Positions 1-64,000 of a DNA stretch of 64,000 bases are shown in pieces. Under the pieces are notes generated by a model. It was not told the DNA's origin and did not search any database. It saw only the letters and a list, made by a program, of their open reading frames with translations. The stretch lies in NCBI GenBank assembly GCA_022841745.1, contig JALHQW010000012.1, positions 1-64,000 of the forward strand, written 5' to 3'. Positions within the stretch are counted from its first letter, which is position 1, and every line of letters starts with the position of its first letter. The position numbers were made by a program, and so were the translations under genes. Origin of the DNA: Saprospiraceae bacterium. Lineage in GTDB: Bacteria; Bacteroidota; Bacteroidia; Chitinophagales; Saprospiraceae.

Positions 1-1
1 T

Positions 2-106
2 TCCCTGGAACAGTTCACCGAAACAGTCGCTTACTACCACACCTACGAGAAGCGACGAAAGCGAACCAATTTCTTGGAACAGTTATATTTGTTAAAATTA
101 ACTTGA
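2..106 (+). CDS. C-terminal end of an unidentified protein (5' part outside window)
   Basis: An open frame enters from the left edge and ends at TGA 104-106, giving 34 residues that include TETVAYYHTYEKRRKR. The composition (aromatic and basic, no low complexity) looks like real protein. The YYHTYEKRRK pattern loosely recalls the tail of an integrase-core transposase, but that is only an impression because nothing upstream is visible. No terminator hairpin follows immediately. Function is not assigned. Confidence 0.4.
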   Translation, partial: SLEQFTETVAYYHTYEKRRKRTNFLEQLYLLKLT

Positions 107-427
107 CGCCCATGCGATTTTTTCGGGAATGATAGATGTAATTCGTTCATTATCAACGTGCTATTCTGTGGGTAATGGAAAGACTTTCAAAGTTTAGTAA
201 ACGTTGGCCGACGACCTTCGGAAGTTGTTTTTTAAACGTTACTTATTCACTAATTTTTTTTCATAAAACCTCATTTTCTCAAAAACCATTTGAACATATC
301 CCCTCCCCATCCTTTTTATCTACACAAAGCAACAAGGACATAACCAATTGAGAATCAACCGAATCCATTCTGCCATTGCTGCTTTGTGAAACAACTATTT
401 CCTTCTAACCATTAAAAACTTAAGCTT
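107..427. other. Intergenic region upstream of the DUF1328 gene
   Basis: No convincing gene is present in these 321 bases. The only clear feature is the GAACAT-N15-TTTTTA promoter at 292-318. The sequence around it is AT-rich, and the transcript leader to the ATG at 428 would be about 100 nt. Confidence 0.6.
292..318 (+). promoter_or_regulatory. ECF-like stress promoter (GAACAT-N15-TTTTTA)
   Basis: GAACAT lies at 292-297, followed by exactly 15 bases and TTTTTA at 313-318, upstream of the DUF1328 gene. This is one of a set of boxes with identical spacing found before stress genes in this window. Confidence 0.7.
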
Positions 428-592
428 ATGTTACGGTATTCCATCGTTTTCTTCGTTGTGGCAATACTTGCCGCCATTTTCGGTTTCACTGGTATCGCCG
501 CAGGTGCTGCTGGCATTGCCAAGATACTGTTCTTCGTCTTCATCGTGCTTTTCCTTGTCTCTTTGGTGAGTGGCCTGTTGAAGCGTGCATAA
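428..592 (+). CDS. DUF1328 (YtjA-type) small membrane protein
   Basis: 54 residues starting [20 protein letters not shown]. Two hydrophobic helices (about residues 4-20 and 28-50) are separated by the glycine/alanine turn [11 protein letters not shown] that typifies DUF1328, and the protein ends in a short basic tail. Members are small inner-membrane proteins of unknown biochemical role, often induced by envelope or general stress. The gene stands alone: the GAACAT-type promoter lies 110 bp upstream and a strong terminator follows at 629. The start is the only ATG that includes the first helix. Confidence 0.85.
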
Positions 593-628
593 GAAACAAC
601 GCACATCTTTTTCTTGCTCATAGAATGC

Positions 629-662
629 AAGGCAGGCACGTTTTTATGTGCCTGCCTTTTTA
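629..662 (+). terminator. Rho-independent terminator after DUF1328 gene
   Basis: AAGGCAGGCAC pairs with GTGCCTGCCTT around a short T-rich loop and runs into TTTT. It ends the monocistronic DUF1328 transcript. Confidence 0.8.
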
Positions 663-770
663 TGTAATTAGCAGATGGGAGATGGGGATGGTTTTCTGCA
701 TGTCAGTAGCATTACTTGTTCCAAATCTCCTGTGTTCAACACCTTTTACTAACTGACAAATCGGCATCAA

Positions 771-1928
771 ATGATAAAGTTTGTAATTATCGGAATCTTG
801 GGTGCATCGGCGATGATGCTGCTGTTGAACGCTTGCAAGACAAGCCCATCGGCCACCAACCCTGTCAACACCCTGGATGAAAAAATTAACGCTGTCAGGG
901 ATGAGGAGGGGGGCTATACCCTCAGCCTGCCCTTGCTCGGCAACTGGAAAATTTACCAAGGGCCTGCGCCCGACAAAATCAATTGGGAAAGATTCTCCGA
1001 GACCAAGGAAGAAGCCGTCTATTTCCCACCTGCAAAGGATAAGGGGCGCATTTACTTCGCCGTGGAGTCCAAAAAGGGCGATACGACCATCATTTCGGAG
1101 CGGCAAATACTGACCAGTGAGCAGCCAAACTTCCGAGACCTCGGAGGCTTGCCCACAAAAGACGGGCGCTACGTAAAATGGGGCACTGTCTATCGCAGCG
1201 GCCAGCTTTCAGAACTGGGAAGAAAGGACTTGCAATACTTCTCGAAATTGGGAATACGCACGGTGGTTGACCTTCGCAACGACCTCGAAGTGGCCAAGGA
1301 ACCTGACCTTTACCCCAAGGGCGTGAAATACGTGCAGCATTCCCTCAGCGACAAGGAGGGAAAGGCTTACAGCCGTTTGAAGCAAATGGTGCTCAAGGAA
1401 GGCTACCGCCGTGCAAAGGCGAAGCAGCTTTTCGTGGACGTGATGAAGTCTTTCGCCGATACCCTGGCCTCGGATGTCAAACCCGTGTTTGACCTCATGC
1501 TAAGCGATAAGCCACAGACACCGTTCCTATACCACTGCACCGGTGGAAAAGACAGAACCGGCTTCACCACCGCCGTGATTTTGCTGGCCCTCGACGTTGA
1601 CCGGAAGGTCATCGTCAATGACTACCTTATGTCGAACTACTACCGCCGCGACAACAACCTCCGAAGCATCAAGCGGGCGAGGCTCATTGGCCTCGACGCC
1701 GAGACGCTGGAATACGCCATCTTGGTTCGTGAGGAGTACATGGATGCGGTCTTCGACGTGATTGACAACAAGTACGGCGGCACAGACGCCTACCTGGAAA
1801 CCAAGTTTGGCTTGACGCCGGAGAAGCGCAAGGAATTGAAAGAGCGCTATACCTCGCCCTATTTCTTCCGCAATGGAGAACCAGTAGAGGACACCGCCGC
1901 TGACAGTTCCACCACCAACAAGCAATAA
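771..1928 (+). CDS. Tyrosine-protein phosphatase, lipoprotein
   Basis: 385 residues. The N-terminus is a lipoprotein signal with lipobox LLNAC (Cys22), so the enzyme is probably anchored in the periplasm. A small beta domain (about 40-105) precedes a dual-specificity/PTP fold of the Y_phosphatase3 type: FRDLGG near residue 121, YRSGQL, the VVDLRN strand, and the catalytic loop HCTGGKDRTG with nucleophile Cys256 and the Arg of the CX5R motif. The substrate could be a phosphotyrosine protein or phosphoinositide-like compound; the sequence does not decide. The C-terminal 20 residues are low complexity. The next gene starts 10 bp after the stop, so the two are probably cotranscribed. Confidence 0.85.
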   Translation: MIKFVIIGILGASAMMLLLNACKTSPSATNPVNTLDEKINAVRDEEGGYTLSLPLLGNWKIYQGPAPDKINWERFSETKEEAVYFPPAKDKGRIYFAVESKKGDTTIISERQILTSEQPNFRDLGGLPTKDGRYVKWGTVYRSGQLSELGRKDLQYFSKLGIRTVVDLRNDLEVAKEPDLYPKGVKYVQHSLSDKEGKAYSRLKQMVLKEGYRRAKAKQLFVDVMKSFADTLASDVKPVFDLMLSDKPQTPFLYHCTGGKDRTGFTTAVILLALDVDRKVIVNDYLMSNYYRRDNNLRSIKRARLIGLDAETLEYAILVREEYMDAVFDVIDNKYGGTDAYLETKFGLTPEKRKELKERYTSPYFFRNGEPVEDTAADSSTTNKQ

Positions 1929-1938
1929 ATTATAATTG

Positions 1939-3591
1939 ATGCCTAAGCTTTTGAAGAGAACCCTGTTGTTCGTGCTCATTGCGGGAGCAGCTTTTTTTAT
2001 TGCCGTGAAATGGGGAGAAGACCGGGTGGTGCGATTCGCCGAGCGGAAAATTGCGGAGTTGGGCATCCTGCGCTATGACTCGCTGCACGTGGAACTGATG
2101 GAGGGCGACGTGACCTTCGTAGGTGCCACCCTCGACTGGAAAGTGCCGGAAGCAGGCAAGCACCTCCACCTTTATGCCCCTGAAATCCGCATACGGGGTA
2201 TTAAATGGAAAAAGCTGTTTTACGATAAAAAACTAAAGATAAAATCGCTGAAACTGGACTCCCCCGACATCACCGTGCGGGAAATACCCGTGGACAGCTC
2301 GGCCAAGGATACCCCACCCATTGCGGAGCAAAAAGACGCCCCGGCCCTGGAGGTGCTTGAACTGGAATTTGAAAAACTAAAGCTGGAAGGCGGCTGCCTT
2401 GAATTCCTACAGCCACTGCGCCGTAAGGGTGAAGTGGCCACTGCCACGGCGGGCAGCGTCAATGTCTCGTTCACCGACCTGAAGTTCAACCTGCAGGCCG
2501 ACGTGGTGACTGCGCCCACCATGAAGAAGGCCAACCTAAAGCTGTACGGCATGGAAGTGGACCTGCCGGGACACTCGCACCGCTTCACGCTCGACTCCTT
2601 CGAGTTGGATAAAAAGGACAGCCTGATAGCAATTTCAGGGCTACGACTACAACCCAACGACAGCCCTGCAGCGCTATTCGCCAAGTCGAAGTACAAAAAG
2701 GCTTGGCTCGACATCTCGCTGAAACAGGCCACGGTGAGCGGTTGGGAGTTCAAACGGCTGCTGAAGGAGGGGAAATTCATAGCGCAGGCCATCCGCCTCA
2801 CGGGCCTCGACCTTCGGGTACGAACCAACCAAAACCTGCCCAACGACCCCAATGACTACAAACCCATGCCACAGGAGATGCTGGCCAAGGCCGGGTTGCC
2901 CATCCTTGTGGACAGCCTTTTGCTAGAGGAAGGCAGCCTCCGCTTCGAGAACGTGGGCAAGGGCAAGTCCGAATTTGGCATCCTTGAGTTTGCACCGCTC
3001 ACCGCCACCATCACCAACCTGACCAACGACAGTGCCCGCATTGCGCAGCAAAAAACAATGGTGGTGGACGTGCACGGAAACTGCCAGCGGGAACACCATA
3101 TCGCCAATACTTTCTGGTTCAACCTCGCCAGCCCCAACCATGCCTTCCGCTTCAAGGGGAGTGCCGCCGACTTGCCGTTCGCCAGCCTGAACAGCTTCAT
3201 CAAGCCCTGCGCCAACGTGGCCTTTGAGGGAGGCATGATGAACAAATTGAGCTTTGAGGCAAGCGGCAACGCCAAGACCGTGGCGGGTAAAATGAGCATG
3301 GAATACGAAGGCCTCGACTTTGCCCTGCTCGACCAAGACCGCCAAAAGCGCAAGCTGCTGACCAGGGTGGTTGACCTGTTTTTTGTTGACGAAGACAACG
3401 ACCAGGGCGGCGATGCTTTTAACAAAGGAGAAATCAGCGCCCGGCGAAACCCCCAAAAGTCCTTCATCAACTATTGGTGGCTGGCCATTCAGTCTGGCAT
3501 AAAGACCTCCCTGCTGGAGGACGAGCAACTGGAAAAAATTGACAGATTCACTTTAAGGCGCAAACAACGGCGGAAAGAGAAGCGGAGTTGA
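1939..3591 (+). CDS. AsmA/DUF748-like membrane-anchored envelope protein
   Basis: 550 residues. A basic N-terminus is followed by a single membrane helix (LLFVLIAGAAFFIAV), and the rest is a long periplasmic region of alternating beta strands with segments such as LKIKSLKLDSPDITVREI, typical of AsmA-like or repeating beta-groove proteins involved in outer-membrane lipid or envelope homeostasis. The C-terminus is strongly basic (RRKQRRKEKRS), which is unusual for that family. The ATG at 1939 is preferred over an in-frame TTG one codon upstream. It lies 10 bp after the phosphatase gene. Its stop codon overlaps the GAACAT box that serves the next gene. The family assignment is by pattern only. 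Confidence 0.55.
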   Translation: MPKLLKRTLLFVLIAGAAFFIAVKWGEDRVVRFAERKIAELGILRYDSLHVELMEGDVTFVGATLDWKVPEAGKHLHLYAPEIRIRGIKWKKLFYDKKLKIKSLKLDSPDITVREIPVDSSAKDTPPIAEQKDAPALEVLELEFEKLKLEGGCLEFLQPLRRKGEVATATAGSVNVSFTDLKFNLQADVVTAPTMKKANLKLYGMEVDLPGHSHRFTLDSFELDKKDSLIAISGLRLQPNDSPAALFAKSKYKKAWLDISLKQATVSGWEFKRLLKEGKFIAQAIRLTGLDLRVRTNQNLPNDPNDYKPMPQEMLAKAGLPILVDSLLLEEGSLRFENVGKGKSEFGILEFAPLTATITNLTNDSARIAQQKTMVVDVHGNCQREHHIANTFWFNLASPNHAFRFKGSAADLPFASLNSFIKPCANVAFEGGMMNKLSFEASGNAKTVAGKMSMEYEGLDFALLDQDRQKRKLLTRVVDLFFVDEDNDQGGDAFNKGEISARRNPQKSFINYWWLAIQSGIKTSLLEDEQLEKIDRFTLRRKQRRKEKRS

Positions 3592-3616
3592 ACATTGGCC
3601 CACCTCGCCCGTTTTA
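3590..3616 (+). promoter_or_regulatory. ECF-like stress promoter overlapping a stop codon
   Basis: GAACAT 3590-3595, 15 bases, GTTTTA 3611-3616. The box begins inside the TGA of the preceding gene. It ends 22 bp before ATG 3639, which argues for that start over the in-frame TTG at 3588. Confidence 0.75.
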
Positions 3617-3638
3617 CCGCCCAAAATCGGAATCTGAC

Positions 3639-5954
3639 ATGGGCCAATCATCATCCCTTGCGAACAATTTAAAGGTCGGTGCACTTGATGCCACTGACCT
3701 TCGCCAATACCCCGCAAGGCTCAGCTTCGAGCCATTGCTCCGCTACTGGCAAAAACAGCTCGAATCGGGCACCGCCCAAAGGCGGCTGTTGGCAAAGGAG
3801 GTGCTAACCCAAGCCAAGAAGCTGCCCGCCCTTTGGGAACCCATCGAGGACACAAGCTGGCTTGCCCAACACCACGACCTGCTCGACCTGATGCTTACGC
3901 CCATCTTTCCTACTGCATCCGAAGACACGGTGTTCGGCAAGGCTTATGCGCCCTGCAGCGATAACGCTTTTTACCAGACTCCTGACTGGAAGCCCGAATT
4001 CGACACAGCTTCATCTTTGGTGGAAGGGGATGCCGTGCTGCCTTTTCGCCATTTCGACCTGTACCTCTGTGCAGCCATTGTAAGGGCCTGCCACAACAAG
4101 CCCCTGCGCTTCGACCTGCCTGCTCCGCCAGCCTTGGTGGTGGAAGACAAAATGGGCATTGAGCGGTATTACCGACCGGAAGTGAACATGGACTTCGTGG
4201 AAGTGAAAGCTGTTGGTAGCAAGCCATCCATCAGTAAAAATGGTGTGGAGCAGTTGCTGAAAAACATTTACGACTTGGAGTCCCTGTTCAAGCAGCTTCC
4301 GCCACATAAGTTTGAAATTCAAGGTTTTATAACCACCCTGTATGAGGAAGTGACCGTGGAAACAGCACTCTCCCTACTCAATTCCCTGTTGCTCCGCAAA
4401 GACGCCTTCAAGACGAAGGAGAACATTGCGCAGCTCGAAAAACTGCTTTCCTCCTTTCTGTCCATGCCCCGGCTGCGGGTGGGGGTTTTGCCGTTGAACA
4501 ACGATGAAATGGATGGTGCCTGTACTATTGGCGAGCCTGCGCTCGGTATTTTGAATCTGAGAAAAGGGGCGAATATCTCCTTGGATGTGAATGCGCACTA
4601 CGGCAAGGCATGGTACTATGGTGACACAGTCATCTCGGAGCAAGTGGAGGCAGGCGGGGCACTGGCTAAGCAAGGCATCCATTCCCACTTGGTAGCACCA
4701 CTGAAAAACAGCAATGGCAAGGTCATCGGCCTGGTGGAACTGGGCGCCGACGAGCCGTTTGCCATCACTAGCTTCACGGAGATTCAGTTCCACAAGGTAC
4801 TACCGCAACTGAGCCGATGCATGGAACAGCAACACGAGGAACAGCAGAACCGCATTGAGGCCATTATGCGGCAGAAGTTCACGGCCATGCACCCTAGCGT
4901 GGAGTGGCGGTTCGTGGAAGTGACCGAGCGTTACCTTTCCAAGATGGAATCGAAGGGCCGTGCCGTGATGGAACCCATACAGTTCAAGGACATCTACCCG
5001 CTTTATGCACAGTCTGATATTGTCAGCTCCTCGCTCATACGCAACCGCACCATTCGGGAGGACATCAAAGCGCAGTTGGAGATACTGCAGCACCTGCTGC
5101 AACAGTTAGCGAGGCGACTTGAATTTCCGCTCTTGCAACACTTGCTCGGCAAGGTGGACAGTTACCTCGAAGGCCTCCAAGACGAAATGCAAAGCAGCGA
5201 CGAGCCTTTTTTCATGAACTTCATCCTGAACGACATACACCCCGTCCTGCGGGAGTTTGCGGAACGGGACGCCAGCATAGGGAAGTCCGTGCAGCGTTAT
5301 TTCAACAAGCTCGACCCGACTTTGGAAATCGTCTATATGCGCCGCAAGGCTTACGAGGAGAGTGTGAACCTCATCAACGACGCCCTGTCGGAGTGCGTGG
5401 ACGCCGCCGAGGAGCAGGCGCAGCGCATGACGCCGCATTTTTTTGAAAAATACCAGACCGATGGCTTGCAGTTCGAACTTTATGCGGGCGAGTCGCTGCT
5501 GCGGCGGGGCAAGTTCTCGGAGTTCCAATTGAACAACCTGCGGCTATGGCAATTGAAGACCATGTGCGAGGTAACCCGCCGGATGCGGGAGCTTCAGGAA
5601 GTGATGCCCATGCCGCTTGAAACGGCGCAGTTGGTGTTCGTCTATGGCCAACCCATCAGCATCAAGTTCCGCATGGACGAGAAGTTCTTCGACGTGGACG
5701 GGGCCTACAACCTCCGCTACGAAATCATCAAAAAGCGAATTGACAAGGCCTGCGTGCTGGACACCGGGGAGCGCCTGACACAGCCGGGCAAAATCGCCAT
5801 TGTGTACGCCACCGAACCGATGCGCAAGCTGTACCTGGAGTTTTGTGATTACCTCATTGTCCAGGACCTGGTAGAACCCGAAATCGAGGAACTGGAATTG
5901 GAGAAGTTGCAAGAAACCCAAGGCCTGAAGGCGCTGCGGGTAACGGTGAAATGA
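3639..5954 (+). CDS. Large GAF-domain protein
   Basis: 771 residues, no signal peptide or membrane segment, so probably cytoplasmic. A central stretch (about residues 265-400) reads as a GAF-type ligand-sensing domain: RLRVGVLPLN, then GILNLRKGANISL, HSHLVAPLKNSNGKVIGLVELG. The flanks are long and mostly helical, with conserved WRF, YPLYAQSDI and EFCDYL segments in the second half. There is no kinase, cyclase or DNA-binding motif, so the output is unknown. The start was chosen because the GAACAT-N15-GTTTTA promoter ends just upstream; starting at the TTG would place the promoter inside the coding region. Its own promoter and neighbours suggest a stress-related role. Confidence 0.6.
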   Translation: MGQSSSLANNLKVGALDATDLRQYPARLSFEPLLRYWQKQLESGTAQRRLLAKEVLTQAKKLPALWEPIEDTSWLAQHHDLLDLMLTPIFPTASEDTVFGKAYAPCSDNAFYQTPDWKPEFDTASSLVEGDAVLPFRHFDLYLCAAIVRACHNKPLRFDLPAPPALVVEDKMGIERYYRPEVNMDFVEVKAVGSKPSISKNGVEQLLKNIYDLESLFKQLPPHKFEIQGFITTLYEEVTVETALSLLNSLLLRKDAFKTKENIAQLEKLLSSFLSMPRLRVGVLPLNNDEMDGACTIGEPALGILNLRKGANISLDVNAHYGKAWYYGDTVISEQVEAGGALAKQGIHSHLVAPLKNSNGKVIGLVELGADEPFAITSFTEIQFHKVLPQLSRCMEQQHEEQQNRIEAIMRQKFTAMHPSVEWRFVEVTERYLSKMESKGRAVMEPIQFKDIYPLYAQSDIVSSSLIRNRTIREDIKAQLEILQHLLQQLARRLEFPLLQHLLGKVDSYLEGLQDEMQSSDEPFFMNFILNDIHPVLREFAERDASIGKSVQRYFNKLDPTLEIVYMRRKAYEESVNLINDALSECVDAAEEQAQRMTPHFFEKYQTDGLQFELYAGESLLRRGKFSEFQLNNLRLWQLKTMCEVTRRMRELQEVMPMPLETAQLVFVYGQPISIKFRMDEKFFDVDGAYNLRYEIIKKRIDKACVLDTGERLTQPGKIAIVYATEPMRKLYLEFCDYLIVQDLVEPEIEELELEKLQETQGLKALRVTVK

Positions 5955-5960
5955 GGAAGT

Positions 5961-5987
5961 GAACATCGGTGTGGGATGGCCGTTTTC
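5961..5987 (+). promoter_or_regulatory. ECF-like stress promoter before DUF2383 gene
   Basis: GAACAT 5961-5966, 15 bases, GTTTTC 5982-5987, ending 18 bp before ATG 6006. The last base of the -10 box differs from the usual TTTTA. Confidence 0.65.
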
Positions 5988-6005
5988 CATTAAATCCAAT
6001 ACTGT

Positions 6006-6494
6006 ATGAGCGACCAGAACCTCCAACTGAAAAAACTCGTGAAATTTCACCAAGATAGTGCAGGCTACTATTACGCCTGCGCCAATATCACGACCGAGGA
6101 TGACCTCCGGGAGCTGTTTAAGTCGTTGGCAGAAGGGCGCTCCCAAATGGCGGTCTCGCTAAAGTCACTGTTATCCGAGGAGGTGGACAAAGAGCTTTGG
6201 ATGCTCCGCAATGTGCTGTCGTACTTGCAGCAGGGCTGGCGCAATATGAAATTGGCCCTCATCGCGAACAACCGTCCCGAAATATTGCGGCATTGCCTCA
6301 AGAACGAGCATGAGGTATTGGGCAACTATGAGCAAATAATTTATGGTGAAGAAGAATCGGATGAGGTGTTCCGCCAAAGCATATATCACCAACAATTACT
6401 TAAAATGAGCATTGAAAGGATATTGTCAACGCCTTATGTCAAGTTTAGCCGACAGAAAAACTTGCGCACTGATTTGATGGCAAAAGCTGCGTGA
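6006..6494 (+). CDS. DUF2383/PA2169-type four-helix-bundle protein
   Basis: 162 residues, all helical. The N-terminal helix carries KKLVKFHQDSAGYYYACANI and the second helix LRELFKSLAEGRSQMAVSLKSLL, matching the ferritin-like PA2169/DUF2383 family (conserved GYxxA and R-x-x-F/M positions). A C-terminal pair of helices completes the bundle. Such proteins accompany oxidative and general stress genes; metal binding is not established. It has its own GAACAT-type promoter and is followed by an AT-rich region. Confidence 0.7.
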   Translation: MSDQNLQLKKLVKFHQDSAGYYYACANITTEDDLRELFKSLAEGRSQMAVSLKSLLSEEVDKELWMLRNVLSYLQQGWRNMKLALIANNRPEILRHCLKNEHEVLGNYEQIIYGEEESDEVFRQSIYHQQLLKMSIERILSTPYVKFSRQKNLRTDLMAKAA

Positions 6495-6539
6495 TTACTC
6501 ATTTTATCAATTTTATTTAAAAAAAAATAAACCAGATTT

Positions 6540-6566
6540 GAACATCACCCTACCCTTCTCGTTTTA
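6540..6566 (+). promoter_or_regulatory. ECF-like stress promoter before a probable small RNA
   Basis: GAACAT 6540-6545, 15 bases, GTTTTA 6561-6566. No start codon of a plausible ORF lies within the next 130 bases; a terminator hairpin at 6669 comes first. Confidence 0.75.
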
Positions 6567-6572
6567 ATAAAA

Positions 6573-6706
6573 AACAACATATCCAAAGATTCCTGTTAGC
6601 GCCCCATTAAAAAAAAAATCATTTTTACTACCCGAATTCTTGCATTTAATCTTAGAAGAAGACCAAGCCGCCCGTGCGAATTGTATGCACGCACGGGCGC
6701 TTTTTT
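6573..6706 (+). ncRNA. Candidate stress-induced small RNA (about 134 nt)
   Basis: It begins about 7 nt after a full GAACAT-N15-GTTTTA promoter and ends at a rho-independent terminator (10-bp stem CGCCCGTGCG / CGCACGGGCG at 6669-6699, then six T). No credible ORF lies between. The 5' half is A/T-rich with oligo-A stretches, as in Hfq-independent Bacteroidota sRNAs. Alternatively it is a long leader with an attenuator for csbD, 90 bp downstream. The RNA itself is inferred, not observed. Confidence 0.45.
6669..6706 (+). terminator. Terminator of the candidate sRNA / csbD leader
   Basis: A ten-base-pair GC-rich stem with an 11-nt loop is followed by TTTTTT at 6701-6706. Confidence 0.8.
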
Positions 6707-6796
6707 ACAAAGCTTAATTAGAAGAAAAATTTGAGTTTCCCCTTAACCAAACCGATTCAACCATTTTTTTATCTAACCATTAAAATCACTTAAATC

Positions 6797-6991
6797 ATGA
6801 GTGCATTCACAGACAAGGTCCGTGGCAACTGGAATGTTGTCAAGGGCAAATTGAAGAAAGAGTACGCTGACCTCACCGACAACGATCTGATGTACGAGGA
6901 AGGCAAAGAAGACGAATTGCTGGGCCGCATCCAGCGTCGTACCGGTCAAACCAAGGAAGATATCCAAGATTTCATTGACCGCAATTCTTAA
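6797..6991 (+). CDS. CsbD family stress protein
   Basis: 64 residues with the full CsbD signature: KVRGNWNVVKGKLKKEYADLTDNDL, then a GKEDELLGRIQRRTGQTKEDI segment. CsbD proteins are small, abundant and partly disordered, and are induced by general stress in many bacteria; the mechanism is unknown. The length is normal for the family. The nearest GAACAT promoter is 230 bp upstream, before the terminator at 6669, so csbD is either expressed by read-through or has a separate unrecognised promoter in the AT-rich 6707-6796. Confidence 0.9.
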   Translation: MSAFTDKVRGNWNVVKGKLKKEYADLTDNDLMYEEGKEDELLGRIQRRTGQTKEDIQDFIDRNS

Positions 6992-7084
6992 GACCTGCCC
7001 TTCTGGGCGGAAAGAGGGTGTCCCGTTCAATATGGGATGCCCTTTTTCATAAACAACCACCACCTTTACACAAAAAAAAATATC

Positions 7085-7504
7085 ATGCGAATCCTATTCC
7101 TATTTAGCTACCTGTTCACCAGTTGCAACCTGGCAGAGCCGCCCGCCAAAGCGGTCGAAACCTTCCGGGCCAAGTACCCCAACGCCCAAGAAATCACCTG
7201 GAACATTGACCGGAACGGCTGGCACGAGGCCGATTTTACCCTGAACGGGCAGAAATTCCGGGCCGACTTCGAGGCAAGCGGCGCTTGGGTCGAGACCGAG
7301 ACCAAGGCCAAATGGGGCGACCTGCCCGATGCCGTGAAAAAGGCTTTCCAGGGAAATGACAAGAAAAAAGACATCGTGGAAATTGAACTCGTGGACAGTA
7401 AAAGCGAGGGCAAGTTTTACGACATTGAATACAGGACGAGCGGCCACAAGCAGGACATCCGTATCACTGCCGATGGACAGGTGCTGGGCACGGATAGGCA
7501 TTGA
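7085..7504 (+). CDS. PepSY-like domain lipoprotein
   Basis: 139 residues. MRILFLFSYLFTSC is a short lipoprotein signal with Cys14. The mature part is a PepSY-like (putative beta-lactamase-inhibitor-like) fold common in Bacteroidota: FRAKYPNAQEITWNIDRNGWHEADFTLNGQ, LPDAVKKAFQGN, and a C-terminal DIRITADGQVLG strand. Such proteins are periplasmic and of unknown ligand. The ATG at 7085 is chosen because it gives the signal peptide directly; an in-frame ATG at 7037 would add 16 polar residues. The last codons lie within a 14-bp tandem repeat. Confidence 0.7.
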   Translation: MRILFLFSYLFTSCNLAEPPAKAVETFRAKYPNAQEITWNIDRNGWHEADFTLNGQKFRADFEASGAWVETETKAKWGDLPDAVKKAFQGNDKKKDIVEIELVDSKSEGKFYDIEYRTSGHKQDIRITADGQVLGTDRH

Positions 7505-7540
7505 TGGATAGGCATTGATGGATAGGCATTGATGGATAGG
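7492..7540 (+). repeat. 14-bp tandem repeat across a stop codon
   Basis: Three exact copies of GGATAGGCATTGAT and half of a fourth. The first copy contains the end of the PepSY-like gene, so slippage could change its C-terminus. Confidence 0.9.
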
Positions 7541-7545
7541 CTATG

Positions 7546-7615
7546 AGGTGACCTCTTTTTGCCCGCTCCGCTCCTCGGAGTTGGCAGGCATTTAAAAGCA
7601 AAAAGGTGTAATCTC
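7546..7615. repeat. Copy of an AAGGTGACATCTTTTT inverted-repeat element
   Basis: AGGTGACCTCTTTTTGCCC at 7546 faces GCAAAAAGGTGTAATCTC at 7598. The same imperfect inverted pair recurs at 14630 and 31576, always just after a gene. Confidence 0.6.
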
Positions 7616-7650
7616 AAAACCCTCATAATTCCAACAACCAACTAACTTTC

Positions 7651-8679
7651 ATGAATAAATCAGCCAGCTTCGCAATACTACTTGCGCTGCCCTTTTTTGC
7701 GGCAGCACAAGACCTCCCGACCCCTATCGTGGGCAACTTGTTCGTGAAGCCGGGCATCCGCAACGGCTCGCCGGGGCGGGGCTTCAGCGTGGAGTACGAG
7801 CGGCAGCCCCGCTTCAAGTTGAAAGGCGGCGGATGGGGCGAATTGGAAGACGGCTCCAACGAAGTGGAGGCCAAGGAGCGGTTTGAGGCCAAGTTGAAAT
7901 TCCCCCTGCTTAACCGCGACGAGTGGAAGGTACTCGGCGACCTTTACCACTCCTCCGAGACCTATCATTTTGAGGCCATCGAGCCGGGCAGCGATTTTGC
8001 ATTCCAGCCGCTGGATGGGGTGAGATTGCGCCGCACGAGGCTCACCGGCTATGTGTTCAAGGCGCTAAACAAGCGGGATTACCTGACCTTGCGCCTCGAA
8101 GCAAGCACCAATGGCAACTACGAGGGCTTCGTCAAATTTGATAAGCGCTACTTGGTCTATCGGGCGGCGCTGGTCTATGGCGTGAAGAAAAACGAGGACA
8201 CGGAATGGGGATTTGGTGCGCTGTACAGCAACAATTTCGGGCGGGTCACCATGCTGCCATTCCTCATTTACAACCATAATTTTAATGATAAATGGGGCCT
8301 GGAGACCCTGGTGCCCATCCGCTTCCGGCTGCGGCACAACCTCAACGAACGCAACCTCGTCAGCCTTGCCGCCGAGTACTGGAGCAGCGCCTATTCCCTC
8401 GACCTGACCTTGCCCAATACCACCCAGCCCATGCCCTATATCTTCAGGAGCGCCTCGGCGCAGTTTTTCGTGGAGTGGGAAACCAACAAGCTGAGCCGCT
8501 GGACGTGGCTTGCGCTGAAGGGCGGCTATTCCAACAACTTCAACAGCCGGTTCACGCTGCCCGGCACCCGCAACGAAGGGCGCATTGGTGCCTTTCCGAG
8601 CCAGAGCGTGTTCGTGGCAGCTACGTTTTTCATTGCCCCACCAAAGGATTACATGGATTCCAAGCGCAAGGAAAACTAA
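7651..8679 (+). CDS. Outer-membrane beta-barrel protein (DUF6268-like)
   Basis: 342 residues with a cleavable signal peptide (MNKSASFAILLALPFFAAAQ). The mature chain is a run of amphipathic strands ending in aromatic residues, such as KDYLTLRLEAST, WGLETLVPIRFRLRHNLN and VFVAATFFIAPP, which fits a barrel of the DUF6268 type seen in Bacteroidota. The transport function and ligand are unknown. No GAACAT box precedes it; the gene follows the inverted-repeat element that probably terminates the previous transcript. Confidence 0.65.
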   Translation: MNKSASFAILLALPFFAAAQDLPTPIVGNLFVKPGIRNGSPGRGFSVEYERQPRFKLKGGGWGELEDGSNEVEAKERFEAKLKFPLLNRDEWKVLGDLYHSSETYHFEAIEPGSDFAFQPLDGVRLRRTRLTGYVFKALNKRDYLTLRLEASTNGNYEGFVKFDKRYLVYRAALVYGVKKNEDTEWGFGALYSNNFGRVTMLPFLIYNHNFNDKWGLETLVPIRFRLRHNLNERNLVSLAAEYWSSAYSLDLTLPNTTQPMPYIFRSASAQFFVEWETNKLSRWTWLALKGGYSNNFNSRFTLPGTRNEGRIGAFPSQSVFVAATFFIAPPKDYMDSKRKEN

Positions 8680-8706
8680 ATTCAAGGATATTTAAAATTG
8701 GCTATT

Positions 8707-8733
8707 GAACAACTTGGGCACTCGCCCTTTTTA
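8707..8733 (+). promoter_or_regulatory. ECF-like stress promoter before the Pmp3-like gene
   Basis: GAACAA 8707-8712, 15 bases, TTTTTA 8728-8733, ending 35 bp before ATG 8769. Confidence 0.7.
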
Positions 8734-8768
8734 GCTCCAATTTTTCAAAACTTTAAAATCAATTTATC

Positions 8769-9158
8769 ATGATTAAAACGATTTACTCCATCCTTGCCAT
8801 TGCGGGCTTCTGCTTTTTGGCCACGCCTGGATTTTCAGCTTCGGCCGGCGCCGTGGTGCCTGTTGACGAAACCACGGTTTCGAGCAACACCACCCATACC
8901 GCTGACTGGGAAAAAATGACCGCAAAAGAGAAGCGCACGATGCGCAAGGAAGTGAAAAAGGCACTGAAAGATGCCAAGAAAAGCGATTCGGATGTCCCCT
9001 TGGTGCTTCTAGTCATTTTGGCGATACTGATTCCGCCTTTGGCAATGGCACTTTACGATGGCATCAGCAACCGCTTTTGGATTTCGCTACTGCTGACCTT
9101 GCTATTCTTCGTGCCAGGCATGATTTACACGCTTGTTGTCATATTAGGTGACAGGTAA
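8769..9158 (+). CDS. YqaE/Pmp3-family membrane protein with signal peptide
   Basis: 129 residues. A signal peptide (about 1-24) and a charged linker with KKALKDAKKSDSD precede the Pmp3-like hairpin VILAILIPPLAMALYDG ... FWISLLLTLLFFVPGMIYTLVVIL (about 78-127). Plain Pmp3/YqaE proteins are about 55 residues and help keep membrane potential under salt or cold stress; here the domain has an added exported N-terminal region, a layout frequent in Bacteroidota. It has its own GAACAA-N15-TTTTTA promoter and a terminator at 9204. Confidence 0.8.
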   Translation: MIKTIYSILAIAGFCFLATPGFSASAGAVVPVDETTVSSNTTHTADWEKMTAKEKRTMRKEVKKALKDAKKSDSDVPLVLLVILAILIPPLAMALYDGISNRFWISLLLTLLFFVPGMIYTLVVILGDR

Positions 9159-9203
9159 GTAAAATTCAAACGAATTATCCAGATTCCGTATTTTCATAAT
9201 GGT

Positions 9204-9236
9204 AAGGCAGGGCGGTTATCGTCTTGCCTTTTTTAT
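9204..9236 (+). terminator. Terminator after the Pmp3-like gene
   Basis: AAGGCAG ... CTTGCCTT hairpin running into TTTTTT. Confidence 0.7.
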
Positions 9237-9282
9237 TGTAAATCACTGATAACCAAGGCTTAAAAATCGTTGTTGAGCGATT

Positions 9283-9309
9283 GAACATCGCAAACGCTTC
9301 CCCGTTTTA
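9283..9309 (+). promoter_or_regulatory. ECF-like stress promoter before dps
   Basis: GAACAT 9283-9288, 15 bases, GTTTTA 9304-9309; the dps ATG is 45 bp downstream. Confidence 0.8.
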
Positions 9310-9354
9310 GCTCCGATTTTTCTACCAATAAATCACCATAAAAAACATCCTGTC

Positions 9355-9843
9355 ATGAATTACCTCGGTATTGACAAAGCAAAGACGACGAAAACCGTGA
9401 AGGAGTTGAACAAGCTCCTGGCCTGCTATCATGTCTATTACCAGAACCTGCGCAACTTCCACTGGAACGTGCAGGGCGAGAACTTTTTTGCCCTCCATGA
9501 AAAATTTGAGAAGCTGTACCAAGATGCCCGCAGGCAGATTGACGAAATTGCGGAGCGCATACTCACCTTGCGCCAGCACCCGTTGAGCAATATGAGCGAC
9601 TATCTCGAAGCTTCCATGATTGAGGAGGCCGACAAGGTGGAGGAGGACCGTGAAATGGTATCCACTACCCTTGAAAACCATAAGCAACTCATCGAGTGCA
9701 TGCGCAGCGTATTGGATGCTTCCGGCACGGCGGGCGACGAGGGCACGACCGACCTCATTGCTGGCTTCCTCGGTGACATCGAAAAGAAATCGTGGATGCT
9801 GGATGCTTGGCTGGCCCACCAGCGGGAGGCCGTGACGGCTTAA
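9355..9843 (+). CDS. dps: Dps, DNA-protecting ferritin-like protein
   Basis: 162 residues. The inter-subunit ferroxidase ligands are present: His36 in NFHWNVQG, His48 in FFALHEKFE, and Asp63/Glu67 in QIDEIAERI. Dps forms a 12-mer that oxidises Fe(II) with hydrogen peroxide and stores it, protecting DNA. The length is typical. The first gene of a likely operon, it is followed by two small paralogous proteins and an exporter-type membrane protein with gaps of 70, 111 and 34 bp. Expression is probably driven by the GAACAT-N15-GTTTTA promoter. Confidence 0.95.
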   Translation: MNYLGIDKAKTTKTVKELNKLLACYHVYYQNLRNFHWNVQGENFFALHEKFEKLYQDARRQIDEIAERILTLRQHPLSNMSDYLEASMIEEADKVEEDREMVSTTLENHKQLIECMRSVLDASGTAGDEGTTDLIAGFLGDIEKKSWMLDAWLAHQREAVTA

Positions 9844-9913
9844 AATACAACACAAATCCAAGCAGGTTTTTTGAACCCATGCCAGGTGAAAGAGCAATTA
9901 AAAAGATTCAGCC

Positions 9914-10219
9914 ATGAAACGTAAACATTTTAAAACCATTACAACGCTGAAGGCCGAACTCGTCAGCAAAGGCTTCAGCAAGCATTTCGTAGTTGAAAAT
10001 GGACAGATCCTTTGTGCCGACACTGGCAAGCAATACGTGCCGTGTGAGGTGCGGGTGATGGAGTGCTACCACTTTCAGGGCACGGACGCCCGTCCTGACA
10101 ACTCCTATTTATATGCCGTGCGATGCAAGGATGGCACTCAGGGCGTCGCCATTTCGATGTACGGGATGCAGGGCAGCGTGCAACTCAACCAGTTGATGCG
10201 ACAATCGAAAGCAGCTTAA
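9914..10219 (+). CDS. Small conserved Bacteroidota protein, paralogue 1
   Basis: 101 residues, soluble. It shares with the next gene the pattern FxxExGxxLxxxTGKxY, then MExxHFxGxxxxxDNxxxYAVxCKDGxxGxxxSxYGxxGSVxLN. Relatives in Bacteroidota are often labelled phosphoribosylpyrophosphate synthetase, but at about 100 residues and with no PRPP-binding motif that name cannot be right. Cysteines at Cys36, Cys43, Cys50 and Cys70 are present here and largely absent from paralogue 2. The role is unknown; the position behind dps suggests a stress function. Confidence 0.65.
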   Translation: MKRKHFKTITTLKAELVSKGFSKHFVVENGQILCADTGKQYVPCEVRVMECYHFQGTDARPDNSYLYAVRCKDGTQGVAISMYGMQGSVQLNQLMRQSKAA

Positions 10220-10330
10220 ATAAATGGTGGGGTTGCAAAATGTTGATTTTCAATACTTTGCAAATGTATCCACTGCCAGGCCAAACAGGTTTTTGAAACC
10301 TGCTTGGTCTATAAAAAATCAAACCGAACC

Positions 10331-10669
10331 ATGTCAATCAGAAATTATCAGACGCTGTCCATAGCAACGACGGAACTGCGCAAACGTGATTATACCGCCG
10401 ACTTCAAACTGGAGGATGGCAAATTACTCCACACCGAATCCGGAAAGCGCTACGGGCCCAAGGACATGGACATCATGGAGTTCCACCGCTTCGAGGGCGA
10501 CTCTGACCCCGCCGATAATGCCATCGTTTATGCGGTGGAATGCAAGGATGGCGTGAAGGGACTCATCGTGTCGGCCTACGGGCCTTATGGCAGCGTGGCA
10601 CTGAACGAGTTTATGGATGAAGTAGAAGTGCATGACAAAACGGAGGCAGCTGGGCCTATACACCAGTAA
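10331..10669 (+). CDS. Small conserved Bacteroidota protein, paralogue 2
   Basis: 112 residues, homologous to the preceding protein: FKLEDGKLLHTESGKRYGPKDMDIMEFHRFEGDSDPADNAIVYAV is the family core. An in-frame GTG/ATG at 10304 would extend it into a hairpin, so ATG 10331 is preferred. The hairpin (CAAACAGGTTT / AAACCTGCTTG, about 10282-10307) lies in the leader and may modulate expression relative to dps. The function is unknown. The acidic C-terminal tail overlaps the region upstream of the exporter gene. Confidence 0.65.
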   Translation: MSIRNYQTLSIATTELRKRDYTADFKLEDGKLLHTESGKRYGPKDMDIMEFHRFEGDSDPADNAIVYAVECKDGVKGLIVSAYGPYGSVALNEFMDEVEVHDKTEAAGPIHQ

Positions 10670-10703
10670 TCAAAATGTGAATGGAATCACAAATCTGGAT
10701 AAA

Positions 10704-11825
10704 ATGAAGACCAACAATATCAGCCTTCGGCGGCTCGCCAATTTTGGCCTTTTGCTGTTTATGATTGTGTACATCCTGGTACACGGCCAGTCCATTCTGG
10801 TGCCACTGACCTTTGGGGCATTGATTGCATTTATGCTAAAGCCCATTTGCAGTTGGTATGAAAGAAAGATAAAAAATCGTCCAGTTGCCATTGGACTGTC
10901 CATGGCCACGGTGCTGGTGCCGCTTACAGGCATTTTTTATTTTTTCTCAAAACAGTGCTATAAGGTGGTGGCGGACATGCCATCCATCAAGGAAAAACTT
11001 AACAAGGGCATCAGTGTGGTGTACGGTTGGGCGAAAAATATACTGGGCTATACTCGCGCCGAAACCGATCAATTCTTCTCCGAAAAACTGCCGGAGATGG
11101 TCACTTCTTCCGAGGCTTTCGGCAGTGGGTTCAGTACCTCCACGGCAGTCATTACGGGCTTTTTCCTTACTTTTATTTACATCTTCCTGTTCCTGCTTTA
11201 CCGCTCTGCTTTCAAGGCGTTCATCATCATGCAAACGTCGCAGGAGAAGCGGGATGGTGCGGAGAATGTATTGACCAATATCCAAAAAGTGGTGCGGGGG
11301 TACTTGCAAGGACTGGTTTCGGTGATTGTAATTTTGGGCATCTTGAACAGCGTTGGCCTGTTCGTAATTGGCATTGAGCACCCATTTTTTTGGGGCTTTC
11401 TGGCAGCCACGCTCGCCATTATCCCCTATATCGGGAGCATTCTGGGCGGGCTATTGCCTTTTCTGTACGCACTGGCGACGGCTGAAGAGTCGTGGCAGCC
11501 AATAGCCGTGGTCATTCTGTTCATCGTGGTGCAGGCACTGGAAGGCAATTTCATAACGCCCAAAGTGGTAGGCTCTTCGGTGAGCGTGAACCCGCTTGCC
11601 GCCATTGTTGCGCTGCTTGTTGGGGCAGAGATATGGGGCGTGGCAGGCATGATACTCTCGCTGCCGCTAACGGCCATTTTCAATGAGTTGCTGAAGCAGT
11701 CGGAGACTTGGCGACCCGTGAGCATGCTCATCAGCGATGACCTTGCCGAAAAGCACCACTATTTCTGGGAAAAGTGGGACAAGGAAAAATTCCGATTGAG
11801 CAATTTCTTTAAGACACCGCATTGA
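10704..11825 (+). CDS. AI-2E/TqsA-family membrane transporter
   Basis: 373 residues with about eight membrane helices. Family features include the N-terminal helix pair, GFFLTFIYIFLFLLYR, the conserved AATLAIIPYIGSILGGLLPFLYAL segment and the EGNFITPKVVGSSVSVNPL motif, which together define the AI-2E transporter (PerM) family. Members export small molecules or act as Na+(Li+)/H+ antiporters. The start at ATG 10704 places the first helix directly after the basic KTNNISLRRLAN segment. It is the last gene of the dps cluster; a long hairpin follows. Confidence 0.85.
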   Translation: MKTNNISLRRLANFGLLLFMIVYILVHGQSILVPLTFGALIAFMLKPICSWYERKIKNRPVAIGLSMATVLVPLTGIFYFFSKQCYKVVADMPSIKEKLNKGISVVYGWAKNILGYTRAETDQFFSEKLPEMVTSSEAFGSGFSTSTAVITGFFLTFIYIFLFLLYRSAFKAFIIMQTSQEKRDGAENVLTNIQKVVRGYLQGLVSVIVILGILNSVGLFVIGIEHPFFWGFLAATLAIIPYIGSILGGLLPFLYALATAEESWQPIAVVILFIVVQALEGNFITPKVVGSSVSVNPLAAIVALLVGAEIWGVAGMILSLPLTAIFNELLKQSETWRPVSMLISDDLAEKHHYFWEKWDKEKFRLSNFFKTPH

Positions 11826-11876
11826 TTCCATATTGGAATGGAAGCCTACGCAAAGGATTGATAACCCTTACTGTAC

Positions 11877-11914
11877 ACAAAGCCTGTCCACAAAATTGAG
11901 TGGGCAGGCTTTGT
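11877..11914 (+). terminator. Hairpin after the AI-2E gene
   Basis: ACAAAGCCTGTCCAC pairs with GTGGGCAGGCTTTGT (one G-T pair), loop of 8. No strong T-run follows, so this is a probable rather than certain terminator. Confidence 0.55.
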
Positions 11915-11929
11915 GCATTTATACCTCAT

Positions 11930-12373
11930 CAATGGTCCTGAAGTTTTGGGTTTTGGGGTTTTGGGGTTTTGGGGTTTTGGGGTTTTCAGGTTTTGGGGTT
12001 TTGGGGTTTTGGGTTTTGGGGTTTTGGGGTTTTGGGGTTTTGGGGTTTTCGGGTTTTCGGGTTTTCGGGTTTTGGGGTTTTGGGTTTTGGGGTTTTGGGG
12101 TTTTGGGGGTTGGGGTTTTGGGGTTTTCGGGTTTTCGGGTTTTCGGGTTTTGGGGTTTTGGGGTTTTCGGGTTTTGGGGTTTTGGGTTTTGGGGTTTTGG
12201 GGTTTTCGGGTTTTGGGGTTTTGGGGTTTTCGGGTTTTGGGGTTTTAAGGTTATGGCACAGTAGCCGTTTTTGAAAAGATAGGTTGCTTTTCCAACCTTG
12301 TCAAAAATGATTTACAGTTAGGTTTACCCCAAATCCCGAAAACCATAGAACCTTAAAACTTCACGAACCATTG
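11930..12373 (-). mobile_element. MITE-like element, copy 1, expanded by an internal satellite
   Basis: The right end carries the terminal repeat AAAACTTCACGAACCATTG and the left end CAATGGTCCTGAAGTTTT. Both ends are flanked by CTCAT (11925-11929 and 12374-12378), a likely 5-bp target duplication. The unique core (ACGGCTACTGTGCC region and the AAGGTTGGAAAAGC palindrome) matches copies 2 and 3 in reverse orientation. Those copies are 163 bp; this one is 444 bp because the two TTTTCGGG units near one end have become about 38. Confidence 0.75.
11944..12246 (+). repeat. TTTTGGGG / TTTTCGGG satellite array (about 38 units)
   Basis: Mostly 8-bp units TTTTGGGG with TTTTCGGG variants and occasional 7-bp TTTTGGG slips. 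The plus strand is G-rich throughout. All three plus frames stay open here but encode only Gly/Phe/Trp/Leu periodic peptides, so the array is not coding. Long-range pattern: blocks of CGGG units alternate with GGGG units, which points to segmental duplication. Confidence 0.95.
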
Positions 12374-12420
12374 CTCATGGTTTCATTAAAAAAATATCCT
12401 CAAAACCTTTCCAAATTATT

Positions 12421-12447
12421 GAACATTTAGCCCACTGTTGCGCTCTA
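12421..12447 (+). promoter_or_regulatory. Variant ECF-like promoter before a 39-aa gene
   Basis: GAACAT 12421-12426, 15 bases, GCTCTA 12442-12447. The -35 part is perfect; the -10 part is weak. Confidence 0.45.
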
Positions 12448-12481
12448 TACTTATCTGTTAACCTACTAAAATCTTGATAAA

Positions 12482-12601
12482 ATGAACAACATATTCAGAG
12501 GTTTATTGGCAGGCTGGGGAGCCAGCAAATTAGGCGGAGGATGCCTTGGCACCATTGTCGTTTTCCTGCTTATATGGTTCCTTTTGGGCACTTGCGGCTG
12601 A
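12482..12601 (+). CDS. 39-aa hydrophobic membrane peptide
   Basis: A complete small ORF: an amphipathic start MNNIFRGLLAGWGASKLGGG, then one membrane helix (about residues 20-36) and a Cys-Gly end. The Gly-rich GWGASKLGGGC segment followed by a hydrophobic helix resembles small single-helix membrane proteins seen in other Bacteroidota. It has an upstream GAACAT box, and codon use is ordinary. No function is known. The ORF is short, so it is only moderately supported. Confidence 0.55.
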   Translation: MNNIFRGLLAGWGASKLGGGCLGTIVVFLLIWFLLGTCG

Positions 12602-12848
12602 TATTCAGCTAATGGCGTATATTGATTAAAATACCTTGTAAGTGATTATTTTTCAAAAACTTACAATATTCTATTTCGATAAAATGTCTTGTTACTAGCA
12701 CCACGCAGTCTATTAGAATTAAATTTTCAGAATATTTTTAGGAAAAATTAATTTTTCCATTGTACGCCATCAATCACAAATGGCATCTAATTGCTGGCTA
12801 AAAGCCAATTTGCCATTAACTTTCACCTTTAAAAAAAACTTTAAATCC

Positions 12849-13514
12849 ATGAGAAAATCAATTTTTCTATTGCTGTGCGCCGTATTGGTATTGGCGAGCT
12901 GCAAATCTTGGAACCGCACCCAGAAAGGTGCAGCCATCGGCACGGCTGCCGGTGCTGGTGCTGGTGCCGTCATCGGCAGGGCATCCGGTAATACGAAGCT
13001 GGGCACCATCATCGGGGCTACAGTAGGTGGTGCGACAGGCGCCGTCATTGGCCGCAAGATGGACAAGCAGGCCGAGGAAATGCAAAAGAAAGTGCCCGAC
13101 GCAAAGGTCGAGCGGGTTGGAGAGGGCATCGTTGTGGAGTTCAACAACAACATCCTCTTCGGTTTCGACAGTTACGAGCTTTCTTCTGAGGCCAAGTCTA
13201 ACTTGAACCAGTTGGCTGCCATCCTCACCGACTATCCCGATACGGATATCGAAATACAAGGCCATACCGACTCCAAAGGCTCGGACGACTATAACCAAAA
13301 GCTGTCCATCCAACGTGCCAGCGCAGTGCGCAATTACCTTGCTACCAAAGACGTGAGCCGTTCGCGTATGACTACCCTCGGTTACGGCGAGTCCGCCCCT
13401 GAGTATGATAACAGCAACGAGAATGGCCGCTCGCAGAACCGACGGGTTGAGTTCCTCATCACTGCCAATGAAAAGATGAAGAATGAGGCCAAAAAAGAGG
13501 CAGGGGGGAATTGA
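12849..13514 (+). CDS. OmpA-family lipoprotein with glycine zipper
   Basis: 221 residues. Lipoprotein signal MRKSIFLLLCAVLVLASC (Cys18), then a glycine-zipper region rich in GxxxG (GAAIGTAAGAGAGAVIGRA, about 30-70) that can insert in membranes. The C-terminal OmpA peptidoglycan-binding domain (about 100-205) includes FGFDSYELSSEAKSNL, IEIQGHTDSKGS and NRRVEFLI. It probably links the outer membrane to peptidoglycan. The start ATG 12849 gives a clean signal; an upstream in-frame ATG at 12780 adds 23 residues without one. It stands alone. Confidence 0.9.
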   Translation: MRKSIFLLLCAVLVLASCKSWNRTQKGAAIGTAAGAGAGAVIGRASGNTKLGTIIGATVGGATGAVIGRKMDKQAEEMQKKVPDAKVERVGEGIVVEFNNNILFGFDSYELSSEAKSNLNQLAAILTDYPDTDIEIQGHTDSKGSDDYNQKLSIQRASAVRNYLATKDVSRSRMTTLGYGESAPEYDNSNENGRSQNRRVEFLITANEKMKNEAKKEAGGN

Positions 13515-13647
13515 GCAGTTTCGAGTTGTGAGTTTCGAGTTTCGAGTGTTGCAAGGCTTTGATTTTCAAAGCCTTGCATAAAACGGACTAATCGTTTGAA
13601 GCCATTTTTAAGAAGCTAAAAACGTTATTTCTTAGCCATTTAAATTA

Positions 13648-13810
13648 CAATGGTTCGTGAAGTTTTAAGGTTCTATGGTTTTCGGGATTTGGGGCAAAAC
13701 CTAACTGTAAAACATTTTTGACAAGGTTGGAAAAGCAACCTATCTTTTCAAAAACGGCTACTGTGCCGCAACCTTAGAACCCGAAAACCCGAAAACTTCA
13801 CGAACCATTG
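13648..13810 (+). mobile_element. MITE-like element, copy 2
   Basis: 163 bp with terminal inverted repeats CAATGGTTCGTGAAGTTTT and its complement. Flanks AAATTA at 13642-13647 and 13811-13816 form a 6-bp direct repeat, consistent with target duplication. No ORF is inside. It fills most of the 329-bp gap before the next gene. Confidence 0.8.
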
Positions 13811-13843
13811 AAATTATTAACTTTCACCAAAATCATCCTTTAA

Positions 13844-14521
13844 ATGAAGAACCTTAAGTTATTTATTGCTGTCGCAATTCTTACCGTAACAGCCATACAA
13901 ATTCAGGCGCAGGGCATCGGCATCCGGGGAGGCGTCAACTTCCAGAACATCAACGGCAAGGACGCCCTCGGCGACCAGTTGGAGAACGATCTGATCACGG
14001 CCTACCACTTGGGCGTGATAGCCGAGGCGCCCATTGCACCAACCTTCCTGTTTCAAACGGGTCTGCTCTACTCCGTGAAGGGCGCCAAGTCAACCGACGA
14101 TTTTTTGGGTGCTGAAATCACCAGCACCACTAAGACGGGGTACCTCGAAGTTCCGCTGCACTTTATGTTCAAGCCACAGCTTGGCAACGGCCACCTCATA
14201 CTCGGCTTCGGTCCTTATCTAGGCTTTGGCCTTAATGGCAAGGCTACCGTCGAAGTTGGCGGACAGGAGAGCGACTGGGACGTGGAGTTCACGAAGGAAG
14301 TAGATGGCAATGGCAACAATGACACCTACTACCAAAAGCGTTTCGACGCCGGTGGCAACCTGTTCTTTGGCTACGAGTTTGCTGGCGGTCTTTCCGTGCA
14401 GTTGAACACGCAGTTGGGCATGGTGAAAATCAACCCTGAGTACAGCGGCGTTGATGACGAAAGCAAGTACAACAATACAGGCTTTGGCCTATCGGCCATG
14501 TACCGCTTCGGCCCGAAATAA
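13844..14521 (+). CDS. PorT/OMP_b-brl_2-type outer-membrane beta-barrel protein
   Basis: 225 residues with signal peptide (MKNLKLFIAVAILTVTAIQIQA). Characteristic strands include GIGIRGGVNFQNI, FLFQTGLLYSVKGAK, TKTGYLEVPLHFMFKPQ, LILGFGPYLGFGLNG and the terminal GFGLSAMYRFGPK, as in the small 8-10-stranded porin-like proteins of Bacteroidota. The ligand is unknown. The MITE copy ends 33 bp upstream, so the promoter is either inside or replaced by the element. A large hairpin terminator follows. Confidence 0.75.
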   Translation: MKNLKLFIAVAILTVTAIQIQAQGIGIRGGVNFQNINGKDALGDQLENDLITAYHLGVIAEAPIAPTFLFQTGLLYSVKGAKSTDDFLGAEITSTTKTGYLEVPLHFMFKPQLGNGHLILGFGPYLGFGLNGKATVEVGGQESDWDVEFTKEVDGNGNNDTYYQKRFDAGGNLFFGYEFAGGLSVQLNTQLGMVKINPEYSGVDDESKYNNTGFGLSAMYRFGPK

Positions 14522-14550
14522 GGAAAGCTACTGCGCCCTGGCGCAAAAAA

Positions 14551-14618
14551 GCAAAAGGGCCTTGTGCAGCTATTGGCCATTATCACGATGGCCGTTCAGT
14601 CGCACAGGGCCTTTTTTT
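14551..14618 (+). terminator. Complex terminator after the beta-barrel gene
   Basis: An outer stem (AAAGGGCCTTGTGC with GCACAGGGCCTTT) encloses GGCCAT ... ATGGCC and ends in eight T. Confidence 0.65.
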
Positions 14619-14629
14619 TGCTCCGCATC

Positions 14630-14789
14630 AAGGTGACATCTTTTTTCCCAACCTGGGTCTTCCAATGCGGTAGGCTTTTAAAGGGAAAAAAGGTGTCATC
14701 TTAATGCAGCAGCCCGGAGATGACACCTTTTTTCGCCCTAAAAACGCTGCTAACCCGTTAAGGTGGTTTGGCGAAAAAACATGTCACCT
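14630..14789. repeat. Double inverted-repeat element (ATGACACCT family)
   Basis: Two hairpins in a row: AAGGTGACATCTTTTTTCCC (14630) with GGGAAAAAAGGTGTCATCTT (14683), then AGATGACACCTTTTTTCGCC (14718) with GGCGAAAAAACATGTCACCT (14770). Related copies lie at 7546 and 31576. With the terminator it fills the 306-bp gap before the DUF892 gene. Confidence 0.75.
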
Positions 14790-14827
14790 CCGGCACTTGC
14801 AAAACTCATTTTTTCAATTAAATCAAT

Positions 14828-15331
14828 ATGACAAACTTAAATGAACTCTTACAGCATGAAGTACAGCAATTGAACGCCGCCGAGGCGAAGCTGGAAGAAA
14901 AGCTCTCGTTGGTGGCACAGTCGGCCATGTATGCGGGCTTGAAGGATGCCCTAGCAACTTACAACCAGCAACTTAAGGTCAAGAAGGAGCGCCTGAACAT
15001 GGTCGCTGCCTTGTTGGATATTAACCCGACCGATGGCAAGTGCAAAGCCGTGAAGGGCCTGCTTAAAGAAGCCAACCAATTGGGCGACCTTCAAATTGAC
15101 TTCCAAGTAAAAGATGCAGGCCTGATTGCCGTTGTGCAAAAAATCATACACTACAAGATAGCAGCTTATGGCACGGCTCGGCACTATGCCGATGCGCTTG
15201 ACCTCACCGAGGCCACCCGTGTGCTTTCGCAGTCATTGGAAGAAGAAAAAGCTACCAACCAGCAACTCAACGACTTGGCCATCAACGAAGTGAATCCCTT
15301 GGCTATCAAGGTCGGGGCGGCAGTGCTTTAA
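14828..15331 (+). CDS. DUF892 (YciF-like) ferritin-like protein
   Basis: 167 residues, four helices. The N-terminal LNELLQHEVQQLNAAEAKLEEKL and YGTARHYADALDLTEATRVLSQSLEEEKATNQQLNDLAINEVNP segments match the DUF892 family, whose members adopt a ferritin-like fold and are induced by stress. Glutamates and a histidine at expected metal sites (E12, E19, H128-E155 region) are kept. No GAACAT box was found upstream, unlike its functional relatives here. A strong bidirectional hairpin follows. Confidence 0.8.
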   Translation: MTNLNELLQHEVQQLNAAEAKLEEKLSLVAQSAMYAGLKDALATYNQQLKVKKERLNMVAALLDINPTDGKCKAVKGLLKEANQLGDLQIDFQVKDAGLIAVVQKIIHYKIAAYGTARHYADALDLTEATRVLSQSLEEEKATNQQLNDLAINEVNPLAIKVGAAVL

Positions 15332-15430
15332 GCGCAATGGTTACTGCTTGATGTCAGTGATAGCCGCATTATAAACTAATAGGCAAAAATGGCTGCTATC
15401 CTGTCAAATATCGTTTCATTATAAAATAAG

Positions 15431-15472
15431 TCGGCCCTGCTTTGCAACCTAGCAAAACAGGGCCGATTTCCT
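15431..15472. terminator. Bidirectional terminator between convergent genes
   Basis: TCGGCCCTG pairs with CAGGGCCGA; T-rich tracts lie on both sides (ATTTCCTTTT on plus; ACTTATTTT on minus). It separates the DUF892 gene from the convergent response regulator. Confidence 0.7.
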
Positions 15473-15569
15473 TTTACCAAACAAAGCGCAAAGCCTCTAA
15501 ATGTCGCACGGACCAAGGGCAAAACCATAATTTTGGTGGCAGCCCAAACCTACTGAGAGCCGCTCGCTT

Positions 15570-16013
15570 TTAGTTTTTACTTTCAATCCAACCTTCCACC
15601 AGTTCCGGAAAATGCTGCCGAAAAATGCCTGTCAGCCCCTGCAAATTGAGCGGCTTGTTCAGGTAAGATTTAATCTGCGGCAGTGTCTTGGCCTTAGCGC
15701 TGTCTTTAGGGGAAGTTGACGTAGTAAGCATACAAACGATGATATCCGCCTTTTGCTCAATGGACAGTTCATTATAGGCATCGAGGAATTCCCAACCGTT
15801 CATGCTAGGCATGTTGATGTCGAGTAAGACCAGTTCTGGCGTAGGATATTGGCCGTCAGCAGCTTCAGTGCTCAAGTATTCCAAGGCCGCCTCGCCGCTG
15901 TTCTTCACAATGATTTCATGTGCGATGCCCGCCTTTTGGATGACCCGTTTATGGATGAAATTATCCGCATCAGAGTCGTCAATCAGCAGTATTTTGTTCA
16001 ATTTCTGCTTCAT
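15570..16013 (-). CDS. Single-domain response regulator (CheY-like)
   Basis: 147 residues forming one receiver domain: acidic pocket Asp12/Asp13, phospho-acceptor Asp65 in LVLLDINMPSMNGW, Thr in CMLTTST and Lys in YLNKPLN. There is no output domain, so it acts by protein-protein contact. Its start overlaps the end of the histidine kinase gene by 35 bp, so the pair is translationally coupled. It is the likely phosphorylation target of that kinase. Both are probably transcribed from the GAACAT box at 17522. Confidence 0.9.
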   Translation of the reverse strand: MKQKLNKILLIDDSDADNFIHKRVIQKAGIAHEIIVKNSGEAALEYLSTEAADGQYPTPELVLLDINMPSMNGWEFLDAYNELSIEQKADIIVCMLTTSTSPKDSAKAKTLPQIKSYLNKPLNLQGLTGIFRQHFPELVEGWIESKN

Positions 16014-17421
16014 CTTTCAATTTTTTAGAGATGGTAAAATAGAAAGTGCTGCCCTGCCCTGGCACTGATTCGACCCAGATGCTTCCGCCATGCAGCTCCA
16101 CGATTTTTTTGCAAAAAGCAAGACCTATGCCCTGCCCTTGGTACTCCCCATCGCCGTGCAAGCGGGAGAACATATTGAATATCTTCGACTGGTGGTTGAC
16201 GGCAATACCGATGCCATTGTCCGCCACGCTGAATTGCCATCTGTCCTCCATCTCTTGTGCCAGCACCGTTACATTGGGACGTACGTTTGCCGCCGTGTAC
16301 TTAATAGCATTGTTGATGAGGTTTTGGAAAAGCACCGCCGTCTCTGTCTTCATGCACACCACTTTGGGCATTTCGCCGATGTGCAGTTCCACTTTTTTGG
16401 CCTTGATGGCCGCCGCCAAATTGCCCTTCACACCGTCCAGCAACTGATTCAAGTCTATTGGCTCAGCGCCCCTTGACTTGCCAAGCCGGGAGTAGTTGAG
16501 CAGCCCGGTGATGAGCGCCTTCATGCGGCCTGTTGCGCCGTTGATGAAATCAAAATACTGGTGTGCCTTATCATCAAGCTTATCGCAATAGTCCTCCTTG
16601 AACACCTCGATGAAATTGTCCACCGTGCGAAGCGGCTCTTGTAGGTCATGTGAGGCAATGTAGGCGAAGTGGTTGAGTTCCTCGTTTTTGGCTGTCAGGC
16701 GATCAATCAGTTGGCGGTTGCGGGCCTCCAGCTTTTTGCGAAGCTCTATTTCCCGGCTCTTTTCGGCGATGGATTGTTGCAATTCGTAATTGGCGGAGTT
16801 GAGGCTGTCAATGAGCGGCCCTACCCTTCTGTACAGTTTGTATATGCTATAGATCGCCAAAAAAATGGCAAGTATCAGGAGCAGCAGCGACAACTCCAGG
16901 AAGAACTTGTTGTCCGTTCGGCGCTCCAGCAGCAGGCGGTCTTCCTCTTCGATGAGTTCTTCCTTGATGGTCTTAAGGCTGTCCATCAATTGTTCTCCTA
17001 ATTCGTTGTTTATGAGTTGCAAGGCTGTGGCTGAGTCGCCCAAGTGTTGGGCCCGGTAGGTGCGGTCCATCAAGTCGAATTTGGCATTGCTGGTTTCGAC
17101 GAACTTAGCGAGGTTAGCCAGTTGTACGGGGTTGTCGGTGGTCAGCTGTTTTAAATCCTCCAAGCGTACTTTCACCGCTATTTTCATGGTCGAAAACGGT
17201 TGCATATAGCTTGTGTCGTTCGTGAGCAGGTATCCCCGCAGGTTGCTCTCACCAAGCTGGACCATGTCAAAAACTTCAATAGCCTTCAGCTTTACGTCAT
17301 TGGAATTGCTCATCCACTCCTCGGCGGTGTTCTGCACCATGAGCGATACAATGGCAAGTATCACTACGGCAAGCACCGAAGTGGTGGACACGATGGAATC
17401 CCTAATTCTTTGCTTTGTCAT
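15979..17421 (-). CDS. CHASE3-type sensor histidine kinase
   Basis: 480 residues. Membrane helices at about 12-30 and 175-196 bracket a helical periplasmic CHASE3-like sensor (GESNLRGYLLTNDTSYM is diagnostic). A coiled coil follows (about 205-248), then HisKA with phospho-acceptor His258 (FAYIASHDLQEPLRTV) and HATPase_c with NLINNAIKYTA, VADNGIGIA and GQGIGLAFCKKIVELHGG. It autophosphorylates and donates to the overlapping receiver protein. The ATG at 17421 is preferred over the in-frame TTG at 17439. Sequence cannot reveal its stimulus. Confidence 0.9.
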   Translation of the reverse strand: MTKQRIRDSIVSTTSVLAVVILAIVSLMVQNTAEEWMSNSNDVKLKAIEVFDMVQLGESNLRGYLLTNDTSYMQPFSTMKIAVKVRLEDLKQLTTDNPVQLANLAKFVETSNAKFDLMDRTYRAQHLGDSATALQLINNELGEQLMDSLKTIKEELIEEEDRLLLERRTDNKFFLELSLLLLILAIFLAIYSIYKLYRRVGPLIDSLNSANYELQQSIAEKSREIELRKKLEARNRQLIDRLTAKNEELNHFAYIASHDLQEPLRTVDNFIEVFKEDYCDKLDDKAHQYFDFINGATGRMKALITGLLNYSRLGKSRGAEPIDLNQLLDGVKGNLAAAIKAKKVELHIGEMPKVVCMKTETAVLFQNLINNAIKYTAANVRPNVTVLAQEMEDRWQFSVADNGIGIAVNHQSKIFNMFSRLHGDGEYQGQGIGLAFCKKIVELHGGSIWVESVPGQGSTFYFTISKKLKDEAEIEQNTAD

Positions 17422-17495
17422 TTGAAATTTCTTGCTCAATGAACACCCAAAAGGACCTCAATAATCTGCAAGGTTAATAATCACCAAGCAATAAA

Positions 17496-17522
17496 GCTAA
17501 CGTGAGTCTCAAAGCTATGTTC
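17496..17522 (-). promoter_or_regulatory. Variant ECF-like promoter before the kinase/regulator pair
   Basis: Read on the minus strand: GAACAT (17522-17517), 15 bases, GTTAGC (17501-17496). The -35 box and spacing are perfect and the -10 keeps only GTT. It lies 75 bp before the kinase ATG. Confidence 0.5.
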
Positions 17523-17606
17523 AACATGCGTGACTACCAGTTTCTAACGATGCCAATGATATAACGAGCAAATTCATATTTTTTTCACTAAAACTGAAAC
17601 TGACAT

Positions 17607-17633
17607 GAACATATCTCTTACTCGCCCTTTTTA
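17607..17633 (+). promoter_or_regulatory. ECF-like stress promoter before a coiled-coil lipoprotein
   Basis: GAACAT 17607-17612, 15 bases, TTTTTA 17628-17633, 54 bp before ATG 17688. It diverges from the minus-strand box at 17522. Confidence 0.8.
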
Positions 17634-17687
17634 ACCCTACAAAATCTATCAATCTTCATTAAAAAAGAATTTAAAAATCAACTAATC

Positions 17688-18095
17688 ATGAAAAAGCTCA
17701 AAATCATCCTATTCGCAGCATCTTTGCTCGGAATCTTCACCCTTGCCTCTTGCGGCGACGACGCTCACAGCGAGCGTGCTGAGCAAAAAATAGAGGATGC
17801 CGCTGACGCTGTTGGCGATGCTATGGTAGACGAAAAGAACGACTTGAAGCGGGAAATGGAAGAGGCAACTGCCAACATTGACCGCCGCATGGAGAAACTG
17901 AACAACGACATGAAAAACGCTACTGCCGAGGCCAAGGCCGAAATGCAGGAAGAACTCAACCAACTCGAAGCCAAGCGCAAGCAACTGGCCCAAGACCTCG
18001 AAAATTTTGGCGACAAGACCGAGGCCGAGTGGGACCAGTTCAAGGCCAACGTCCGTGAGACGATGAAAGACATTGGCAAGGACAACAAAATGTAA
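17688..18095 (+). CDS. Coiled-coil periplasmic lipoprotein
   Basis: 135 residues. Signal and lipobox LASC (Cys23), then an almost wholly helical, highly charged chain (residues 30-130) with AEQKIEDAADAVGDAMVDEKNDL and repeated heptads around KLNNDMKNATAEAKAEMQEELNQLEAKR. It resembles small stress lipoproteins that form trimeric or dimeric coils in the periplasm. There is no enzymatic motif. It is monocistronic, with its own GAACAT promoter and terminator. Confidence 0.7.
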   Translation: MKKLKIILFAASLLGIFTLASCGDDAHSERAEQKIEDAADAVGDAMVDEKNDLKREMEEATANIDRRMEKLNNDMKNATAEAKAEMQEELNQLEAKRKQLAQDLENFGDKTEAEWDQFKANVRETMKDIGKDNKM

Positions 18096-18122
18096 TTGAA
18101 TCCACTGTAATTACCATTTTCC

Positions 18123-18157
18123 AAAGGTGGTCGGTAGCTGTACCGCCCACCTTTTTT
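18123..18157 (+). terminator. Terminator after the coiled-coil lipoprotein gene
   Basis: AAAGGTGG-CGGTA pairs with TACCG-CCACCTTT, ending in a T-run. Confidence 0.8.
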
Positions 18158-18197
18158 ATTTGCTTTGCATCTGAAAACAAGTAACTGTATTTGAGTT

Positions 18198-18932
18198 ATG
18201 AAAAAGGGAATCTTGATGCTCTGGCTGCTGGCAGCCTTTGCATGGGTGGTGTCCGCACAATCGCCCTACCAGTTTAAGAAAGGCCGTGAAATCGGGATGC
18301 ACGGCCTGGGCCTGGGCTTATTAGGCACGGGCTTTTTGCTGGAGCGCAACCTTGAACCGCTCACCGCCATGCAGATTGGCGAACTCCGGGCCGAAGGGTT
18401 GAGCGATTTTGAACGCTGGGTCACCACCCGCCGATCCGTACGTTCGCACAAGGCAAGCAATGTCCTGCTCGTGTCCAGCCAGTTGTTCCCCGTTGCACTC
18501 ACCTTCGCAGACCCCACCATGCGCAAGGACGCTGGCATTATAAGCAATATGTACTTCCAAACGGGCATGATAAACTTTGGGCTCACCGCCGTCGTGAAAT
18601 CTATCGTGAAGCGGCCCCGCCCCTACGTTTATCAATCCACTCTTTCCTTAGAGGAAAAGATGACAGGCGATGCGCGACAATCATTCTGGTCGGGGCATAC
18701 TTCCCAGACTGCCAGCATGTGCTTTCTCAGCGCCCAGATGTACGCCGACTACCACCCGGATAGCAAGTGGAAACCGGTGGTATGGGGCGTTGCGGCAGCC
18801 GTTCCGCTCACCACAGGCATCCTCCGCATGACAGCGGGCAAGCATTTCCCCACCGACGTGCTAACAGGATACCTGACCGGTGCGGCCATTGGGATTTTGG
18901 TGCCGAGGGTTCATCGTAGGCTGAATAAATAA
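18198..18932 (+). CDS. PAP2-superfamily phosphatase
   Basis: 244 residues with an N-terminal signal or anchor and several hydrophobic helices. The three acid-phosphatase motifs are present: KRPRPYVY, then FWSGHTSQTA (catalytic His of SGH), and RMTAGKHFPTDVL (His and Asp). It likely dephosphorylates undecaprenyl pyrophosphate or phosphatidate-type lipids at the membrane. It follows a terminator, so it is probably transcribed separately; no promoter is recognised. MITE copy 3 begins 12 bp after the stop. Confidence 0.85.
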   Translation: MKKGILMLWLLAAFAWVVSAQSPYQFKKGREIGMHGLGLGLLGTGFLLERNLEPLTAMQIGELRAEGLSDFERWVTTRRSVRSHKASNVLLVSSQLFPVALTFADPTMRKDAGIISNMYFQTGMINFGLTAVVKSIVKRPRPYVYQSTLSLEEKMTGDARQSFWSGHTSQTASMCFLSAQMYADYHPDSKWKPVVWGVAAAVPLTTGILRMTAGKHFPTDVLTGYLTGAAIGILVPRVHRRLNK

Positions 18933-18944
18933 GGTATTCTAAAA

Positions 18945-19107
18945 CAATGCTTCGTGAAGTTTTAAGGTTCTATGGTTTTCGGGATTTGGTGCAAAACCTA
19001 ACTGTTAATCATTTTTGACAAGGTTGGAAAAGCAACCTATCTTTTCAAAAACGGCTACTGTGCCGCAACCTTAGAACCCGAAAACCCGAAAACTTCACGA
19101 ACCATTG
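18945..19107 (+). mobile_element. MITE-like element, copy 3
   Basis: 163 bp, nearly identical to copy 2 (13648-13810) and in the same orientation, with ends CAATGCTTCGTGAAGTTTT and AAAACTTCACGAACCATTG. No clear target duplication remains. It sits immediately downstream of the PAP2 gene. Confidence 0.8.
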
Positions 19108-19413
19108 TCAGCTATCTTCCATCGAAATAACCTAAATTAATTTCAATAAGGTACTTAGATAACCCAAATTGTGGATAATTCCAGTTATACTTCGCACCAA
19201 TAGGGTTTCCCGAAAATCGGGACAGGTCGTGCAAACCAGATTTCCGAAATCTTAAGGATTTCGGAAATCTTCGCCTGGCAAATACACAAAACCTAATGGC
19301 GTCAAGTATAAATCTCTACACCTGTCTGTAGTAGGCCACAAACCATAAGCCGTATTTACCTACATTTGCGCCGTTGGTTTTTTGTTTTAAAGACCGGCAG
19401 AAAACAATGATTT
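19108..19413 (+). promoter_or_regulatory. Region upstream of upp with hairpin and -7 box
   Basis: A 14-bp perfect inverted repeat AGATTTCCGAAATC / GATTTCGGAAATCT lies at about 19240-19272. A Bacteroidota -7 box TACATTTG is at 19361-19368, 46 bp before the upp start; a matching -33 TTG is not obvious. Nothing else coding is seen in the interval. Confidence 0.45.
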
Positions 19414-20064
19414 ATGGTCGTTAACCTAAGCGAAAAAAACAGCCTGGCCAACCGCTTCGTGGCGGAACTACGGGACGTTCACATCCAGAAAGACCGAATG
19501 CGCTTCCGGCGCAACCTGGAACGGTTGGGGGAGGTATTGGCCTACGAAATCAGCCGGAAGCTCAACTACCACGAACAGGAAGTAGAGACACCGCTTGGCC
19601 TCGCCAAAGCCAACCTTCCCAATGACCGCATCGTGCTGGCCACCATTCTGCGGGCTGGCATACCGCTGCACCAGGGCCTGCTCAATTATTTCGACGATGC
19701 GGAAAACGCCTTCATCTCCGCCTACCGCCGCCACCACAAGGACGGCAGTTTCGAAATTGCGCTGGAGTACATCTCTTGCCCCGACCTGAACGACGCCGTC
19801 CTCATCCTTTGCGACCCCATGCTGGCCACGGGTGCCTCCATAGAAGTGGCTGCACAGGCGCTCAAGCGGTCTGGCACACCCACGCAGGTACACGTCGTGA
19901 CGGCGATCGCCTCCCGCCAAGGCATTGATTATGTGCGACGCACCTTACCAAAAGCGCATATCTGGGCAGGAGCCATTGACGAGGAACTGACGGCGAAGTC
20001 GTACATCGTGCCCGGCCTTGGCGATGCAGGGGACTTGGCTTATGGGCCGAAGTTGCAAGCGTGA
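19414..20064 (+). CDS. upp: Uracil phosphoribosyltransferase
   Basis: 216 residues. The PRPP-binding loop is VLILCDPMLATGASIEVA (about 128-145), and the uracil-binding end AGAIDEELTAKSYIVPGLGDAGD is intact. The enzyme makes UMP from uracil and PRPP in pyrimidine salvage. Length and order match the family. The start ATG 19414 is followed by VVNLSEKNSLANRFVAELRD, typical of the Bacteroidota version. It stands alone. Confidence 0.95.
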   Translation: MVVNLSEKNSLANRFVAELRDVHIQKDRMRFRRNLERLGEVLAYEISRKLNYHEQEVETPLGLAKANLPNDRIVLATILRAGIPLHQGLLNYFDDAENAFISAYRRHHKDGSFEIALEYISCPDLNDAVLILCDPMLATGASIEVAAQALKRSGTPTQVHVVTAIASRQGIDYVRRTLPKAHIWAGAIDEELTAKSYIVPGLGDAGDLAYGPKLQA

Positions 20065-20284
20065 AACGATTGCGGATTGCGGATTTGGGATTGCGGATTG
20101 GGGGTTCCCTGCGTGTATGGCAAATACGGGAAGGAAAAAATTATCGTTTTTGTAACAAATTTGCCCATCAAGAGTCCCAACAGAAAGCAACCTAAACCGT
20201 TTAGTTTTCACCAAAAAGAAAAAAACTGGTCGGGAGCCGTCCACCGTTAGCCGTTGGCCGTCCACCGTTCTAAATCTAAGCTCT

Positions 20285-20926
20285 ATGAAAAAATTCCTGT
20301 TGTTCAGCTTCTTGGCCTTGTTCTTCACGATGGCATTCCAGCATGATGCATATGCCCAAAAGAAAGGCAAGAAGAAAAAATCATCGAAAACAGACGAGTA
20401 TTTCGACGACAGCGGCTTCGCCAACAAGCTTTGGTATGGCGGCAACTTCAACCTCGGCTTCGGCGGCACCAACGGCAGCAGCCAGTTCACCTTCGGGCTA
20501 TCGCCGATGGTGGGCTACAAATTTTTCAACGATATGTTCTCGGTAGGCCCAAGGGTCGGTTTTGAATACAACCATTTCCGGTTCCAGGAATTTACCAACG
20601 GTCCGGTTTACAAAGCGTCGCCTGTTTCGCTTTCCTATGGCGCCTTTGCGAGGATCAAGCCTTTCCAGAACTTCTTTGCCCATTTCGAATACGAGCACCA
20701 GAGCACAGAGTCCATTGACCCCGACCAAGATGGTAGAATAAGTATCGGACCTGACGACAAAATCATAACAGGACGCATCCCCTACAACAATACTTATATC
20801 GGAGCGGGTTACAACAGCGGCAGTATTTGGGCTTATGAGTTGATGGTACTGTACAACCTCAACCACCCTGCATCCAGCTTTTCGTCGCCCTTCTCGCTGC
20901 GCTTCGGCCTCACGTACAAGTTCTGA
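20285..20926 (+). CDS. Small outer-membrane beta-barrel protein
   Basis: 213 residues. Signal peptide MKKFLLFSFLALFFTMAFQHDAYA; a very basic stretch QKKGKKKKSSK follows, then beta strands such as LWYGGNFNLGFGG, FTFGLSPMVGYKFF, FSVGPRVGFEYNHFRF and the C-terminal FSLRFGLTYKF, ending in Phe as barrel proteins do. The ligand is unknown. A terminator lies 17 bp downstream. Confidence 0.7.
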   Translation: MKKFLLFSFLALFFTMAFQHDAYAQKKGKKKKSSKTDEYFDDSGFANKLWYGGNFNLGFGGTNGSSQFTFGLSPMVGYKFFNDMFSVGPRVGFEYNHFRFQEFTNGPVYKASPVSLSYGAFARIKPFQNFFAHFEYEHQSTESIDPDQDGRISIGPDDKIITGRIPYNNTYIGAGYNSGSIWAYELMVLYNLNHPASSFSSPFSLRFGLTYKF

Positions 20927-20942
20927 TTTTCCCCTTTCGGAA

Positions 20943-20985
20943 AACAAAAAAGCCGCCACCCAAACCAGGGAGCGGCTTTTTTGTT
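20943..20985 (+). terminator. Terminator after the barrel gene
   Basis: AACAAAAAAGCCGC pairs with GCGGCTTTTTTGTT. Confidence 0.85.
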
Positions 20986-21040
20986 CTACCTGCTTATTTT
21001 TGCGCCGCAAAAAAACAACAACGCAGTTCCCTCAACTTTT

Positions 21041-21124
21041 TACTTTGTACATTCTACTTTGTACTTTGTACTTTGTACTTTGTACTTTGTCCTTTGTACT
21101 TTGTACTTTGTACTTTGTACTTTT
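21041..21124 (+). repeat. Heptamer tandem repeat (TACTTTG)n
   Basis: About twelve TACTTTG units with a few variants (TCCTTTG, an ATTC interruption). The array ends 13 bp before the start codon of the reductase gene. Confidence 0.9.
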
Positions 21125-21137
21125 TACTTAAAAATAA

Positions 21138-22235
21138 ATGAGCAAATCTTTCCATAACCTGACCGTCAAGCAAGTAACCCGTGAAACCGCCGATACCGTC
21201 ACCCTGACCTTCGACGTACCAGCCGAGCTTGCGGAGCAATACCGTTTCACACAAGGCCAACACCTCACCCTGCGCTTCACGCTCGGCGGCAAGGAAGAGC
21301 GCCGCAGCTATTCCATGTGCAGCAGCCCATTGGAGAGCGGCCTCAGCGTGACCGTGAAAAAAGTAAAGGGCGGCAAGGTGTCCACCCATGTACACGATAA
21401 GGTGAAGGCTGGCGACGTGGTGGACGTGATGACGCCCGATGGCCGTTTTTTCACCGAACTCAACGACGAGAACAAGAAGAACTATTACCTCGTGGGCGCA
21501 GGCAGTGGCATCACCCCGCTCATGTCCATCCTGAAAACAGTGTTGGAGGCCGAGCCAATGAGCTTCGTGTCTTTGCTCTACGGCAGCCGCAACGAGGAGG
21601 AAATCATTTTCAAAAACCAGTTGGATGCCCTGACAAAACGCTACGAGGGCCAACTGCACGTGGAGCATGTGATCAGCCAGCCCAAGCTGGAAAAAGCCAA
21701 GGGCCTCGGCGGCCTGTTTTCAAAAGGAAAGCCCACGTGGACGGGCAAAACCGGGCGCATTGACGGGGCCATGCTCCGCAAATTCATGGAAGAGCACCCG
21801 CCCCGCCACAAGGCATCGGAGTTCTTCCTGTGCGGCCCTGGCGGCATGATTGACTCGGTGGAAAAGGCCCTGCTCGACCGTGGCATTGACAAAAAGAACA
21901 TCCACCACGAATACTTCTCGGCCTCGCCAAGCGCCGCACCCGCCACTGGCGGAGATGTGGTGAACGGTGCCAAACTCATTGCCCACCTTGACGGGAAGGT
22001 CATCGAAACAACCGTGACCAAGGGCAAGCACCTGCTCTTCGCCATCATAGACGCTGGTGGCGATGCGCCCTATTCCTGCACCAGCGGCGCCTGCGCCACC
22101 TGCATGGCGAAGGTGGTAAAAGGCACGGTGAAAATGGACGCCTGCTACGCCCTCGACGAGAGCGAAATCAAGCAGGGCTTCGTGCTCACCTGCCAGGCAC
22201 ACCCGACTTCGGAGGAGGTGGAAATCAAGTTTTAG
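21138..22235 (+). CDS. PaaE-like FAD/NAD(P)/2Fe-2S oxidoreductase
   Basis: 365 residues. An FAD-binding barrel (RSYSMCSSP), a nucleotide-binding domain (GAGSGITPLMSIL and FFLCGPGGMID), and a C-terminal plant-type ferredoxin with CTSGACATC ... VLTCQAHP as cluster ligands. This order (reductase then ferredoxin) is that of PaaE/HmpX-type electron-transfer proteins. In many Bacteroidota the gene occurs without the phenylacetate oxygenase; no paa genes are nearby, so the partner is unknown. The heptamer repeat occupies the 5' leader. Confidence 0.85.
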   Translation: MSKSFHNLTVKQVTRETADTVTLTFDVPAELAEQYRFTQGQHLTLRFTLGGKEERRSYSMCSSPLESGLSVTVKKVKGGKVSTHVHDKVKAGDVVDVMTPDGRFFTELNDENKKNYYLVGAGSGITPLMSILKTVLEAEPMSFVSLLYGSRNEEEIIFKNQLDALTKRYEGQLHVEHVISQPKLEKAKGLGGLFSKGKPTWTGKTGRIDGAMLRKFMEEHPPRHKASEFFLCGPGGMIDSVEKALLDRGIDKKNIHHEYFSASPSAAPATGGDVVNGAKLIAHLDGKVIETTVTKGKHLLFAIIDAGGDAPYSCTSGACATCMAKVVKGTVKMDACYALDESEIKQGFVLTCQAHPTSEEVEIKF

Positions 22236-22326
22236 GGCATACCGAATGCCACCATCGAGTCTCATGGATTGACGCACTAGGTAGGTTGATCGATATTGCA
22301 ATGAGCATAACAAGGGAAAGCCCCTA

Positions 22327-22367
22327 ATTGCCCAGCGAGCTATTTTGCTCGCTGGGCAATTTTTGTT
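22327..22367 (+). terminator. Terminator after the reductase gene
   Basis: ATTGCCCAGCGAGC pairs with GCTCGCTGGGCAAT and is followed by TTTTT. Confidence 0.9.
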
Positions 22368-22412
22368 TGCTTTGTGCCTCGCAGCAAAAATTGAAAACAA
22401 GAATTCCTTACC

Positions 22413-23435
22413 ATGTCAAACCTAAAATACATCCCCGATGAAGGCCTGAAGGCAGCGGTCGAGATGGCCATCAGAATGGAACTGCCGCTCTTCCTGACGG
22501 GCGAGCCGGGCACTGGAAAGACGGAATTGGCCTATTGGGTGGCCGAGGCTTTTCAGGGCAAGGAAGACATTGGCGGCGAGGTGCTCCGCTTCAACGTGAA
22601 GACCACCTCCACCGCCAAGGACCTGCTCTACCGCTACGATGCCATCCGCCACTTCCGGGACAACCAGCGGTTGAAGGACAGCCAAGGCAGCGATGACCTC
22701 AACGTGCTGGACTATATCCACTTCGAAGCGCTGGGGCAGGCCATTGTTGCAGCACGCAACCAAAAACGCCGGGTGGTACTGGTGGACGAGATAGACAAGG
22801 CGCCAAGGGACTTCCCCAACGACCTGCTCTTCGAGTTCGAAAAGCTCGGCTTCCGCATCGAGGAGGCCACCAAGCAAGAACTCAATGAATACGCTAAATG
22901 GAAGGACATGCCCTCGCTCTCAGGGCTTGAAGTGGCGGGCAAGCCCGACATGGACGCCCAGGACTTCATCTTCTACGCCGACAAAGCCGAGCGGGAGAAG
23001 CCCCGTGCCGAGCGGTCGGTGAAAAAGCCCGTACTCATCATGACGAGCAATTCGGAGAAGAACCTGCCCGATGCCTTCCTACGGCGCTGCGCTTTTTTCC
23101 ATATCCCGTTCCCAACGGACAAGGACAAGGAGGGTGGCAAGCAAAAATTAATCGAGATTTTGAAGATAAAAGGGCTGTACGATGCCTCCAAAAACAAGGC
23201 CATCGTGGACAGTGCCGTGGACTTCTTCCTCGACATCCGTTCCTCCGGCCTGCGCCGCAACCCCGCCACAGCAGAACTGATTGCCTGGGTGGAGTACCTG
23301 CGGGAACTGGGCATCAACCCCAAGGACGAACTCTCCAAAGCCGATTTTGAGCGGTTGGAACCTTCCCTTTCATTGCTCGGCAAAAACAAGGAGGATTTGC
23401 TGCGCATCAAGGAGCGGATTAAGGTTAGGTTGTAG
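22413..23435 (+). CDS. MoxR-type AAA+ ATPase of a conflict-like system
   Basis: 340 residues. Walker A GEPGTGKT (30-37), Walker B VVLVDEIDKAP (Asp125/Glu126), sensor 1 MTSNSEKN and the arginine-finger segment DAFLRRCAFFHIPFP place it in the MoxR group. The C-terminal lid helix (about 255-335) is present. MoxR ATPases remodel vWA-domain partners; a vWA-like protein is encoded two genes on, which supports a functional set. A repeat-filled gap of about 295 bp separates it from the CHAT gene. In MoxR-vWA conflict modules described for other bacteria this ATPase is the nucleotide-driven switch. Confidence 0.85.
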   Translation: MSNLKYIPDEGLKAAVEMAIRMELPLFLTGEPGTGKTELAYWVAEAFQGKEDIGGEVLRFNVKTTSTAKDLLYRYDAIRHFRDNQRLKDSQGSDDLNVLDYIHFEALGQAIVAARNQKRRVVLVDEIDKAPRDFPNDLLFEFEKLGFRIEEATKQELNEYAKWKDMPSLSGLEVAGKPDMDAQDFIFYADKAEREKPRAERSVKKPVLIMTSNSEKNLPDAFLRRCAFFHIPFPTDKDKEGGKQKLIEILKIKGLYDASKNKAIVDSAVDFFLDIRSSGLRRNPATAELIAWVEYLRELGINPKDELSKADFERLEPSLSLLGKNKEDLLRIKERIKVRL

Positions 23436-23730
23436 TCCGGCAGTCGGCAGTCCGGCAGTCCGGCAGTCCGGCAGTCGGCAGTCCGGCAGTCCTCAGTCCT
23501 CAGTCCGCAGTCAGTCTTTCAGTTCGACAGTGGGCAGGGGGCAGTCAATTGGCAGATCTTGTCCCGATTTTTCGGGATGTTCAGTCAGTGGCTGCTTTGG
23601 GGTTAAGTTGGTCGCCAGTCCAAAGTGGGCAGTATCCAGTGTCCAGTATCCAGTATCGAGTATCGAGTATCGAGCATCCAGTATCCAGTGTCCAGTGTCC
23701 AGTATCCAGTATCCAGCATCAAATTCTTTC
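23436..23730 (+). repeat. Two short tandem arrays between ATPase and CHAT genes
   Basis: The first array (23436-23516) is built on CAGTCCGG-type units of 7-8 bp. The second (23631-23720) has thirteen 7-bp units, mainly AGTATCC, AGTGTCC and AGTATCG. One frame stays open through both, which artificially lengthens the next ORF. The codons there (Ser, Gln, Val, Pro repeats) do not look like protein. Confidence 0.85.
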
Positions 23731-25299
23731 GTGACAAGAGCCGTTTTCATAGCATCCACATTTGATACCACAAGTCCGTTGTACCAGGCATTTACGGAGG
23801 CGGATGGTGTCAATTCCGTAGTCACCGCTACGGAGGGGTGGAAGTGTTTGCCCATCCACAAGGCGAGCATTGAAACAGTCACGGAGCATTTCAGGAGCAC
23901 AAAGGATTTCAGTTTTCAGGTGTTCCACTTCGCTGGCCATGCCATTGACCAAAACCTCCAATTCAACGACCGGATGCCGACCATCGAAGAAATGGAAGCC
24001 GGTGTGAACTACTTGGTAGGCGTGGGCGGCTTGGCGAGCATCATCAAGGTGCTGCACCCCGTCCAGTTGGTCTTCCTGAACGGCTGCTCGACCGAGGCGC
24101 AGGTCAAGGCGTTCAAGGAGGTGGGGATACCTGCGGTGATTTTTACCACGGAACCACTGAACGACAAACTGGGGATGCTCTTCGCAAAACAGTTTTATGC
24201 GGCTTTTTTCAAGAACAACGCCACCTTGGGGCAGGCTTTTGACCTCGCAAAGGCATTCATCACAGCACTAAAAGGTAATTTCGAGAACGACGGCATTGAT
24301 ACACATATAGCCGAAATCATGAACAGGGGCGGCGGTGCGGTCAGCCACGGCCCCCGGCCCGTCAAGGAACTGTACCAGTTGGAGGCAAGCGACGAGTTCA
24401 AGCAAAAGCGGTGGAGCGACTGGCCGGCGCCGCCACAATCCGGGGCGGGGAATGTGAAAAAAGACTTCATCCCCACCGAGAACATACTTTACCTAAACCG
24501 TGATTTCCAGATTGGTGTGTTCAAAACCTGCCTTTCGGGCCTCGTGGACGAGCGCAAAAAGGAAAAAAAAGATTGGGTCAGCCCCCAGTTCTTTTTCATC
24601 CACGAACTAAACCACGCCTGCCCCACCGATTTTGGCGACCGCCTGAAAACCTTCGGGGCGGGGGAGTTCTGCGAGGCGTTCCCCAGCCTGAACATTGGCC
24701 CCCAAACCTTTATTTGGCACGATGTGCAGTTGCCAGAACTGAACCTAATGGCCGATGAAGTGGCCTTCAAAAGCAGGCTGTACGAGATTTATGGCCATTA
24801 TTTCCAGTGTGTCAAGGATACGGTGGCGGGCAAGTTCACTTTCCGCTCCACCACGCAGGGCGACAACGTCTTCCTCATCCATCACAGCTTGATTGAATGG
24901 AACCCGCAGTCGGTTGAGGAGGTGAAACTGCTCCTGAACTTCTACCTCGAAGAATTCGGCTTGCAGTTGAAGGATGAACTGAGCGCCTCGTTTGCCGTGA
25001 TTTTCACTTTCCAGTACTACCAGCCCGAATCCGAGTTTGCCAAGCTGTTCAAGGAACTGGCCGACAACCCGGTATATAAGCCCCGGGTCAAAAACCTGAC
25101 CGGCCTTAAAATGATTGAAATTCAGGACGTGGCGGCTTGGCAAAAAAAGGTCTTCAAAGGCCGAACCACCCCCGTGCCGCCCGACGAAGATGCGCTCTTC
25201 CCCTTCGACAAGCCAGCGGTCAGCTTGAAGGAGGCCAAAAAAGTGATTGTCCAAAAATTGGAGGAATACAACCTCGCAATCGAGCGAAAAAATGGCTGA
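23731..25299 (+). CDS. CHAT-domain protease with C-terminal iSTAND-like domain
   Basis: 522 residues from a GTG start; the open frame continues upstream only through tandem repeats, so the GTG just after them is preferred. An N-terminal CHAT (caspase-like) domain spans about 1-185, with both catalytic residues present: His70 in VFHFAGHA and Cys119 in LVFLNGCST. The middle (about 240-500) starts with ENILYLNRDFQIGVFKTCL and is helical/beta-mixed, resembling inactive STAND NTPase (iSTAND) domains that recruit partners in bacterial conflict systems; that reading is tentative. It overlaps the next gene by 8 bp (ATGGCTGA). It is the only protease of this locus with an intact active site, so it is the likely effector. 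Confidence 0.75.
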   Translation: MTRAVFIASTFDTTSPLYQAFTEADGVNSVVTATEGWKCLPIHKASIETVTEHFRSTKDFSFQVFHFAGHAIDQNLQFNDRMPTIEEMEAGVNYLVGVGGLASIIKVLHPVQLVFLNGCSTEAQVKAFKEVGIPAVIFTTEPLNDKLGMLFAKQFYAAFFKNNATLGQAFDLAKAFITALKGNFENDGIDTHIAEIMNRGGGAVSHGPRPVKELYQLEASDEFKQKRWSDWPAPPQSGAGNVKKDFIPTENILYLNRDFQIGVFKTCLSGLVDERKKEKKDWVSPQFFFIHELNHACPTDFGDRLKTFGAGEFCEAFPSLNIGPQTFIWHDVQLPELNLMADEVAFKSRLYEIYGHYFQCVKDTVAGKFTFRSTTQGDNVFLIHHSLIEWNPQSVEEVKLLLNFYLEEFGLQLKDELSASFAVIFTFQYYQPESEFAKLFKELADNPVYKPRVKNLTGLKMIEIQDVAAWQKKVFKGRTTPVPPDEDALFPFDKPAVSLKEAKKVIVQKLEEYNLAIERKNG

Positions 25300-28200
25300 A
25301 AAAACGGGCTTGCCCGACATATTCCCCTTCCATTCCCTGCTCACCTTGTTGGAGGGCAGTGGCTTCCGCTTCGGGGTGGATACCCGTGTGCGGATGGGCG
25401 AATATTGGCAGCTCGTTGCGAAGGATGAGCAGCTAAGCCGCTCCGATTTGAAGACGCACCTGAGCGCCCTGCTTTGCCGCTCGGCGGAAGAGCAGGAGCG
25501 GTTCGAGCGTGTTTTCGACGTGTATGCGCCACCTGGAATGAGGCCGATTGGGAAAGGGGAAATTGGGCTGAGCCTGCCGCAACCTGTGGCGAAGCCGATT
25601 GAAAACAAACCCGACGAAGCCACCACTGGGCAGCCCGACGAAGGCGCAAAGCCACCACCCCTGCCACCACCACCCAACAGCAAAAGCCCACAACGGATGG
25701 GCGCTGTACTACCGATGCTGACCTTCCCAGAGGAGCCGTTCCGCATCTGGAACCTGCGGGGCATGAGCGAGGCGCTGATGCTGCTCCAGGAAAAAGTGCT
25801 GACCGAGACCTCGGAATGGGACGTGCCCGGCACCATCCGTGCCATCATGCGGTCAGGTGGCTATCCGAAGCTGGCCTATCGCCGCAGGCGGCAAGCGCCT
25901 CGCTACCTCGTGCTCATCGAGCAGCAAAGCCCCCGTGACCACCTGGCGGGCTACGCCGCCGAACTCGTGAAGGAAATCAACCACCGTGACTTAGAGGTGG
26001 CGTATTATTTTTTCGATAAAAACCCGGCCCGGTGCTGGAGGGTATGGCGTGACCCATTGACGCACGTCAACCTCGAACTGCTGAAAAGCGAATGGAACGG
26101 CGCCCGGCTGCTGCTGCTCAGCCATGCCTCCTGCTTCATCAACCCCGCTACGGGCACCCCCAGCAACCTCGCCCTCGAACTGCCGGACAGCTTCGGCCAT
26201 GTGGCCCTGCTCGCTACCAATTCCCCGCTTGAATGGGGTGCTGCGGAGCGTTCGCTCCAAACCCTGATGCCTGTGCTGCCCATGGGTACCGAGGGGCTAG
26301 GCAAGCTGATGGCCGCTTGGAACGGCGAGGCCCAGCTGAGCTTCGGCGACTGGCAGATGTTGCTGCCGGAACCTGTACCGACCCAGCTTTCGGGGGCTGC
26401 TGCGCAACGGGCGCCCGCCGAGGTGTTCATGGACGTTTACCGCTACTTGGGCAAGGACGCTTTCCGCTGGCTTTGCGCCTGCGCCGTCTATCCCGAACTC
26501 TATTTCGAGCTGACAAGTATCCTGCACGACGAGGCCATACCGCCCATGGCCGACCTCTCGGAGTGGGAGCAGCACGAGCAATGGAACCAGGCCATGCGGC
26601 TGCTCAGCAGGCTCTATTGGTTCAGGCGGGGCTACCTGCCCTCCACCATGCTGGGCGACCTGAAGCGCAACCTCAAGCCCGCCGACCTCGCCTTGGTGGA
26701 AGGCGAAATCCGCCGCATCCTCGAAATCTCCAAGAACCGGGTGGGCGAAGCGACCCATGCCGCTGGCATCCGCCAACAAATGTTCGATTGGATGGCCGAT
26801 CAGGGCTTCCGGGTGCTCTGGATTGACGACAACCCGGCGAACAACCAGCACTTGATAGACGCTTGGTCGAAATCGCTGGGCATCCTTTTCCGGCAGGCGC
26901 TCAGCACCACCGAGGCGGCTTCGTTGCTGGAAACGGAGCGCTTCCACCTCGTCATCTCCGATATTGGTCGTAAGGACGAGGAACGTTCCGCCTCGGCCAC
27001 GCTGGAAATGGTGAAACGCCAGTCGCCAGTGCCGCCTGTCGTGTTTTTCACGAATACACGGGGCATGAACCTGCGGGGAACGCTCATGGAGGCAGGGGCA
27101 TACCAAGTGACCGACAACATAAGAGAATTGCAGCAAGCGCTTTCGGAAGTGTGGGACCAGAAATTTAGACCCGTGGAAGTGCAGCAGCAGCAAGAACAGG
27201 TGCAGCAGCAATACGCTGGTTCTATGCCGATGGAAGAAAACTCGTACCAACAAAATGTGGAGGAACCGCCACCGCCGAACCAGACGGCGCAGGATCAGGA
27301 GATGCTGAAGAAATTGGGGTATTATGAGGGGGTGGTTGATGGGGTTCCTGGTGAGCAGTTCCGTTCGGCGGTTGTCAAGTTCCAGCGGGAGAATAAGTTG
27401 GTGGCGGATGGGGTTATGGGGCCACAGACGAGAGAGACGTTGAAGAAGGCGGTGGAAAAAATGGGAGCGCAACCAGAAATTCCGGAAGAATGGCGGCAAC
27501 GGGCGAGGTCGGTGTGCAGGATTACGTTGCCGGATGGTAGGAGTGGGAATGGTTTTTTGGTAGCAGATAGGTACATTTATACTTCAAAAGCTGTGATTCG
27601 TAATATAGAAGAAGTTAACCTTGCTAAAGCTAATTTCTATAGTGTGGAGACAAGCGCCACTCGGGCCTATGAGCTAGACCCCTCGGAATTCCAATTAGGG
27701 AACAATGATAACGACTTCGTTAGGGTACGGTTGAAGCTAACAGCTTCAATATTCACAACGAATCTGCCAGCCCTTTCAATAAGTAGCAAAGGCCCTGGCA
27801 CTGGCGACAAGGTTTCGGTCATTTATCTCCCACCGAACGGCGAATTGACGCCTAAGTTTGCCCTTGATTGTCCCATTTTTGAATTCAGTAATGAAAGTTT
27901 TGGCTATGAAGCAGCTACCGAGTATAATGCGACTGGTGCTCCTGCTTTCAATGCACAAGGGGAGGTGCTTGGCATAACGCTACTTGAAGAAGGAAAGGTG
28001 AAGCGGGGGAGGTTGATGCATTCGGTAAATAAACCGACAGCTTCAACTTTATCACTTAATGAAATACGGAACCTTATAGCAGAGGATAATATAGAACAAG
28101 GATTGAATGAAATGAGGCGTATGTTCCCTGAAAACAAGGATATAATAATACAATTAGGCAGGTGGAATGCGCTCAAACGAGATAAGGAAAGAGAAGTAAT

Positions 28201-29029
28201 TGCCACGGAATATTATAATATGTCATCTGCTCAAATCAGGCATGCTGTTTTAAGCATTTTGGACAATCTTGAGAAAAATCAACCAACTGATTTTGGCGAC
28301 GAGCCAAAGCGTTCAAGGTTTATATTAACATCTGGCCAGAAAGCGTTGGCCGTTGAATTGGCACAAGTTCAATTCAGTCCCTTTACGAGGGCACTTGTTG
28401 AGGAATTGGACAGGAATACGGAGCCTGAGATTAGTATTGCACAATTAGCGAAAAGGGTGACGTTTCAAGTCAGCAGGTTTTCTACTGAAGATAAGCCAGA
28501 ACTGTCAACCTTTGTTGGCCATGATGGTGGTAATTTTTTATTAAAGCGAAAAGAAAGTGCAACCAAACGACCTATAGTGAAAGGTGACACGCAAAGCCTC
28601 AACTATATCATGGCATTTGGGATTAGTCAATACGAAGGTTTCCCCCCTATGCGGGCTGCAATTACTAATGTAAATGAATTGCATAATGTGCTTTCCAAGT
28701 ATTATGATTTTCAGCGTCCCCAGATTGCGACTTTTTTGGACAAGCAAGCAACCAAAATGTCGGTTCTTGATGCGTTGGGCAGAAACATTGAAATGCTAAC
28801 TGTAAAAGATAACCTTGTTATTTATTTTTCAGGATATTCCTATGGCGACAGAAATACCAATCAAGTTTATTGGGTACCATTTGATGGCAAATCAAATGAA
28901 TTTGAATCTTTTATTTCACAGGATGACATAAATTTAATTCTTCAAAAATGCAGGGCTTTGAATATTTTAATCATTGAAGATGCATTTAACCTAGTAGGGG
29001 ATAAAACGAGAACAAGCTATGCTGCATAA
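25292..29029 (+). CDS. Giant multidomain vWA-REC-PGB-trypsin-EAD-caspase-like protein
   Basis: 1245 residues. Approximate order: N-terminal helical domain (8-80); Pro-rich linker (95-135); vWA-like domain (200-345) whose metal-site DxSxS is replaced by IEQQS; helical region (375-500); receiver domain (506-620) with Asp512/Asp513, Asp557 and Thr587 but no conserved Lys; Gln/Pro-rich linker (628-665); PG_binding_1 domain (667-720); trypsin-like domain (735-900) with Ala for His (767) and Thr881 at the Ser position; an EAD11-like helical domain (920-995); a segment like the C-terminal half of a caspase (about 1005-1090, SRFILTSGQ and GGNFLL); then a caspase N-terminal half (1100-1240) with GYS for GHG and Ala for Cys. 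ATG 25292 overlaps the CHAT gene. The 3' third is markedly AT-richer. Likely a signal-receiving scaffold for the ATPase/CHAT pair. Confidence 0.75.
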   Translation: MAEKTGLPDIFPFHSLLTLLEGSGFRFGVDTRVRMGEYWQLVAKDEQLSRSDLKTHLSALLCRSAEEQERFERVFDVYAPPGMRPIGKGEIGLSLPQPVAKPIENKPDEATTGQPDEGAKPPPLPPPPNSKSPQRMGAVLPMLTFPEEPFRIWNLRGMSEALMLLQEKVLTETSEWDVPGTIRAIMRSGGYPKLAYRRRRQAPRYLVLIEQQSPRDHLAGYAAELVKEINHRDLEVAYYFFDKNPARCWRVWRDPLTHVNLELLKSEWNGARLLLLSHASCFINPATGTPSNLALELPDSFGHVALLATNSPLEWGAAERSLQTLMPVLPMGTEGLGKLMAAWNGEAQLSFGDWQMLLPEPVPTQLSGAAAQRAPAEVFMDVYRYLGKDAFRWLCACAVYPELYFELTSILHDEAIPPMADLSEWEQHEQWNQAMRLLSRLYWFRRGYLPSTMLGDLKRNLKPADLALVEGEIRRILEISKNRVGEATHAAGIRQQMFDWMADQGFRVLWIDDNPANNQHLIDAWSKSLGILFRQALSTTEAASLLETERFHLVISDIGRKDEERSASATLEMVKRQSPVPPVVFFTNTRGMNLRGTLMEAGAYQVTDNIRELQQALSEVWDQKFRPVEVQQQQEQVQQQYAGSMPMEENSYQQNVEEPPPPNQTAQDQEMLKKLGYYEGVVDGVPGEQFRSAVVKFQRENKLVADGVMGPQTRETLKKAVEKMGAQPEIPEEWRQRARSVCRITLPDGRSGNGFLVADRYIYTSKAVIRNIEEVNLAKANFYSVETSATRAYELDPSEFQLGNNDNDFVRVRLKLTASIFTTNLPALSISSKGPGTGDKVSVIYLPPNGELTPKFALDCPIFEFSNESFGYEAATEYNATGAPAFNAQGEVLGITLLEEGKVKRGRLMHSVNKPTASTLSLNEIRNLIAEDNIEQGLNEMRRMFPENKDIIIQLGRWNALKRDKEREVIATEYYNMSSAQIRHAVLSILDNLEKNQPTDFGDEPKRSRFILTSGQKALAVELAQVQFSPFTRALVEELDRNTEPEISIAQLAKRVTFQVSRFSTEDKPELSTFVGHDGGNFLLKRKESATKRPIVKGDTQSLNYIMAFGISQYEGFPPMRAAITNVNELHNVLSKYYDFQRPQIATFLDKQATKMSVLDALGRNIEMLTVKDNLVIYFSGYSYGDRNTNQVYWVPFDGKSNEFESFISQDDINLILQKCRALNILIIEDAFNLVGDKTRTSYAA

Positions 29030-29130
29030 GGGGAAGTATAACAGTCTTAACGTGATGTTTCCCAATGACCGCTTCATATACGCCAATTTACAAGATTAGT
29101 GAGACCCCTGTGAATTAGGCACTGAAACAG

Positions 29131-29198
29131 GTGCAGCGCACCGCAATCTTTGTAGGCAACACAAAACCCTCGCCCTCAAGGTGCAGCGCACCGCAATA
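29131..29198 (+). repeat. Direct repeat GGTGCAGCGCACCGCAAT, two copies
   Basis: Two exact 18-bp copies start about 50 bp apart; each contains the dyad GGTGC-AGC-GCACC. Two copies are too few for a CRISPR array and the spacing is only seen once. Confidence 0.7.
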
Positions 29199-29243
29199 TG
29201 ACGGTGCTATGCGGCTTTTGTAGATGAACGCATTTAAAGTTGA

Positions 29244-29333
29244 TAGCAGCCCCCATCGAGAGGAGGGGTTATCAAACCCCGGCGTTCCGGAACGCCGGGG
29301 TTTGATAACCCCTCCTCTCGATGGGGGCTGCTA
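29244..29333. repeat. Perfect 90-bp palindrome
   Basis: The 45-bp arms match without mismatch or loop; the centre lies between 29288 and 29289 (TTCC|GGAA). Arms start TAGCAGCCCCCATCG and end CGATGGGGGCTGCTA. Confidence 0.95.
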
Positions 29334-29646
29334 AATTGCTCAACCCGAACATCAATTTCAATGGCGAAAATCAATAGACAAACCTCACCGTATCCATAAG
29401 AACCTGCGCCCCTCCCTTCTTACCTCTCCATCTTTTTTCAAAAAAATCCCCACCCCCTTGCAGCGAACCGCCCTCCTTCCCGATTTAGGTCATGTAAGCA
29501 GTAGTACAGGCCTGCAATTCCTAGTTTACTTAACCGAAAATGCTTTCTAAGAACAGCGCCTTGGCAAAAGGCTACAACGGTTTTCCATGACCGACCCAAC
29601 CTTCCGCCATCAGCTTTTCGTAAACGTAATTATTTAGGAGGGCGTA

Positions 29647-29740
29647 GGAGGGGAGAGAAAAAATTTCATTTTTTCTCTCCCCTCCCAAATTTTGGGGTGT
29701 TTTTGGGAAAAAATTGAAAATTTTTTCCCAAAAACACCCC
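29647..29740. repeat. Two adjacent perfect hairpins
   Basis: Hairpin 1: 18-bp arms 29647-29664 / 29668-29685, loop TTC. Hairpin 2: 22-bp arms 29694-29715 / 29719-29740, loop GAA. The second ends 32 bp before the ATG of the next gene, so it would lie in that gene's leader or promoter. Confidence 0.9.
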
Positions 29741-29772
29741 CTGCTAAGTAGTTGCTCGTAAACAACATTGAA

Positions 29773-31563
29773 ATGAAAAAAATCGCATTATTGCTCTTAG
29801 CTGCCATGCTCGTGACCGTATTCGCCTGCCGCAAGGACCTTGACGAAGTCACCACAGAGGAAACCGAATACGTGCCGCCCATCTTGGATAAATGGGAGCA
29901 GCCCGTCGCCCCCGTAACCGGCACGCTCATCGTTTTCGTAGGAAATGAGGCAGGCGCACCCGTGCCCGATGCCAAGGTAAAGCTCGGCAACCTGACCCTC
30001 TCCACCGACCAGTACGGCCATGCATTTTTCAGGGACGCCAATATGAACGCCGAGGGAACTTTCATCAAGGTCGAAAATGCGGCCTATTTCACGGGCAGCC
30101 GCCGCTTCTTCCCAGTGGACGGCGCAGAGACCCGTGTGAGGGTGGAACTGATTGCCAAGCAGTTTGACCACAGCTTCGCTTCGCAAGATGGCGGCGTGGT
30201 GGAACTGAACGGCGGCGCATCCATCACCTTCCCTGAAAACAGCATCCGCAAGGCGAACGGGACGCCCTACAACGGCACAGTGAAACTGGCCGCCACTTGG
30301 CTCGACCCCACCAACCCACGCACCCTCGACCGCATGCCAGGCAACCTCCTAGGAATCAACAACCAAGGCACAGAGATGGTATTGGCCACCTACGGCATGG
30401 TGGTCGCTGAGCTACAGGACGAGGACGGCAATCCGCTCAATATCCTGGAAGGCAAAACAGCGACCATCCGAATGCCCGTGCAAACGAGCCAATTGGCCAA
30501 TGCGCCCGCCGAAATCCCGCTCTGGTCGTACTATGAGGACTACGGGGTTTGGGCAGAGGAAAGCAAGGCTACCTTGCAGAATGGTATTTACGTTGGCGAG
30601 GTGTCGCACTTCTCTTTCTGGAACTGCGACTACCCCTACCCTTTCGTGAACTTCACCGCAACTATTGTGGATGAAAATGGAGAACCGCTGGTGAACTATT
30701 GGGTGAGGCTAACCCCTACCAACGGATGGGCTGGTTCGGGCTACACGGACAACAATGGCACGACAAGTGGCAAAGTGCCAAAGGACGAGGCTTTTACGCT
30801 GGATGTGCTTGACCCATGCGGCAATAGTATTTATGCTGTGCCAGTGGGCCCATTCTCAGTTGATGTGGACCTTGGGCAAATCGTGGTGCAAAGCTCGACC
30901 CTGAACACTACAAGGCTCACGGGCCAATTGGTGGACTGCAACAACCTACCTCTTTTGAACGGTATTGCCATCTTCCAGTTTGACGGCCAAACGGTGTACG
31001 AATACACGACCACGGGTAGCTTCGATATGACGTTTTCGACCTGCTCTTCCACTGGTAATATAACAGTTACTGCGGTTGACCTAGATGCGCTCTTGCAGTC
31101 GAACTCCGTCAACGCTCCAGCAGGAAGCACCACCGACCTTGGCCAAATCAGCGCCTGTGATGTGCAGTTGGAGAATTTTATCCGGTTGACGGTGGATGGT
31201 GTTACCGCTATTTATACAGTCGCATCCGCCGCTAAGCAAGACAGTGGTGTATTCAGCAATGGGACTTTTTTCAAATTCATTTATTTTGGCCTACACAACA
31301 CCCATATTGCTTTCGAAGTGGCTGGCCGAAGCGTTGGCAACTATGGTGGGCTGTTCTACAACTACATTTATAATATTGATGATTCCCAATATGGCTGGAA
31401 AATAGAACATCAAATTTTCGACAACCTTGAAATTACCGAATATGGCGCCAATGTCGGCGATAAAATCATCGGCAACTTCTATGGAACCTTGATCAACAAC
31501 GCCACGCAACCGCCGCAAACAGTAAGTGTTTCGGGCGATTTCAACATCACCCGAGATTTTTAG
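29773..31563 (+). CDS. Large lipoprotein with carboxypeptidase-regulatory-like domains
   Basis: 596 residues. Lipoprotein signal MKKIALLLLAAMLVTVFAC (Cys19). A carboxypeptidase-regulatory-like beta domain (GTLIVFVGNEAGAPVPDAKVKLGNLTLSTD, about 45-115) is followed by a larger beta-sandwich region with FPENSIRKANGTPYNGTVKLAATWLDPTNP, then further Ig-like repeats (NFTATIVDENGEPLVNYWVRLTPTNGW). It is probably exposed at the cell surface; no enzyme motif is seen. The ATG 29773 is preferred over an in-frame TTG at 29752 that lies next to the hairpin. Similar lipoproteins often sit beside ECF sigma genes in Bacteroidota, as here. Confidence 0.7.
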   Translation: MKKIALLLLAAMLVTVFACRKDLDEVTTEETEYVPPILDKWEQPVAPVTGTLIVFVGNEAGAPVPDAKVKLGNLTLSTDQYGHAFFRDANMNAEGTFIKVENAAYFTGSRRFFPVDGAETRVRVELIAKQFDHSFASQDGGVVELNGGASITFPENSIRKANGTPYNGTVKLAATWLDPTNPRTLDRMPGNLLGINNQGTEMVLATYGMVVAELQDEDGNPLNILEGKTATIRMPVQTSQLANAPAEIPLWSYYEDYGVWAEESKATLQNGIYVGEVSHFSFWNCDYPYPFVNFTATIVDENGEPLVNYWVRLTPTNGWAGSGYTDNNGTTSGKVPKDEAFTLDVLDPCGNSIYAVPVGPFSVDVDLGQIVVQSSTLNTTRLTGQLVDCNNLPLLNGIAIFQFDGQTVYEYTTTGSFDMTFSTCSSTGNITVTAVDLDALLQSNSVNAPAGSTTDLGQISACDVQLENFIRLTVDGVTAIYTVASAAKQDSGVFSNGTFFKFIYFGLHNTHIAFEVAGRSVGNYGGLFYNYIYNIDDSQYGWKIEHQIFDNLEITEYGANVGDKIIGNFYGTLINNATQPPQTVSVSGDFNITRDF

Positions 31564-31575
31564 AAAATCAGCAAT

Positions 31576-31680
31576 AAGGTGACATCTTTTTCCCCTGCTC
31601 GGGTTTTTTAACTTACAATTATTTTCAAGGGAAAAAAGGTGTCATCTTTATTGCGGTCGCCCAAAGAAAGATGACACCTT
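31576..31680. repeat. Copy of the ATGACACCT inverted-repeat element
   Basis: AAGGTGACATCTTTTTCCC (31576), GGGAAAAAAGGTGTCATCTT (31629) and AGATGACACCTT (31669). Close to the copy at 14630; it lies just after a gene and could end transcription. Confidence 0.75.
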
Positions 31681-31713
31681 AGTTTAATTTTTCGCTTTCA
31701 CTAAACCAGCAAC

Positions 31714-32274
31714 ATGACGGAAGCACAGCTCATACACGACTGCAAGCAAGGCAAAAAAGCGGCGCAGTACCTCTTGGTGCAGCGCCATGCCGGCATGTTG
31801 CTGTCGGTATGCCGCCGCTACGCCCGTGACGAGGCGATGGCAAAGGATGTGCTACAGGAGACCTTCCTCCGCATTTTTACCCATATCGGCAAATACGAGC
31901 CGACTGGCAGTTTCGAAGCTTGGATGCGGCGGATAGCAGTCCGCCGGTCGCTGCAATGGCTGGAAAAATCGGCCTTCCAGCACGAGCTGCAACCCGTGGA
32001 TTTGCCCGATTATCAAACAGTTGAACACAGCGTTGCTGCGCAAATGGGCGTGGAGGAAATCATGCAATTGGTCATGGAACTGCCGCCTGGGTTCCGGGCG
32101 GTGTTCAACCTCGCCGTGGTGGAGGGCTACAGCCACCAAGAAATAGCAGCAATGCTCGGCATCACGGAGAACACCTCCCGCTCGCAGTTGACACGGGCAA
32201 GGCAGGCGCTCCAGGAAAAGCTTCATCAATTAAACAACCACCGCCGTTATGAAATGGCCATTGTTCGAAAATAA
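31714..32274 (+). CDS. ECF-type RNA polymerase sigma factor
   Basis: 186 residues. Region 2 (about 10-75) includes LLSVCRRYARDEAMAKDVLQETFLRIF; region 4 (about 115-170) includes LPPGFRAVFNLAVVEGYSHQEIAAMLGITENTSRSQLTRARQAL with a helix-turn-helix. The short linker without region 3 defines an ECF factor. Its stop overlaps the start of the next gene by 26 bp, the usual layout for a sigma factor and its membrane partner. No GAACAT box precedes it, so it is not evidently self-regulated through that motif. Confidence 0.9.
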   Translation: MTEAQLIHDCKQGKKAAQYLLVQRHAGMLLSVCRRYARDEAMAKDVLQETFLRIFTHIGKYEPTGSFEAWMRRIAVRRSLQWLEKSAFQHELQPVDLPDYQTVEHSVAAQMGVEEIMQLVMELPPGFRAVFNLAVVEGYSHQEIAAMLGITENTSRSQLTRARQALQEKLHQLNNHRRYEMAIVRK

Positions 32275-33733
32275 AATACGGAAATCGTTGCTCGGCCACC
32301 AATCGGCGGTGGACGTGGACGCCATATGGGCCGCCATTGAGCCACAGGTGGACGCCATCAATCGGCGGAAAAAGCGGCGGTTCATGCTGTTCTGGCTGTT
32401 GTTGCCATTATTGGTGGCACATGGCATAGGTTTTTATATTTACCTTAATGATGACACCTATGAAAACAAGGCTAAAACAGCTTTAAATACCATAGATTCC
32501 ACCAATAATAAGGTGGTGGATAAATCGGCTTTTAATGCTCATGAAAACCCAATAGAAACCCAGCAAACGCAAGAAGAAAATAGCCATAAAACAGGACAGC
32601 CCAGCAATAATGCCGATGCATTGATTATTACGGAAAATAAAGGATTAAATGCCAAGGCGAATAATCCCATATCTTTAATTAAAAAGAATAAAAGGTCTTC
32701 GTATAAAACGGCAATGGCTACTTCCGACCAGCCCAAGCGCAACGCAAACCTCGACCCGGCGGCAGCACCCGCATCGCCCATTGCGGAGCAAGCCCCAAAT
32801 ACTGGCCGCTGGCAAACCAATAGCCCCGGCCCGACGGCAGCCGAAGCGCCCATTGCAGGGCAAAATACGGTCAATGCCATGCCGACATCCACGGCCCAGC
32901 GGCTATTGGAAGCAGTGCCCGCCTTGTCCGGCGAACCCTTGGCAACCACGGCCCCAAAGCTGCCCACCCTGTCCCCGACAGCACTTGAACAGCCCTTGGA
33001 AACGCCCCCCTTGCGCAAGCGGGACTTCCGCCTGACAGCCGCCGTACTGGGCAGCATCAGCTTTTTGGACCGGAATATGACCGCCACGGACTCCGCCTAC
33101 ATTTACCTGCTCGACCTTCGGGAACGCTCGGAACGGCAATTGGAAGCCGTGCATGCAGGAATCCGACTCGGCGTTGAGCACCGCTCCGGCTTCGGCTTCA
33201 GCTCTGGGCTGAACTATGCGCAATTGAACGAAGTTTACCGCTACAAGTCCAGCGTGACCACGCTTGACACGGTCAATGGCATACAATACTACTACCTGAA
33301 TTTCGAGAACGACACCATCCCCGTTTATGGGGACATTCAGTTGGAGCGGCGCACGACCCACCGCAAGGAAATCTACAATAAATACCGTTTGGTAGAGGTG
33401 CCGCTCTTGGTGGGTTGGCGGCACGAAGGCCACCAGTTTTCGTTCGGTGCACAGGCAGGCGTTTTCGTCAACCTGCGGATGATGGCAACAGGCCGAGCCT
33501 CGCAGTCCGCCACGGAAGACGTTGATATTTCCAATGGCGAGCTGTACCGCACGAACATCGGCCTGAGCTATTACCTCGGCCTGACGGCAGGCTTTATGCT
33601 CAACGACCGATTGGAGCTTGTTGCCTCGCCGTTCGTGCGGCACTTCCCTAAGAGCTTCACGAAGGCGAGCTATGGGCTGGAGCAGCGGTATAGTTTGTAC
33701 GGGTTGAATGTGGGGGTGGGGGTGCGGTTTTAG
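32249..33733 (+). CDS. Putative anti-sigma/outer-membrane-barrel fusion protein
   Basis: 494 residues. The N-terminal cytoplasmic stretch (1-45) is basic; one membrane helix follows (about 46-66, MLFWLLLPLLVAHGIGFYIY). Then comes a long low-complexity, Asn/Pro/Ala-rich linker (about 67-245), and from about 255 to the end a PorT-like beta-barrel (LEAVHAGIRLGVEHRSGFGFSSGLNYAQL ... LYGLNVGVGVRF). Because it is coupled to the ECF gene it may sense the envelope and hold the sigma factor. An inner-membrane helix plus an outer-membrane barrel in one chain would span both membranes. The anti-sigma role is inferred from position. Confidence 0.65.
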   Translation: MKWPLFENKIRKSLLGHQSAVDVDAIWAAIEPQVDAINRRKKRRFMLFWLLLPLLVAHGIGFYIYLNDDTYENKAKTALNTIDSTNNKVVDKSAFNAHENPIETQQTQEENSHKTGQPSNNADALIITENKGLNAKANNPISLIKKNKRSSYKTAMATSDQPKRNANLDPAAAPASPIAEQAPNTGRWQTNSPGPTAAEAPIAGQNTVNAMPTSTAQRLLEAVPALSGEPLATTAPKLPTLSPTALEQPLETPPLRKRDFRLTAAVLGSISFLDRNMTATDSAYIYLLDLRERSERQLEAVHAGIRLGVEHRSGFGFSSGLNYAQLNEVYRYKSSVTTLDTVNGIQYYYLNFENDTIPVYGDIQLERRTTHRKEIYNKYRLVEVPLLVGWRHEGHQFSFGAQAGVFVNLRMMATGRASQSATEDVDISNGELYRTNIGLSYYLGLTAGFMLNDRLELVASPFVRHFPKSFTKASYGLEQRYSLYGLNVGVGVRF

Positions 33734-33942
33734 AACTGGGGTTGTTGTGGAAGGGAGATTTTGGCGGTTTGTCACTTCTGATGGGAAAAAGTTATGTGTA
33801 GTGGTGCGATATGTCTTGGGAGGATAGTAAATTGCAGCGCTCTATATATCCAACAGCATGAAACCCGTAAACCACCCATTCATACAAACGACAAACCGCA
33901 AAGGTGATACCTTCTGGAAAGGTATTTCTTCTGGGGCGTGAA

Positions 33943-33983
33943 AAGACCTTCCAAGGCGTAGTGGCTTGGAAGGTCTTTTTATT
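33943..33983 (+). terminator. Strong terminator upstream of the restriction locus
   Basis: AAGACCTTCCAAG pairs with CTTGGAAGGTCTT, then TTTT. Confidence 0.85.
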
Positions 33984-34118
33984 GAAAAGTGTAAAGCACA
34001 ACCAAAAAAAGCCGCCACTTCTTATAAAAGTCTATGAAGATACTACTGCCGTACCATAGAAAATAAAGAACTTTTTGCGATTTGTAGAACCCCTACTCAA
34101 ATATATTTTCGAATTTAG

Positions 34119-34149
34119 TTGTTATCTTGAAATAAGGTCTATACCTTTG
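34119..34149 (+). promoter_or_regulatory. Bacteroidota sigma-A-type promoter of the restriction locus
   Basis: TTG (34119-34121), 20 bases, TACCTTTG (34142-34149), matching the -33 TTG / -7 TAnnTTTG form of Bacteroidota housekeeping promoters; 25 bp before the first gene. Confidence 0.65.
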
Positions 34150-34174
34150 TAGGATTATTACAAGAAAATAAATT

Positions 34175-34741
34175 TTGAAAACGACCTTATTTCAAATCGC
34201 CACTATTCAAACCGGGGTTTTCGCAAAGACGGAACTCGAAGGAGAAGTAGTGTACCTGCAAGCCAAACACTTTGACGAACAAGGGCAGCTTAGCGCCATG
34301 CTTCACCCGGACTTGAGGCACGACCATTTGATAGAACGCCATTTGCTACGGCCCGGTGATGTGCTGTTTGCGGCAAAAGGCACGAAGAATTTTGCTGCGT
34401 GCTATGAAAGCGAGGATGTGCCAGCAGTGGCTTCTACTTCATTCTTTGTGATGAGGATACAGGACAGCCACCGGAGCAAAATACTGCCAAGATATTTGAC
34501 ATGGTGGCTGAATCATCCCAATGCGCTGACCTATTTAAAAGGCGAGGCAAGGGGCACTTCTATCGTCTCCATTTCTAAATCTGCGCTGGAAGAACTTGAA
34601 ATCTATATACCCGATATGCAAACACAGAAAACGATACTGAAAATCTCGGCACTACGTCAGCACGAATTGCAACTGAAACAACAGCTCGAAGGGCTTCGTG
34701 AACGACTCATCCAACAAACAATCCTAAACGCTATACAGTAA
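34175..34741 (+). CDS. Half-size HsdS-like specificity protein (single TRD)
   Basis: 188 residues from a TTG start; the first in-frame ATG would remove the N-terminal strands. It reads as one target-recognition domain plus a coiled-coil end: RPGDVLFAAKGTKNFAACYE, STSFFVMRIQD, PRYLTWWLNHP, GTSIVSISKSALEELEIYIP, then LRQHELQLKQQLEGLRERLIQQ. HsdS subunits normally have two TRDs; halves can dimerise to recognise palindromic sites or serve as donors for recombination. It precedes hsdM by 5 bp. The true start and role are uncertain. Confidence 0.65.
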   Translation: MKTTLFQIATIQTGVFAKTELEGEVVYLQAKHFDEQGQLSAMLHPDLRHDHLIERHLLRPGDVLFAAKGTKNFAACYESEDVPAVASTSFFVMRIQDSHRSKILPRYLTWWLNHPNALTYLKGEARGTSIVSISKSALEELEIYIPDMQTQKTILKISALRQHELQLKQQLEGLRERLIQQTILNAIQ

Positions 34742-34746
34742 TTATC

Positions 34747-36315
34747 ATGTCTAAGAAAATAACACAAACCGACATCAACAACGCCGTCTGGAAAGCCTGC
34801 GACACCTTCCGTGGCAGTATTGACCCCAGTGTCTATAAAGACTACGTGCTGACCATGCTCTTCATCAAGTACCTCAGCGATGTACACGACGACAAAATGG
34901 AGGCGTACCTCCTCAAATACAGCGGCGACCAAGAACGGGCCAAGCGGGCCATGCAGCACGAGCGCTTCGTGGTGCCAGATAACAGCCATTTCAAATACCT
35001 CTTCGAGCGGCGCAACGAGGTGAACATCGGCGAACTGATTGACATCGCCCTCGAAGACCTAGAAGAAGCCAACCGGGAAAAACTCTCCAGCGAGGACGGG
35101 GCGGGCATCTTCCAGAACATCAGCTTCAACAGCAGCGTGCTCGGCGACGTGAAGGACAAGAACACCCGCCTGAAAAACCTCCTGCTTGACTTCAACAAGG
35201 AAAGCCTCGACCTGCGGCCCTCCCACCTCGAAGGCTCGGACATTATCGGTGGGGCCTATATGTTCCTCATCGAGAACTTCGCCAGCGATGCAGGCAAGAA
35301 AGCGGGCGAGTTTTTTACCCCAAAAGAAGTCTCCACCCTGATTGCGAAGCTGACCAAATCGGCCCCAGGTAGCCGCATCTGCGACCCGACCTGCGGCTCG
35401 GCCTCCCTGCTGATAAAGGCGGGGGAAGAAGTCGGCTCGCCAAACTTCTCGCTCTATGGCCAAGAGGCCAACGGTAGCACCTGGGCCTTGGCCGTCATGA
35501 ACATGTTCCTGCACGGCTTCGACAATGCGACCATCCGCTGGGGCGATACCATCCGGAACCCCAAGCTGAAAGAAGGCGATGCCCTGATGAAATTCGATAC
35601 CGTGGTGGCCAACCCACCGTTCAGCCTCGACAAATGGGGCAAGGTGGAGGACAAGGACGGCGACCGCACCACCACCAGCTACGACCCCGAAACCGACCCC
35701 TACAACCGCTTCTGGCGGGGCGTGCCGCCCAAGAGCAAGGGCGACTGGGCCTTCATCACGCACATGATAGAGACCACCTACGAAGGCCGGGGCCGGGTGG
35801 GCGTGGTCGTGCCGCACGGCGTGCTGTTCCGGGGGAGCAGCGAGGGCAAGATCCGCCAAAAGACCATCGAGGAGAACCTGCTGGAAGCCGTCATCGGGCT
35901 GCCCGCCAACCTCTTCTTCGGCACGGGCATACCTGCCGCCATCCTCCTCTTCCACCGGGGAAAGGGCGAAAACCGCAACGTACTGTTCATAGACGCCAGC
36001 AAGCACTACGAAAGCACCAAGAACCAGAACCGCCTGCGGGCCGCCGACATCGAGCATATCGTGGACACCTACCGCCGCTTCCACGATGGCCAACTGGCCC
36101 CCGGCGTGGTGGAGGAAAAGTTCAGCTATGTGGCCACCTTCGAGGAGATACAGGAAAACGAGTTCAACCTGAACATCCCCCGCTATGTGGACACGTTCGA
36201 GGAAGAAGCGGAAGTGGATATTGCGGCGGTGCAGGTGGAGATTGAACGGTTGGAGGGGGAATTGGAGCAGGTGCAGAAGGAATTGCAGCTGTATTTGGAT
36301 GAGTTGACGGCTTGA
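34747..36315 (+). CDS. hsdM: Type I restriction-modification methyltransferase (M) subunit
   Basis: 522 residues. HsdM N-terminal helical domain (about 1-160), then the N6-adenine methyltransferase: GEFFTPKEVS, SAM-binding motif I ICDPTCGSASLL (Asp213) and catalytic motif NPPF (from Asn289) in VVANPPFSLDKWG. The C-terminal helices (about 485-520) form a coiled coil to contact HsdS. It methylates adenine in the site read by HsdS. It is GC-rich, in contrast to hsdS and the CBASS genes. The start ATG 34747 lies 5 bp after the half-S gene. Confidence 0.95.
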   Translation: MSKKITQTDINNAVWKACDTFRGSIDPSVYKDYVLTMLFIKYLSDVHDDKMEAYLLKYSGDQERAKRAMQHERFVVPDNSHFKYLFERRNEVNIGELIDIALEDLEEANREKLSSEDGAGIFQNISFNSSVLGDVKDKNTRLKNLLLDFNKESLDLRPSHLEGSDIIGGAYMFLIENFASDAGKKAGEFFTPKEVSTLIAKLTKSAPGSRICDPTCGSASLLIKAGEEVGSPNFSLYGQEANGSTWALAVMNMFLHGFDNATIRWGDTIRNPKLKEGDALMKFDTVVANPPFSLDKWGKVEDKDGDRTTTSYDPETDPYNRFWRGVPPKSKGDWAFITHMIETTYEGRGRVGVVVPHGVLFRGSSEGKIRQKTIEENLLEAVIGLPANLFFGTGIPAAILLFHRGKGENRNVLFIDASKHYESTKNQNRLRAADIEHIVDTYRRFHDGQLAPGVVEEKFSYVATFEEIQENEFNLNIPRYVDTFEEEAEVDIAAVQVEIERLEGELEQVQKELQLYLDELTA

Positions 36316-36327
36316 GCAGCGGGGCAG

Positions 36328-36362
36328 AAGTTAGGCGGTAACTTTGAGTTACCGCCTAACTT
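36328..36362. terminator. Perfect 16-bp hairpin after hsdM
   Basis: AAGTTAGGCGGTAACT / AGTTACCGCCTAACTT with loop TTG. No T-run follows, so it may be a processing or partial-termination element setting hsdM versus dinD levels. Confidence 0.5.
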
Positions 36363-36374
36363 GGCCACAACCAA

Positions 36375-36417
36375 TATGTGCAAAAATTGCACATACCACT
36401 TGGTTCCAAAATGGAAC
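36375..36417 (+). promoter_or_regulatory. Two dyads upstream of dinD, possible operators
   Basis: TATGTGCAA-AAA-TTGCACATA (36375-36395) and GTTCCA-AAA-TGGAAC (36403-36417), both with a 3-bp AAA centre. They lie 39-81 bp before the dinD ATG and look like repressor sites. Confidence 0.45.
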
Positions 36418-36455
36418 ATACTTAAACCTTAAGTTGCAACTAAAAATAGTATCCA

Positions 36456-37298
36456 ATGGAAAACAAGCCAATAAATCCAAACCAGACCATTTTTGAACAG
36501 CTAAAAAAAATGGACGAAAACAACAACGAATACTGGACTGCCAGAGATTTGAGCAAGGTGTTGGAGTATTCGGAATACCGCCATTTCAAACCGGTGATTG
36601 ACCGGGCAAAAGAAGCCTGTAAGAATAGCGGCTACGATATTTCGCATCATTTCGAGGATATCCTCGAAATGATAGAATTGGGAAAAGGGGCAAGAAGAGG
36701 AATAGAAAATATAAAGATGTCCCGCTACGCCTGCTACCTCATCGTGCAAAATGCCGACCCGGGCAAAGAAATCGTGGCATTGGGGCAAACCTATTTTGCG
36801 GTGCAGACCCGCTTGCAGGAAATACAGCAAATGCAGGCCTACCAGCAACTGAAAACGGAGGAAGAAAAACGAATCTTCTTGCGCAAGGAAATGGCGGAAC
36901 ACAACAAGTACCTGGCCGAAGCCGCCAAAACTGCAGGGGTGATAGAGCCGATTGACTATGCCATTTTCCAGAACCACGGCTATATGGGGCTATACGGCGG
37001 CTTGGATGCCAAGGGAATCCACCAACGGAAAGGCTTGAAAAAAAGCGAACAGATACTGGACCACATGGGCAGCACCGAACTGGCCGCCAACCTGTTCCGT
37101 GCCACGCAGACCGAGGAAAAGCTCATTAGGGACAATATCAAAGGCAAGCAGCAAGCCAACCAAACGCATTATGAGGTCGGCAAAAAAGTAAGGAAGACCA
37201 TAGAGGAAATCGGCGGCACCATGCCCGAAAACCTGCCCGTGGCTGGCAGCATCAAAAAACTGGGAAAGGAAGACAAAACCTCAAAACTGAAAAAATAA
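36456..37298 (+). CDS. dinD: DinD-like DNA-damage-inducible protein
   Basis: 280 residues. It begins with a Bro-N/P22AR-like segment (NEYWTARDLSKVLEYSEYRHFKPVIDRAKEAC) and continues with GARRGIENIKMSRYACYLIVQNADPGKEIVALGQTYFAVQTR, both hallmarks of DinD; the C-terminal helical half includes GLYGGLDAKGIHQRKGLKKSEQILDHMGSTELAANLFRATQTEEKL. E. coli DinD inhibits RecA filament strand exchange. The insertion of a dinD gene within type I loci is common. Its stop overlaps the hsdS ATG by one base. Confidence 0.9.
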   Translation: MENKPINPNQTIFEQLKKMDENNNEYWTARDLSKVLEYSEYRHFKPVIDRAKEACKNSGYDISHHFEDILEMIELGKGARRGIENIKMSRYACYLIVQNADPGKEIVALGQTYFAVQTRLQEIQQMQAYQQLKTEEEKRIFLRKEMAEHNKYLAEAAKTAGVIEPIDYAIFQNHGYMGLYGGLDAKGIHQRKGLKKSEQILDHMGSTELAANLFRATQTEEKLIRDNIKGKQQANQTHYEVGKKVRKTIEEIGGTMPENLPVAGSIKKLGKEDKTSKLKK

Positions 37299-38542
37299 TG
37301 AAGCAGGAAATGGACAATGGCAAGTCGGGGATGGGTGGGGGACTGCCGGAGGGGTGGGTGGTGAAGGAACTGGGCAAAATTGCAAAAATCACCTCTGGAG
37401 GAACTCCAAGTCGTATAGTTAAATCTTATTGGGATGGGGATATCCCTTGGATTACTACGTCTCTTATTGATTTCAACGAAATTGAAGGTGCTGAAGAATT
37501 TATCACCGCCGAAGGTTTACGAAATTCTTCAACAAAATTATTCCCTCCGGGAACTTTGCTCATGGCACTTTATGGCCAGGGTAAAACAAGGGGGAAAACT
37601 GCGATTCTAAAAATTGAAGCCTCAACTAATCAAGCCTGTGCTGCAATCATCTTGGATGAACAACAAGCAAACAAGCAATATATTTTTCAATACTTGGTGA
37701 GCAAATATGATGACATAAGGAATTTAAGTAACACAGGTAATCAAGAAAATTTGAATGGAGAACTTGTCAAATCCATTAGGTTAAACATCCCACCCCTCTC
37801 CGAACAAACCGCCATCGCCCACGTCCTCGGGCTGATGGACAAGGCCATCCAACTGAACGAACAGGTCATCGCCCAAAAAGAACTGCGCAAGAAATGGCTG
37901 ATGCAGCAGTTGTTGACGGGGAAGAGGCGGGTGAAAGGGTTTGGGGGGGCGTGGATGCAAATTCCAATTTCGGAATTGCTCGAAGAAGTGCATCGTTATG
38001 CAGAGTGGAAGGATGATAGTCTTTACAAATTAGTAAGTATTCGTAGAAGGTTTGGAGGGCTATTCGAAAGGGGTGACTTATTCGGGCATCAAATTGAGGT
38101 AAAGAAGATAAAGAGTACACACTACAAAGATTTCTTGGTTTCAAAACGGCAAGTATCACATGGTGCTTGGGGAATTGTTACTCCCAAATTTCACGATTTC
38201 AAAGTATCTGATGAATACGATTGTCTAGTTGTAAAAGACGAGAACAAATTGGATATACACTTTTGGGATTGGCTTTGTAAAACACCGTTGCTAACTCACT
38301 TAGCGTATTTATCTTCAAATGGAGTGCATCTGGAAAAAATGATTTTTGATTTTGACACTTTCAAAAAAAGGAAGGTGTTTATACCTAAATCAATCACCGA
38401 ACAGACCGCCGTAGCCCAAATCCTCCAAGCTGCCGACAAGGAGCTGGGGCTGCTGCGGGCGAAGGGGGAGCGGCTGCGGGAGCAGAAGAAGGGGGTGATG
38501 GGGGTTTTGTTGACGGGGAGGAAACGGTTGAAAATCAAATGA
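37298..38542 (+). CDS. hsdS: Type I restriction specificity (S) subunit
   Basis: 414 residues with the two-TRD architecture. TRD1 (about 17-165) starts with GWVVKELGKIAKITSGGTPSR; the central conserved helix contains LMDKAIQLNEQVIAQKELRKKWLMQQLLTGKRRV (about 185-215); TRD2 (about 222-370); and a distal conserved helix with LREQKKGVMGVLLTGRKRL. The TRDs are AT-rich while both conserved regions are GC-rich, as expected if TRDs are exchanged between strains. It forms the DNA-reading part of the methylase and nuclease complexes. It overlaps the patatin gene by 4 bp. Confidence 0.95.
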   Translation: MKQEMDNGKSGMGGGLPEGWVVKELGKIAKITSGGTPSRIVKSYWDGDIPWITTSLIDFNEIEGAEEFITAEGLRNSSTKLFPPGTLLMALYGQGKTRGKTAILKIEASTNQACAAIILDEQQANKQYIFQYLVSKYDDIRNLSNTGNQENLNGELVKSIRLNIPPLSEQTAIAHVLGLMDKAIQLNEQVIAQKELRKKWLMQQLLTGKRRVKGFGGAWMQIPISELLEEVHRYAEWKDDSLYKLVSIRRRFGGLFERGDLFGHQIEVKKIKSTHYKDFLVSKRQVSHGAWGIVTPKFHDFKVSDEYDCLVVKDENKLDIHFWDWLCKTPLLTHLAYLSSNGVHLEKMIFDFDTFKKRKVFIPKSITEQTAVAQILQAADKELGLLRAKGERLREQKKGVMGVLLTGRKRLKIK

Positions 38543-39561
38543 GCATGGAAAAACCTTTCAAAATATTGTCGATTGATGGAGGAGGCATTCGGGGCGTTTT
38601 CCCTGCAATGTTCCTGACCAGTTTAGAAGCGCAATTGAAAGCCAATGGCAAAGAGGATTGGCAAATCTATCAGAACTTCGATTTGATTTGTGGTACGTCC
38701 ACAGGTGGAATTATTGCAATAGCCTTATCATTGGGAATACCTGCAAAAGAGATTTTCGAACTATACCTTGAAAATGCTGCATTGATTTTTGGTAAGAAGA
38801 AAAATGCATTTAAGCAACTATCATATTCCTCTCATTCAAGAGAAACGCTTGAGTCGCTTATCAAGGAGAAATTTAAGGAATCGAATAATGGGATAGACCC
38901 AGTTTTGAAAGATTGCAAGACAAATATTTGTGTCCCAACTTTTGATTTATTGGAAGGCAAGCCTTCTGTTTTGAAGAACAACTATCACCCTCGTTTTACA
39001 AGAGATTTTCATATACCTGCTTACCAGGCAGCTATGGCTACTGCGGCGGCACCTGTGTATTTTGACCCTTATTCTGCTGAGTATGTGGATTTGCATGGAG
39101 TAACAAGGCCGTTTAAGAACAAGGTTGATGGCGGTGTATTTGCAAACAACCCAACATTGATTGGAATCACGGAAGCGCAAGTAGCATTTTATAAGAAGCT
39201 TGAAGATTTAAGGGTGCTGTCTTTGGGTACGGGACACCAAAAATTCTCAGATGGCGCTATGCGGAAGAAATGGGGAATCACCTATTGGATAAACTTCAAC
39301 AGAAAAAGGTTGATTGATTTGTTCATGCAAGCACAATCGCAGCAAATAGAACATTATGTTCAACTTTTGCAGAATGGCATTGACAAGGAAAAAATCGAGG
39401 CCCCAGTTTTTAAGTATCAAAGAATCAATGTTGAGCTAGATAGTACGCTTTGCGTTGAAATGGATGAGACGGATAGAAACAAGCTGTTTTCATTGGCTCA
39501 AAAAGCACAAAATCAATTTTACGAATATGGTACCAATATTATTCAGAATTATTGCAGTTAG
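38539..39561 (+). CDS. Patatin-like phospholipase, CBASS effector
   Basis: 340 residues. The patatin oxyanion box GGGIRG (14-19), nucleophile motif GTSTG (Ser54) and catalytic Asp197 in DGGVFANNP are all present. It lies directly upstream of a cyclic-nucleotide synthase, the arrangement of CapV-type CBASS in which the second messenger activates the lipase to degrade the inner membrane during phage infection. The start (ATGA overlap with hsdS) couples it to the restriction operon. AT-rich compared with hsdM and hsdR, which suggests independent arrival. Confidence 0.9.
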   Translation: MSMEKPFKILSIDGGGIRGVFPAMFLTSLEAQLKANGKEDWQIYQNFDLICGTSTGGIIAIALSLGIPAKEIFELYLENAALIFGKKKNAFKQLSYSSHSRETLESLIKEKFKESNNGIDPVLKDCKTNICVPTFDLLEGKPSVLKNNYHPRFTRDFHIPAYQAAMATAAAPVYFDPYSAEYVDLHGVTRPFKNKVDGGVFANNPTLIGITEAQVAFYKKLEDLRVLSLGTGHQKFSDGAMRKKWGITYWINFNRKRLIDLFMQAQSQQIEHYVQLLQNGIDKEKIEAPVFKYQRINVELDSTLCVEMDETDRNKLFSLAQKAQNQFYEYGTNIIQNYCS

Positions 39562-39619
39562 TCTCGGAGGTTGGATAATCAAAGAACTACTGGATGATGA
39601 TGAAAAAAACCTTAATGAC

Positions 39620-40480
39620 ATGGCAAATGCACACAACAATTTTTTAGGACTAGATAGAGACTACTCTTTGACTCCAACTAAGAAGGCAAATTTGATTGCT
39701 TCAAGAAAAGCATTGGAAAAGAAGATAATAGATTATTTCAAATGGAATCACAATTTTCTGATTCCCAAGTTCTACATCCAAGGTTCTTACAAGATGAAGA
39801 CTATGGTTCGTGACAGGAATGGGGAATATGATGTGGATTTGGGTATTTACTTCCTTGAACGACCGGGTATTGAAGCACACACTTTGCAACGGTATGTGTG
39901 GAATGCTGTAAATGGGCACACAACTACTCCAACTGAACACCGAAATAAATGTATTCGGGTGAAATATAAGGGTGATTTCGACATTGACCTTCCAGTTTAT
40001 TATAAAACACCCTACGATAGGCATCCATACCTTGCCACAAAGAGCGGTTGGGAACCAAGTGACCCAAAAGAACTTTGTGACTGGTTCAAAAACCAAAAAA
40101 AAGTAAAAGGGAATGGTGACCAATTGTCAAGGGTGATTAAGTATTTTAAAATCTGGGCCAATGCGAGAACGGGGAAAATGCCAAGTGGGATTGCCTTAAC
40201 CATTTGGGTAACAAACAACTTTAAGCCAAATCTTAGGGATGACGTTGCCTTTCACGAAACAGCAAAGGCTATCAAGAATTCAATCTGGTGGAATGTATCA
40301 TGTACAAATCCTGCAACGCCTAACGATGACTTTACATCCAAGTTGGACATTAACCAGAAAACTAATTTCAAAACGGCTTTGGACAGTTTGATTAGTGAAG
40401 CTGATAAAGCATTGAATCAACCAGATTTACGAACAGCTTTAAACATCTGGGGTCGGCAGTTTGGTGTGAATTTCCTTTAA
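39620..40480 (+). CDS. CD-NTase (cGAS/DncV-like cyclic-oligonucleotide synthase) of CBASS
   Basis: 286 residues. Nucleotidyltransferase signature GSYKMKTMVRDRNGEYDVDLGIYF: Gly55-Ser56, then Asp71 and Asp73, with the third acidic pair in FDIDLPVYY (Asp121/Asp123). The C-terminal helical part ends LRTALNIWGRQFGVNFL. It makes the cyclic nucleotide signal for the patatin effector; the product cannot be read from sequence. The start MANAHNNFLGL matches the usual N-terminus of this group; the frame is open upstream to an ATG at 39527 that would overlap the patatin gene. No Cap2/Cap3 or HORMA/TRIP13 genes follow, so this is a minimal two-gene CBASS. Confidence 0.85.
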   Translation: MANAHNNFLGLDRDYSLTPTKKANLIASRKALEKKIIDYFKWNHNFLIPKFYIQGSYKMKTMVRDRNGEYDVDLGIYFLERPGIEAHTLQRYVWNAVNGHTTTPTEHRNKCIRVKYKGDFDIDLPVYYKTPYDRHPYLATKSGWEPSDPKELCDWFKNQKKVKGNGDQLSRVIKYFKIWANARTGKMPSGIALTIWVTNNFKPNLRDDVAFHETAKAIKNSIWWNVSCTNPATPNDDFTSKLDINQKTNFKTALDSLISEADKALNQPDLRTALNIWGRQFGVNFL

Positions 40481-40857
40481 GCAATCAAAAAAACGCAAGG
40501 CTCGGCACACATCATGGTGTACCGAGCCTCGAAGCTCCTTCTTCCTATAACGGTAAGATGAACGTGGCAAAGTTACCAATTAATTAGAAGAAGTACAAGC
40601 GATTGGCAAATAGGGGAATGCAAGTGGTTGATATTCAACCGAATAGCGAATGTACTTCTTTTAATAAAATTAGAGGCTAAGGAAATTTTATTAAAAGAAC
40701 TATTAGAAGAAGAGTTAGAAGGAGTAACAGAAGGAAACAGAAGAAGTAACAGAAGAAGAACTATTAGAAGAAGAATTAGAAGAAGAAACAGAAGAAGAAA
40801 CAGAAGAACCAAACCTTCTACCCCCAACCACCATTCAAATCGTGAAATAAAAACAGC
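40481..40857 (+). other. Gap between CBASS and hsdR: hairpin and purine-rich repeat
   Basis: A hairpin follows the CBASS genes at 40498-40529 (AGGCTCGG-ACAC / GTGT-CCGAGCCT). From about 40690 to 40812 there is a purine-rich tract of AGAAGA units with scattered CTATTA and CAG variants. A frame through it gives only Glu/Leu or Arg repeats, so it is not called as a gene. Confidence 0.65.
40498..40529 (+). terminator. Hairpin after the CD-NTase gene
   Basis: A stem of 12 pairs with one C-A mismatch and a 6-nt loop. No T-run, so termination is uncertain. Confidence 0.45.
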
Positions 40858-43800
40858 ATGGAAACACCCAGTTTCAAAGAAGACCATATCTCGCAAATCC
40901 CCTCCCTGCAACTCTTGCAAAAGCTGGGCTATACCTACCTTCCCCCGGCGGAGGCCGAGCGGCTGCGGGGCGGCAAGACCACCAACGTGCTGCTGGAGGA
41001 GGTGTTGCGCAAGCAGTTGAAGGCCATCAATGCCGAGAAGCGCATCAGCAGCACCAAGACCACCTATATCAGCGACGCCAATATCGAGAACGGTATCCGA
41101 GCCTTGAAGGAACTGCCCATGCAGGAGGGCTATATCGCTGCCTGTGAGGTGGCCTACAACCTCATCACCCTCGGCAAGACCTTCGAGCAGAGTTTCGATG
41201 GCGACAAGAAGAGCATCACGGTGCAGTATATTGATTGGGCCAACCCGTCGAACAACGTCTTTCACGTCACCGAGGAGTACAGTGTGATGCGCAGCACTAG
41301 CAAGGAGCATTACCGCCCCGATTTGGTCATCTTCGTGAACGGCATCCCGCTCTGCATCATCGAGTGCAAGCGCCCCGATATGGAGAAGCCATTGAAACAG
41401 GCCATCAGCCAGCACCTCCGCAACCAACAGGAAGACGGTATCCGGTCGCTGTACGTGTATGCGCAGTTGGTGATGAGCATGGCCACACAGGAAGCAGCTT
41501 ATGCTACCAATGGGACGCCGGAGAAGTTTTGGGCCACATGGAATGAACAGGAAATGGAGAATGGAGAATTGAGAATTGATAATTACGGGGCGCTGTCAAT
41601 ACTGAAAAATACGCCTTTAAGTGAGGAACAAAAGGACAAGCTGTTTTCAGAGCGGTTCCGGTATGTGCGGCGCTATTTCGACGATTTGGAATCGGTGCCA
41701 GTTCTGCCCACCGTGCAGGACGAATATATCTACAACCTTTGCAGGCCGGAGCGCTTGATGGACTTGGTGTTCAATTTCGTGGTCTTCGATGACGGTGAAA
41801 AGAAAGTGGCGAGGTACCAGCAGTATTTCGCCATCAAAAAAGCGATGAAGCGGATGCTGGAATTGGACGGCGGCAGAAGGAAAGGCGGCGTGATATGGCA
41901 TACCCAAGGCAGCGGCAAGTCCTTGACGATGGTGATGTTGGCACAGGCCATTGCGATGGAGAAGTCCATCCGCAACCCGAAAATCGTATTGGTGACGGAC
42001 CGAACGGACTTGGACGGGCAGATAACGGGCACGTTCCGCAAATGCGGGATGCACGTGGACAATGCCACCACGGGCCAGCGCCTTGTGGAACTGCTGGAAA
42101 GCAACAGCGATGCCGTGGTGACGACCATCATCAACAAGTTCACGGCAGCCATGAAGAAGATAGCCAAGCCGCTGGACAGTCCGAACATCTTCGTGCTGGT
42201 GGACGAGGGGCACCGCACCCAGCACGGCACTTTCAATATCGAGATGCAGAAGACCCTGCCCAATGCCTGCTTCATCGCCATGACCGGGACGCCGTTGTTC
42301 AAAAAGGACAAGAGCACGGCGGCGAAGTTCGGCGGCATTATTGATGCCTATACCGTTGACCAAGCCGTGAAGGACGGGGCCGTGGTGCCGCTGCTCTACG
42401 AGGGCAGGTTGGCGCACCAAGAAGTGAACGACCGTTCTATTGATACTTTCTTCGACATGGTAACGGAGCCGCTGAACGACCAGCAGAAAGTGGATTTCAA
42501 GAAGAAGTTCAGCCGGGCCGACCAACTGAACAGCGCCCAGCAGAAAGTCTATGCCATCGCTTGGGACATCAGTCGGCACTACCGGGACAACTGGCAGGGC
42601 ACGGGCTTCAAAGCGCAACTCGTCTGCGACAAAAAAGCCACGGCCATCATTTACAAGGAAATGCTCGACGAAATCGGTTGGGTGAGCAGCGAGGTGCTGA
42701 TTTCTTCCATTGACGAACGAGAGGGCGAGGACAGCGCCTACGAGCAATCCTCAGAACTGGTGCATAAGTTCTGGAAGCGGATGATGAACGAGCACGGCAA
42801 TTCAAAAATCTATGAAAAGAACCTCATCAGCCGTTTCAAAAAACAGAAAGACCCGGAAATCATCATCGTGGTGGACAAGCTGCTGACGGGCTTCGACGAA
42901 CCCAGGAACACGGTGCTGTACCTGACTAGGAATTTGCAGGGGCATAAGCTATTGCAGGCTATTGCAAGGGTGAACCGTATCTATCCCGACAAGGAATTCG
43001 GCTATATCATAGACTATTACGGCGTCATTGAGAACCTCGACAATGCGCTGCAATTGTACTCCAGCCTTGCCGAATTCGACAAGGACGACTTGGAAGGCAC
43101 GATGACGGACATCAACGAGGAAATCAAGCAATTGCCACAAAAGCATTCGGAGCTTTGGGACATCTTCAAGACCGTGGCCAATAAACGGGATGCAGAGGCG
43201 TACCAAGTGCTGTTGAAGGACGAGGCGATACGGGTGCTGTTTTACGACAAGCTGGCGAAATTTGCCAAGGCGCTGAAACTGGCGCTGTCCAGCATGAAAT
43301 TCCACGAGCAAGCCAGCGAAAAGACCATCAGCCGCTACAAAGAGGATTTAACTTTCTTCATGAAACTACGCTTGGCGGTGGTGGAGCGGTACAGCGATAC
43401 CATAGACTACAAGCAGTACGAGGGGCAAATCCAGAAGCTGATTGACACGCATATCACCACAGACAGCGTGGAGGTCATCACGTCGTTGGTGGATATTTTC
43501 GACAAGGAGAAGTTTCAGGCTGAGGTGGAAAACACCGTGGGCAAGGCTGCCAAAGCGGATAAGATAGCCAGCCGCACGTCGAAGTATATCAGCGAGAAGA
43601 TGGACGAAGACCCTGCGTTTTACAAGAAGTTCTCGCAACTGCTCCGGGAGGCCATTGCCGACTATGAGGCGCACCGCCTCAGTGAGGTGCAGTACCTGAA
43701 CCGGGTGCAGGAAATCATGGACAGCGTATTGGCCCATACCGATACCGATATGCCAGAAGCCCTACGCTCGGAAGACGTTGCCAAGGCTTTCTTCGGCCTG

Positions 43801-44088
43801 ACGGTGGAAGCATTGAAGGAGAAATTGCAGGACGACATCGTCAAGCGGGAAATCAGCGTGCAAACTGCCTTGAAGGTGGACGAACTCATCAAAGCCGCCG
43901 TGCTCGACCAAGGCAAACCCATCGTGGATTGGCAAAACAAGTCCAGCATTACGGGCAAGCTATTGATTGAAATCGGGGATTACCTGATAGACGAGGTGCG
44001 GGACAAATATGGCGTCAACTTGACCTTCGGCGAGATGGACGAGATAGCGAAGGCTTGTATTGATGTGGCGAAATTGCGGTATAAATGA
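40858..44088 (+). CDS. hsdR: Type I restriction endonuclease (R) subunit
   Basis: 1076 residues. The N-terminal PD-(D/E)xK nuclease has RPDLVIFVNGIPLCIIECKRP (about 155-176). The translocase has Walker A TQGSGKS near 350, the TDRTDLDGQI segment, and the DEGH box in VDEGHRTQHGTFN near 448, plus later helicase motifs such as VVDKLLTGFDEPRNTVLYL and AIARVNRI. A helical C-terminal region (about 870-1070) contacts the methylase. It cuts unmethylated DNA after ATP-driven translocation. It stands 377 bp after the CBASS genes; its GC-rich composition matches hsdM. It overlaps the next gene by 4 bp. Confidence 0.95.
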   Translation: METPSFKEDHISQIPSLQLLQKLGYTYLPPAEAERLRGGKTTNVLLEEVLRKQLKAINAEKRISSTKTTYISDANIENGIRALKELPMQEGYIAACEVAYNLITLGKTFEQSFDGDKKSITVQYIDWANPSNNVFHVTEEYSVMRSTSKEHYRPDLVIFVNGIPLCIIECKRPDMEKPLKQAISQHLRNQQEDGIRSLYVYAQLVMSMATQEAAYATNGTPEKFWATWNEQEMENGELRIDNYGALSILKNTPLSEEQKDKLFSERFRYVRRYFDDLESVPVLPTVQDEYIYNLCRPERLMDLVFNFVVFDDGEKKVARYQQYFAIKKAMKRMLELDGGRRKGGVIWHTQGSGKSLTMVMLAQAIAMEKSIRNPKIVLVTDRTDLDGQITGTFRKCGMHVDNATTGQRLVELLESNSDAVVTTIINKFTAAMKKIAKPLDSPNIFVLVDEGHRTQHGTFNIEMQKTLPNACFIAMTGTPLFKKDKSTAAKFGGIIDAYTVDQAVKDGAVVPLLYEGRLAHQEVNDRSIDTFFDMVTEPLNDQQKVDFKKKFSRADQLNSAQQKVYAIAWDISRHYRDNWQGTGFKAQLVCDKKATAIIYKEMLDEIGWVSSEVLISSIDEREGEDSAYEQSSELVHKFWKRMMNEHGNSKIYEKNLISRFKKQKDPEIIIVVDKLLTGFDEPRNTVLYLTRNLQGHKLLQAIARVNRIYPDKEFGYIIDYYGVIENLDNALQLYSSLAEFDKDDLEGTMTDINEEIKQLPQKHSELWDIFKTVANKRDAEAYQVLLKDEAIRVLFYDKLAKFAKALKLALSSMKFHEQASEKTISRYKEDLTFFMKLRLAVVERYSDTIDYKQYEGQIQKLIDTHITTDSVEVITSLVDIFDKEKFQAEVENTVGKAAKADKIASRTSKYISEKMDEDPAFYKKFSQLLREAIADYEAHRLSEVQYLNRVQEIMDSVLAHTDTDMPEALRSEDVAKAFFGLTVEALKEKLQDDIVKREISVQTALKVDELIKAAVLDQGKPIVDWQNKSSITGKLLIEIGDYLIDEVRDKYGVNLTFGEMDEIAKACIDVAKLRYK

Positions 44089-44786
44089 GCATGGAATCTT
44101 CTATACAATTCGGCTCCATGCAGATTGACTTCCATTTGGAATATGCAGAGCGCAAATCGTTGGGCATCACCGTCACGCCCGATATGCAGGTGCTGGTCAG
44201 GGCGCCACTTGATGCTCCATTAGACAAAATCAAGGAAAAACTGCGGAAGAAAGCACCTTGGATTATCAAGCAGCAAAGCTTTTTCTTGGCCTTTCATCCC
44301 AAGACGCCTACAAAGAAATTCGTAGCTGGTGAGACGCATCTTTATTTAGGTCGGCAGTACCGTTTGAAAGTAGAAATAGCAGCTACGGCATCGGTGAAGC
44401 TGAAGGGTAAGTTCTTGGAGGTTTCTACGCCAGATAAAGGGAACGTGCAATCTATTTTGGAAGCCTGGTATTTGAAGCAGGCCAAAGCTAAGTTCTACGC
44501 CATCGCAGCACCTTTGATTGAGCGGTTCAAGAAGTACCAAGTTGAACCAAGTTCGATTGTATTAAGGGACATGCCCACCCGCTGGGGCAGCTGCACCCCA
44601 AAAGGGAAAATCATTTTGAACCCTGAACTCATCAAAGCGCACAAGGGCTGTATTGAGTACGTCATTGTGCATGAGCTATGCCATTTGGTCTATCACGAGC
44701 ACACCCAGCGGTTCTTTGATTTGCAGACAAAGGAGATGGGGGATTGGGAGAAATGGAAGGGGAGGTTGGAGAGGGTGATGGCGTGA
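44085..44786 (+). CDS. YgjP/SprT-like metallopeptidase (DUF45)
   Basis: 233 residues. The zinc site is HELCHLVYHEHTQRFF (HExxH plus a later His), preceded by MPTRWGSCTPKGKIILNPELIKAHKGCIEYVIVHE, which is diagnostic for the YgjP/DUF45 family. The N-terminal half (about 20-120) is beta-rich. Such genes are regular partners of type I restriction loci and start within the hsdR stop (ATGA), so they are cotranscribed. The substrate is unknown. Confidence 0.9.
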   Translation: MSMESSIQFGSMQIDFHLEYAERKSLGITVTPDMQVLVRAPLDAPLDKIKEKLRKKAPWIIKQQSFFLAFHPKTPTKKFVAGETHLYLGRQYRLKVEIAATASVKLKGKFLEVSTPDKGNVQSILEAWYLKQAKAKFYAIAAPLIERFKKYQVEPSSIVLRDMPTRWGSCTPKGKIILNPELIKAHKGCIEYVIVHELCHLVYHEHTQRFFDLQTKEMGDWEKWKGRLERVMA

Positions 44787-44841
44787 GGGGGCACCGCTAC
44801 CCCCCTAAATCTCCCCTACTTTCGCCCAAAACAACCACCCA

Positions 44842-44952
44842 ATGCAACTCACCAAACCCATCATCTTCTTCAACCTCGAAACCACTGGCACCAATACCGC
44901 CCAGGACCGCATCCTTCAAATCGAGGCTGTGAAAATCACGAGGGATGACCAC
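44842..44952 (+). pseudogene. 5' remnant of a DnaQ-like 3'-5' exonuclease gene
   Basis: The frame starts MQLTKPIIFFNLETTGTNT and continues [13 protein letters not shown], the exo I motif (normally FDLETTG, here FNLETTG) and following strand of DnaQ-type exonucleases. The similarity stops after about 35 residues and the frame runs into the tRNA terminator and tRNA region. The first catalytic Asp is Asn. A truncated, inactive fragment near the end of the defence island. Confidence 0.55.
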
Positions 44953-45030
44953 CCCCACTGCAATGATAGTGAAGCCCTTGCGCCCGCTGCAGCGTTACGT
45001 GCCCCAGAAAAACGAGCATGCGCCAAACAA

Positions 45031-45058
45031 AAAAGCCCCAGCACATGCCGAGGCTTTT
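45031..45058 (-). terminator. Terminator downstream of tRNA-Ser
   Basis: On the minus strand AAGCCTCGGC ... GGGGCTTTTTT; a short imperfect stem followed by T residues. Confidence 0.55.
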
Positions 45059-45069
45059 CATTTTTCAGC

Positions 45070-45153
45070 GGAGAAAGAGGGATTCGAACCCCCGGTACCT
45101 TTCGGTACAACGGTTTTCAAGACCGCCGCATTAAACCGCTCTGCCATTTCTCC
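45070..45153 (-). tRNA. tRNA-Ser (anticodon UGA)
   Basis: 84 nt on the minus strand. The acceptor GGAGAAA pairs with TTTCTCC, the anticodon loop is CTTGAAA with TGA, the long variable arm is typical of serine (GTACC ... GGTAC), and the T arm is GGGGGTTCGAATCCCTC. CCA is not encoded. A promoter box TACCTTTG lies just upstream on the minus strand. Positioned at the right border of the restriction/CBASS island. Confidence 0.97.
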
Positions 45154-45170
45154 GGTGCAAAGGTAGGAGG
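45154..45170 (-). promoter_or_regulatory. Promoter -7 box of tRNA-Ser
   Basis: On the minus strand TACCTTTG is followed by CACC and the first base of the tRNA. It matches the Bacteroidota TAnnTTTG box; the -33 element is not clear. Confidence 0.6.
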
Positions 45171-45243
45171 GTTTTTCAAAACTGAAAATTGTTTTGCAAC
45201 GAATAGCAGAAAAAACCAGCTGCGTGAAGGAATGGTTCCCATG

Positions 45244-45275
45244 AAAAAAGCCTTCGGCTTTTACACCGAAGGCTT
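45244..45275 (-). terminator. Terminator of the 2156-aa T9SS gene
   Basis: On the minus strand AAGCCTTCGG pairs with CCGAAGGCTT, then TTTTTT. Confidence 0.85.
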
Positions 45276-45322
45276 GAAATAATTGGAGGTTTAGCTATTA
45301 CACGATGCCAAACATCGGGGCA

Positions 45323-48300
45323 TCAATGCTTTATAATTTTTTGCAGCCATATCGGCTCGCCGTCTTCCAGCACCTTCACGAAATAGACGCCTGCTGGCAG
45401 GTGGGTGATGGATAGCTGGTGAACTTTGCTGCTCCGCAACAAAGGTTCTTGGTGAAGCATCCTGCCGTATAGGTCAATGATTTGAACCGTTCCCGATTTG
45501 GGCAGCATGCCTTGTGTTTCCAACATCAACTCGCCCGTGGTTGGGTTCGGGTACAGCCGGAATGCTTGCTGGTTCAACGGGTTGTTGGTGGCATCCACAG
45601 GCGGTATTTCGATGCAAATATTGTCCACTAGTACCGCCGATTGCGTCGCAGGGTCGTCCTCGGTGAAGTCGTTTTCCAAGTGCACCGTGAAGAACGAATT
45701 GCCCGAAACGGACTGCGGGGTGAAGCCACCTGTCGCCTCTACCCACCCAGCCTGTGTCCCATTCAATGCGATTCGGAAGACCTCCTCGCACTCGCCGACG
45801 CAAGCGCCCGTGCTTTGGGCAGTGGTGGAAATACGGCCCACCAACATACCACCTGGCTGTGGCGAAGCCACCGACAAGTCGCTCTGGTTGAAACATAGCC
45901 GGTAGCTGTAAGCCGAGCCAGCGGTAAGCTGTACTGGGTCGTGGTCCACCACGTCGAGGATGATGCAGTTGCCCTTTATTTTCAAGGCAACGGGATCCAC
46001 ACAAGCCTCGTCGGTCAGCACTTCGGGGCTGCCAGCATTGCTGCCCCAGGCGCTCGAACTACCGCCCTGACCAAGTACGCCAGGTTGGGCACCTTCGGCA
46101 AAGCCGGGGTTGTCGAGCAGGGGCGCTGCGCAAACAAGGTTGGGAAGCCCGCAGTTCACGTCCACCACCCAGCAGCGGCGGAACATGCACATCGTGCCAT
46201 CGGGCAGGGTACGCTTCACCTTCATGCAAATCTTGTAGTTGCCCGACCCAGGGAAGGTGAACTGGAACGGCGCATCGCCGAGGCTGATGCCACCTGATAG
46301 CAGGACGCCCGTGGTATTGCTGATGTCCCAAAAAACGGAATCGCATTCTGTCAGCGTGGCGGTGGAATGGATGTTCTTGATGCAACCTGAGCTGCCTGTC
46401 AAGTAAATGCCCTGGCTTACCTGCATCTCCAAATTATTGCAGTTGCAGTTGGGGCCGCAGCCGTCGAATAGCAGGTTCAGCTTGCATTCGCAGGTGTCGC
46501 CGCCACAGATGCCCTGTATTTTCACCATGTATAGCCCATTGACAGTTACTGCCGTGCTGGGGATGGAGAGGTTGAACCAAGGCCCAGGTGCGCTGCCGGA
46601 AAGCACCGTTGTCCCGTTGGGGTTCATTACCGTCCAAGTGATGCCAGACCCCGCACAGTTGCCATTGCAGGCAAGCATGCCAGTCAGCACGTGCGGCGTA
46701 CCGGATGGCGGGCATGGGATGGCGATGGGTGGCTGGTTGTTGCAGGTAAGTGCTTGGGTGAAGCCCGTTTTTTTGTTCTTGATTTTGATTTTGGTAAATG
46801 CTCCGCAACTACAGTCCGGGCAGTCCGGCTGCACCCAATTTATCACACAAATACAGCTATCGGGATTGCCGGGGCAAAGGCTTAGCAACACCAATTGGTA
46901 GTTGCCGGGGGCGCTCACCGAGGCTGCGGGGAAATTGATGTTCATTGCCCCCGCCGGAGTCGTGCCGCTCAACGTGCCGGTTGGCGTGAACAGCGTCCAA
47001 TTGATGGGCGAAGGTTGGCAGCCCGGTACAGGGCCTACGCAATTAAAGCTACCGCTGATGTTGATGTCGCTGACCGGGCAGCCGAGCATGAGGGGCGGCT
47101 GGTTGTTGCAGGACAGGAGGTGGCTCGCCCCTGCATTGGTCAGTGCTACCGACCAGTCACCACACTCGCAGACAGGCGGGCATTGCACCGTAATGGTGTC
47201 GTGCAGTATTTTTTCAAAACAAATTTGCCCATTGTCGTTGAGTTCAATGGCCAGCCAGGTGAGGATATAGCTGCCGCTCCCTGCGTAGGTGTGCATCGCC
47301 ATTCCGCCAGAAATAAACGGGCCGTTGTCCTGTTGGCCATCGCCCCAATTTATATATTCGAGGTAATCGCAGGCGGGCAGGTTGCCGATATTGATTTTGA
47401 CCTTACAGGTATCGGCGATGACGCTGACCGTTACGGCGTTTTCAACTGCTGCGCAAAAAGTGTCGAAATTGTCGCAGCAACTCTCCGGCTGGCACTCGGC
47501 GGGAGCAAGGCAAACGTCGTCCACCGCCACATATACGCCGCCATTGGCACCATCGCCCCGGGTGAAAAAGATGCGGTCAATGCCGCCGGGCGGAAGGGTG
47601 GCGGAATTGAAATTGAAGACGATGGTCTGAAAATTCTCGTCGCAGGTCAGCGGGATGGTGTAGTTGCCAAGCGGGATGGCCGCTGGCGCAAACAGGTTCG
47701 GGTTCGTTGGCGTAAATGCGCTCGGTGTCCCCGTACTGACCGCTCCGACTGGCACCCCAAAGGCGCTGAAAACGGGTGCCCCGAAGGGGTCGAGCAGGCA
47801 GGCGAGCTTCAAGGAAAGGTCGTAGCAGCCCGAATTTTGGGGCACGACGCCACCCAACTGGTTCATGATGCCTTCCCGCCAGACCGGCGAACTGTTCACG
47901 TAATTCCACATTCCCGCAAAATTGCCTTGCGTAATCGGCAGCGGCGGTGTGAGTACAATCGGGGGCAGCGGGGAAACGGTATGGTAAAAATCGCCCGTGC
48001 TGCCGCCAGTCCAGATGCCGCTCCAGTTCGTCGCCAAGCTGATGGTTTCGTCACTGCCAGTGGGCGTTCCTTGCTCGAAACTGCTGTTCTGAACCAAATT
48101 GTTCGGGCAAAGGGTGTCGCAATGCACCGTGACAGTCGTACACATTTCCTTGCTCCAGCAGAAGTCGCCGGTGCCGTTTTGCTCGTAAACCGTCACGCAG
48201 ATATTGTAGGTGCCGCTTTGTGCGTAATTGTGCATCCACATCCCGTTGGCGGGCACGAGGACTTGCGGCACGGGCGTCCCATCGCCCCAATCGGGCGGCG

Positions 48301-51300
48301 AACCGAACCAATGGCAGGAGTCGAACTGTGGGGATTCGACAATCACTTTGCAATCTTCGCCGAGCGATACCAAGAAGCCCTTTGCCACCAGGTCGCAGAA
48401 GGCATCGAAGTCGTCGCAGCAAGTACTGGGGCAGTCCGGCTGTATCCACCGCAGCTTGCAAACGCAACTGTCCACAGCGCCCGGGCATAGCGTGGTCAGC
48501 CGCAGGCAGTAGGAGCCGGGGTCGTCCACGAGGGCAGCCGGGAAGGTCAGTGAAGAGAAATTCGTCGTGGTGCCGCTGGTCGTAGCCCCATTAGGAACCG
48601 TCAGTACCCAATTGACCGCCGTTTCAGGGCAAGGCAGGCCGGTGGCATTGGCGCAGCCAAAAAAACCGGAGATGTTGATGTCCCCGGCAGGGCAGCCGAG
48701 CACGGGTGTTGGAGCGCCTTGTGTACAAAAAAGTGCGTGGGTCATGCCGTTGCTTTGCGTCAGCACAAAATTGTCGCTGGAGCATGTGCAATCGTGGCAG
48801 GGCGGCACAAAAATACAGAGCGTATCGCCTTCAAAGCAGCACCAGTTGTCGGGGTGCAGGGCGTCGTGCAGTCGGACGAGGAAGGTCAGCTTATCGCCGG
48901 GGTTCACCGTTCCCGAAGGGAAAAAACTGGTGGTGATAGTGGTCGTGTCGCACCAGTTTGAGCCGGGCGGAAAGAAGTTCACCGGGTTGGGGAATACGAC
49001 CACTGGTGGCCCGCCGATTTGGGTGAAAATCAGCTCGGTGGCGAAATGCGCCGGGCTTGAAGCGTTTTTAAAGGTCAGGTTGTACTGGTAATAGACATTG
49101 CCGGCAGCATCCTCCTCACAGGTGATGCTGTCCTCCACGACCTTGATACAGCCGTAGTCCAATGGTGGGCAATCAAAAATCAGCGTGTCGGAACAAGCGA
49201 CGCTGTCTTCGCCATTTGCGCCGACGGCTATCCAGTTCAGCACCACTATTTGAGGCACCTCGGAGGGCATGTCAATCCCGTCCAGGCAGAAGTTTATCAA
49301 TCCTTGCGTCGTGCCGTTTGGAACAAAACCTGAGATATGCTGCCACTGGACGAGCGTGTTGGTAGAAATGGGGTTGAACCAATCGCCCGGCATCGGCCCG
49401 CCCGTGTAGTGGGAGCCGAAGATGACACCCGGCGTGAGCAGTTCGAGTTCGAGTTTGGTGAAAAATTGGAGGTTGCAGTCATTTCTAATGTCGAGCGAAT
49501 GGCAGCAACTATCGGGATTGGTCGTCTTCACTGCCACCCCGTTTTTCTCGCAAGGGTCGCAGCAAGGGTGGAGCAGTATGCAGTGTTTTTTGGGGGAATG
49601 GCAGCACGAGTCGTTGCTGGAAAAGCCCGTTTCAAAGCAAAACTGCGTGGGTGAAAGGATGGGCGAAGTCGCCACGATTTTCACGCAAAGCTGTGGTGTG
49701 CAAGAGTCCGGTGCCACGTCCGGCGAGAAAGGCAATGCGATGGACGGGCTGGTGATGCCGATGAACGGCGGCGGGCAGGGCTTGAAGCCGAAGCCCGGTG
49801 TCGGGTTGCTCAGCACCACTTGATTGGCGTTGAAATTGGTCAGGTTTTGCACCTGAAAATAATAGCAGTATTCGAGCGGTCGGTCGGGGTTGCAAACCAC
49901 CGAGTCATTTTTCACCAATAAACAAGTGTCGCCATAAACGGGCGGTGGGCAATAAAAATAGCAGGTGTCGGTGCAAGCCAAATAGGGAATGTCCACAGCG
50001 TCTTTTATATACCATCGGATGACCACGCACTGCGTGTCCTGTGCCGGGGTCAAAATATTTCCCAGACAAAATTTCAAAGCATCGTTGTAGTCGCCCGGTG
50101 GGATGCCGCCAGCCGGGTTGCGCCGAATGGGCAGCAAGGTGCCCGTCGGTGAGCCGTTCCACAAGAAGCTGCTGCTCAAACTTGGGGTGTTGAAGATGAC
50201 GCCCGGCGTCACCGACTCGACCTCCATGAACGCCAACGGCCCCGTGTGTACGTGGAAATTCATGCTCCAGCAGCAAGTGTCCTGCGCCGCTCCGGGGATA
50301 TTGAGGATGGGCTTTTTGGTGACCCAAAGCGAGTCGCAAGGGAAATCGGAGGGCGGCTCTTTGCAGCCACATTTGAAAATCTCCACGTCGCCGATGAGGA
50401 TTTTGTCGTGGGAGCAAACATTGTTGTCGAAGTCCACCAGCAAGCTATTGGCATTGGTGCCACCTGCGGCGGGCGTCCCCTGCATCCCATAGACCCAGGT
50501 CGTTCCGGGCTGGGAGCAGAAGCTGTTGAAACCAGTCGGTGGGTGCAGGTTGTCGCCCGTGTTCCAGATGAAACGGTCGCAGTCGTATGGCTGTGGGGTG
50601 GCTGGGTCGAAGCTGCCGTAGCCATAGTCCACGCCGCCCGCACTGTTGTCGGCAACGGCGGAGGCAGCACCAGTGGTGAACTTGAGGTTGAGGTTTGAGC
50701 TGCAAGGAGCGGGCAGGTGGCCAGGCGTCAGCACCCATGCGCTTCCGTTGTATTCGTATTCGAGCACCCTCGATTCATGGGCGTAATTGTACCAACTCGT
50801 TGAAAAAGCGCCGCCGCAATCGCTGGCCATCGTCCGCTCTGCGAGCAGCATTTGCCCGTTTTTTGAAAAAGCAATGTCCGAGACGGGGTTGGAGTAATTG
50901 GCGTTCACTGGATAACAGGGAAGGGTGATTTCGAGCACCTCGCCGTCCTCCCATTTTTGGCCGCCGCCATTGTAAAATGTTCCTTGGAACTCCCCTGCCC
51001 CATCCAGCCCGATGCTCCAGATTTCGTTGCTGGCAATGGCGTTTTGCCTACCGATGTCTTCCTTCCAGGTGGCGAAATAGACCCTGCCGCCGTAGTAAGC
51101 CACGCCCCAGGTGCGCTCGCTGAGTGCCACGAAGCTGGGGTCGCTGGCGTTGCCGCTGGCGGGTGGGTTGAGGGTGCCGAAGGGGTCGAAGCGGCTCATC
51201 ACCAGCCCGTTTTTGATGCGATATATCATGCCATCGGCATGGTTGGTGACAAAGAACTGGTTGTTGGTGGCATCGTAGCCGATGTCGCCGAGGGCCGAGC

Positions 51301-51793
51301 CGTTGTTGGGAATCCTGGTACCGCCGGGCGAAAAGGCACCCGTGGTCACGTAGTTCGAAATGGCCCCGGTGATGCCGTTTATCCTGTAAACCGCCCCCGG
51401 CCCGCCCGAGGAGGTGTAAGGGTTGTAGGTGTATGGCGTGGTGGTGGCGCAGGTGTAGATAGAGGAAGCTGCGACGAAGATGTCGTCGTTCTGGTCAATG
51501 GCGATACCGAAGACCTGGCCGAGGTTGGTCGGCGTCCAGGTTGGGTCGCTGTACTCGGTGGCCGAGGCAACTCCCCAGAGGGTGCCGGGCGTAGCGGTTG
51601 AGTGGTCACGCACGTCCACGATGGCCATGACGGGGGCGCTTGTGTTCACCCCGGATAGGTAGTTGGCGGGCGAATTGAAGCCGGAAAAGCAGGTGACGAC
51701 GGCCTTGCCGCATTCACGATGGAGGTTTTGGGCTTCGAGGAAATGGGTGCAGCAAAGCAGCGCAGGCAGTGCGAAGTAAAATTTTGTTTTCAT
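45323..51793 (-). CDS. Giant T9SS-secreted modular protein (2156 aa)
   Basis: 2156 residues from ATG 51793 (an upstream in-frame ATG adds 10 residues before the signal). Signal peptide MKTKFYFALPALLCCTHFLEA. The N-terminal part (about 40-350) reads like a beta-propeller (LGQVFGIAIDQNDDIFVAASS, IGYDATNNQFFVTNHADGMIYRI). The middle is made of Cys-rich modules: three of the type CxCG ... LGCPxxDINISGxF ... PGxYxLxL ... CxCxI, alternating with PKD-like domains (CCDDFDAFCDLV ... WGDG ... SGTYNICVTV). Carbohydrate-binding-like jelly-roll segments (LVQNSSFEQG, LDNPGFAEG) also occur. The last 80 residues are a T9SS type A sorting domain (FRLYPNPTTGELML ... LPAGVYFVKVLEDGEPIW). Likely surface-attached or released; role unknown. 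Confidence 0.8.
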   Translation of the reverse strand: MKTKFYFALPALLCCTHFLEAQNLHRECGKAVVTCFSGFNSPANYLSGVNTSAPVMAIVDVRDHSTATPGTLWGVASATEYSDPTWTPTNLGQVFGIAIDQNDDIFVAASSIYTCATTTPYTYNPYTSSGGPGAVYRINGITGAISNYVTTGAFSPGGTRIPNNGSALGDIGYDATNNQFFVTNHADGMIYRIKNGLVMSRFDPFGTLNPPASGNASDPSFVALSERTWGVAYYGGRVYFATWKEDIGRQNAIASNEIWSIGLDGAGEFQGTFYNGGGQKWEDGEVLEITLPCYPVNANYSNPVSDIAFSKNGQMLLAERTMASDCGGAFSTSWYNYAHESRVLEYEYNGSAWVLTPGHLPAPCSSNLNLKFTTGAASAVADNSAGGVDYGYGSFDPATPQPYDCDRFIWNTGDNLHPPTGFNSFCSQPGTTWVYGMQGTPAAGGTNANSLLVDFDNNVCSHDKILIGDVEIFKCGCKEPPSDFPCDSLWVTKKPILNIPGAAQDTCCWSMNFHVHTGPLAFMEVESVTPGVIFNTPSLSSSFLWNGSPTGTLLPIRRNPAGGIPPGDYNDALKFCLGNILTPAQDTQCVVIRWYIKDAVDIPYLACTDTCYFYCPPPVYGDTCLLVKNDSVVCNPDRPLEYCYYFQVQNLTNFNANQVVLSNPTPGFGFKPCPPPFIGITSPSIALPFSPDVAPDSCTPQLCVKIVATSPILSPTQFCFETGFSSNDSCCHSPKKHCILLHPCCDPCEKNGVAVKTTNPDSCCHSLDIRNDCNLQFFTKLELELLTPGVIFGSHYTGGPMPGDWFNPISTNTLVQWQHISGFVPNGTTQGLINFCLDGIDMPSEVPQIVVLNWIAVGANGEDSVACSDTLIFDCPPLDYGCIKVVEDSITCEEDAAGNVYYQYNLTFKNASSPAHFATELIFTQIGGPPVVVFPNPVNFFPPGSNWCDTTTITTSFFPSGTVNPGDKLTFLVRLHDALHPDNWCCFEGDTLCIFVPPCHDCTCSSDNFVLTQSNGMTHALFCTQGAPTPVLGCPAGDINISGFFGCANATGLPCPETAVNWVLTVPNGATTSGTTTNFSSLTFPAALVDDPGSYCLRLTTLCPGAVDSCVCKLRWIQPDCPSTCCDDFDAFCDLVAKGFLVSLGEDCKVIVESPQFDSCHWFGSPPDWGDGTPVPQVLVPANGMWMHNYAQSGTYNICVTVYEQNGTGDFCWSKEMCTTVTVHCDTLCPNNLVQNSSFEQGTPTGSDETISLATNWSGIWTGGSTGDFYHTVSPLPPIVLTPPLPITQGNFAGMWNYVNSSPVWREGIMNQLGGVVPQNSGCYDLSLKLACLLDPFGAPVFSAFGVPVGAVSTGTPSAFTPTNPNLFAPAAIPLGNYTIPLTCDENFQTIVFNFNSATLPPGGIDRIFFTRGDGANGGVYVAVDDVCLAPAECQPESCCDNFDTFCAAVENAVTVSVIADTCKVKINIGNLPACDYLEYINWGDGQQDNGPFISGGMAMHTYAGSGSYILTWLAIELNDNGQICFEKILHDTITVQCPPVCECGDWSVALTNAGASHLLSCNNQPPLMLGCPVSDINISGSFNCVGPVPGCQPSPINWTLFTPTGTLSGTTPAGAMNINFPAASVSAPGNYQLVLLSLCPGNPDSCICVINWVQPDCPDCSCGAFTKIKIKNKKTGFTQALTCNNQPPIAIPCPPSGTPHVLTGMLACNGNCAGSGITWTVMNPNGTTVLSGSAPGPWFNLSIPSTAVTVNGLYMVKIQGICGGDTCECKLNLLFDGCGPNCNCNNLEMQVSQGIYLTGSSGCIKNIHSTATLTECDSVFWDISNTTGVLLSGGISLGDAPFQFTFPGSGNYKICMKVKRTLPDGTMCMFRRCWVVDVNCGLPNLVCAAPLLDNPGFAEGAQPGVLGQGGSSSAWGSNAGSPEVLTDEACVDPVALKIKGNCIILDVVDHDPVQLTAGSAYSYRLCFNQSDLSVASPQPGGMLVGRISTTAQSTGACVGECEEVFRIALNGTQAGWVEATGGFTPQSVSGNSFFTVHLENDFTEDDPATQSAVLVDNICIEIPPVDATNNPLNQQAFRLYPNPTTGELMLETQGMLPKSGTVQIIDLYGRMLHQEPLLRSSKVHQLSITHLPAGVYFVKVLEDGEPIWLQKIIKH

Positions 51794-52199
51794 ACAAAAA
51801 GGTTTTACCGAAAATGGGCACAAGCAAGATTGGAATACTGGGTAAAAAGGCCAGGATGGCCGTTCAAGGGTTGGACTTCAGGTGTGGCAAGCGTGAATAG
51901 CGGATTATAATTGTCTTTACTTGTTGTTTCTTGAAACGCCCGCTTTCATAGCGCCAAGTTAGTATAGTTAGGTATCAATAGCAAGTTTAGGGGATTTGAA
52001 AATTTGGGGTGATGCTTTAACCAAAGGGAAGATGCAGATTGGGTAATCAAAAAAAGCCCCCGCATTGTCTGCGGAGGCTGGGGTTATTGAGTTTTAGGCA
52101 TAATGGTTTTCAGGAGTGTTGCCCGTTTGAGCTTTGCCATTTGATGAATAAAAAGCGTCGGCAGGCAGCACAACCATTGACTGCCTACCGACGCAATGT
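51794..52199 (-). other. Leader of the 2156-aa gene and terminator of its upstream neighbour
   Basis: No gene is supported in these 406 bases. The only clear structure is the minus-strand terminator at 52047-52085. The AT-rich 51900-52010 probably carries the promoter, but no clear -7 box was recognised. Confidence 0.55.
52047..52085 (-). terminator. Terminator of the 943-aa T9SS gene
   Basis: On the minus strand AGCCTCCGCA pairs with TGCGGGGGCT and is followed by TTTTT. Confidence 0.8.
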
Positions 52200-55031
52200 T
52201 TACTGTTTTACTACTTTTTGCACCCATATCGGCTCGCCGCCTTCCAGCACCTTCACGAAATAGACGCCCGATGGCATGGCCTCTATTGAGAAGCTGTGGG
52301 TACTACTACCGGGCGGCACAGTCTCCGTCCGGATGGCCCTGCCCCACAGGTCGAGTAACTGCACCACGCAATAAGGTGAGGTTTCAGCATTTAAACGGAG
52401 GTTGATGACCCCGTTGGTAGGGTTGGGATACAGCGAGATTTCCTCTTGAAACGCTGCGGGGGAAGTTGCCGCCCCACCGTTGCCCACCGGCCCGGCGATG
52501 CCCTGCGAGATGGTGCAGTTGTGGTTTCCGTTGTTGATGGCATTGATGATAAACTGTGCCGTCGCAATCCAGGCGTTGGCCATAGCCGTTGGGATATTAT
52601 TCCCTGATTGGCCTTGTACCTGGTTAATAAATTGGTTGAGTCTAATATTGGCCTGATTGAAATTCCCGCTTTGGTATTTGATTTTTGCCTTGGTTAACTT
52701 GTCGATGAGTTGGTTCATTAGGCCGTTGGGTATGCCGCTTGCCTGCACCTGTGCAATCAACAAATCTATGGCACTGCAAACGCTCAAAATAGGGTCGCAC
52801 GGATTTCCGATGCCATCGCCGTCGTAGTCCAACTGGTCGGCGTTGGGGATAGATACGCAATTGTCAATACAATCAAGTACGAGGTCGCCGTCTTGGTCCT
52901 CCTCATCCACGAGGCCGTCGCAGTCGTTGTCAATCCCGTCGCATATCTCATTCGTTCCTGCAAGCACCGTAAATGTTGCCTGACAGCTGGTCGTAAATGG
53001 AGCACAACTGCTAGTATAAGTAAACGTAATTGTTGATGAGCCGCCGCTGGCGGAAGGCGGTCCTGAACTGCTGTTCGTCAACACGCCATTGCAGCCACCA
53101 CTTGCGGAAGCAGTAGCAAGCCAAGCCGCATAAGCCGCATCCACTGCCGTTTGCGTTTGGCAAGCAGGTAAAGTCATGTTCTGTGGGCAGTTGAGCACAA
53201 CAGGGGACGCACCGGAAACGGTGAAGGTCGCTTGGCAGCTTGTTGGCGCTTGGCAAGCTGTGTTTACAGTGAAAATCACCGTTGTACTGCCTCCGCAAGC
53301 AGAGGGAGTGCCTTGGCTGTTATTGGTCATAACCCCGTTGCAGCCACCGGTAAAGCTTGCCGTAGCCAGCCAGGCATTGAATTGGGCGTTGATACTGCCT
53401 TGCGACTGACAGGACGAAACAGTCGTGGTTACCGGGCAATTTATCACCACCGGCGGGTCTACTGTCCAGGTGAAAACTTGGGTACAAGTCGCTACATTGC
53501 TGCAGTTGTCAGTGGCCGTGTAAGTGCGAGTCTGTGAGCGTTGGCATCCGTTTGAGACAATAGGGCCAAGAGATGAGGTAATTATCGGTGAGCTGCAACC
53601 ATCAGTTGCAGTGGCAGCTCCTGGGGGGGGGACGCCTGGGGGGTTGCAGCCAAGAGTGCTACCCGGCGGGCAAAAGGTGAAAACAGGCGGGGCAGTATCT
53701 ACCGTCCAAGTAAATACTTGTTGGCAGGTCGTAGTGTTGCTGCAGTTGTCAGTGGCCGTGTAAGTGCGAGTCTGTGAGCGTTGGCATCCGTTTGAGACAA
53801 TAGGGCCAAGAGATGAGGTAATTGTCGGTGAGCTGCAACCATCAGTTGCAGTGGCAGCTCCTGGGGGGGGAACGCCTGGAGGGTTGCAGCCAAGAGTGCT
53901 ACCCGGTGGGCAAAAGGTGAAAACTGGAGGGGCAGTATCTACCGTCCAAGTGAATACTTGTAGGCAGGTCGCTGTGTTGTTATCACTATCAGTTGCTGTG
54001 TAAGTTCTTGTTTGGGAGCGTTGGCAGCCGTTTGATGTGATTGGGCCCAGCGAGGAGGTGATAGTAGGGGTGCTACAATCATCTGTTGCTGTGGCAGCAC
54101 CTGGGGGTGGCACGCCCGTTGTGTTGCAGCCAAGGTTGCCGCCTGGCGGACAGAATGTGAAACCTGGTGGTTGATTCAGAAGGGTGACACTTACATTACA
54201 CGTATTGTAACAACCTCCAGCATTGACAACCTGCACCCAGTAGTTTCCTGGGTTGTTCACGGTGATGCAGCTTGTCGTTTCGCTTGTGTTCCATAAATAA
54301 TTGGCGTAGCCAGCTGGCGCACAGAGTTGGGTGAACCCGTTTGAGCAAATGGAGGTGTTGCCTGTAATGGTGCAATCCGGTGCTGGATCAGGCGTAGGAT
54401 TTGCATTGACCGTGATGGTGAAGCAACAGGAAGCTTGGTTGAATGATGGGTCCGATACTTGAAAGCAATTTGTAAAAGAGCCGGGTGGAAAGGTGCTACC
54501 ACTAGGCAGACCTGAAGTCTGAATAATTGGACCAGTCGAGCAGTTATCGTTAGCCGTAACGGTATAAGTGACAACCGCCTCGCACTCGTTTGGTGCCAAA
54601 TTGACTACAATTGGTGAAGGGCAATTTATCGTAGGCGGGGTATTATCCACGACCCTGACCGACTGTGTCACGGTGGCCGAGAGCAGTCGCCAGGTAATTG
54701 TGTTTAACCCGACGGGTAGGTTCGGAATCGTGACAGAAGGGGGGTGCGGACCCGTGCCCAGCGAGATGAACGGTGCGTTGTTGACGCTGTACTCCAGCAG
54801 GTTGCCATTATTGCAACCGGCTGGGGAAAAGGTTGGAATTGGCGTAGTTACGGTGGCATGGCAGGCGCCGGGCGAGTTGCCGATAAACATGGGTGGCGGA
54901 GCCGTCATCGTACAGGCGTCGGCTTCGTTGGCAAAAAGGATGAAACCCAGCGCCAACAGCAGGGAAATACCGTACCCGGCCTGGCAAAAAGAACGTATGG
55001 GTATATTCGTACTCAATTTCGAATTTGACAT
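52200..55031 (-). CDS. T9SS cargo with HYR-like repeats and calcium-binding motifs
   Basis: 943 residues. Signal peptide ending LLALGFILFANEADA. Ig/HYR-like region (about 40-260), then three near-identical 80-residue repeats (PPVFTFCPPGSTLGCNPPG ... QVFTWTVDTA) and two further Cys-rich repeats. MopE-type EICDGIDNDCDGLVDEE and a thrombospondin-3-like DYDGDGIGNPCD (about 690-745) should bind calcium. A unique helical module (LIAQVQASGIPNGLMNQLIDKL ... INQVQGQSG) follows, then the T9SS sorting domain (SLYPNPTNGVINLRL ... KVLEGGEPIWVQKVVKQ). The helical module also occurs in the next gene upstream. Secreted; function unknown. Confidence 0.8.
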   Translation of the reverse strand: MSNSKLSTNIPIRSFCQAGYGISLLLALGFILFANEADACTMTAPPPMFIGNSPGACHATVTTPIPTFSPAGCNNGNLLEYSVNNAPFISLGTGPHPPSVTIPNLPVGLNTITWRLLSATVTQSVRVVDNTPPTINCPSPIVVNLAPNECEAVVTYTVTANDNCSTGPIIQTSGLPSGSTFPPGSFTNCFQVSDPSFNQASCCFTITVNANPTPDPAPDCTITGNTSICSNGFTQLCAPAGYANYLWNTSETTSCITVNNPGNYWVQVVNAGGCYNTCNVSVTLLNQPPGFTFCPPGGNLGCNTTGVPPPGAATATDDCSTPTITSSLGPITSNGCQRSQTRTYTATDSDNNTATCLQVFTWTVDTAPPVFTFCPPGSTLGCNPPGVPPPGAATATDGCSSPTITSSLGPIVSNGCQRSQTRTYTATDNCSNTTTCQQVFTWTVDTAPPVFTFCPPGSTLGCNPPGVPPPGAATATDGCSSPIITSSLGPIVSNGCQRSQTRTYTATDNCSNVATCTQVFTWTVDPPVVINCPVTTTVSSCQSQGSINAQFNAWLATASFTGGCNGVMTNNSQGTPSACGGSTTVIFTVNTACQAPTSCQATFTVSGASPVVLNCPQNMTLPACQTQTAVDAAYAAWLATASASGGCNGVLTNSSSGPPSASGGSSTITFTYTSSCAPFTTSCQATFTVLAGTNEICDGIDNDCDGLVDEEDQDGDLVLDCIDNCVSIPNADQLDYDGDGIGNPCDPILSVCSAIDLLIAQVQASGIPNGLMNQLIDKLTKAKIKYQSGNFNQANIRLNQFINQVQGQSGNNIPTAMANAWIATAQFIINAINNGNHNCTISQGIAGPVGNGGAATSPAAFQEEISLYPNPTNGVINLRLNAETSPYCVVQLLDLWGRAIRTETVPPGSSTHSFSIEAMPSGVYFVKVLEGGEPIWVQKVVKQ
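53460..54130 (-). repeat. 240-bp tandem repeat inside the HYR-like gene
   Basis: Two consecutive units are almost identical base for base (53509-53748 and 53749-53988); flanking units are diverged. Each unit encodes one 80-residue domain. Confidence 0.85.
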
Positions 55032-55057
55032 GGTTGATAAATTTTAAGGTGTGAAAA

Positions 55058-55098
55058 CAGCGGCAACCAACCCAGCATCGCTGGTGCGGCTGCCGCTG
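55058..55098 (-). terminator. Hairpin between two T9SS genes
   Basis: CAGCGGCA (55058-55065) pairs with TGCCGCTG (55091-55098) around a long loop. No T-run; it may be a weak terminator or processing site in the 73-bp gap. Confidence 0.35.
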
Positions 55099-55104
55099 CG
55101 TGGG

Positions 55105-58100
55105 TCAATGTTTAATCAGTTTTTCTGTCCAGACCGGCTCGCCACCGTCCAGCACCTTCACGAAGTAAACCCCTGCGGGCAATGCGGCCACCGAAAGCTG
55201 GTGCTGCTGCTGGCCGGGCATGAGCGTTTCGCTGAGGAGAACATGGCCGAGCAGGTCGAGGATTTGCACGGTGCGGGCAACAGGCTGCCCGTTTCCGAAG
55301 CGGAGGCTGATGTTGCCCGAAGCCGGGTTTGGGAACAGCGTTATCCCTTTGTGAAACTCGGCGGGGGAAGTTGCCGCCCCATCGTTGCCCACCGGCCCGA
55401 CGATGCCCATCGAGATGGTGCAATTGTGGATGCCATTGGCAATGGCATTGATGATGAACTGTGCAATTGCAATCCATTCGTTGGCCGTTGATGTTGGAAT
55501 CCCATTGCCAGATTGCCCCTGTACTTGGTTAATAAATAGGTTGAGTCTGATATTGACCTGGGTGTAATTCCCGCTTTGGTATTTGATTTTTGCCTTGGTT
55601 AACTTGTCGATGAGTTGGTTCTTAAGGCTGTTGGGTATGCTGCTCGCCTGCACCTGTGCAATCAACAAATCTATGGCACTGCAAACGCTCAAAATAGGGT
55701 CGCACGGATTTCCGATGCCATCGCCGTCATAGTCCAACTGGTCGGGGTTGGCATGGTTGGGGCAGTTGTCGAAACAAGAGGCGATGTTGTCGCCATCGGG
55801 GTCGAAGCCCTCGTCCACTGAGCCGTCGCAGTTGTTGTCGAGCCCGTCGCAAATTTCCGTAACAGCGACTTGAACCACAACAAATTCTCCCGCATAAGGA
55901 AAGTTTCCGTCCAATCCGTTGAAATCATGCAGCTTCGTGTAACCAGCCGTAGGATGGAATTTAAAGATAACGCCTTTGTCGTTTGCACCGCCAATCGGCG
56001 TCATGCCGTACATCTCGCCGTTGTAAACTATCATTTTGCCAATGGCCCTACCGCCCTGGCTTTGGCTGAAATCAAATTTTTTGACATAGACCCCTGTCGC
56101 CGGATTGAATTCAAATAAAACCCCTTTATCGTTTACCCCTCCTTCGTGGGTGTACCCATAGAGCAAGTTGTTGAATACTGTCAGGCTGCTCGCACTGGGA
56201 TACTTTCCGCTCAGTCCATCGAAATTCTTTTTCGAAATGCAGGTATTCAAAACAGGGTCGTACTCGAACAAAGTGCCAAAATTGGAAGTACCTCCCGTGT
56301 TCGTCAACCCATACATTTTGTTGTTGAAGACAATCATTGTGCCCTGCGCATACCTGCCCGTGGACGAAGTAAAGCTCAGTTTCTTTGTGTAATTATGATT
56401 GTTCAGGGGGTCGTACTCAAACAGCACATCCACCGCGGTAGAATTCGACCCTGCGCCATGAGTAACCCCGTAAAGCTTGTTGTTTAGTTCCGTCAGCCCG
56501 TTGCAAAATGGATACCCGCCATCCACGAAATTAAACTCTTTCCTTACGGCATAGCTGCCAGTTACAGGGTCGTATTCGTACAACACGCCAAGGTCGGATG
56601 CGCCCCCTCTTGAAGTCATACCATAGAATTTGCCGTTGAACAGTTTCAGGAAACCGAAAGCATACCATCCGTCTGCTGGGTTGAATGCCTTTTTTATCGC
56701 ATAGCTGCCTGTCGCCGGATTGTATTCGAAGATATAACCATAATCGCCCGGGCCGCCTAATGAGGCAACGCCGTACAGCATCCCGTTGGGGAATTCCGTC
56801 ATGGCACCGAGCGGATTGCGACCATCGGCAATGGCAGTGAAATCCTTTTTCTTCGTGAGAGTATTCGTTGCCGGGTCATATTGGAAAAGCACTCCGTCAC
56901 CTTGCGTACCGCCAGCCGAAGTAAGCCCCAAAAAAACGGTGTTCGAAGCCAAGGCCAGTGTGACCGTAAACGAACAGGATGCTGTGTTTCCATGGCCATC
57001 ATCTGCCGTCAGCGTCGCTGTCAAGACATCATTGATTCCTGAGAAATTAGGAGGAACAACGGTTTGGGCAACAATAATATCGTAATTAGCCGTACAGTTA
57101 TCACTCAAGGAAGCAGGTTCCCATGAATTAAGTAAACCCTGGCAATTCTCATCCGCCACAATGATTTGGTTCGGCGGGCAAGTGATGACGGGCGAGATTT
57201 TATCTTCCACCACAATGTCCCCGGAACAACTTGCTCCTGTGGCAACATCCGTGATGCGGTACACCAGTGTCTGCCCAGCATAACCACTTGGCAGAATGAC
57301 GCTACCCGTTCCGCTGACTATCGGGTTCGTAAATCCGGGGCCTTCAAAAATTTCAAGCAAATAAACACACCCTGGGGTATAAGGCCCTCCTTCCAACAAG
57401 TCAAACACAGCGATAGTCGCCTCACAATTGGCATCTACTAAAATCTGGACAATATTATTGCAAACTGGTGATGGACCCGGCACAAAACCTGGGTCGGCAG
57501 CATCCACCAGTCCGTCGCAGTCGTTGTCAATGCCGTCGCAAATCTCCGTGGCGCAGGGGTACTTGGCGGGGTTGGTGTCGTCGCAATCCTGGTTTGTTCC
57601 GGCACAATGCCCATCGCTATCGGCATCCGTGCAGGAGGGCACCGAGGCGCAGCCGGGAATGGTCACGGAGAACAGAGATGTGGTGGTGTTTGGCCCGCTC
57701 ACGCCGTTGTTGCCGCAAGCACCGGGGCCTGCACCTGAACCCCACCAGTTGTTCATGGCGTCAATCGGTTGCGTGGGGGAGGTTTCATTGCTGATGCCCG
57801 TCGTGTTGAGGTGGATGGCGTTGTTGTTCGCAAGGCGGGTGGCAGCCACGTTGTCAATGTACCGGATGCCAATGCCACAGTCCTCTATATTGTTGCAGGT
57901 GTAGGTGCTGTTCCCTCCGGCATCATCTACGATGCCATAAATCCGCTTCGCAAAATGGTTGCCCGTTGCGGTGAAATTTGGCGAGTTGTCAACTTGGATA
58001 CCCCAACCGACCCGACTACCTCCCGTGTTTGCCAAGTCCACGTTCTCTACCCGGTTGCCGCTACCGCCTACGATGCCGATGGACCTGCCGCCCAAAGAGC

Positions 58101-59229
58101 CAATGGTTCCATTCTGCACGATGATGTTGGTGCCCGGCACCGAACCGTCGGAAATGATGCGGTTGATGCCACCGAGGTAGATAGCGTTGGCGGTGGCGCC
58201 ACCGAAGGTATTGCCTGTGGCGAGCAAGCTCCCCCCCACGAAGTTGATGTGCAGCGCATTGCCACCGCTCACGCCCGAATCGGTCAGGTCGTTGTTCTGG
58301 ATGGTGGCGTTCGTGCCAGTCTGGAGGTCAATGCCGTAGTACCAGTTTCGGAAGGCGCAATTTTGAATGGTGTAGTTGTTGACGAAGTTAACGACGATGC
58401 CATTGCCACTGGCCGAACCGGACTTTGTCAAATTTAGACCGTCAATGAGGATGTTCGAGCCGTTTTCGACCCATAGTGGGTAGTCTGTGCAGCCTTCAAG
58501 CCCGTTTCCTGCTGGCAGGTTGATATGCCCGCCGCTCTGTTTGATGTCAATATTGCTGATGTTCCGAGTCCGCACCCCGTAGTCAAAAGTACCCCCGTAG
58601 GTGTTGCCCGTTACTGACAAAGCCCCTGTCAGGAAGTCTAGGTCAATGGCGTAGGCGAAGTTGGTGGGGTGGTTGCCGCTGTCTTCGAAATTGTTGTTGT
58701 CAATCGTGACGTTCGCACAATTGTGGACGAATACGCCGATTGACCTGTTTTTGACGAAGCAACCCGTCATGGAAAAGCCATCGGAGTCAGCATCCACGCC
58801 TGTTCCGCCGTTGGCTCCAGTCTTGGAAAGGTCAAGGGAAATCAGGCTGACGCTGGCTGCGTTAACGGTCAGCACCTGCCCAACGAAGGTGGCCCCGATG
58901 GAGATGAGCGGCACCCCCGAAAAGCCGGGTTGCGTCGTGCCGTCCAAGCTAACTGGGTCCGTGATGGTAGGCAAGGCAGTAGTGATGGCAATGCCCTGCG
59001 GCCCGCCTCCACCGACGTTGAACTCGATGGCATCGGAGCCAGCGTTGGCGTTGGCATCCAGGATGGCCTGTCGAAGTGAGCCTGCCCCCGCGTCGTTGGT
59101 GTTGGTCACCGTGTAAGTGTTAGCACTTGCATTTGTGAGTGCCATGCACAGGGCCGCAGCCACGAGGCTTAGGTGCTTGATTCGGTTGTGAGCAAAGCTA
59201 TTGCAATGGTGTGCAAAGATGTTTTCCAT
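55105..59229 (-). CDS. T9SS cargo with beta-helix, MopE-like and GloVer repeats
   Basis: 1374 residues. Signal peptide ends SLVAAALCMALTNASA. The first part (about 37-540) is a right-handed beta-helix: YTVTNTNDAGAGSLRQAILDAN, then repeated NxNxF/xGN strands such as VTIDNNNFEDSG and ATIQNNDLTDSG. A MopE-like DADSDGHCAGTNQDCDD ... EICDGIDNDCDGLVD follows, then an HYR-type domain (VITCPPNQIIVADENC). Next are about nine GloVer (TIGR03803-type) propeller repeats with LYGVxSxGGxxxxGxLFEYDPxT, then a TSP3-like stretch, the helical module shared with the 943-aa protein, and the T9SS sorting domain. Probably adhesive or binding at the surface. Confidence 0.8.
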   Translation of the reverse strand: MENIFAHHCNSFAHNRIKHLSLVAAALCMALTNASANTYTVTNTNDAGAGSLRQAILDANANAGSDAIEFNVGGGGPQGIAITTALPTITDPVSLDGTTQPGFSGVPLISIGATFVGQVLTVNAASVSLISLDLSKTGANGGTGVDADSDGFSMTGCFVKNRSIGVFVHNCANVTIDNNNFEDSGNHPTNFAYAIDLDFLTGALSVTGNTYGGTFDYGVRTRNISNIDIKQSGGHINLPAGNGLEGCTDYPLWVENGSNILIDGLNLTKSGSASGNGIVVNFVNNYTIQNCAFRNWYYGIDLQTGTNATIQNNDLTDSGVSGGNALHINFVGGSLLATGNTFGGATANAIYLGGINRIISDGSVPGTNIIVQNGTIGSLGGRSIGIVGGSGNRVENVDLANTGGSRVGWGIQVDNSPNFTATGNHFAKRIYGIVDDAGGNSTYTCNNIEDCGIGIRYIDNVAATRLANNNAIHLNTTGISNETSPTQPIDAMNNWWGSGAGPGACGNNGVSGPNTTTSLFSVTIPGCASVPSCTDADSDGHCAGTNQDCDDTNPAKYPCATEICDGIDNDCDGLVDAADPGFVPGPSPVCNNIVQILVDANCEATIAVFDLLEGGPYTPGCVYLLEIFEGPGFTNPIVSGTGSVILPSGYAGQTLVYRITDVATGASCSGDIVVEDKISPVITCPPNQIIVADENCQGLLNSWEPASLSDNCTANYDIIVAQTVVPPNFSGINDVLTATLTADDGHGNTASCSFTVTLALASNTVFLGLTSAGGTQGDGVLFQYDPATNTLTKKKDFTAIADGRNPLGAMTEFPNGMLYGVASLGGPGDYGYIFEYNPATGSYAIKKAFNPADGWYAFGFLKLFNGKFYGMTSRGGASDLGVLYEYDPVTGSYAVRKEFNFVDGGYPFCNGLTELNNKLYGVTHGAGSNSTAVDVLFEYDPLNNHNYTKKLSFTSSTGRYAQGTMIVFNNKMYGLTNTGGTSNFGTLFEYDPVLNTCISKKNFDGLSGKYPSASSLTVFNNLLYGYTHEGGVNDKGVLFEFNPATGVYVKKFDFSQSQGGRAIGKMIVYNGEMYGMTPIGGANDKGVIFKFHPTAGYTKLHDFNGLDGNFPYAGEFVVVQVAVTEICDGLDNNCDGSVDEGFDPDGDNIASCFDNCPNHANPDQLDYDGDGIGNPCDPILSVCSAIDLLIAQVQASSIPNSLKNQLIDKLTKAKIKYQSGNYTQVNIRLNLFINQVQGQSGNGIPTSTANEWIAIAQFIINAIANGIHNCTISMGIVGPVGNDGAATSPAEFHKGITLFPNPASGNISLRFGNGQPVARTVQILDLLGHVLLSETLMPGQQQHQLSVAALPAGVYFVKVLDGGEPVWTEKLIKH

Positions 59230-59273
59230 TCCAAGTGATTTAAGTTTTCTGAATCTACCCCTAATTTTTCAAG

Positions 59274-59311
59274 AAAACGGTCAGACCGCTACGAGACGGC
59301 CTACCCGTTTT
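59274..59311 (-). terminator. Weak hairpin after the YCF48-repeat gene
   Basis: AAAACGG pairs with CCGTTTT around a 24-nt interior. Confidence 0.35.
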
Positions 59312-59315
59312 ATGT

Positions 59316-60566
59316 TCACTGTTTTACCACTTTCTCCATCCATATCGGCTCGCCGCCTTCCAGCACCTTCACGAAATAGACGCCAGCGGGCATAGGATCC
59401 AAGGAGAAGCTGTGGGTTTGGTTGCCCGGCTCCAATGCTTCCGTGCAAAGGGTGCGGCCAAGGAGGTCGAGGATTTGCACCTGCCCAGCCCGTAGCACTT
59501 CGCCCTTGAATTCCAGCGTGAGGTTGCCGGAGGTAGGGTTGGGGAAGAGGCTGAAATGTTGGGGGGTGCCTACCTGCTCATGGTTGCCGGTCAGGGCATC
59601 GATTTTAAGTATGGCCCCGTCCAGCCCGCACGAAAAGCCCAAGTTGGAGCCGGGCAAGGATACCCGGTACTGGCGGCTCGTAGTGGCCGGATTGGTAGTT
59701 TCAGTAGTCCAGGTGGTGCCGGCGTCCGTTGTTATTAGGATAATCCCGGTGTTGCTGGCCACATTCCCACCCACCACCACGCCTGTATTTGCACTTGAAA
59801 ACTTTACGTCGGAGAGAAAGGCGGAGGGTTCGTCATGTTGCGCCCAGTTGAGGCCGCCGTCTGCAGTACTGAAGATGACTCCCCATTCATTGGCCAAGTT
59901 CCTTCCGACTACATGCCCGTGCAGGGCATCCGTAAAATAGGCGCCGTTGAGGTGGTAGCCCGGCGAATCGAAAATAACGGACCAGGAACCGCCCCCATCG
60001 GCAGTATGGAGTATTTTGCCGTCATAATCGGTGGCATAGCCGTTGCTCGCATCCGTAAAAAAAATACCGTAGATAGCCTGGGAAGTGCCCGTCGTTAAAG
60101 GCGTCCAGGAAATGCCGCCGTCCGATGTTTTCAAAATAACAGGAGGCGCTCCCGATGTTCCTCCGGCAATGAACCCGGTATTGGCACCCAAAAACCAAAC
60201 GACCCTGAATTGGGCAAAAACACCCGTCAGGACTGAGGTCCAATTGACACCGCCATCGTTTGTTTTCAGGATGGTGCTGTTGTCCCCGACTGCCCATCCC
60301 GTCAGTGCATCGGTAAAAAAATTGGAATAAAGGGCTTCCCCCGATCCGCTTGCCTGGGGCGTCCAGTTGGCGCCACTGTCAGTGGTTTTCAGGATGGTGC
60401 CGCCGATGCCGACCGCATAGCCGGTATTGTTGTCAGGGAAATGGATGGAAAGGAGGGACTGCGTGGTGCCACTGGTCAGGGCATTCCATTGTGCTTTTGC
60501 ATCGAAAGCCCCCAGAAGCAGGGCGAACGGTAAAAGATGATAAATCGGTTTGTGGAATGATTTCAT
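59316..60566 (-). CDS. T9SS cargo with YCF48-like (BNR) propeller repeats
   Basis: 416 residues. Signal peptide MKSFHKPIYHLLPFALLLGAFDAKA. About seven propeller blades with GxTIxKTTDxGxxWTPxxSGTxxxLxxxxFxDxxxGxAVG, the pattern of YCF48/photosystem assembly-like and BNR repeats. The C-terminal 75 residues are a T9SS type A sorting domain (HFSLFPNPTSGNLTLEF ... KVLEGGEPIWMEKVVKQ). Secreted; ligand unknown. Its sorting domain is almost the same as that of the adjacent upstream gene. Confidence 0.85.
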   Translation of the reverse strand: MKSFHKPIYHLLPFALLLGAFDAKAQWNALTSGTTQSLLSIHFPDNNTGYAVGIGGTILKTTDSGANWTPQASGSGEALYSNFFTDALTGWAVGDNSTILKTNDGGVNWTSVLTGVFAQFRVVWFLGANTGFIAGGTSGAPPVILKTSDGGISWTPLTTGTSQAIYGIFFTDASNGYATDYDGKILHTADGGGSWSVIFDSPGYHLNGAYFTDALHGHVVGRNLANEWGVIFSTADGGLNWAQHDEPSAFLSDVKFSSANTGVVVGGNVASNTGIILITTDAGTTWTTETTNPATTSRQYRVSLPGSNLGFSCGLDGAILKIDALTGNHEQVGTPQHFSLFPNPTSGNLTLEFKGEVLRAGQVQILDLLGRTLCTEALEPGNQTHSFSLDPMPAGVYFVKVLEGGEPIWMEKVVKQ

Positions 60567-60595
60567 GTTGGCGATTTTTGGATTGAAAGCAAGAA

Positions 60596-60624
60596 GCGGG
60601 CGGTTTTTTAAGCAAACCGCCCGC
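60596..60624 (-). terminator. Hairpin after the last T9SS gene
   Basis: GCGGGCGGTTT pairs with AAACCGCCCGC, loop of 7, located just downstream of the stop at 60636. Confidence 0.6.
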
Positions 60625-60635
60625 CGCTGCTTGGG

Positions 60636-63600
60636 TTATTGCTTGATGATTTTTTCCGCCCAGATCGGCTCACCCCTCTCCAGCACCTTCACAAAATAGA
60701 CGCCTGCTGGCATGGCTGCCAATGAAAGCTGGTGCTGTTGCTCGCCAGGCAGTAGTGTCTTCACAAGAAGGGTTCTACCAAGGAGGTCGAGGACTTGAAC
60801 TGACCCGGCTCTTGGCACTTCGCCCTTGAATTCGAGGGTGAGGGCGCCAGAGGTAGGGTTGGGGAAGAGTCGGATGTCCAAGTTCTGCCACCTGTCGTCC
60901 GTGCCGACTAGCGTTCCCCCGAAACAGAAATTGTCCAAGGAAATGACGGAGTTGATGTCTGTGCCCTGCTCTTCCACCAAATGGTTGAAGATATATACGG
61001 CGGGACGGACAAGCAGTCCGACATGGTCTCCACAAGCATCCGATGCGTCCCAATTGCTCAGGTCATAGGGTATCTCCATTTCAAGCCATTCATCCGTATC
61101 AATGCCATCCAATTGTATGCAGGCCAGTTCATAGCAACTGCTACCCTCGCAATCATTCAAATCAAAATTATCGCCCCGGTAGAGGTCGACAAACATCATA
61201 GCCTTGATTCCCTTTTCTCTGATGCCAAAACGAAGCGAGATGGTTCCCGTGCTTTTCTCCAAGCAAAGTGGTTCCAAGCTGCTTAGTATCTCCGAAGTAT
61301 CAAAATTGCCAGAAAGCTGTATCGTCCAAGCGTCGAAGCTACCAGGCTCTCCTTCTACCACCAGCGGGCTACCCGCATAAGCGCTCCAGCCAACGGACGT
61401 GCCCCCCGAACCTAAGCCCCCACCGTTTGCCCCCTGGCTAAATGTGGGATTGGTGAAGGTCGAGTCAGTGCATTCGCTAATTATCAAGCAGGTGATGGTC
61501 ACCGTTTGAGACTTTGTAAAGACTTCGCAAAGGGTTCCGTCCGATTTTTTCCTGGTAACTATCATCACCACGGTGTAGGTGCCTGAACTTGAGAAAGTAT
61601 GGCAAATGGTCTGGTTGCCTATGGTGTTGCCAATAAGTGGTCCAGTCGCTGTATTTAGGTGCCATTCCACTTCGTCGCAGTCGTCGAGTGCCAGCGGCGA
61701 AAAGCAGGCCTTACAAGAAGTTGGGTACTTCGTGATGGCAAACCCTTGGGACACGGCAACATCGAACGCCGGAACATCGCACGGGCAAGGATCCGGGCAG
61801 TCCACCTTGAACTTGATGATGCAGGGACATTCCTGGAGGCCACAATGCCCCGTCAAGTGAAGTTGATAGGAGCCGGGCGTTGAATACCACAACGGTAGTA
61901 TGTTGACGACAAAAAATGGGTTGGCCGTTGTACTGCTCGTTGCAACCGGATTAATGAGATCGGGCAAGCGGTAGAGTTTCCAAGTCACTGGGGCAGTTGA
62001 TGGGCAGTTCGGGCCAGCGCACTGGAACAAGCCAGTAAGGTGGAGGCTATTGCCCGGTGTCGGGCATGCCAGTACGATTTCCGGGTCATCGGGTGAGTTG
62101 GAGCAGAACCCCGGCGTAACCTGTACATTTCTATACAGTGGAAAGTAAAGTTGGGAGAAGGTACCACAATAGCACGGACATTCCGTCGTGAATATCGTGA
62201 ACATGCACATATCACATTCCACCCCATCGCAAATACCTACAAAGGTCAGCTTGTAGGATTTCGGGAAAACAAAACTCGATGCGGGGATGGAAATCGTGAA
62301 GCCAGGGCCGTTCGTCGTGCCAGAAGCTACAAGGGGGTTACCGACTCCTATTTCCCGCAGTTCCCAGTTCACCACAGACGGCGGGCAGTCGTCGCCAATG
62401 CAATTGAAGTTACCGCCGAACTGGACATTATAATTGGGCGGCAAGCAGCCAAGCGTCAATTCGCTGCCGCAATTGATGGACTGGTTGGGCGCACCTTGCG
62501 TTGGCCGCCAGTTCATGTCGGAGAAGTCGCCACATTCGCAATCACCGCAGTCATCCTGAACCCATATTATTTTACAAACACAGTCATTCAGGCCGTTAGC
62601 AGAAACGGTCGTCAAGGTCAAGCAATAGGTGCCGGGTTCATCCACATCATCCTTTGGGAAAATGAAGCTCGTGAAGTTGGTCGTGGTGCCTCCTACAGTG
62701 GACAGGTCAGGTTTGGTCAGTTCCCAGATGACTACTGTTTCATCGCAAGGTTCGCCAGTTATCGGGTCATAAAATCCATGAAAGCCTGAAATAATCACGT
62801 CACCGGCAGGACAAGGCAGGAAGGGGATGAAACCCACGTGCGGGTCGCAGGACAGCGAATATTCATTGCCTCCATGATAAAGGGTCAGGGCTGATTGGCA
62901 CTCGCAACATTCCTTGATGAACAATTCGTAAACCCCAGAGGTATCGCTGCACCCCCCGAAGGTGACGACCACGGTAATGATGTTGGTACCATAAGCCAAG
63001 GGAGAAGGTACCAAGCCTGTAAGGTTCAGGGTCGGGGACGTGCCTGTGGTTGTAGCGAATGGCGGACTATTGTAGTCTTCATTCAAAAACCATTGAATTG
63101 TGTAACCCGCTGGAAACCAACTCCCGCCCAGCGCCAACGGCAGGGTGATGGATTCATTGTCGCAAAGCGTATCACAACCCATTGGGAGCTGGATGACGGG
63201 CGGGCTTGGCCTGATTTGAACAGCGTATGCCGTGCAAGAGCAGCCACTTAGTGGGTCGGTCACGGTGCAGGAGTACACGCCTGCCTGAGCGGTGGTCATC
63301 GTCGGGCCAGTAGCCCCGTTGCTCCATTGATAGACATAATTCCCCGGCGGCGTTACGGTTGTAGTAAAGGTGTGAGGCTTGCCCTCGCATAAAGTGCCTG
63401 AAGGGCTGGTAATAGTCAGATTCGGCTTTGGGTAGAGATAGACGCAGAAGGTGTCGCTCGTCATGCAGCCCGTGGTGTTGTCGGTTACTGTCAAAATGAA
63501 CTGGTAGGTTCCTACCGTCGTCACCGTTGCCGTGGCATTGTACGTCGTGTTGTTTGGGGTAAAAGTGACCGAGCCTGCAGGCAGTGCCGACCAGTTGTAC

Positions 63601-64000
63601 GAATAGTTGGGGTTGCTACCGCCAGCATTCGCCAACGAAATGGTATATGGCCCACTACCAGATACACACATCACAGATTGCCCCTGAATATTTGCTGTGG
63701 GCTTTGGATGATAGGTAACCTGCACGGTATTCGAGGTCACTTTGCAGTTGCCGTTCTGGGTATCGTCTGCTGTGACGTAATAGTTGCCCGTCGGGTTGCC
63801 GTTGCAAAGCTGGTAGGTGGCACTGTTGCCGACTAGTAACCCATTCTGGTACCATTGGTAGTTGGTGAAACCAACAGTGGGGGTTGTGCTCAACGAAGCA
63901 GGGGGTGTGCAGCCCGGACAGATGGCAACGGGTGAAATGGTCAATGGCCGGGGCATCTTCACCGTAACTGGAAGTGTCGCAGTGTAGGTGCAGCCAAAAG
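60636..64000 (-). CDS. T9SS cargo with Ig-like and Cys-rich modules (5' end beyond window)
   Basis: At least 1120 residues; the frame is open to the right edge (…YTATLPVTVKMPRPL), so the start lies outside and the GTG at 63962 is internal. The visible N-terminal half has gliding-adhesin/SprB-like Ig repeats (YQWYQNGLLVGNSATYQLCNG, YVYQWSNGATGPTMTTAQAGVYSCTVTD). Then come three or four Cys-rich modules of the kind found in the 2156-aa protein (LPCPAGDVIISGFHG ... PGTYCLTLTTV ... DCVCKIIW). A jelly-roll-like segment (STFTNPTFSQGANGGG) and the T9SS type A sorting domain (IRLFPNPTSGALTLEF ... GEPIWAEKIIKQ) close it. Confidence 0.8.
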   Translation of the reverse strand, partial: FGCTYTATLPVTVKMPRPLTISPVAICPGCTPPASLSTTPTVGFTNYQWYQNGLLVGNSATYQLCNGNPTGNYYVTADDTQNGNCKVTSNTVQVTYHPKPTANIQGQSVMCVSGSGPYTISLANAGGSNPNYSYNWSALPAGSVTFTPNNTTYNATATVTTVGTYQFILTVTDNTTGCMTSDTFCVYLYPKPNLTITSPSGTLCEGKPHTFTTTVTPPGNYVYQWSNGATGPTMTTAQAGVYSCTVTDPLSGCSCTAYAVQIRPSPPVIQLPMGCDTLCDNESITLPLALGGSWFPAGYTIQWFLNEDYNSPPFATTTGTSPTLNLTGLVPSPLAYGTNIITVVVTFGGCSDTSGVYELFIKECCECQSALTLYHGGNEYSLSCDPHVGFIPFLPCPAGDVIISGFHGFYDPITGEPCDETVVIWELTKPDLSTVGGTTTNFTSFIFPKDDVDEPGTYCLTLTTVSANGLNDCVCKIIWVQDDCGDCECGDFSDMNWRPTQGAPNQSINCGSELTLGCLPPNYNVQFGGNFNCIGDDCPPSVVNWELREIGVGNPLVASGTTNGPGFTISIPASSFVFPKSYKLTFVGICDGVECDMCMFTIFTTECPCYCGTFSQLYFPLYRNVQVTPGFCSNSPDDPEIVLACPTPGNSLHLTGLFQCAGPNCPSTAPVTWKLYRLPDLINPVATSSTTANPFFVVNILPLWYSTPGSYQLHLTGHCGLQECPCIIKFKVDCPDPCPCDVPAFDVAVSQGFAITKYPTSCKACFSPLALDDCDEVEWHLNTATGPLIGNTIGNQTICHTFSSSGTYTVVMIVTRKKSDGTLCEVFTKSQTVTITCLIISECTDSTFTNPTFSQGANGGGLGSGGTSVGWSAYAGSPLVVEGEPGSFDAWTIQLSGNFDTSEILSSLEPLCLEKSTGTISLRFGIREKGIKAMMFVDLYRGDNFDLNDCEGSSCYELACIQLDGIDTDEWLEMEIPYDLSNWDASDACGDHVGLLVRPAVYIFNHLVEEQGTDINSVISLDNFCFGGTLVGTDDRWQNLDIRLFPNPTSGALTLEFKGEVPRAGSVQVLDLLGRTLLVKTLLPGEQQHQLSLAAMPAGVYFVKVLERGEPIWAEKIIKQ

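Follow-up and report, generated by a model that had tools for sequence, protein, structure and literature searches.

Three consecutive genes on the + strand of the window (the whole 64,000-nucleotide stretch of Saprospiraceae contig JALHQW010000012.1 that was analysed) encode a MoxR protein, a CHAT protein and a giant protein. Open reading frames and Pfam matches confirmed this set, including the 1245-aa third member, at the coordinates given by the first-pass annotation. The first gene (22413..23435) encodes a MoxR-type AAA+ ATPase of 340 aa, identified by an AAA_5 match (9.9e-9) and an alignment with four homologues; the Walker A (GEPGTGKT) and Walker B (VVLVDEID) motifs are both present. 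Between the MoxR and CHAT genes, Tandem Repeats Finder detected two tandem-repeat arrays (23434..23720, comprising 23434-23512 and 23630-23720) with units of 7-8 or 15 bases. The second gene (23731..25299, 522 aa) lies in a frame open from 23281, and the GTG at 23731, after both arrays, is its likely start. The giant gene (25292..29029, ATG start), called from its open reading frame with Pfam and NCBIfam matches, overlaps the end of the CHAT gene by 8 bases. PADLOC returned weak ATPase-family matches for MoxR, one match at 0.027 for the giant protein and no match for the CHAT protein.

The CHAT protease domain of the second protein (23740..24237) scored 23.8 bits against a Pfam cut-off of 24. 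The intact His70 and Cys119 claimed for it were both found, in FHFAGH and FLNGCS respectively, and were conserved in all three CHAT homologues aligned. A PDB search with this domain returned two entries, the CHAT protein 8tl0 (E 0.66) and an unrelated one. Based on profile comparisons, the C-terminal half of the protein is an iSTAND (inactive STAND) domain (24484..25272), the third component of a ternary system. PF19995 gave no match to the window's own iSTAND region at E up to 1; it was matched by 17 of the 19 aligned iSTAND members at that threshold. The full-length relative in genome G007, 31% identical to the window's protein over residues 7-515, passed both PF19995 (36.6 and 34.1 bits, cut-off 24) and CHAT. 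A profile of relatives from which the window was left out recovered the window at E 3.2e-11; leaving out G007 as well gave E 5.9e-4, in pieces, and leaving out five more distant rows in addition gave E 3.1e-3. A PDB sequence search with the iSTAND profile found nothing meaningful (best E 0.26). The leave-out profile also matched a short stretch within the CHAT domain, which was taken as noise. Both the iSTAND half and the swapped order of the caspase-like domain described below had been missed by the first-pass annotation.

The giant protein carries a vWA-family region (residues 143-483, 25718..26740), which a leave-out profile tied to its family at E 2.3e-66. No Pfam vWA model matched the giant at E up to 1, but the vWA call stands, with moderate confidence and at family level only, because VWA_CoxE was matched at that threshold by 13 of the 28 aligned family members (lowest E 4.5e-4). 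The metal site is degenerate, with Glu210 replacing the first Asp and a His in the second Asp column, and a PDB sequence search with the vWA profile gave nothing meaningful (best E 0.92). C-terminal modules differ among the vWA relatives; in the window they start with a receiver-like domain (residues 508-605, 26813..27106; Response_reg 25.3 bits, Pfam cut-off 30.2). Four of the five residues that presumably matter in a receiver (acidic pair, acceptor Asp, Thr/Ser and Lys) were kept in the alignment as D512, D513, D557 and T587, and the conserved Lys was lost; the G007 homologue had neither acidic pair nor acceptor Asp. Repeat-protein matches led a PDB search with the receiver, in which 7qz2 (2.1e-4) was the first plausible receiver entry. 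A PG_binding_1 domain (residues 669-717, 27296..27442; 52.5 bits, cut-off 23) and an EAD11 adaptor domain (28055..28273; 47.2 bits, cut-off 26) were both clear. Between them lies a trypsin-like domain (27545..27976; Trypsin_2 20.2 bits, cut-off 27.6), which is probably dead: in a PDB alignment (E 0.003) Thr881 replaced the Ser, and the catalytic His, if we place it correctly from the trypsin motif, is probably replaced by Ala767.

Profile HMMs, the check proposed for the earlier domain calls, upheld the peptidoglycan-binding-like and EAD parts outright. The receiver and dead-trypsin calls kept their residue evidence but fell below the cut-offs, and the vWA call was recovered through its family but not by a Pfam match on the window. 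This counts in part against the earlier reading, which had been staked on HMM support for the vWA and receiver calls. No WD40 match, the mark of beta-propeller ternary systems, was found in the giant protein; another locus of the same genome (L086) has a WD40 beta-propeller. Pfam holds a model for VMAP-C, by which VMAP ternary systems are recognised, and none of the three proteins matched it when scanned at E up to 1.

The C-terminal domain of the giant looks like a caspase-like domain that is circularly permuted and devoid of the His-Cys dyad. The p10-like half (residues 1008-1087, 28313..28552) precedes the p20-like half (residues 1104-1231, 28601..28984), and the chain ends 14 residues beyond the p20 profile match. 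Profiles built from canonical domains only recognised the two halves at 38.2 bits (p10, 44 rows) and 104.7 bits (p20, 50 rows), and the best of 4000 shuffled sequences reached 7.3 bits. The sole Pfam/NCBIfam match on the caspase part was NF047832 (positions 7-127 of 211, 2e-8, 34 bits, cut-off 140). Tyr1182 occupies the His column in the alignment to the canonical-only profile, and Phe1232 probably stands in place of the catalytic Cys, as judged by eye against the locus L072. The inactive caspase-like part proposed earlier was borne out, with both halves recognised and the dyad residues replaced; as the dyad is absent, the domain was not filed as a metacaspase. A PDB search with the permuted profile returned metacaspases for the p20 part only (best 3.2e-4).

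Both halves were present in 46 distinct places among the matches listed and loci fetched, a count which leaves out six segments with the p20 half alone; 44 had the canonical order and two were permuted (the window and G014). Both permuted cases (2/2) belong to vWA proteins of CHAT-iSTAND systems, in two genera. Scoring covered every first-look candidate in the genome itself and 99 relatives, then up to six, six and eight candidates per genome in surveys of 396, 395 and 298 genomes, and up to three per genome in another survey. These samples overlap, the loci fetched belong to some of the rows, and the rows from the 298 genomes are the matches listed. In the available parts of PMC6426788, no p10-first order is reported in prokaryotes among 11,208 p20 sequences, 1,132 of them with a recognisable p10; divergent p10 halves such as the window's could have escaped that study because p10 was recognised there by a Pfam-derived profile. 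Algal Type III metacaspases also have p10 before p20 (Choi and Berges 2013, as cited in PMC6426788), but they are eukaryotic, whereas the window's domain is bacterial and lacks the dyad. Engineered circularly permuted caspases, as presented in the portions of PMC7760212 available to us (its reference list includes Srinivasula et al. 1998), likewise have the small subunit first and the old ends joined; they are designed and constitutively active, whereas the window's domain is natural and without catalytic dyad.

We consider it fairly probable that this is a natural, circularly permuted, dead caspase fold in bacterial ternary conflict systems, a pseudo-protease locked in an "already processed" state that would serve as a binding or decoy module of the scaffold, with the active CHAT on a partner protein. 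A rather doubtful alternative holds that the p10-like and p20-like pieces are remnants of two separate caspase domains which do not fold together. This would agree with the absence of the catalytic Cys from both permuted domains and with the low confidence of a single-sequence AlphaFold2 model of residues 1001-1245 (pLDDT 35, pTM 0.30). It would also agree with a tree of the 46 places in which the two permuted domains did not group; in that tree the window was a long branch and grouping was not rejected (p-AU 0.37), so a single origin of the permutation is neither shown nor rejected by it. Separate remnants are harder to reconcile with the same order in two genera, where the NF047832 match ends at almost the same point (127 of 211 in the window and 133 in G014), and with halves that canonical-only profiles still recognise.

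Homology and gene order support the three genes as one MoxR-vWA-iSTAND ternary conflict system. With an iSTAND domain next to CHAT in the second protein, the locus fits the iSTAND ternary systems of Kaur et al. 2020 (PMC7159879), which were predicted from genomes together with their anti-invader function; the literature listings and passages covered contained no experiment on such a system. The parts of that paper available to us describe MoxR, a vWA/effector protein and an iSTAND protein in one cluster, an iSTAND N-terminus that may be a peptidase, a TIR/DRHyd or an EAD domain (CHAT in the window), and peptidoglycan-associated effectors with mostly inactive caspase and trypsin effectors on the vWA chain, all as in the window; receiver domains are sporadic among vWA-linked effectors in its section on VMAP systems. 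The general class invoked by the first-pass annotation (MoxR-vWA with effector-associated domains, here with inactive proteases alongside a CHAT protease) was borne out. Its proposals of a possible new conflict system and of an unrecognised architecture were not supported, since that paper already describes vWA chains bearing receivers, peptidoglycan-associated modules and inactive proteases. The window differs from those systems in having EAD11 on the vWA chain and not on the iSTAND protein, a permuted dead caspase, and neither Asp of the vWA metal site, both of which PMC7159879 reports in most of its vWA domains. Its iSTAND peptidase is a CHAT, whereas the available text of PMC7159879 speaks of caspase-like peptidases and does not contain the word CHAT. 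The locus reads as a variant of the class in which CHAT takes the position of the EAD11 or TIR seen in relatives.

Co-occurrence in other genomes, on which the earlier reading had been staked, was found in G007, in the same order, and in G014 (CHAT-iSTAND, MoxR, giant). MoxR was present in 23 of the 27 relative vWA stretches fetched, 22 times within about 0.8 kb or across the iSTAND gene and once (L073) about 3 kb off. An iSTAND was present in 19 of the 27, one of them a fragment, and eight showed none. The N-terminal partner in 18 iSTAND relatives was EAD11 (n = 11), TIR (n = 2), CHAT (n = 2) or no family (n = 3), by our own profiles (8/18 also by Pfam). Distribution was patchy, with vWA relatives in 21 of the 100 genomes searched, own included. 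In the same genus, the G007 locus (L063) has MoxR, CHAT-iSTAND and vWA giant in the window's order, with identities of 31% (CHAT-iSTAND) and 39%, and its giant also carries EAD11; PPR repeats and a TIR stand where the window has the peptidoglycan-binding, trypsin and caspase parts, and its receiver is degenerate. The G006 locus (L062), also of this genus, has a vWA 62% identical to the window's and shares the receiver, PG_binding_1 and EAD11. There, two EAD11 copies are followed by another frame, open at the contig end, that encodes a canonical caspase with His and Cys kept; the MoxR side was not seen because the whole contig is 3907 bases. A search of viral contigs with MoxR as the query, able to reach no further than close relatives, gave no match and leaves room for phage carriage of the locus.

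The genome has 19 EAD11 copies, one on the giant and 18 further, in line with the cognate EAD copies that the iSTAND class would have at other sites of a genome. All 10 partner proteins scanned, chosen by eye, had a further known domain. EAD11 was found in 16/18 genomes with an iSTAND match vs 26/82 without (Fisher p 9.5e-6, relatedness ignored), hence it is not exclusive to iSTAND genomes, given those 26 of 82 without a Pfam iSTAND match, the window's own among them. EAD11 occurred on 11 iSTAND proteins and three giants (window, G006 and G007) with no locus carrying both, in a small sample in which Pfam covered 8/18 iSTAND relatives and 7/28 vWA proteins.

We favour, with reasonable but restrained confidence, a ternary system in which the CHAT-iSTAND protein would be sensor and trigger; the available parts of PMC12839542 and PMC7159879 also give iSTAND the sensing role, and those of PMC10907252 leave undecided which component senses. 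In the resting cell, MoxR and the CHAT-iSTAND protein would form a complex in which the giant is anchored through its vWA end. An invader signal at the iSTAND part would cause MoxR to remodel the complex with ATP, setting the activation threshold and freeing the CHAT protease, which may cleave the giant and/or proteins tethered to it. EAD11 on the giant would act as a homotypic hub that brings together EAD11 proteins from other loci of the genome (TIR, CHAT, kinase, nucleoside phosphorylase, Roc-COR and others), and the dead trypsin and dead permuted caspase would serve for binding, as decoys or to capture peptides, and not for catalysis. The permutation would open the chain at the p20/p10 linker, where ordinary caspases are cleaved during maturation, leaving the domain in a lasting "processed" shape.

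The roles could possibly be reversed, with the giant (peptidoglycan-binding, receiver, dead proteases) sensing, MoxR relaying and CHAT on the iSTAND protein killing. The CHAT or TIR domains at the start of iSTAND proteins resemble effectors, the proteases of the giant look dead, as expected of binding modules, and PMC10907252, in its available parts, makes an equivalent proposal for VMAP ternary systems. However, the C-terminal parts of relatives hold effector-like modules (TIR in G007, Amidase_3 in G014), an EAD11 domain on the giant is consistent with it recruiting effectors, and sensing has been assigned to iSTAND as cited above. The phosphorylation-gated scaffold proposed in the first-pass annotation, where a histidine kinase phosphorylates the receiver and CHAT is released, found little support and is very unlikely: the four kept residues have counterparts in G006, but the receiver is below the Pfam cut-off in both, the Lys is absent, and G007 has lost the acidic pair and acceptor Asp despite having MoxR, CHAT-iSTAND and vWA in the same order. 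That the genes are instead a housekeeping chaperone pair for cofactor insertion is extremely improbable; MoxR-vWA pairs of this CoxD/CoxE kind exist (PMC7159879, available parts), but in the window and its relatives the third component carries CHAT, TIR or EAD11, the C-terminal modules change between close relatives and the presence of vWA relatives is patchy.

An unannotated locus is thereby placed in a named, predicted immune class, to which a CHAT-iSTAND form of the third component is added. The compact hub (one EAD11 on the scaffold and 18 elsewhere) offers a test bed for the homotypic-recruitment idea. What looks new here is the p10-first order of a dead caspase-like domain, unusual in bacteria. 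If both halves fold together, the permuted dead caspase would be a natural counterpart of the engineered reverse caspases, and would show that bacteria have re-wired the caspase fold so that it binds instead of cutting.

Three consecutive genes on the forward strand make up the locus: a MoxR AAA+ ATPase (22413–23435), a CHAT protein of 522 aa whose start at GTG 23731 aligns with those of its relatives, and a giant protein of 1245 aa called from ATG 25292 to 29029, the ATG overlapping the CHAT stop by 8 bases. Upstream of this start the CHAT reading frame stays open back to 23281, across two short-unit tandem-repeat arrays in the MoxR–CHAT gap (23434–23720). Counted from GTG 23731, the protein carries His70 and Cys119, in agreement with the dyad and numbering of the first-pass annotation. 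Among named records the nearest is a contig from a Saprospiraceae metagenome; its MoxR is 71% identical, and the contig ends right behind that gene. Close downstream of the giant gene lies a perfect 90-base palindrome (29244–29333; two 45-base arms, no spacer) without further copies in the window at ≤3 mismatches, as well as an 18-base repeat in two exact copies 50 bases apart (29130–29147 and 29180–29197; 0 expected from 100 shuffles).

Pfam matches above cut-off were obtained for MoxR (AAA_5, 9.9e-9) and for PG_binding_1 (52.5 bits) and EAD11 (47.2 bits) in the giant, whereas CHAT (23.8 bits against 24), Response_reg (25.3 against 30.2) and Trypsin_2 (20.2 against 27.6) fell below. The giant's caspase part was matched by NCBIfam NF047832 only, over about half of the model and under cut-off. 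No Pfam vWA model matched the window itself. On the window alone, of the two domains initially proposed, vWA is thus missed by the HMM search and the receiver stays under cut-off. Gene content and order, MoxR motifs, the CHAT dyad and the altered trypsin and caspase sites are established at the level of sequence.

A search with the vWA region in 100 genomes (the window's own and 99 relatives) detected the family in 21, own included; the window's genome carries another copy besides the one in the window. MoxR was present in 23 of 27 stretches taken around these matches, in 22 of them adjoining the vWA gene (within ~0.8 kb) or with an iSTAND gene between, and in L073 ~3 kb away; two of the four stretches lacking MoxR (L062, L087) reach a contig end. 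One stretch, L071 (G099:C23, 6912–14419), holds a tandem pair of vWA-family genes adjoining one MoxR gene, and no iSTAND was found there. The C-terminal half of the CHAT protein has relatives in 19 of the 27 stretches (18 by iterated profiles, plus a BLAST fragment in L062, the G006 locus), and neither method found one in the other eight. PF19995, the Pfam inactive STAND model, matched 17 of 19 aligned rows, window included in the 19, at E up to 1 (best 3.9e-19); the window's own row gave no match at this limit. The iSTAND assignment in the window is one of homology, resting on a same-genus relative and leave-out profiles. The G007 protein is 31% identical to the CHAT protein across almost its full length and passes the cut-offs for CHAT and PF19995 (36.6 and 34.1 bits in two scans, cut-off 24). 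A profile of relatives without the window recovered the region at E 3.2e-11, and at E 5.9e-4, in pieces, when G007 was also removed (best of 6000 shuffles 0.42 for both); omitting G007, L068, L073 and L076 gave E 3.1e-3 (best of 6000 shuffles 0.15).

The iSTAND N-terminus in the 18 relatives was assigned by profiles to EAD11 (n = 11), TIR (n = 2) or CHAT (n = 2), with three unassigned, and Pfam was used to check eight; the window adds a third with CHAT. The two domains are likewise joined in one frame in two other genomes: G033, where iSTAND is matched by Pfam only (28.5 bits), and G099 (L193, G099:C51, 2440–3927), where no MoxR or vWA occurred in the 14 kb read. Among 395 phylum-wide genomes, with up to three candidates scored in each, the full fusion was found in the window's own genome only, and a literature search for CHAT together with iSTAND found nothing on bacteria.

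Given the iSTAND homology and the MoxR/vWA neighbourhood in relatives, the locus almost certainly belongs to the MoxR-vWA-iSTAND ternary class of Kaur et al. 2020 (PMC7159879). The architecture had at first seemed unfamiliar. That study already describes sporadic receiver domains among the effectors linked to vWA in VMAP systems; for iSTAND systems it describes effectors associated with peptidoglycan, and its VMAP section gives ~70% of caspase and almost all trypsin effectors as inactive. The giant's surprising modules are hence of known kinds. PMC8195603 adds more versions of such systems. A second MoxR-vWA pair of the same genome (L086, G000:C9, 5998–10159) has WD40 repeats at the end of its vWA chain and fits the beta-propeller ternary class.

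Residues 1008–1087 of the giant resemble the p10 half of a caspase and 1104–1231 the p20 half, the reverse of caspase order, and together they probably form a permuted caspase fold. When the C-terminal piece of the window's giant was searched for in other genomes, it had opposite-order two-part matches in six places (G058:C388; G033:C46, C197 and C706; G050:C112; G014:C40) and a same-order match solely in G014:C88. Iterated profiles placed both halves in 48 segments of fetched loci, 45 canonical and three permuted (44 and two with each place counted once). Profiles from canonical domains only (p10, 44 rows; p20, 50 rows) scored 38.2 and 104.7 bits in the window and 69.0 and 125.4 bits in the G014 protein, against 7.3 and 6.5 bits for the best of 4000 shuffles. 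The NF047832 match (211 positions) stops at 127 in the window and 133 in the G014 protein, little before the chain end, and spans 3–208 in L072, whose caspase is canonical. At the catalytic His column the window carries Tyr, whereas G014 retains His; judged by eye, the Cys is replaced by Phe in the window and by Pro in G014. Both giants belong to CHAT-iSTAND systems. In G007, the third of these systems whose giant can be read, there is no caspase part. The G014 giant (L068, G014:C88, 7366–11262) has an alpha/beta-hydrolase-like part (DUF7379/DUF676) ahead of its permuted caspase. Profile searches of 395 phylum and 298 family genomes, scoring up to six and up to eight candidates per genome respectively, gave no other contiguous permuted match among the matches listed. 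According to PMC6426788, no p10-first form was detected among 11,208 prokaryotic p20 sequences, p10 being recognised in only 1,132, and algal type III metacaspases are p10-first, as are engineered caspases (PMC7760212). Our literature search, with most subscription journals beyond reach, found no bacterial permuted caspase in print.

Canonical DxSxS was absent from all 28 aligned vWA rows, window included. In this alignment, on which the counts depend, the first Asp column holds Asp in 20, Glu in seven (including the window) and Asn in one, and the second holds Asp in 14, with His in the window. PMC7159879 describes both Asp in most of its vWA domains, with some of the FtsH and beta-propeller systems having lost them; judged from these degenerate columns, metal-independent binding may be wider than in those systems.

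EAD11 occurs in 19 copies in the window's genome, one in the giant. Sixteen other EAD11 proteins were read, and 10 selected by eye for a domain scan carried, one kind each, TIR, CHAT, protein kinase, nucleoside phosphorylase, Roc-COR, FGE-sulfatase, TonB_C, Fib_succ_major, TPR and SH3 domains. Of the 18 genomes with an iSTAND match (in G078 under cut-off), 16 contain EAD11, versus 26 of the 82 without (Fisher p 9.5e-6, kinship ignored). Since Pfam does not detect the iSTAND of the window, its genome falls in the group of 82.

An order of events can be proposed tentatively: iSTAND, which PMC12839542 describes as rapidly evolving with a sensor role, would do the sensing, MoxR-vWA would set an ATP-driven threshold, CHAT would be released, EAD11 would mediate recruitment and the dead domains would serve in binding. 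The phosphorylation-gated scaffold suggested earlier, if built on a fixed receiver, is countered by same-genus relatives, where the effector end varies and the core is constant. G006 (vWA 62% identical) has a receiver, PG_binding and two EAD11, then a separate canonical caspase frame, and the G007 giant has PPR repeats, EAD11 and TIR. Elsewhere, one vWA-family protein (L075, G029:C62, 4647–8831) is an odd fusion in which a peptide-transporter (POT/PTR2) domain separates the vWA part from a canonical caspase, and a vWA giant (L064, G014:C60, 5040–9956) has an N-acetylmuramoyl-L-alanine amidase domain close to its end. The turnover of the effector end within the genus is in agreement with a conflict system.
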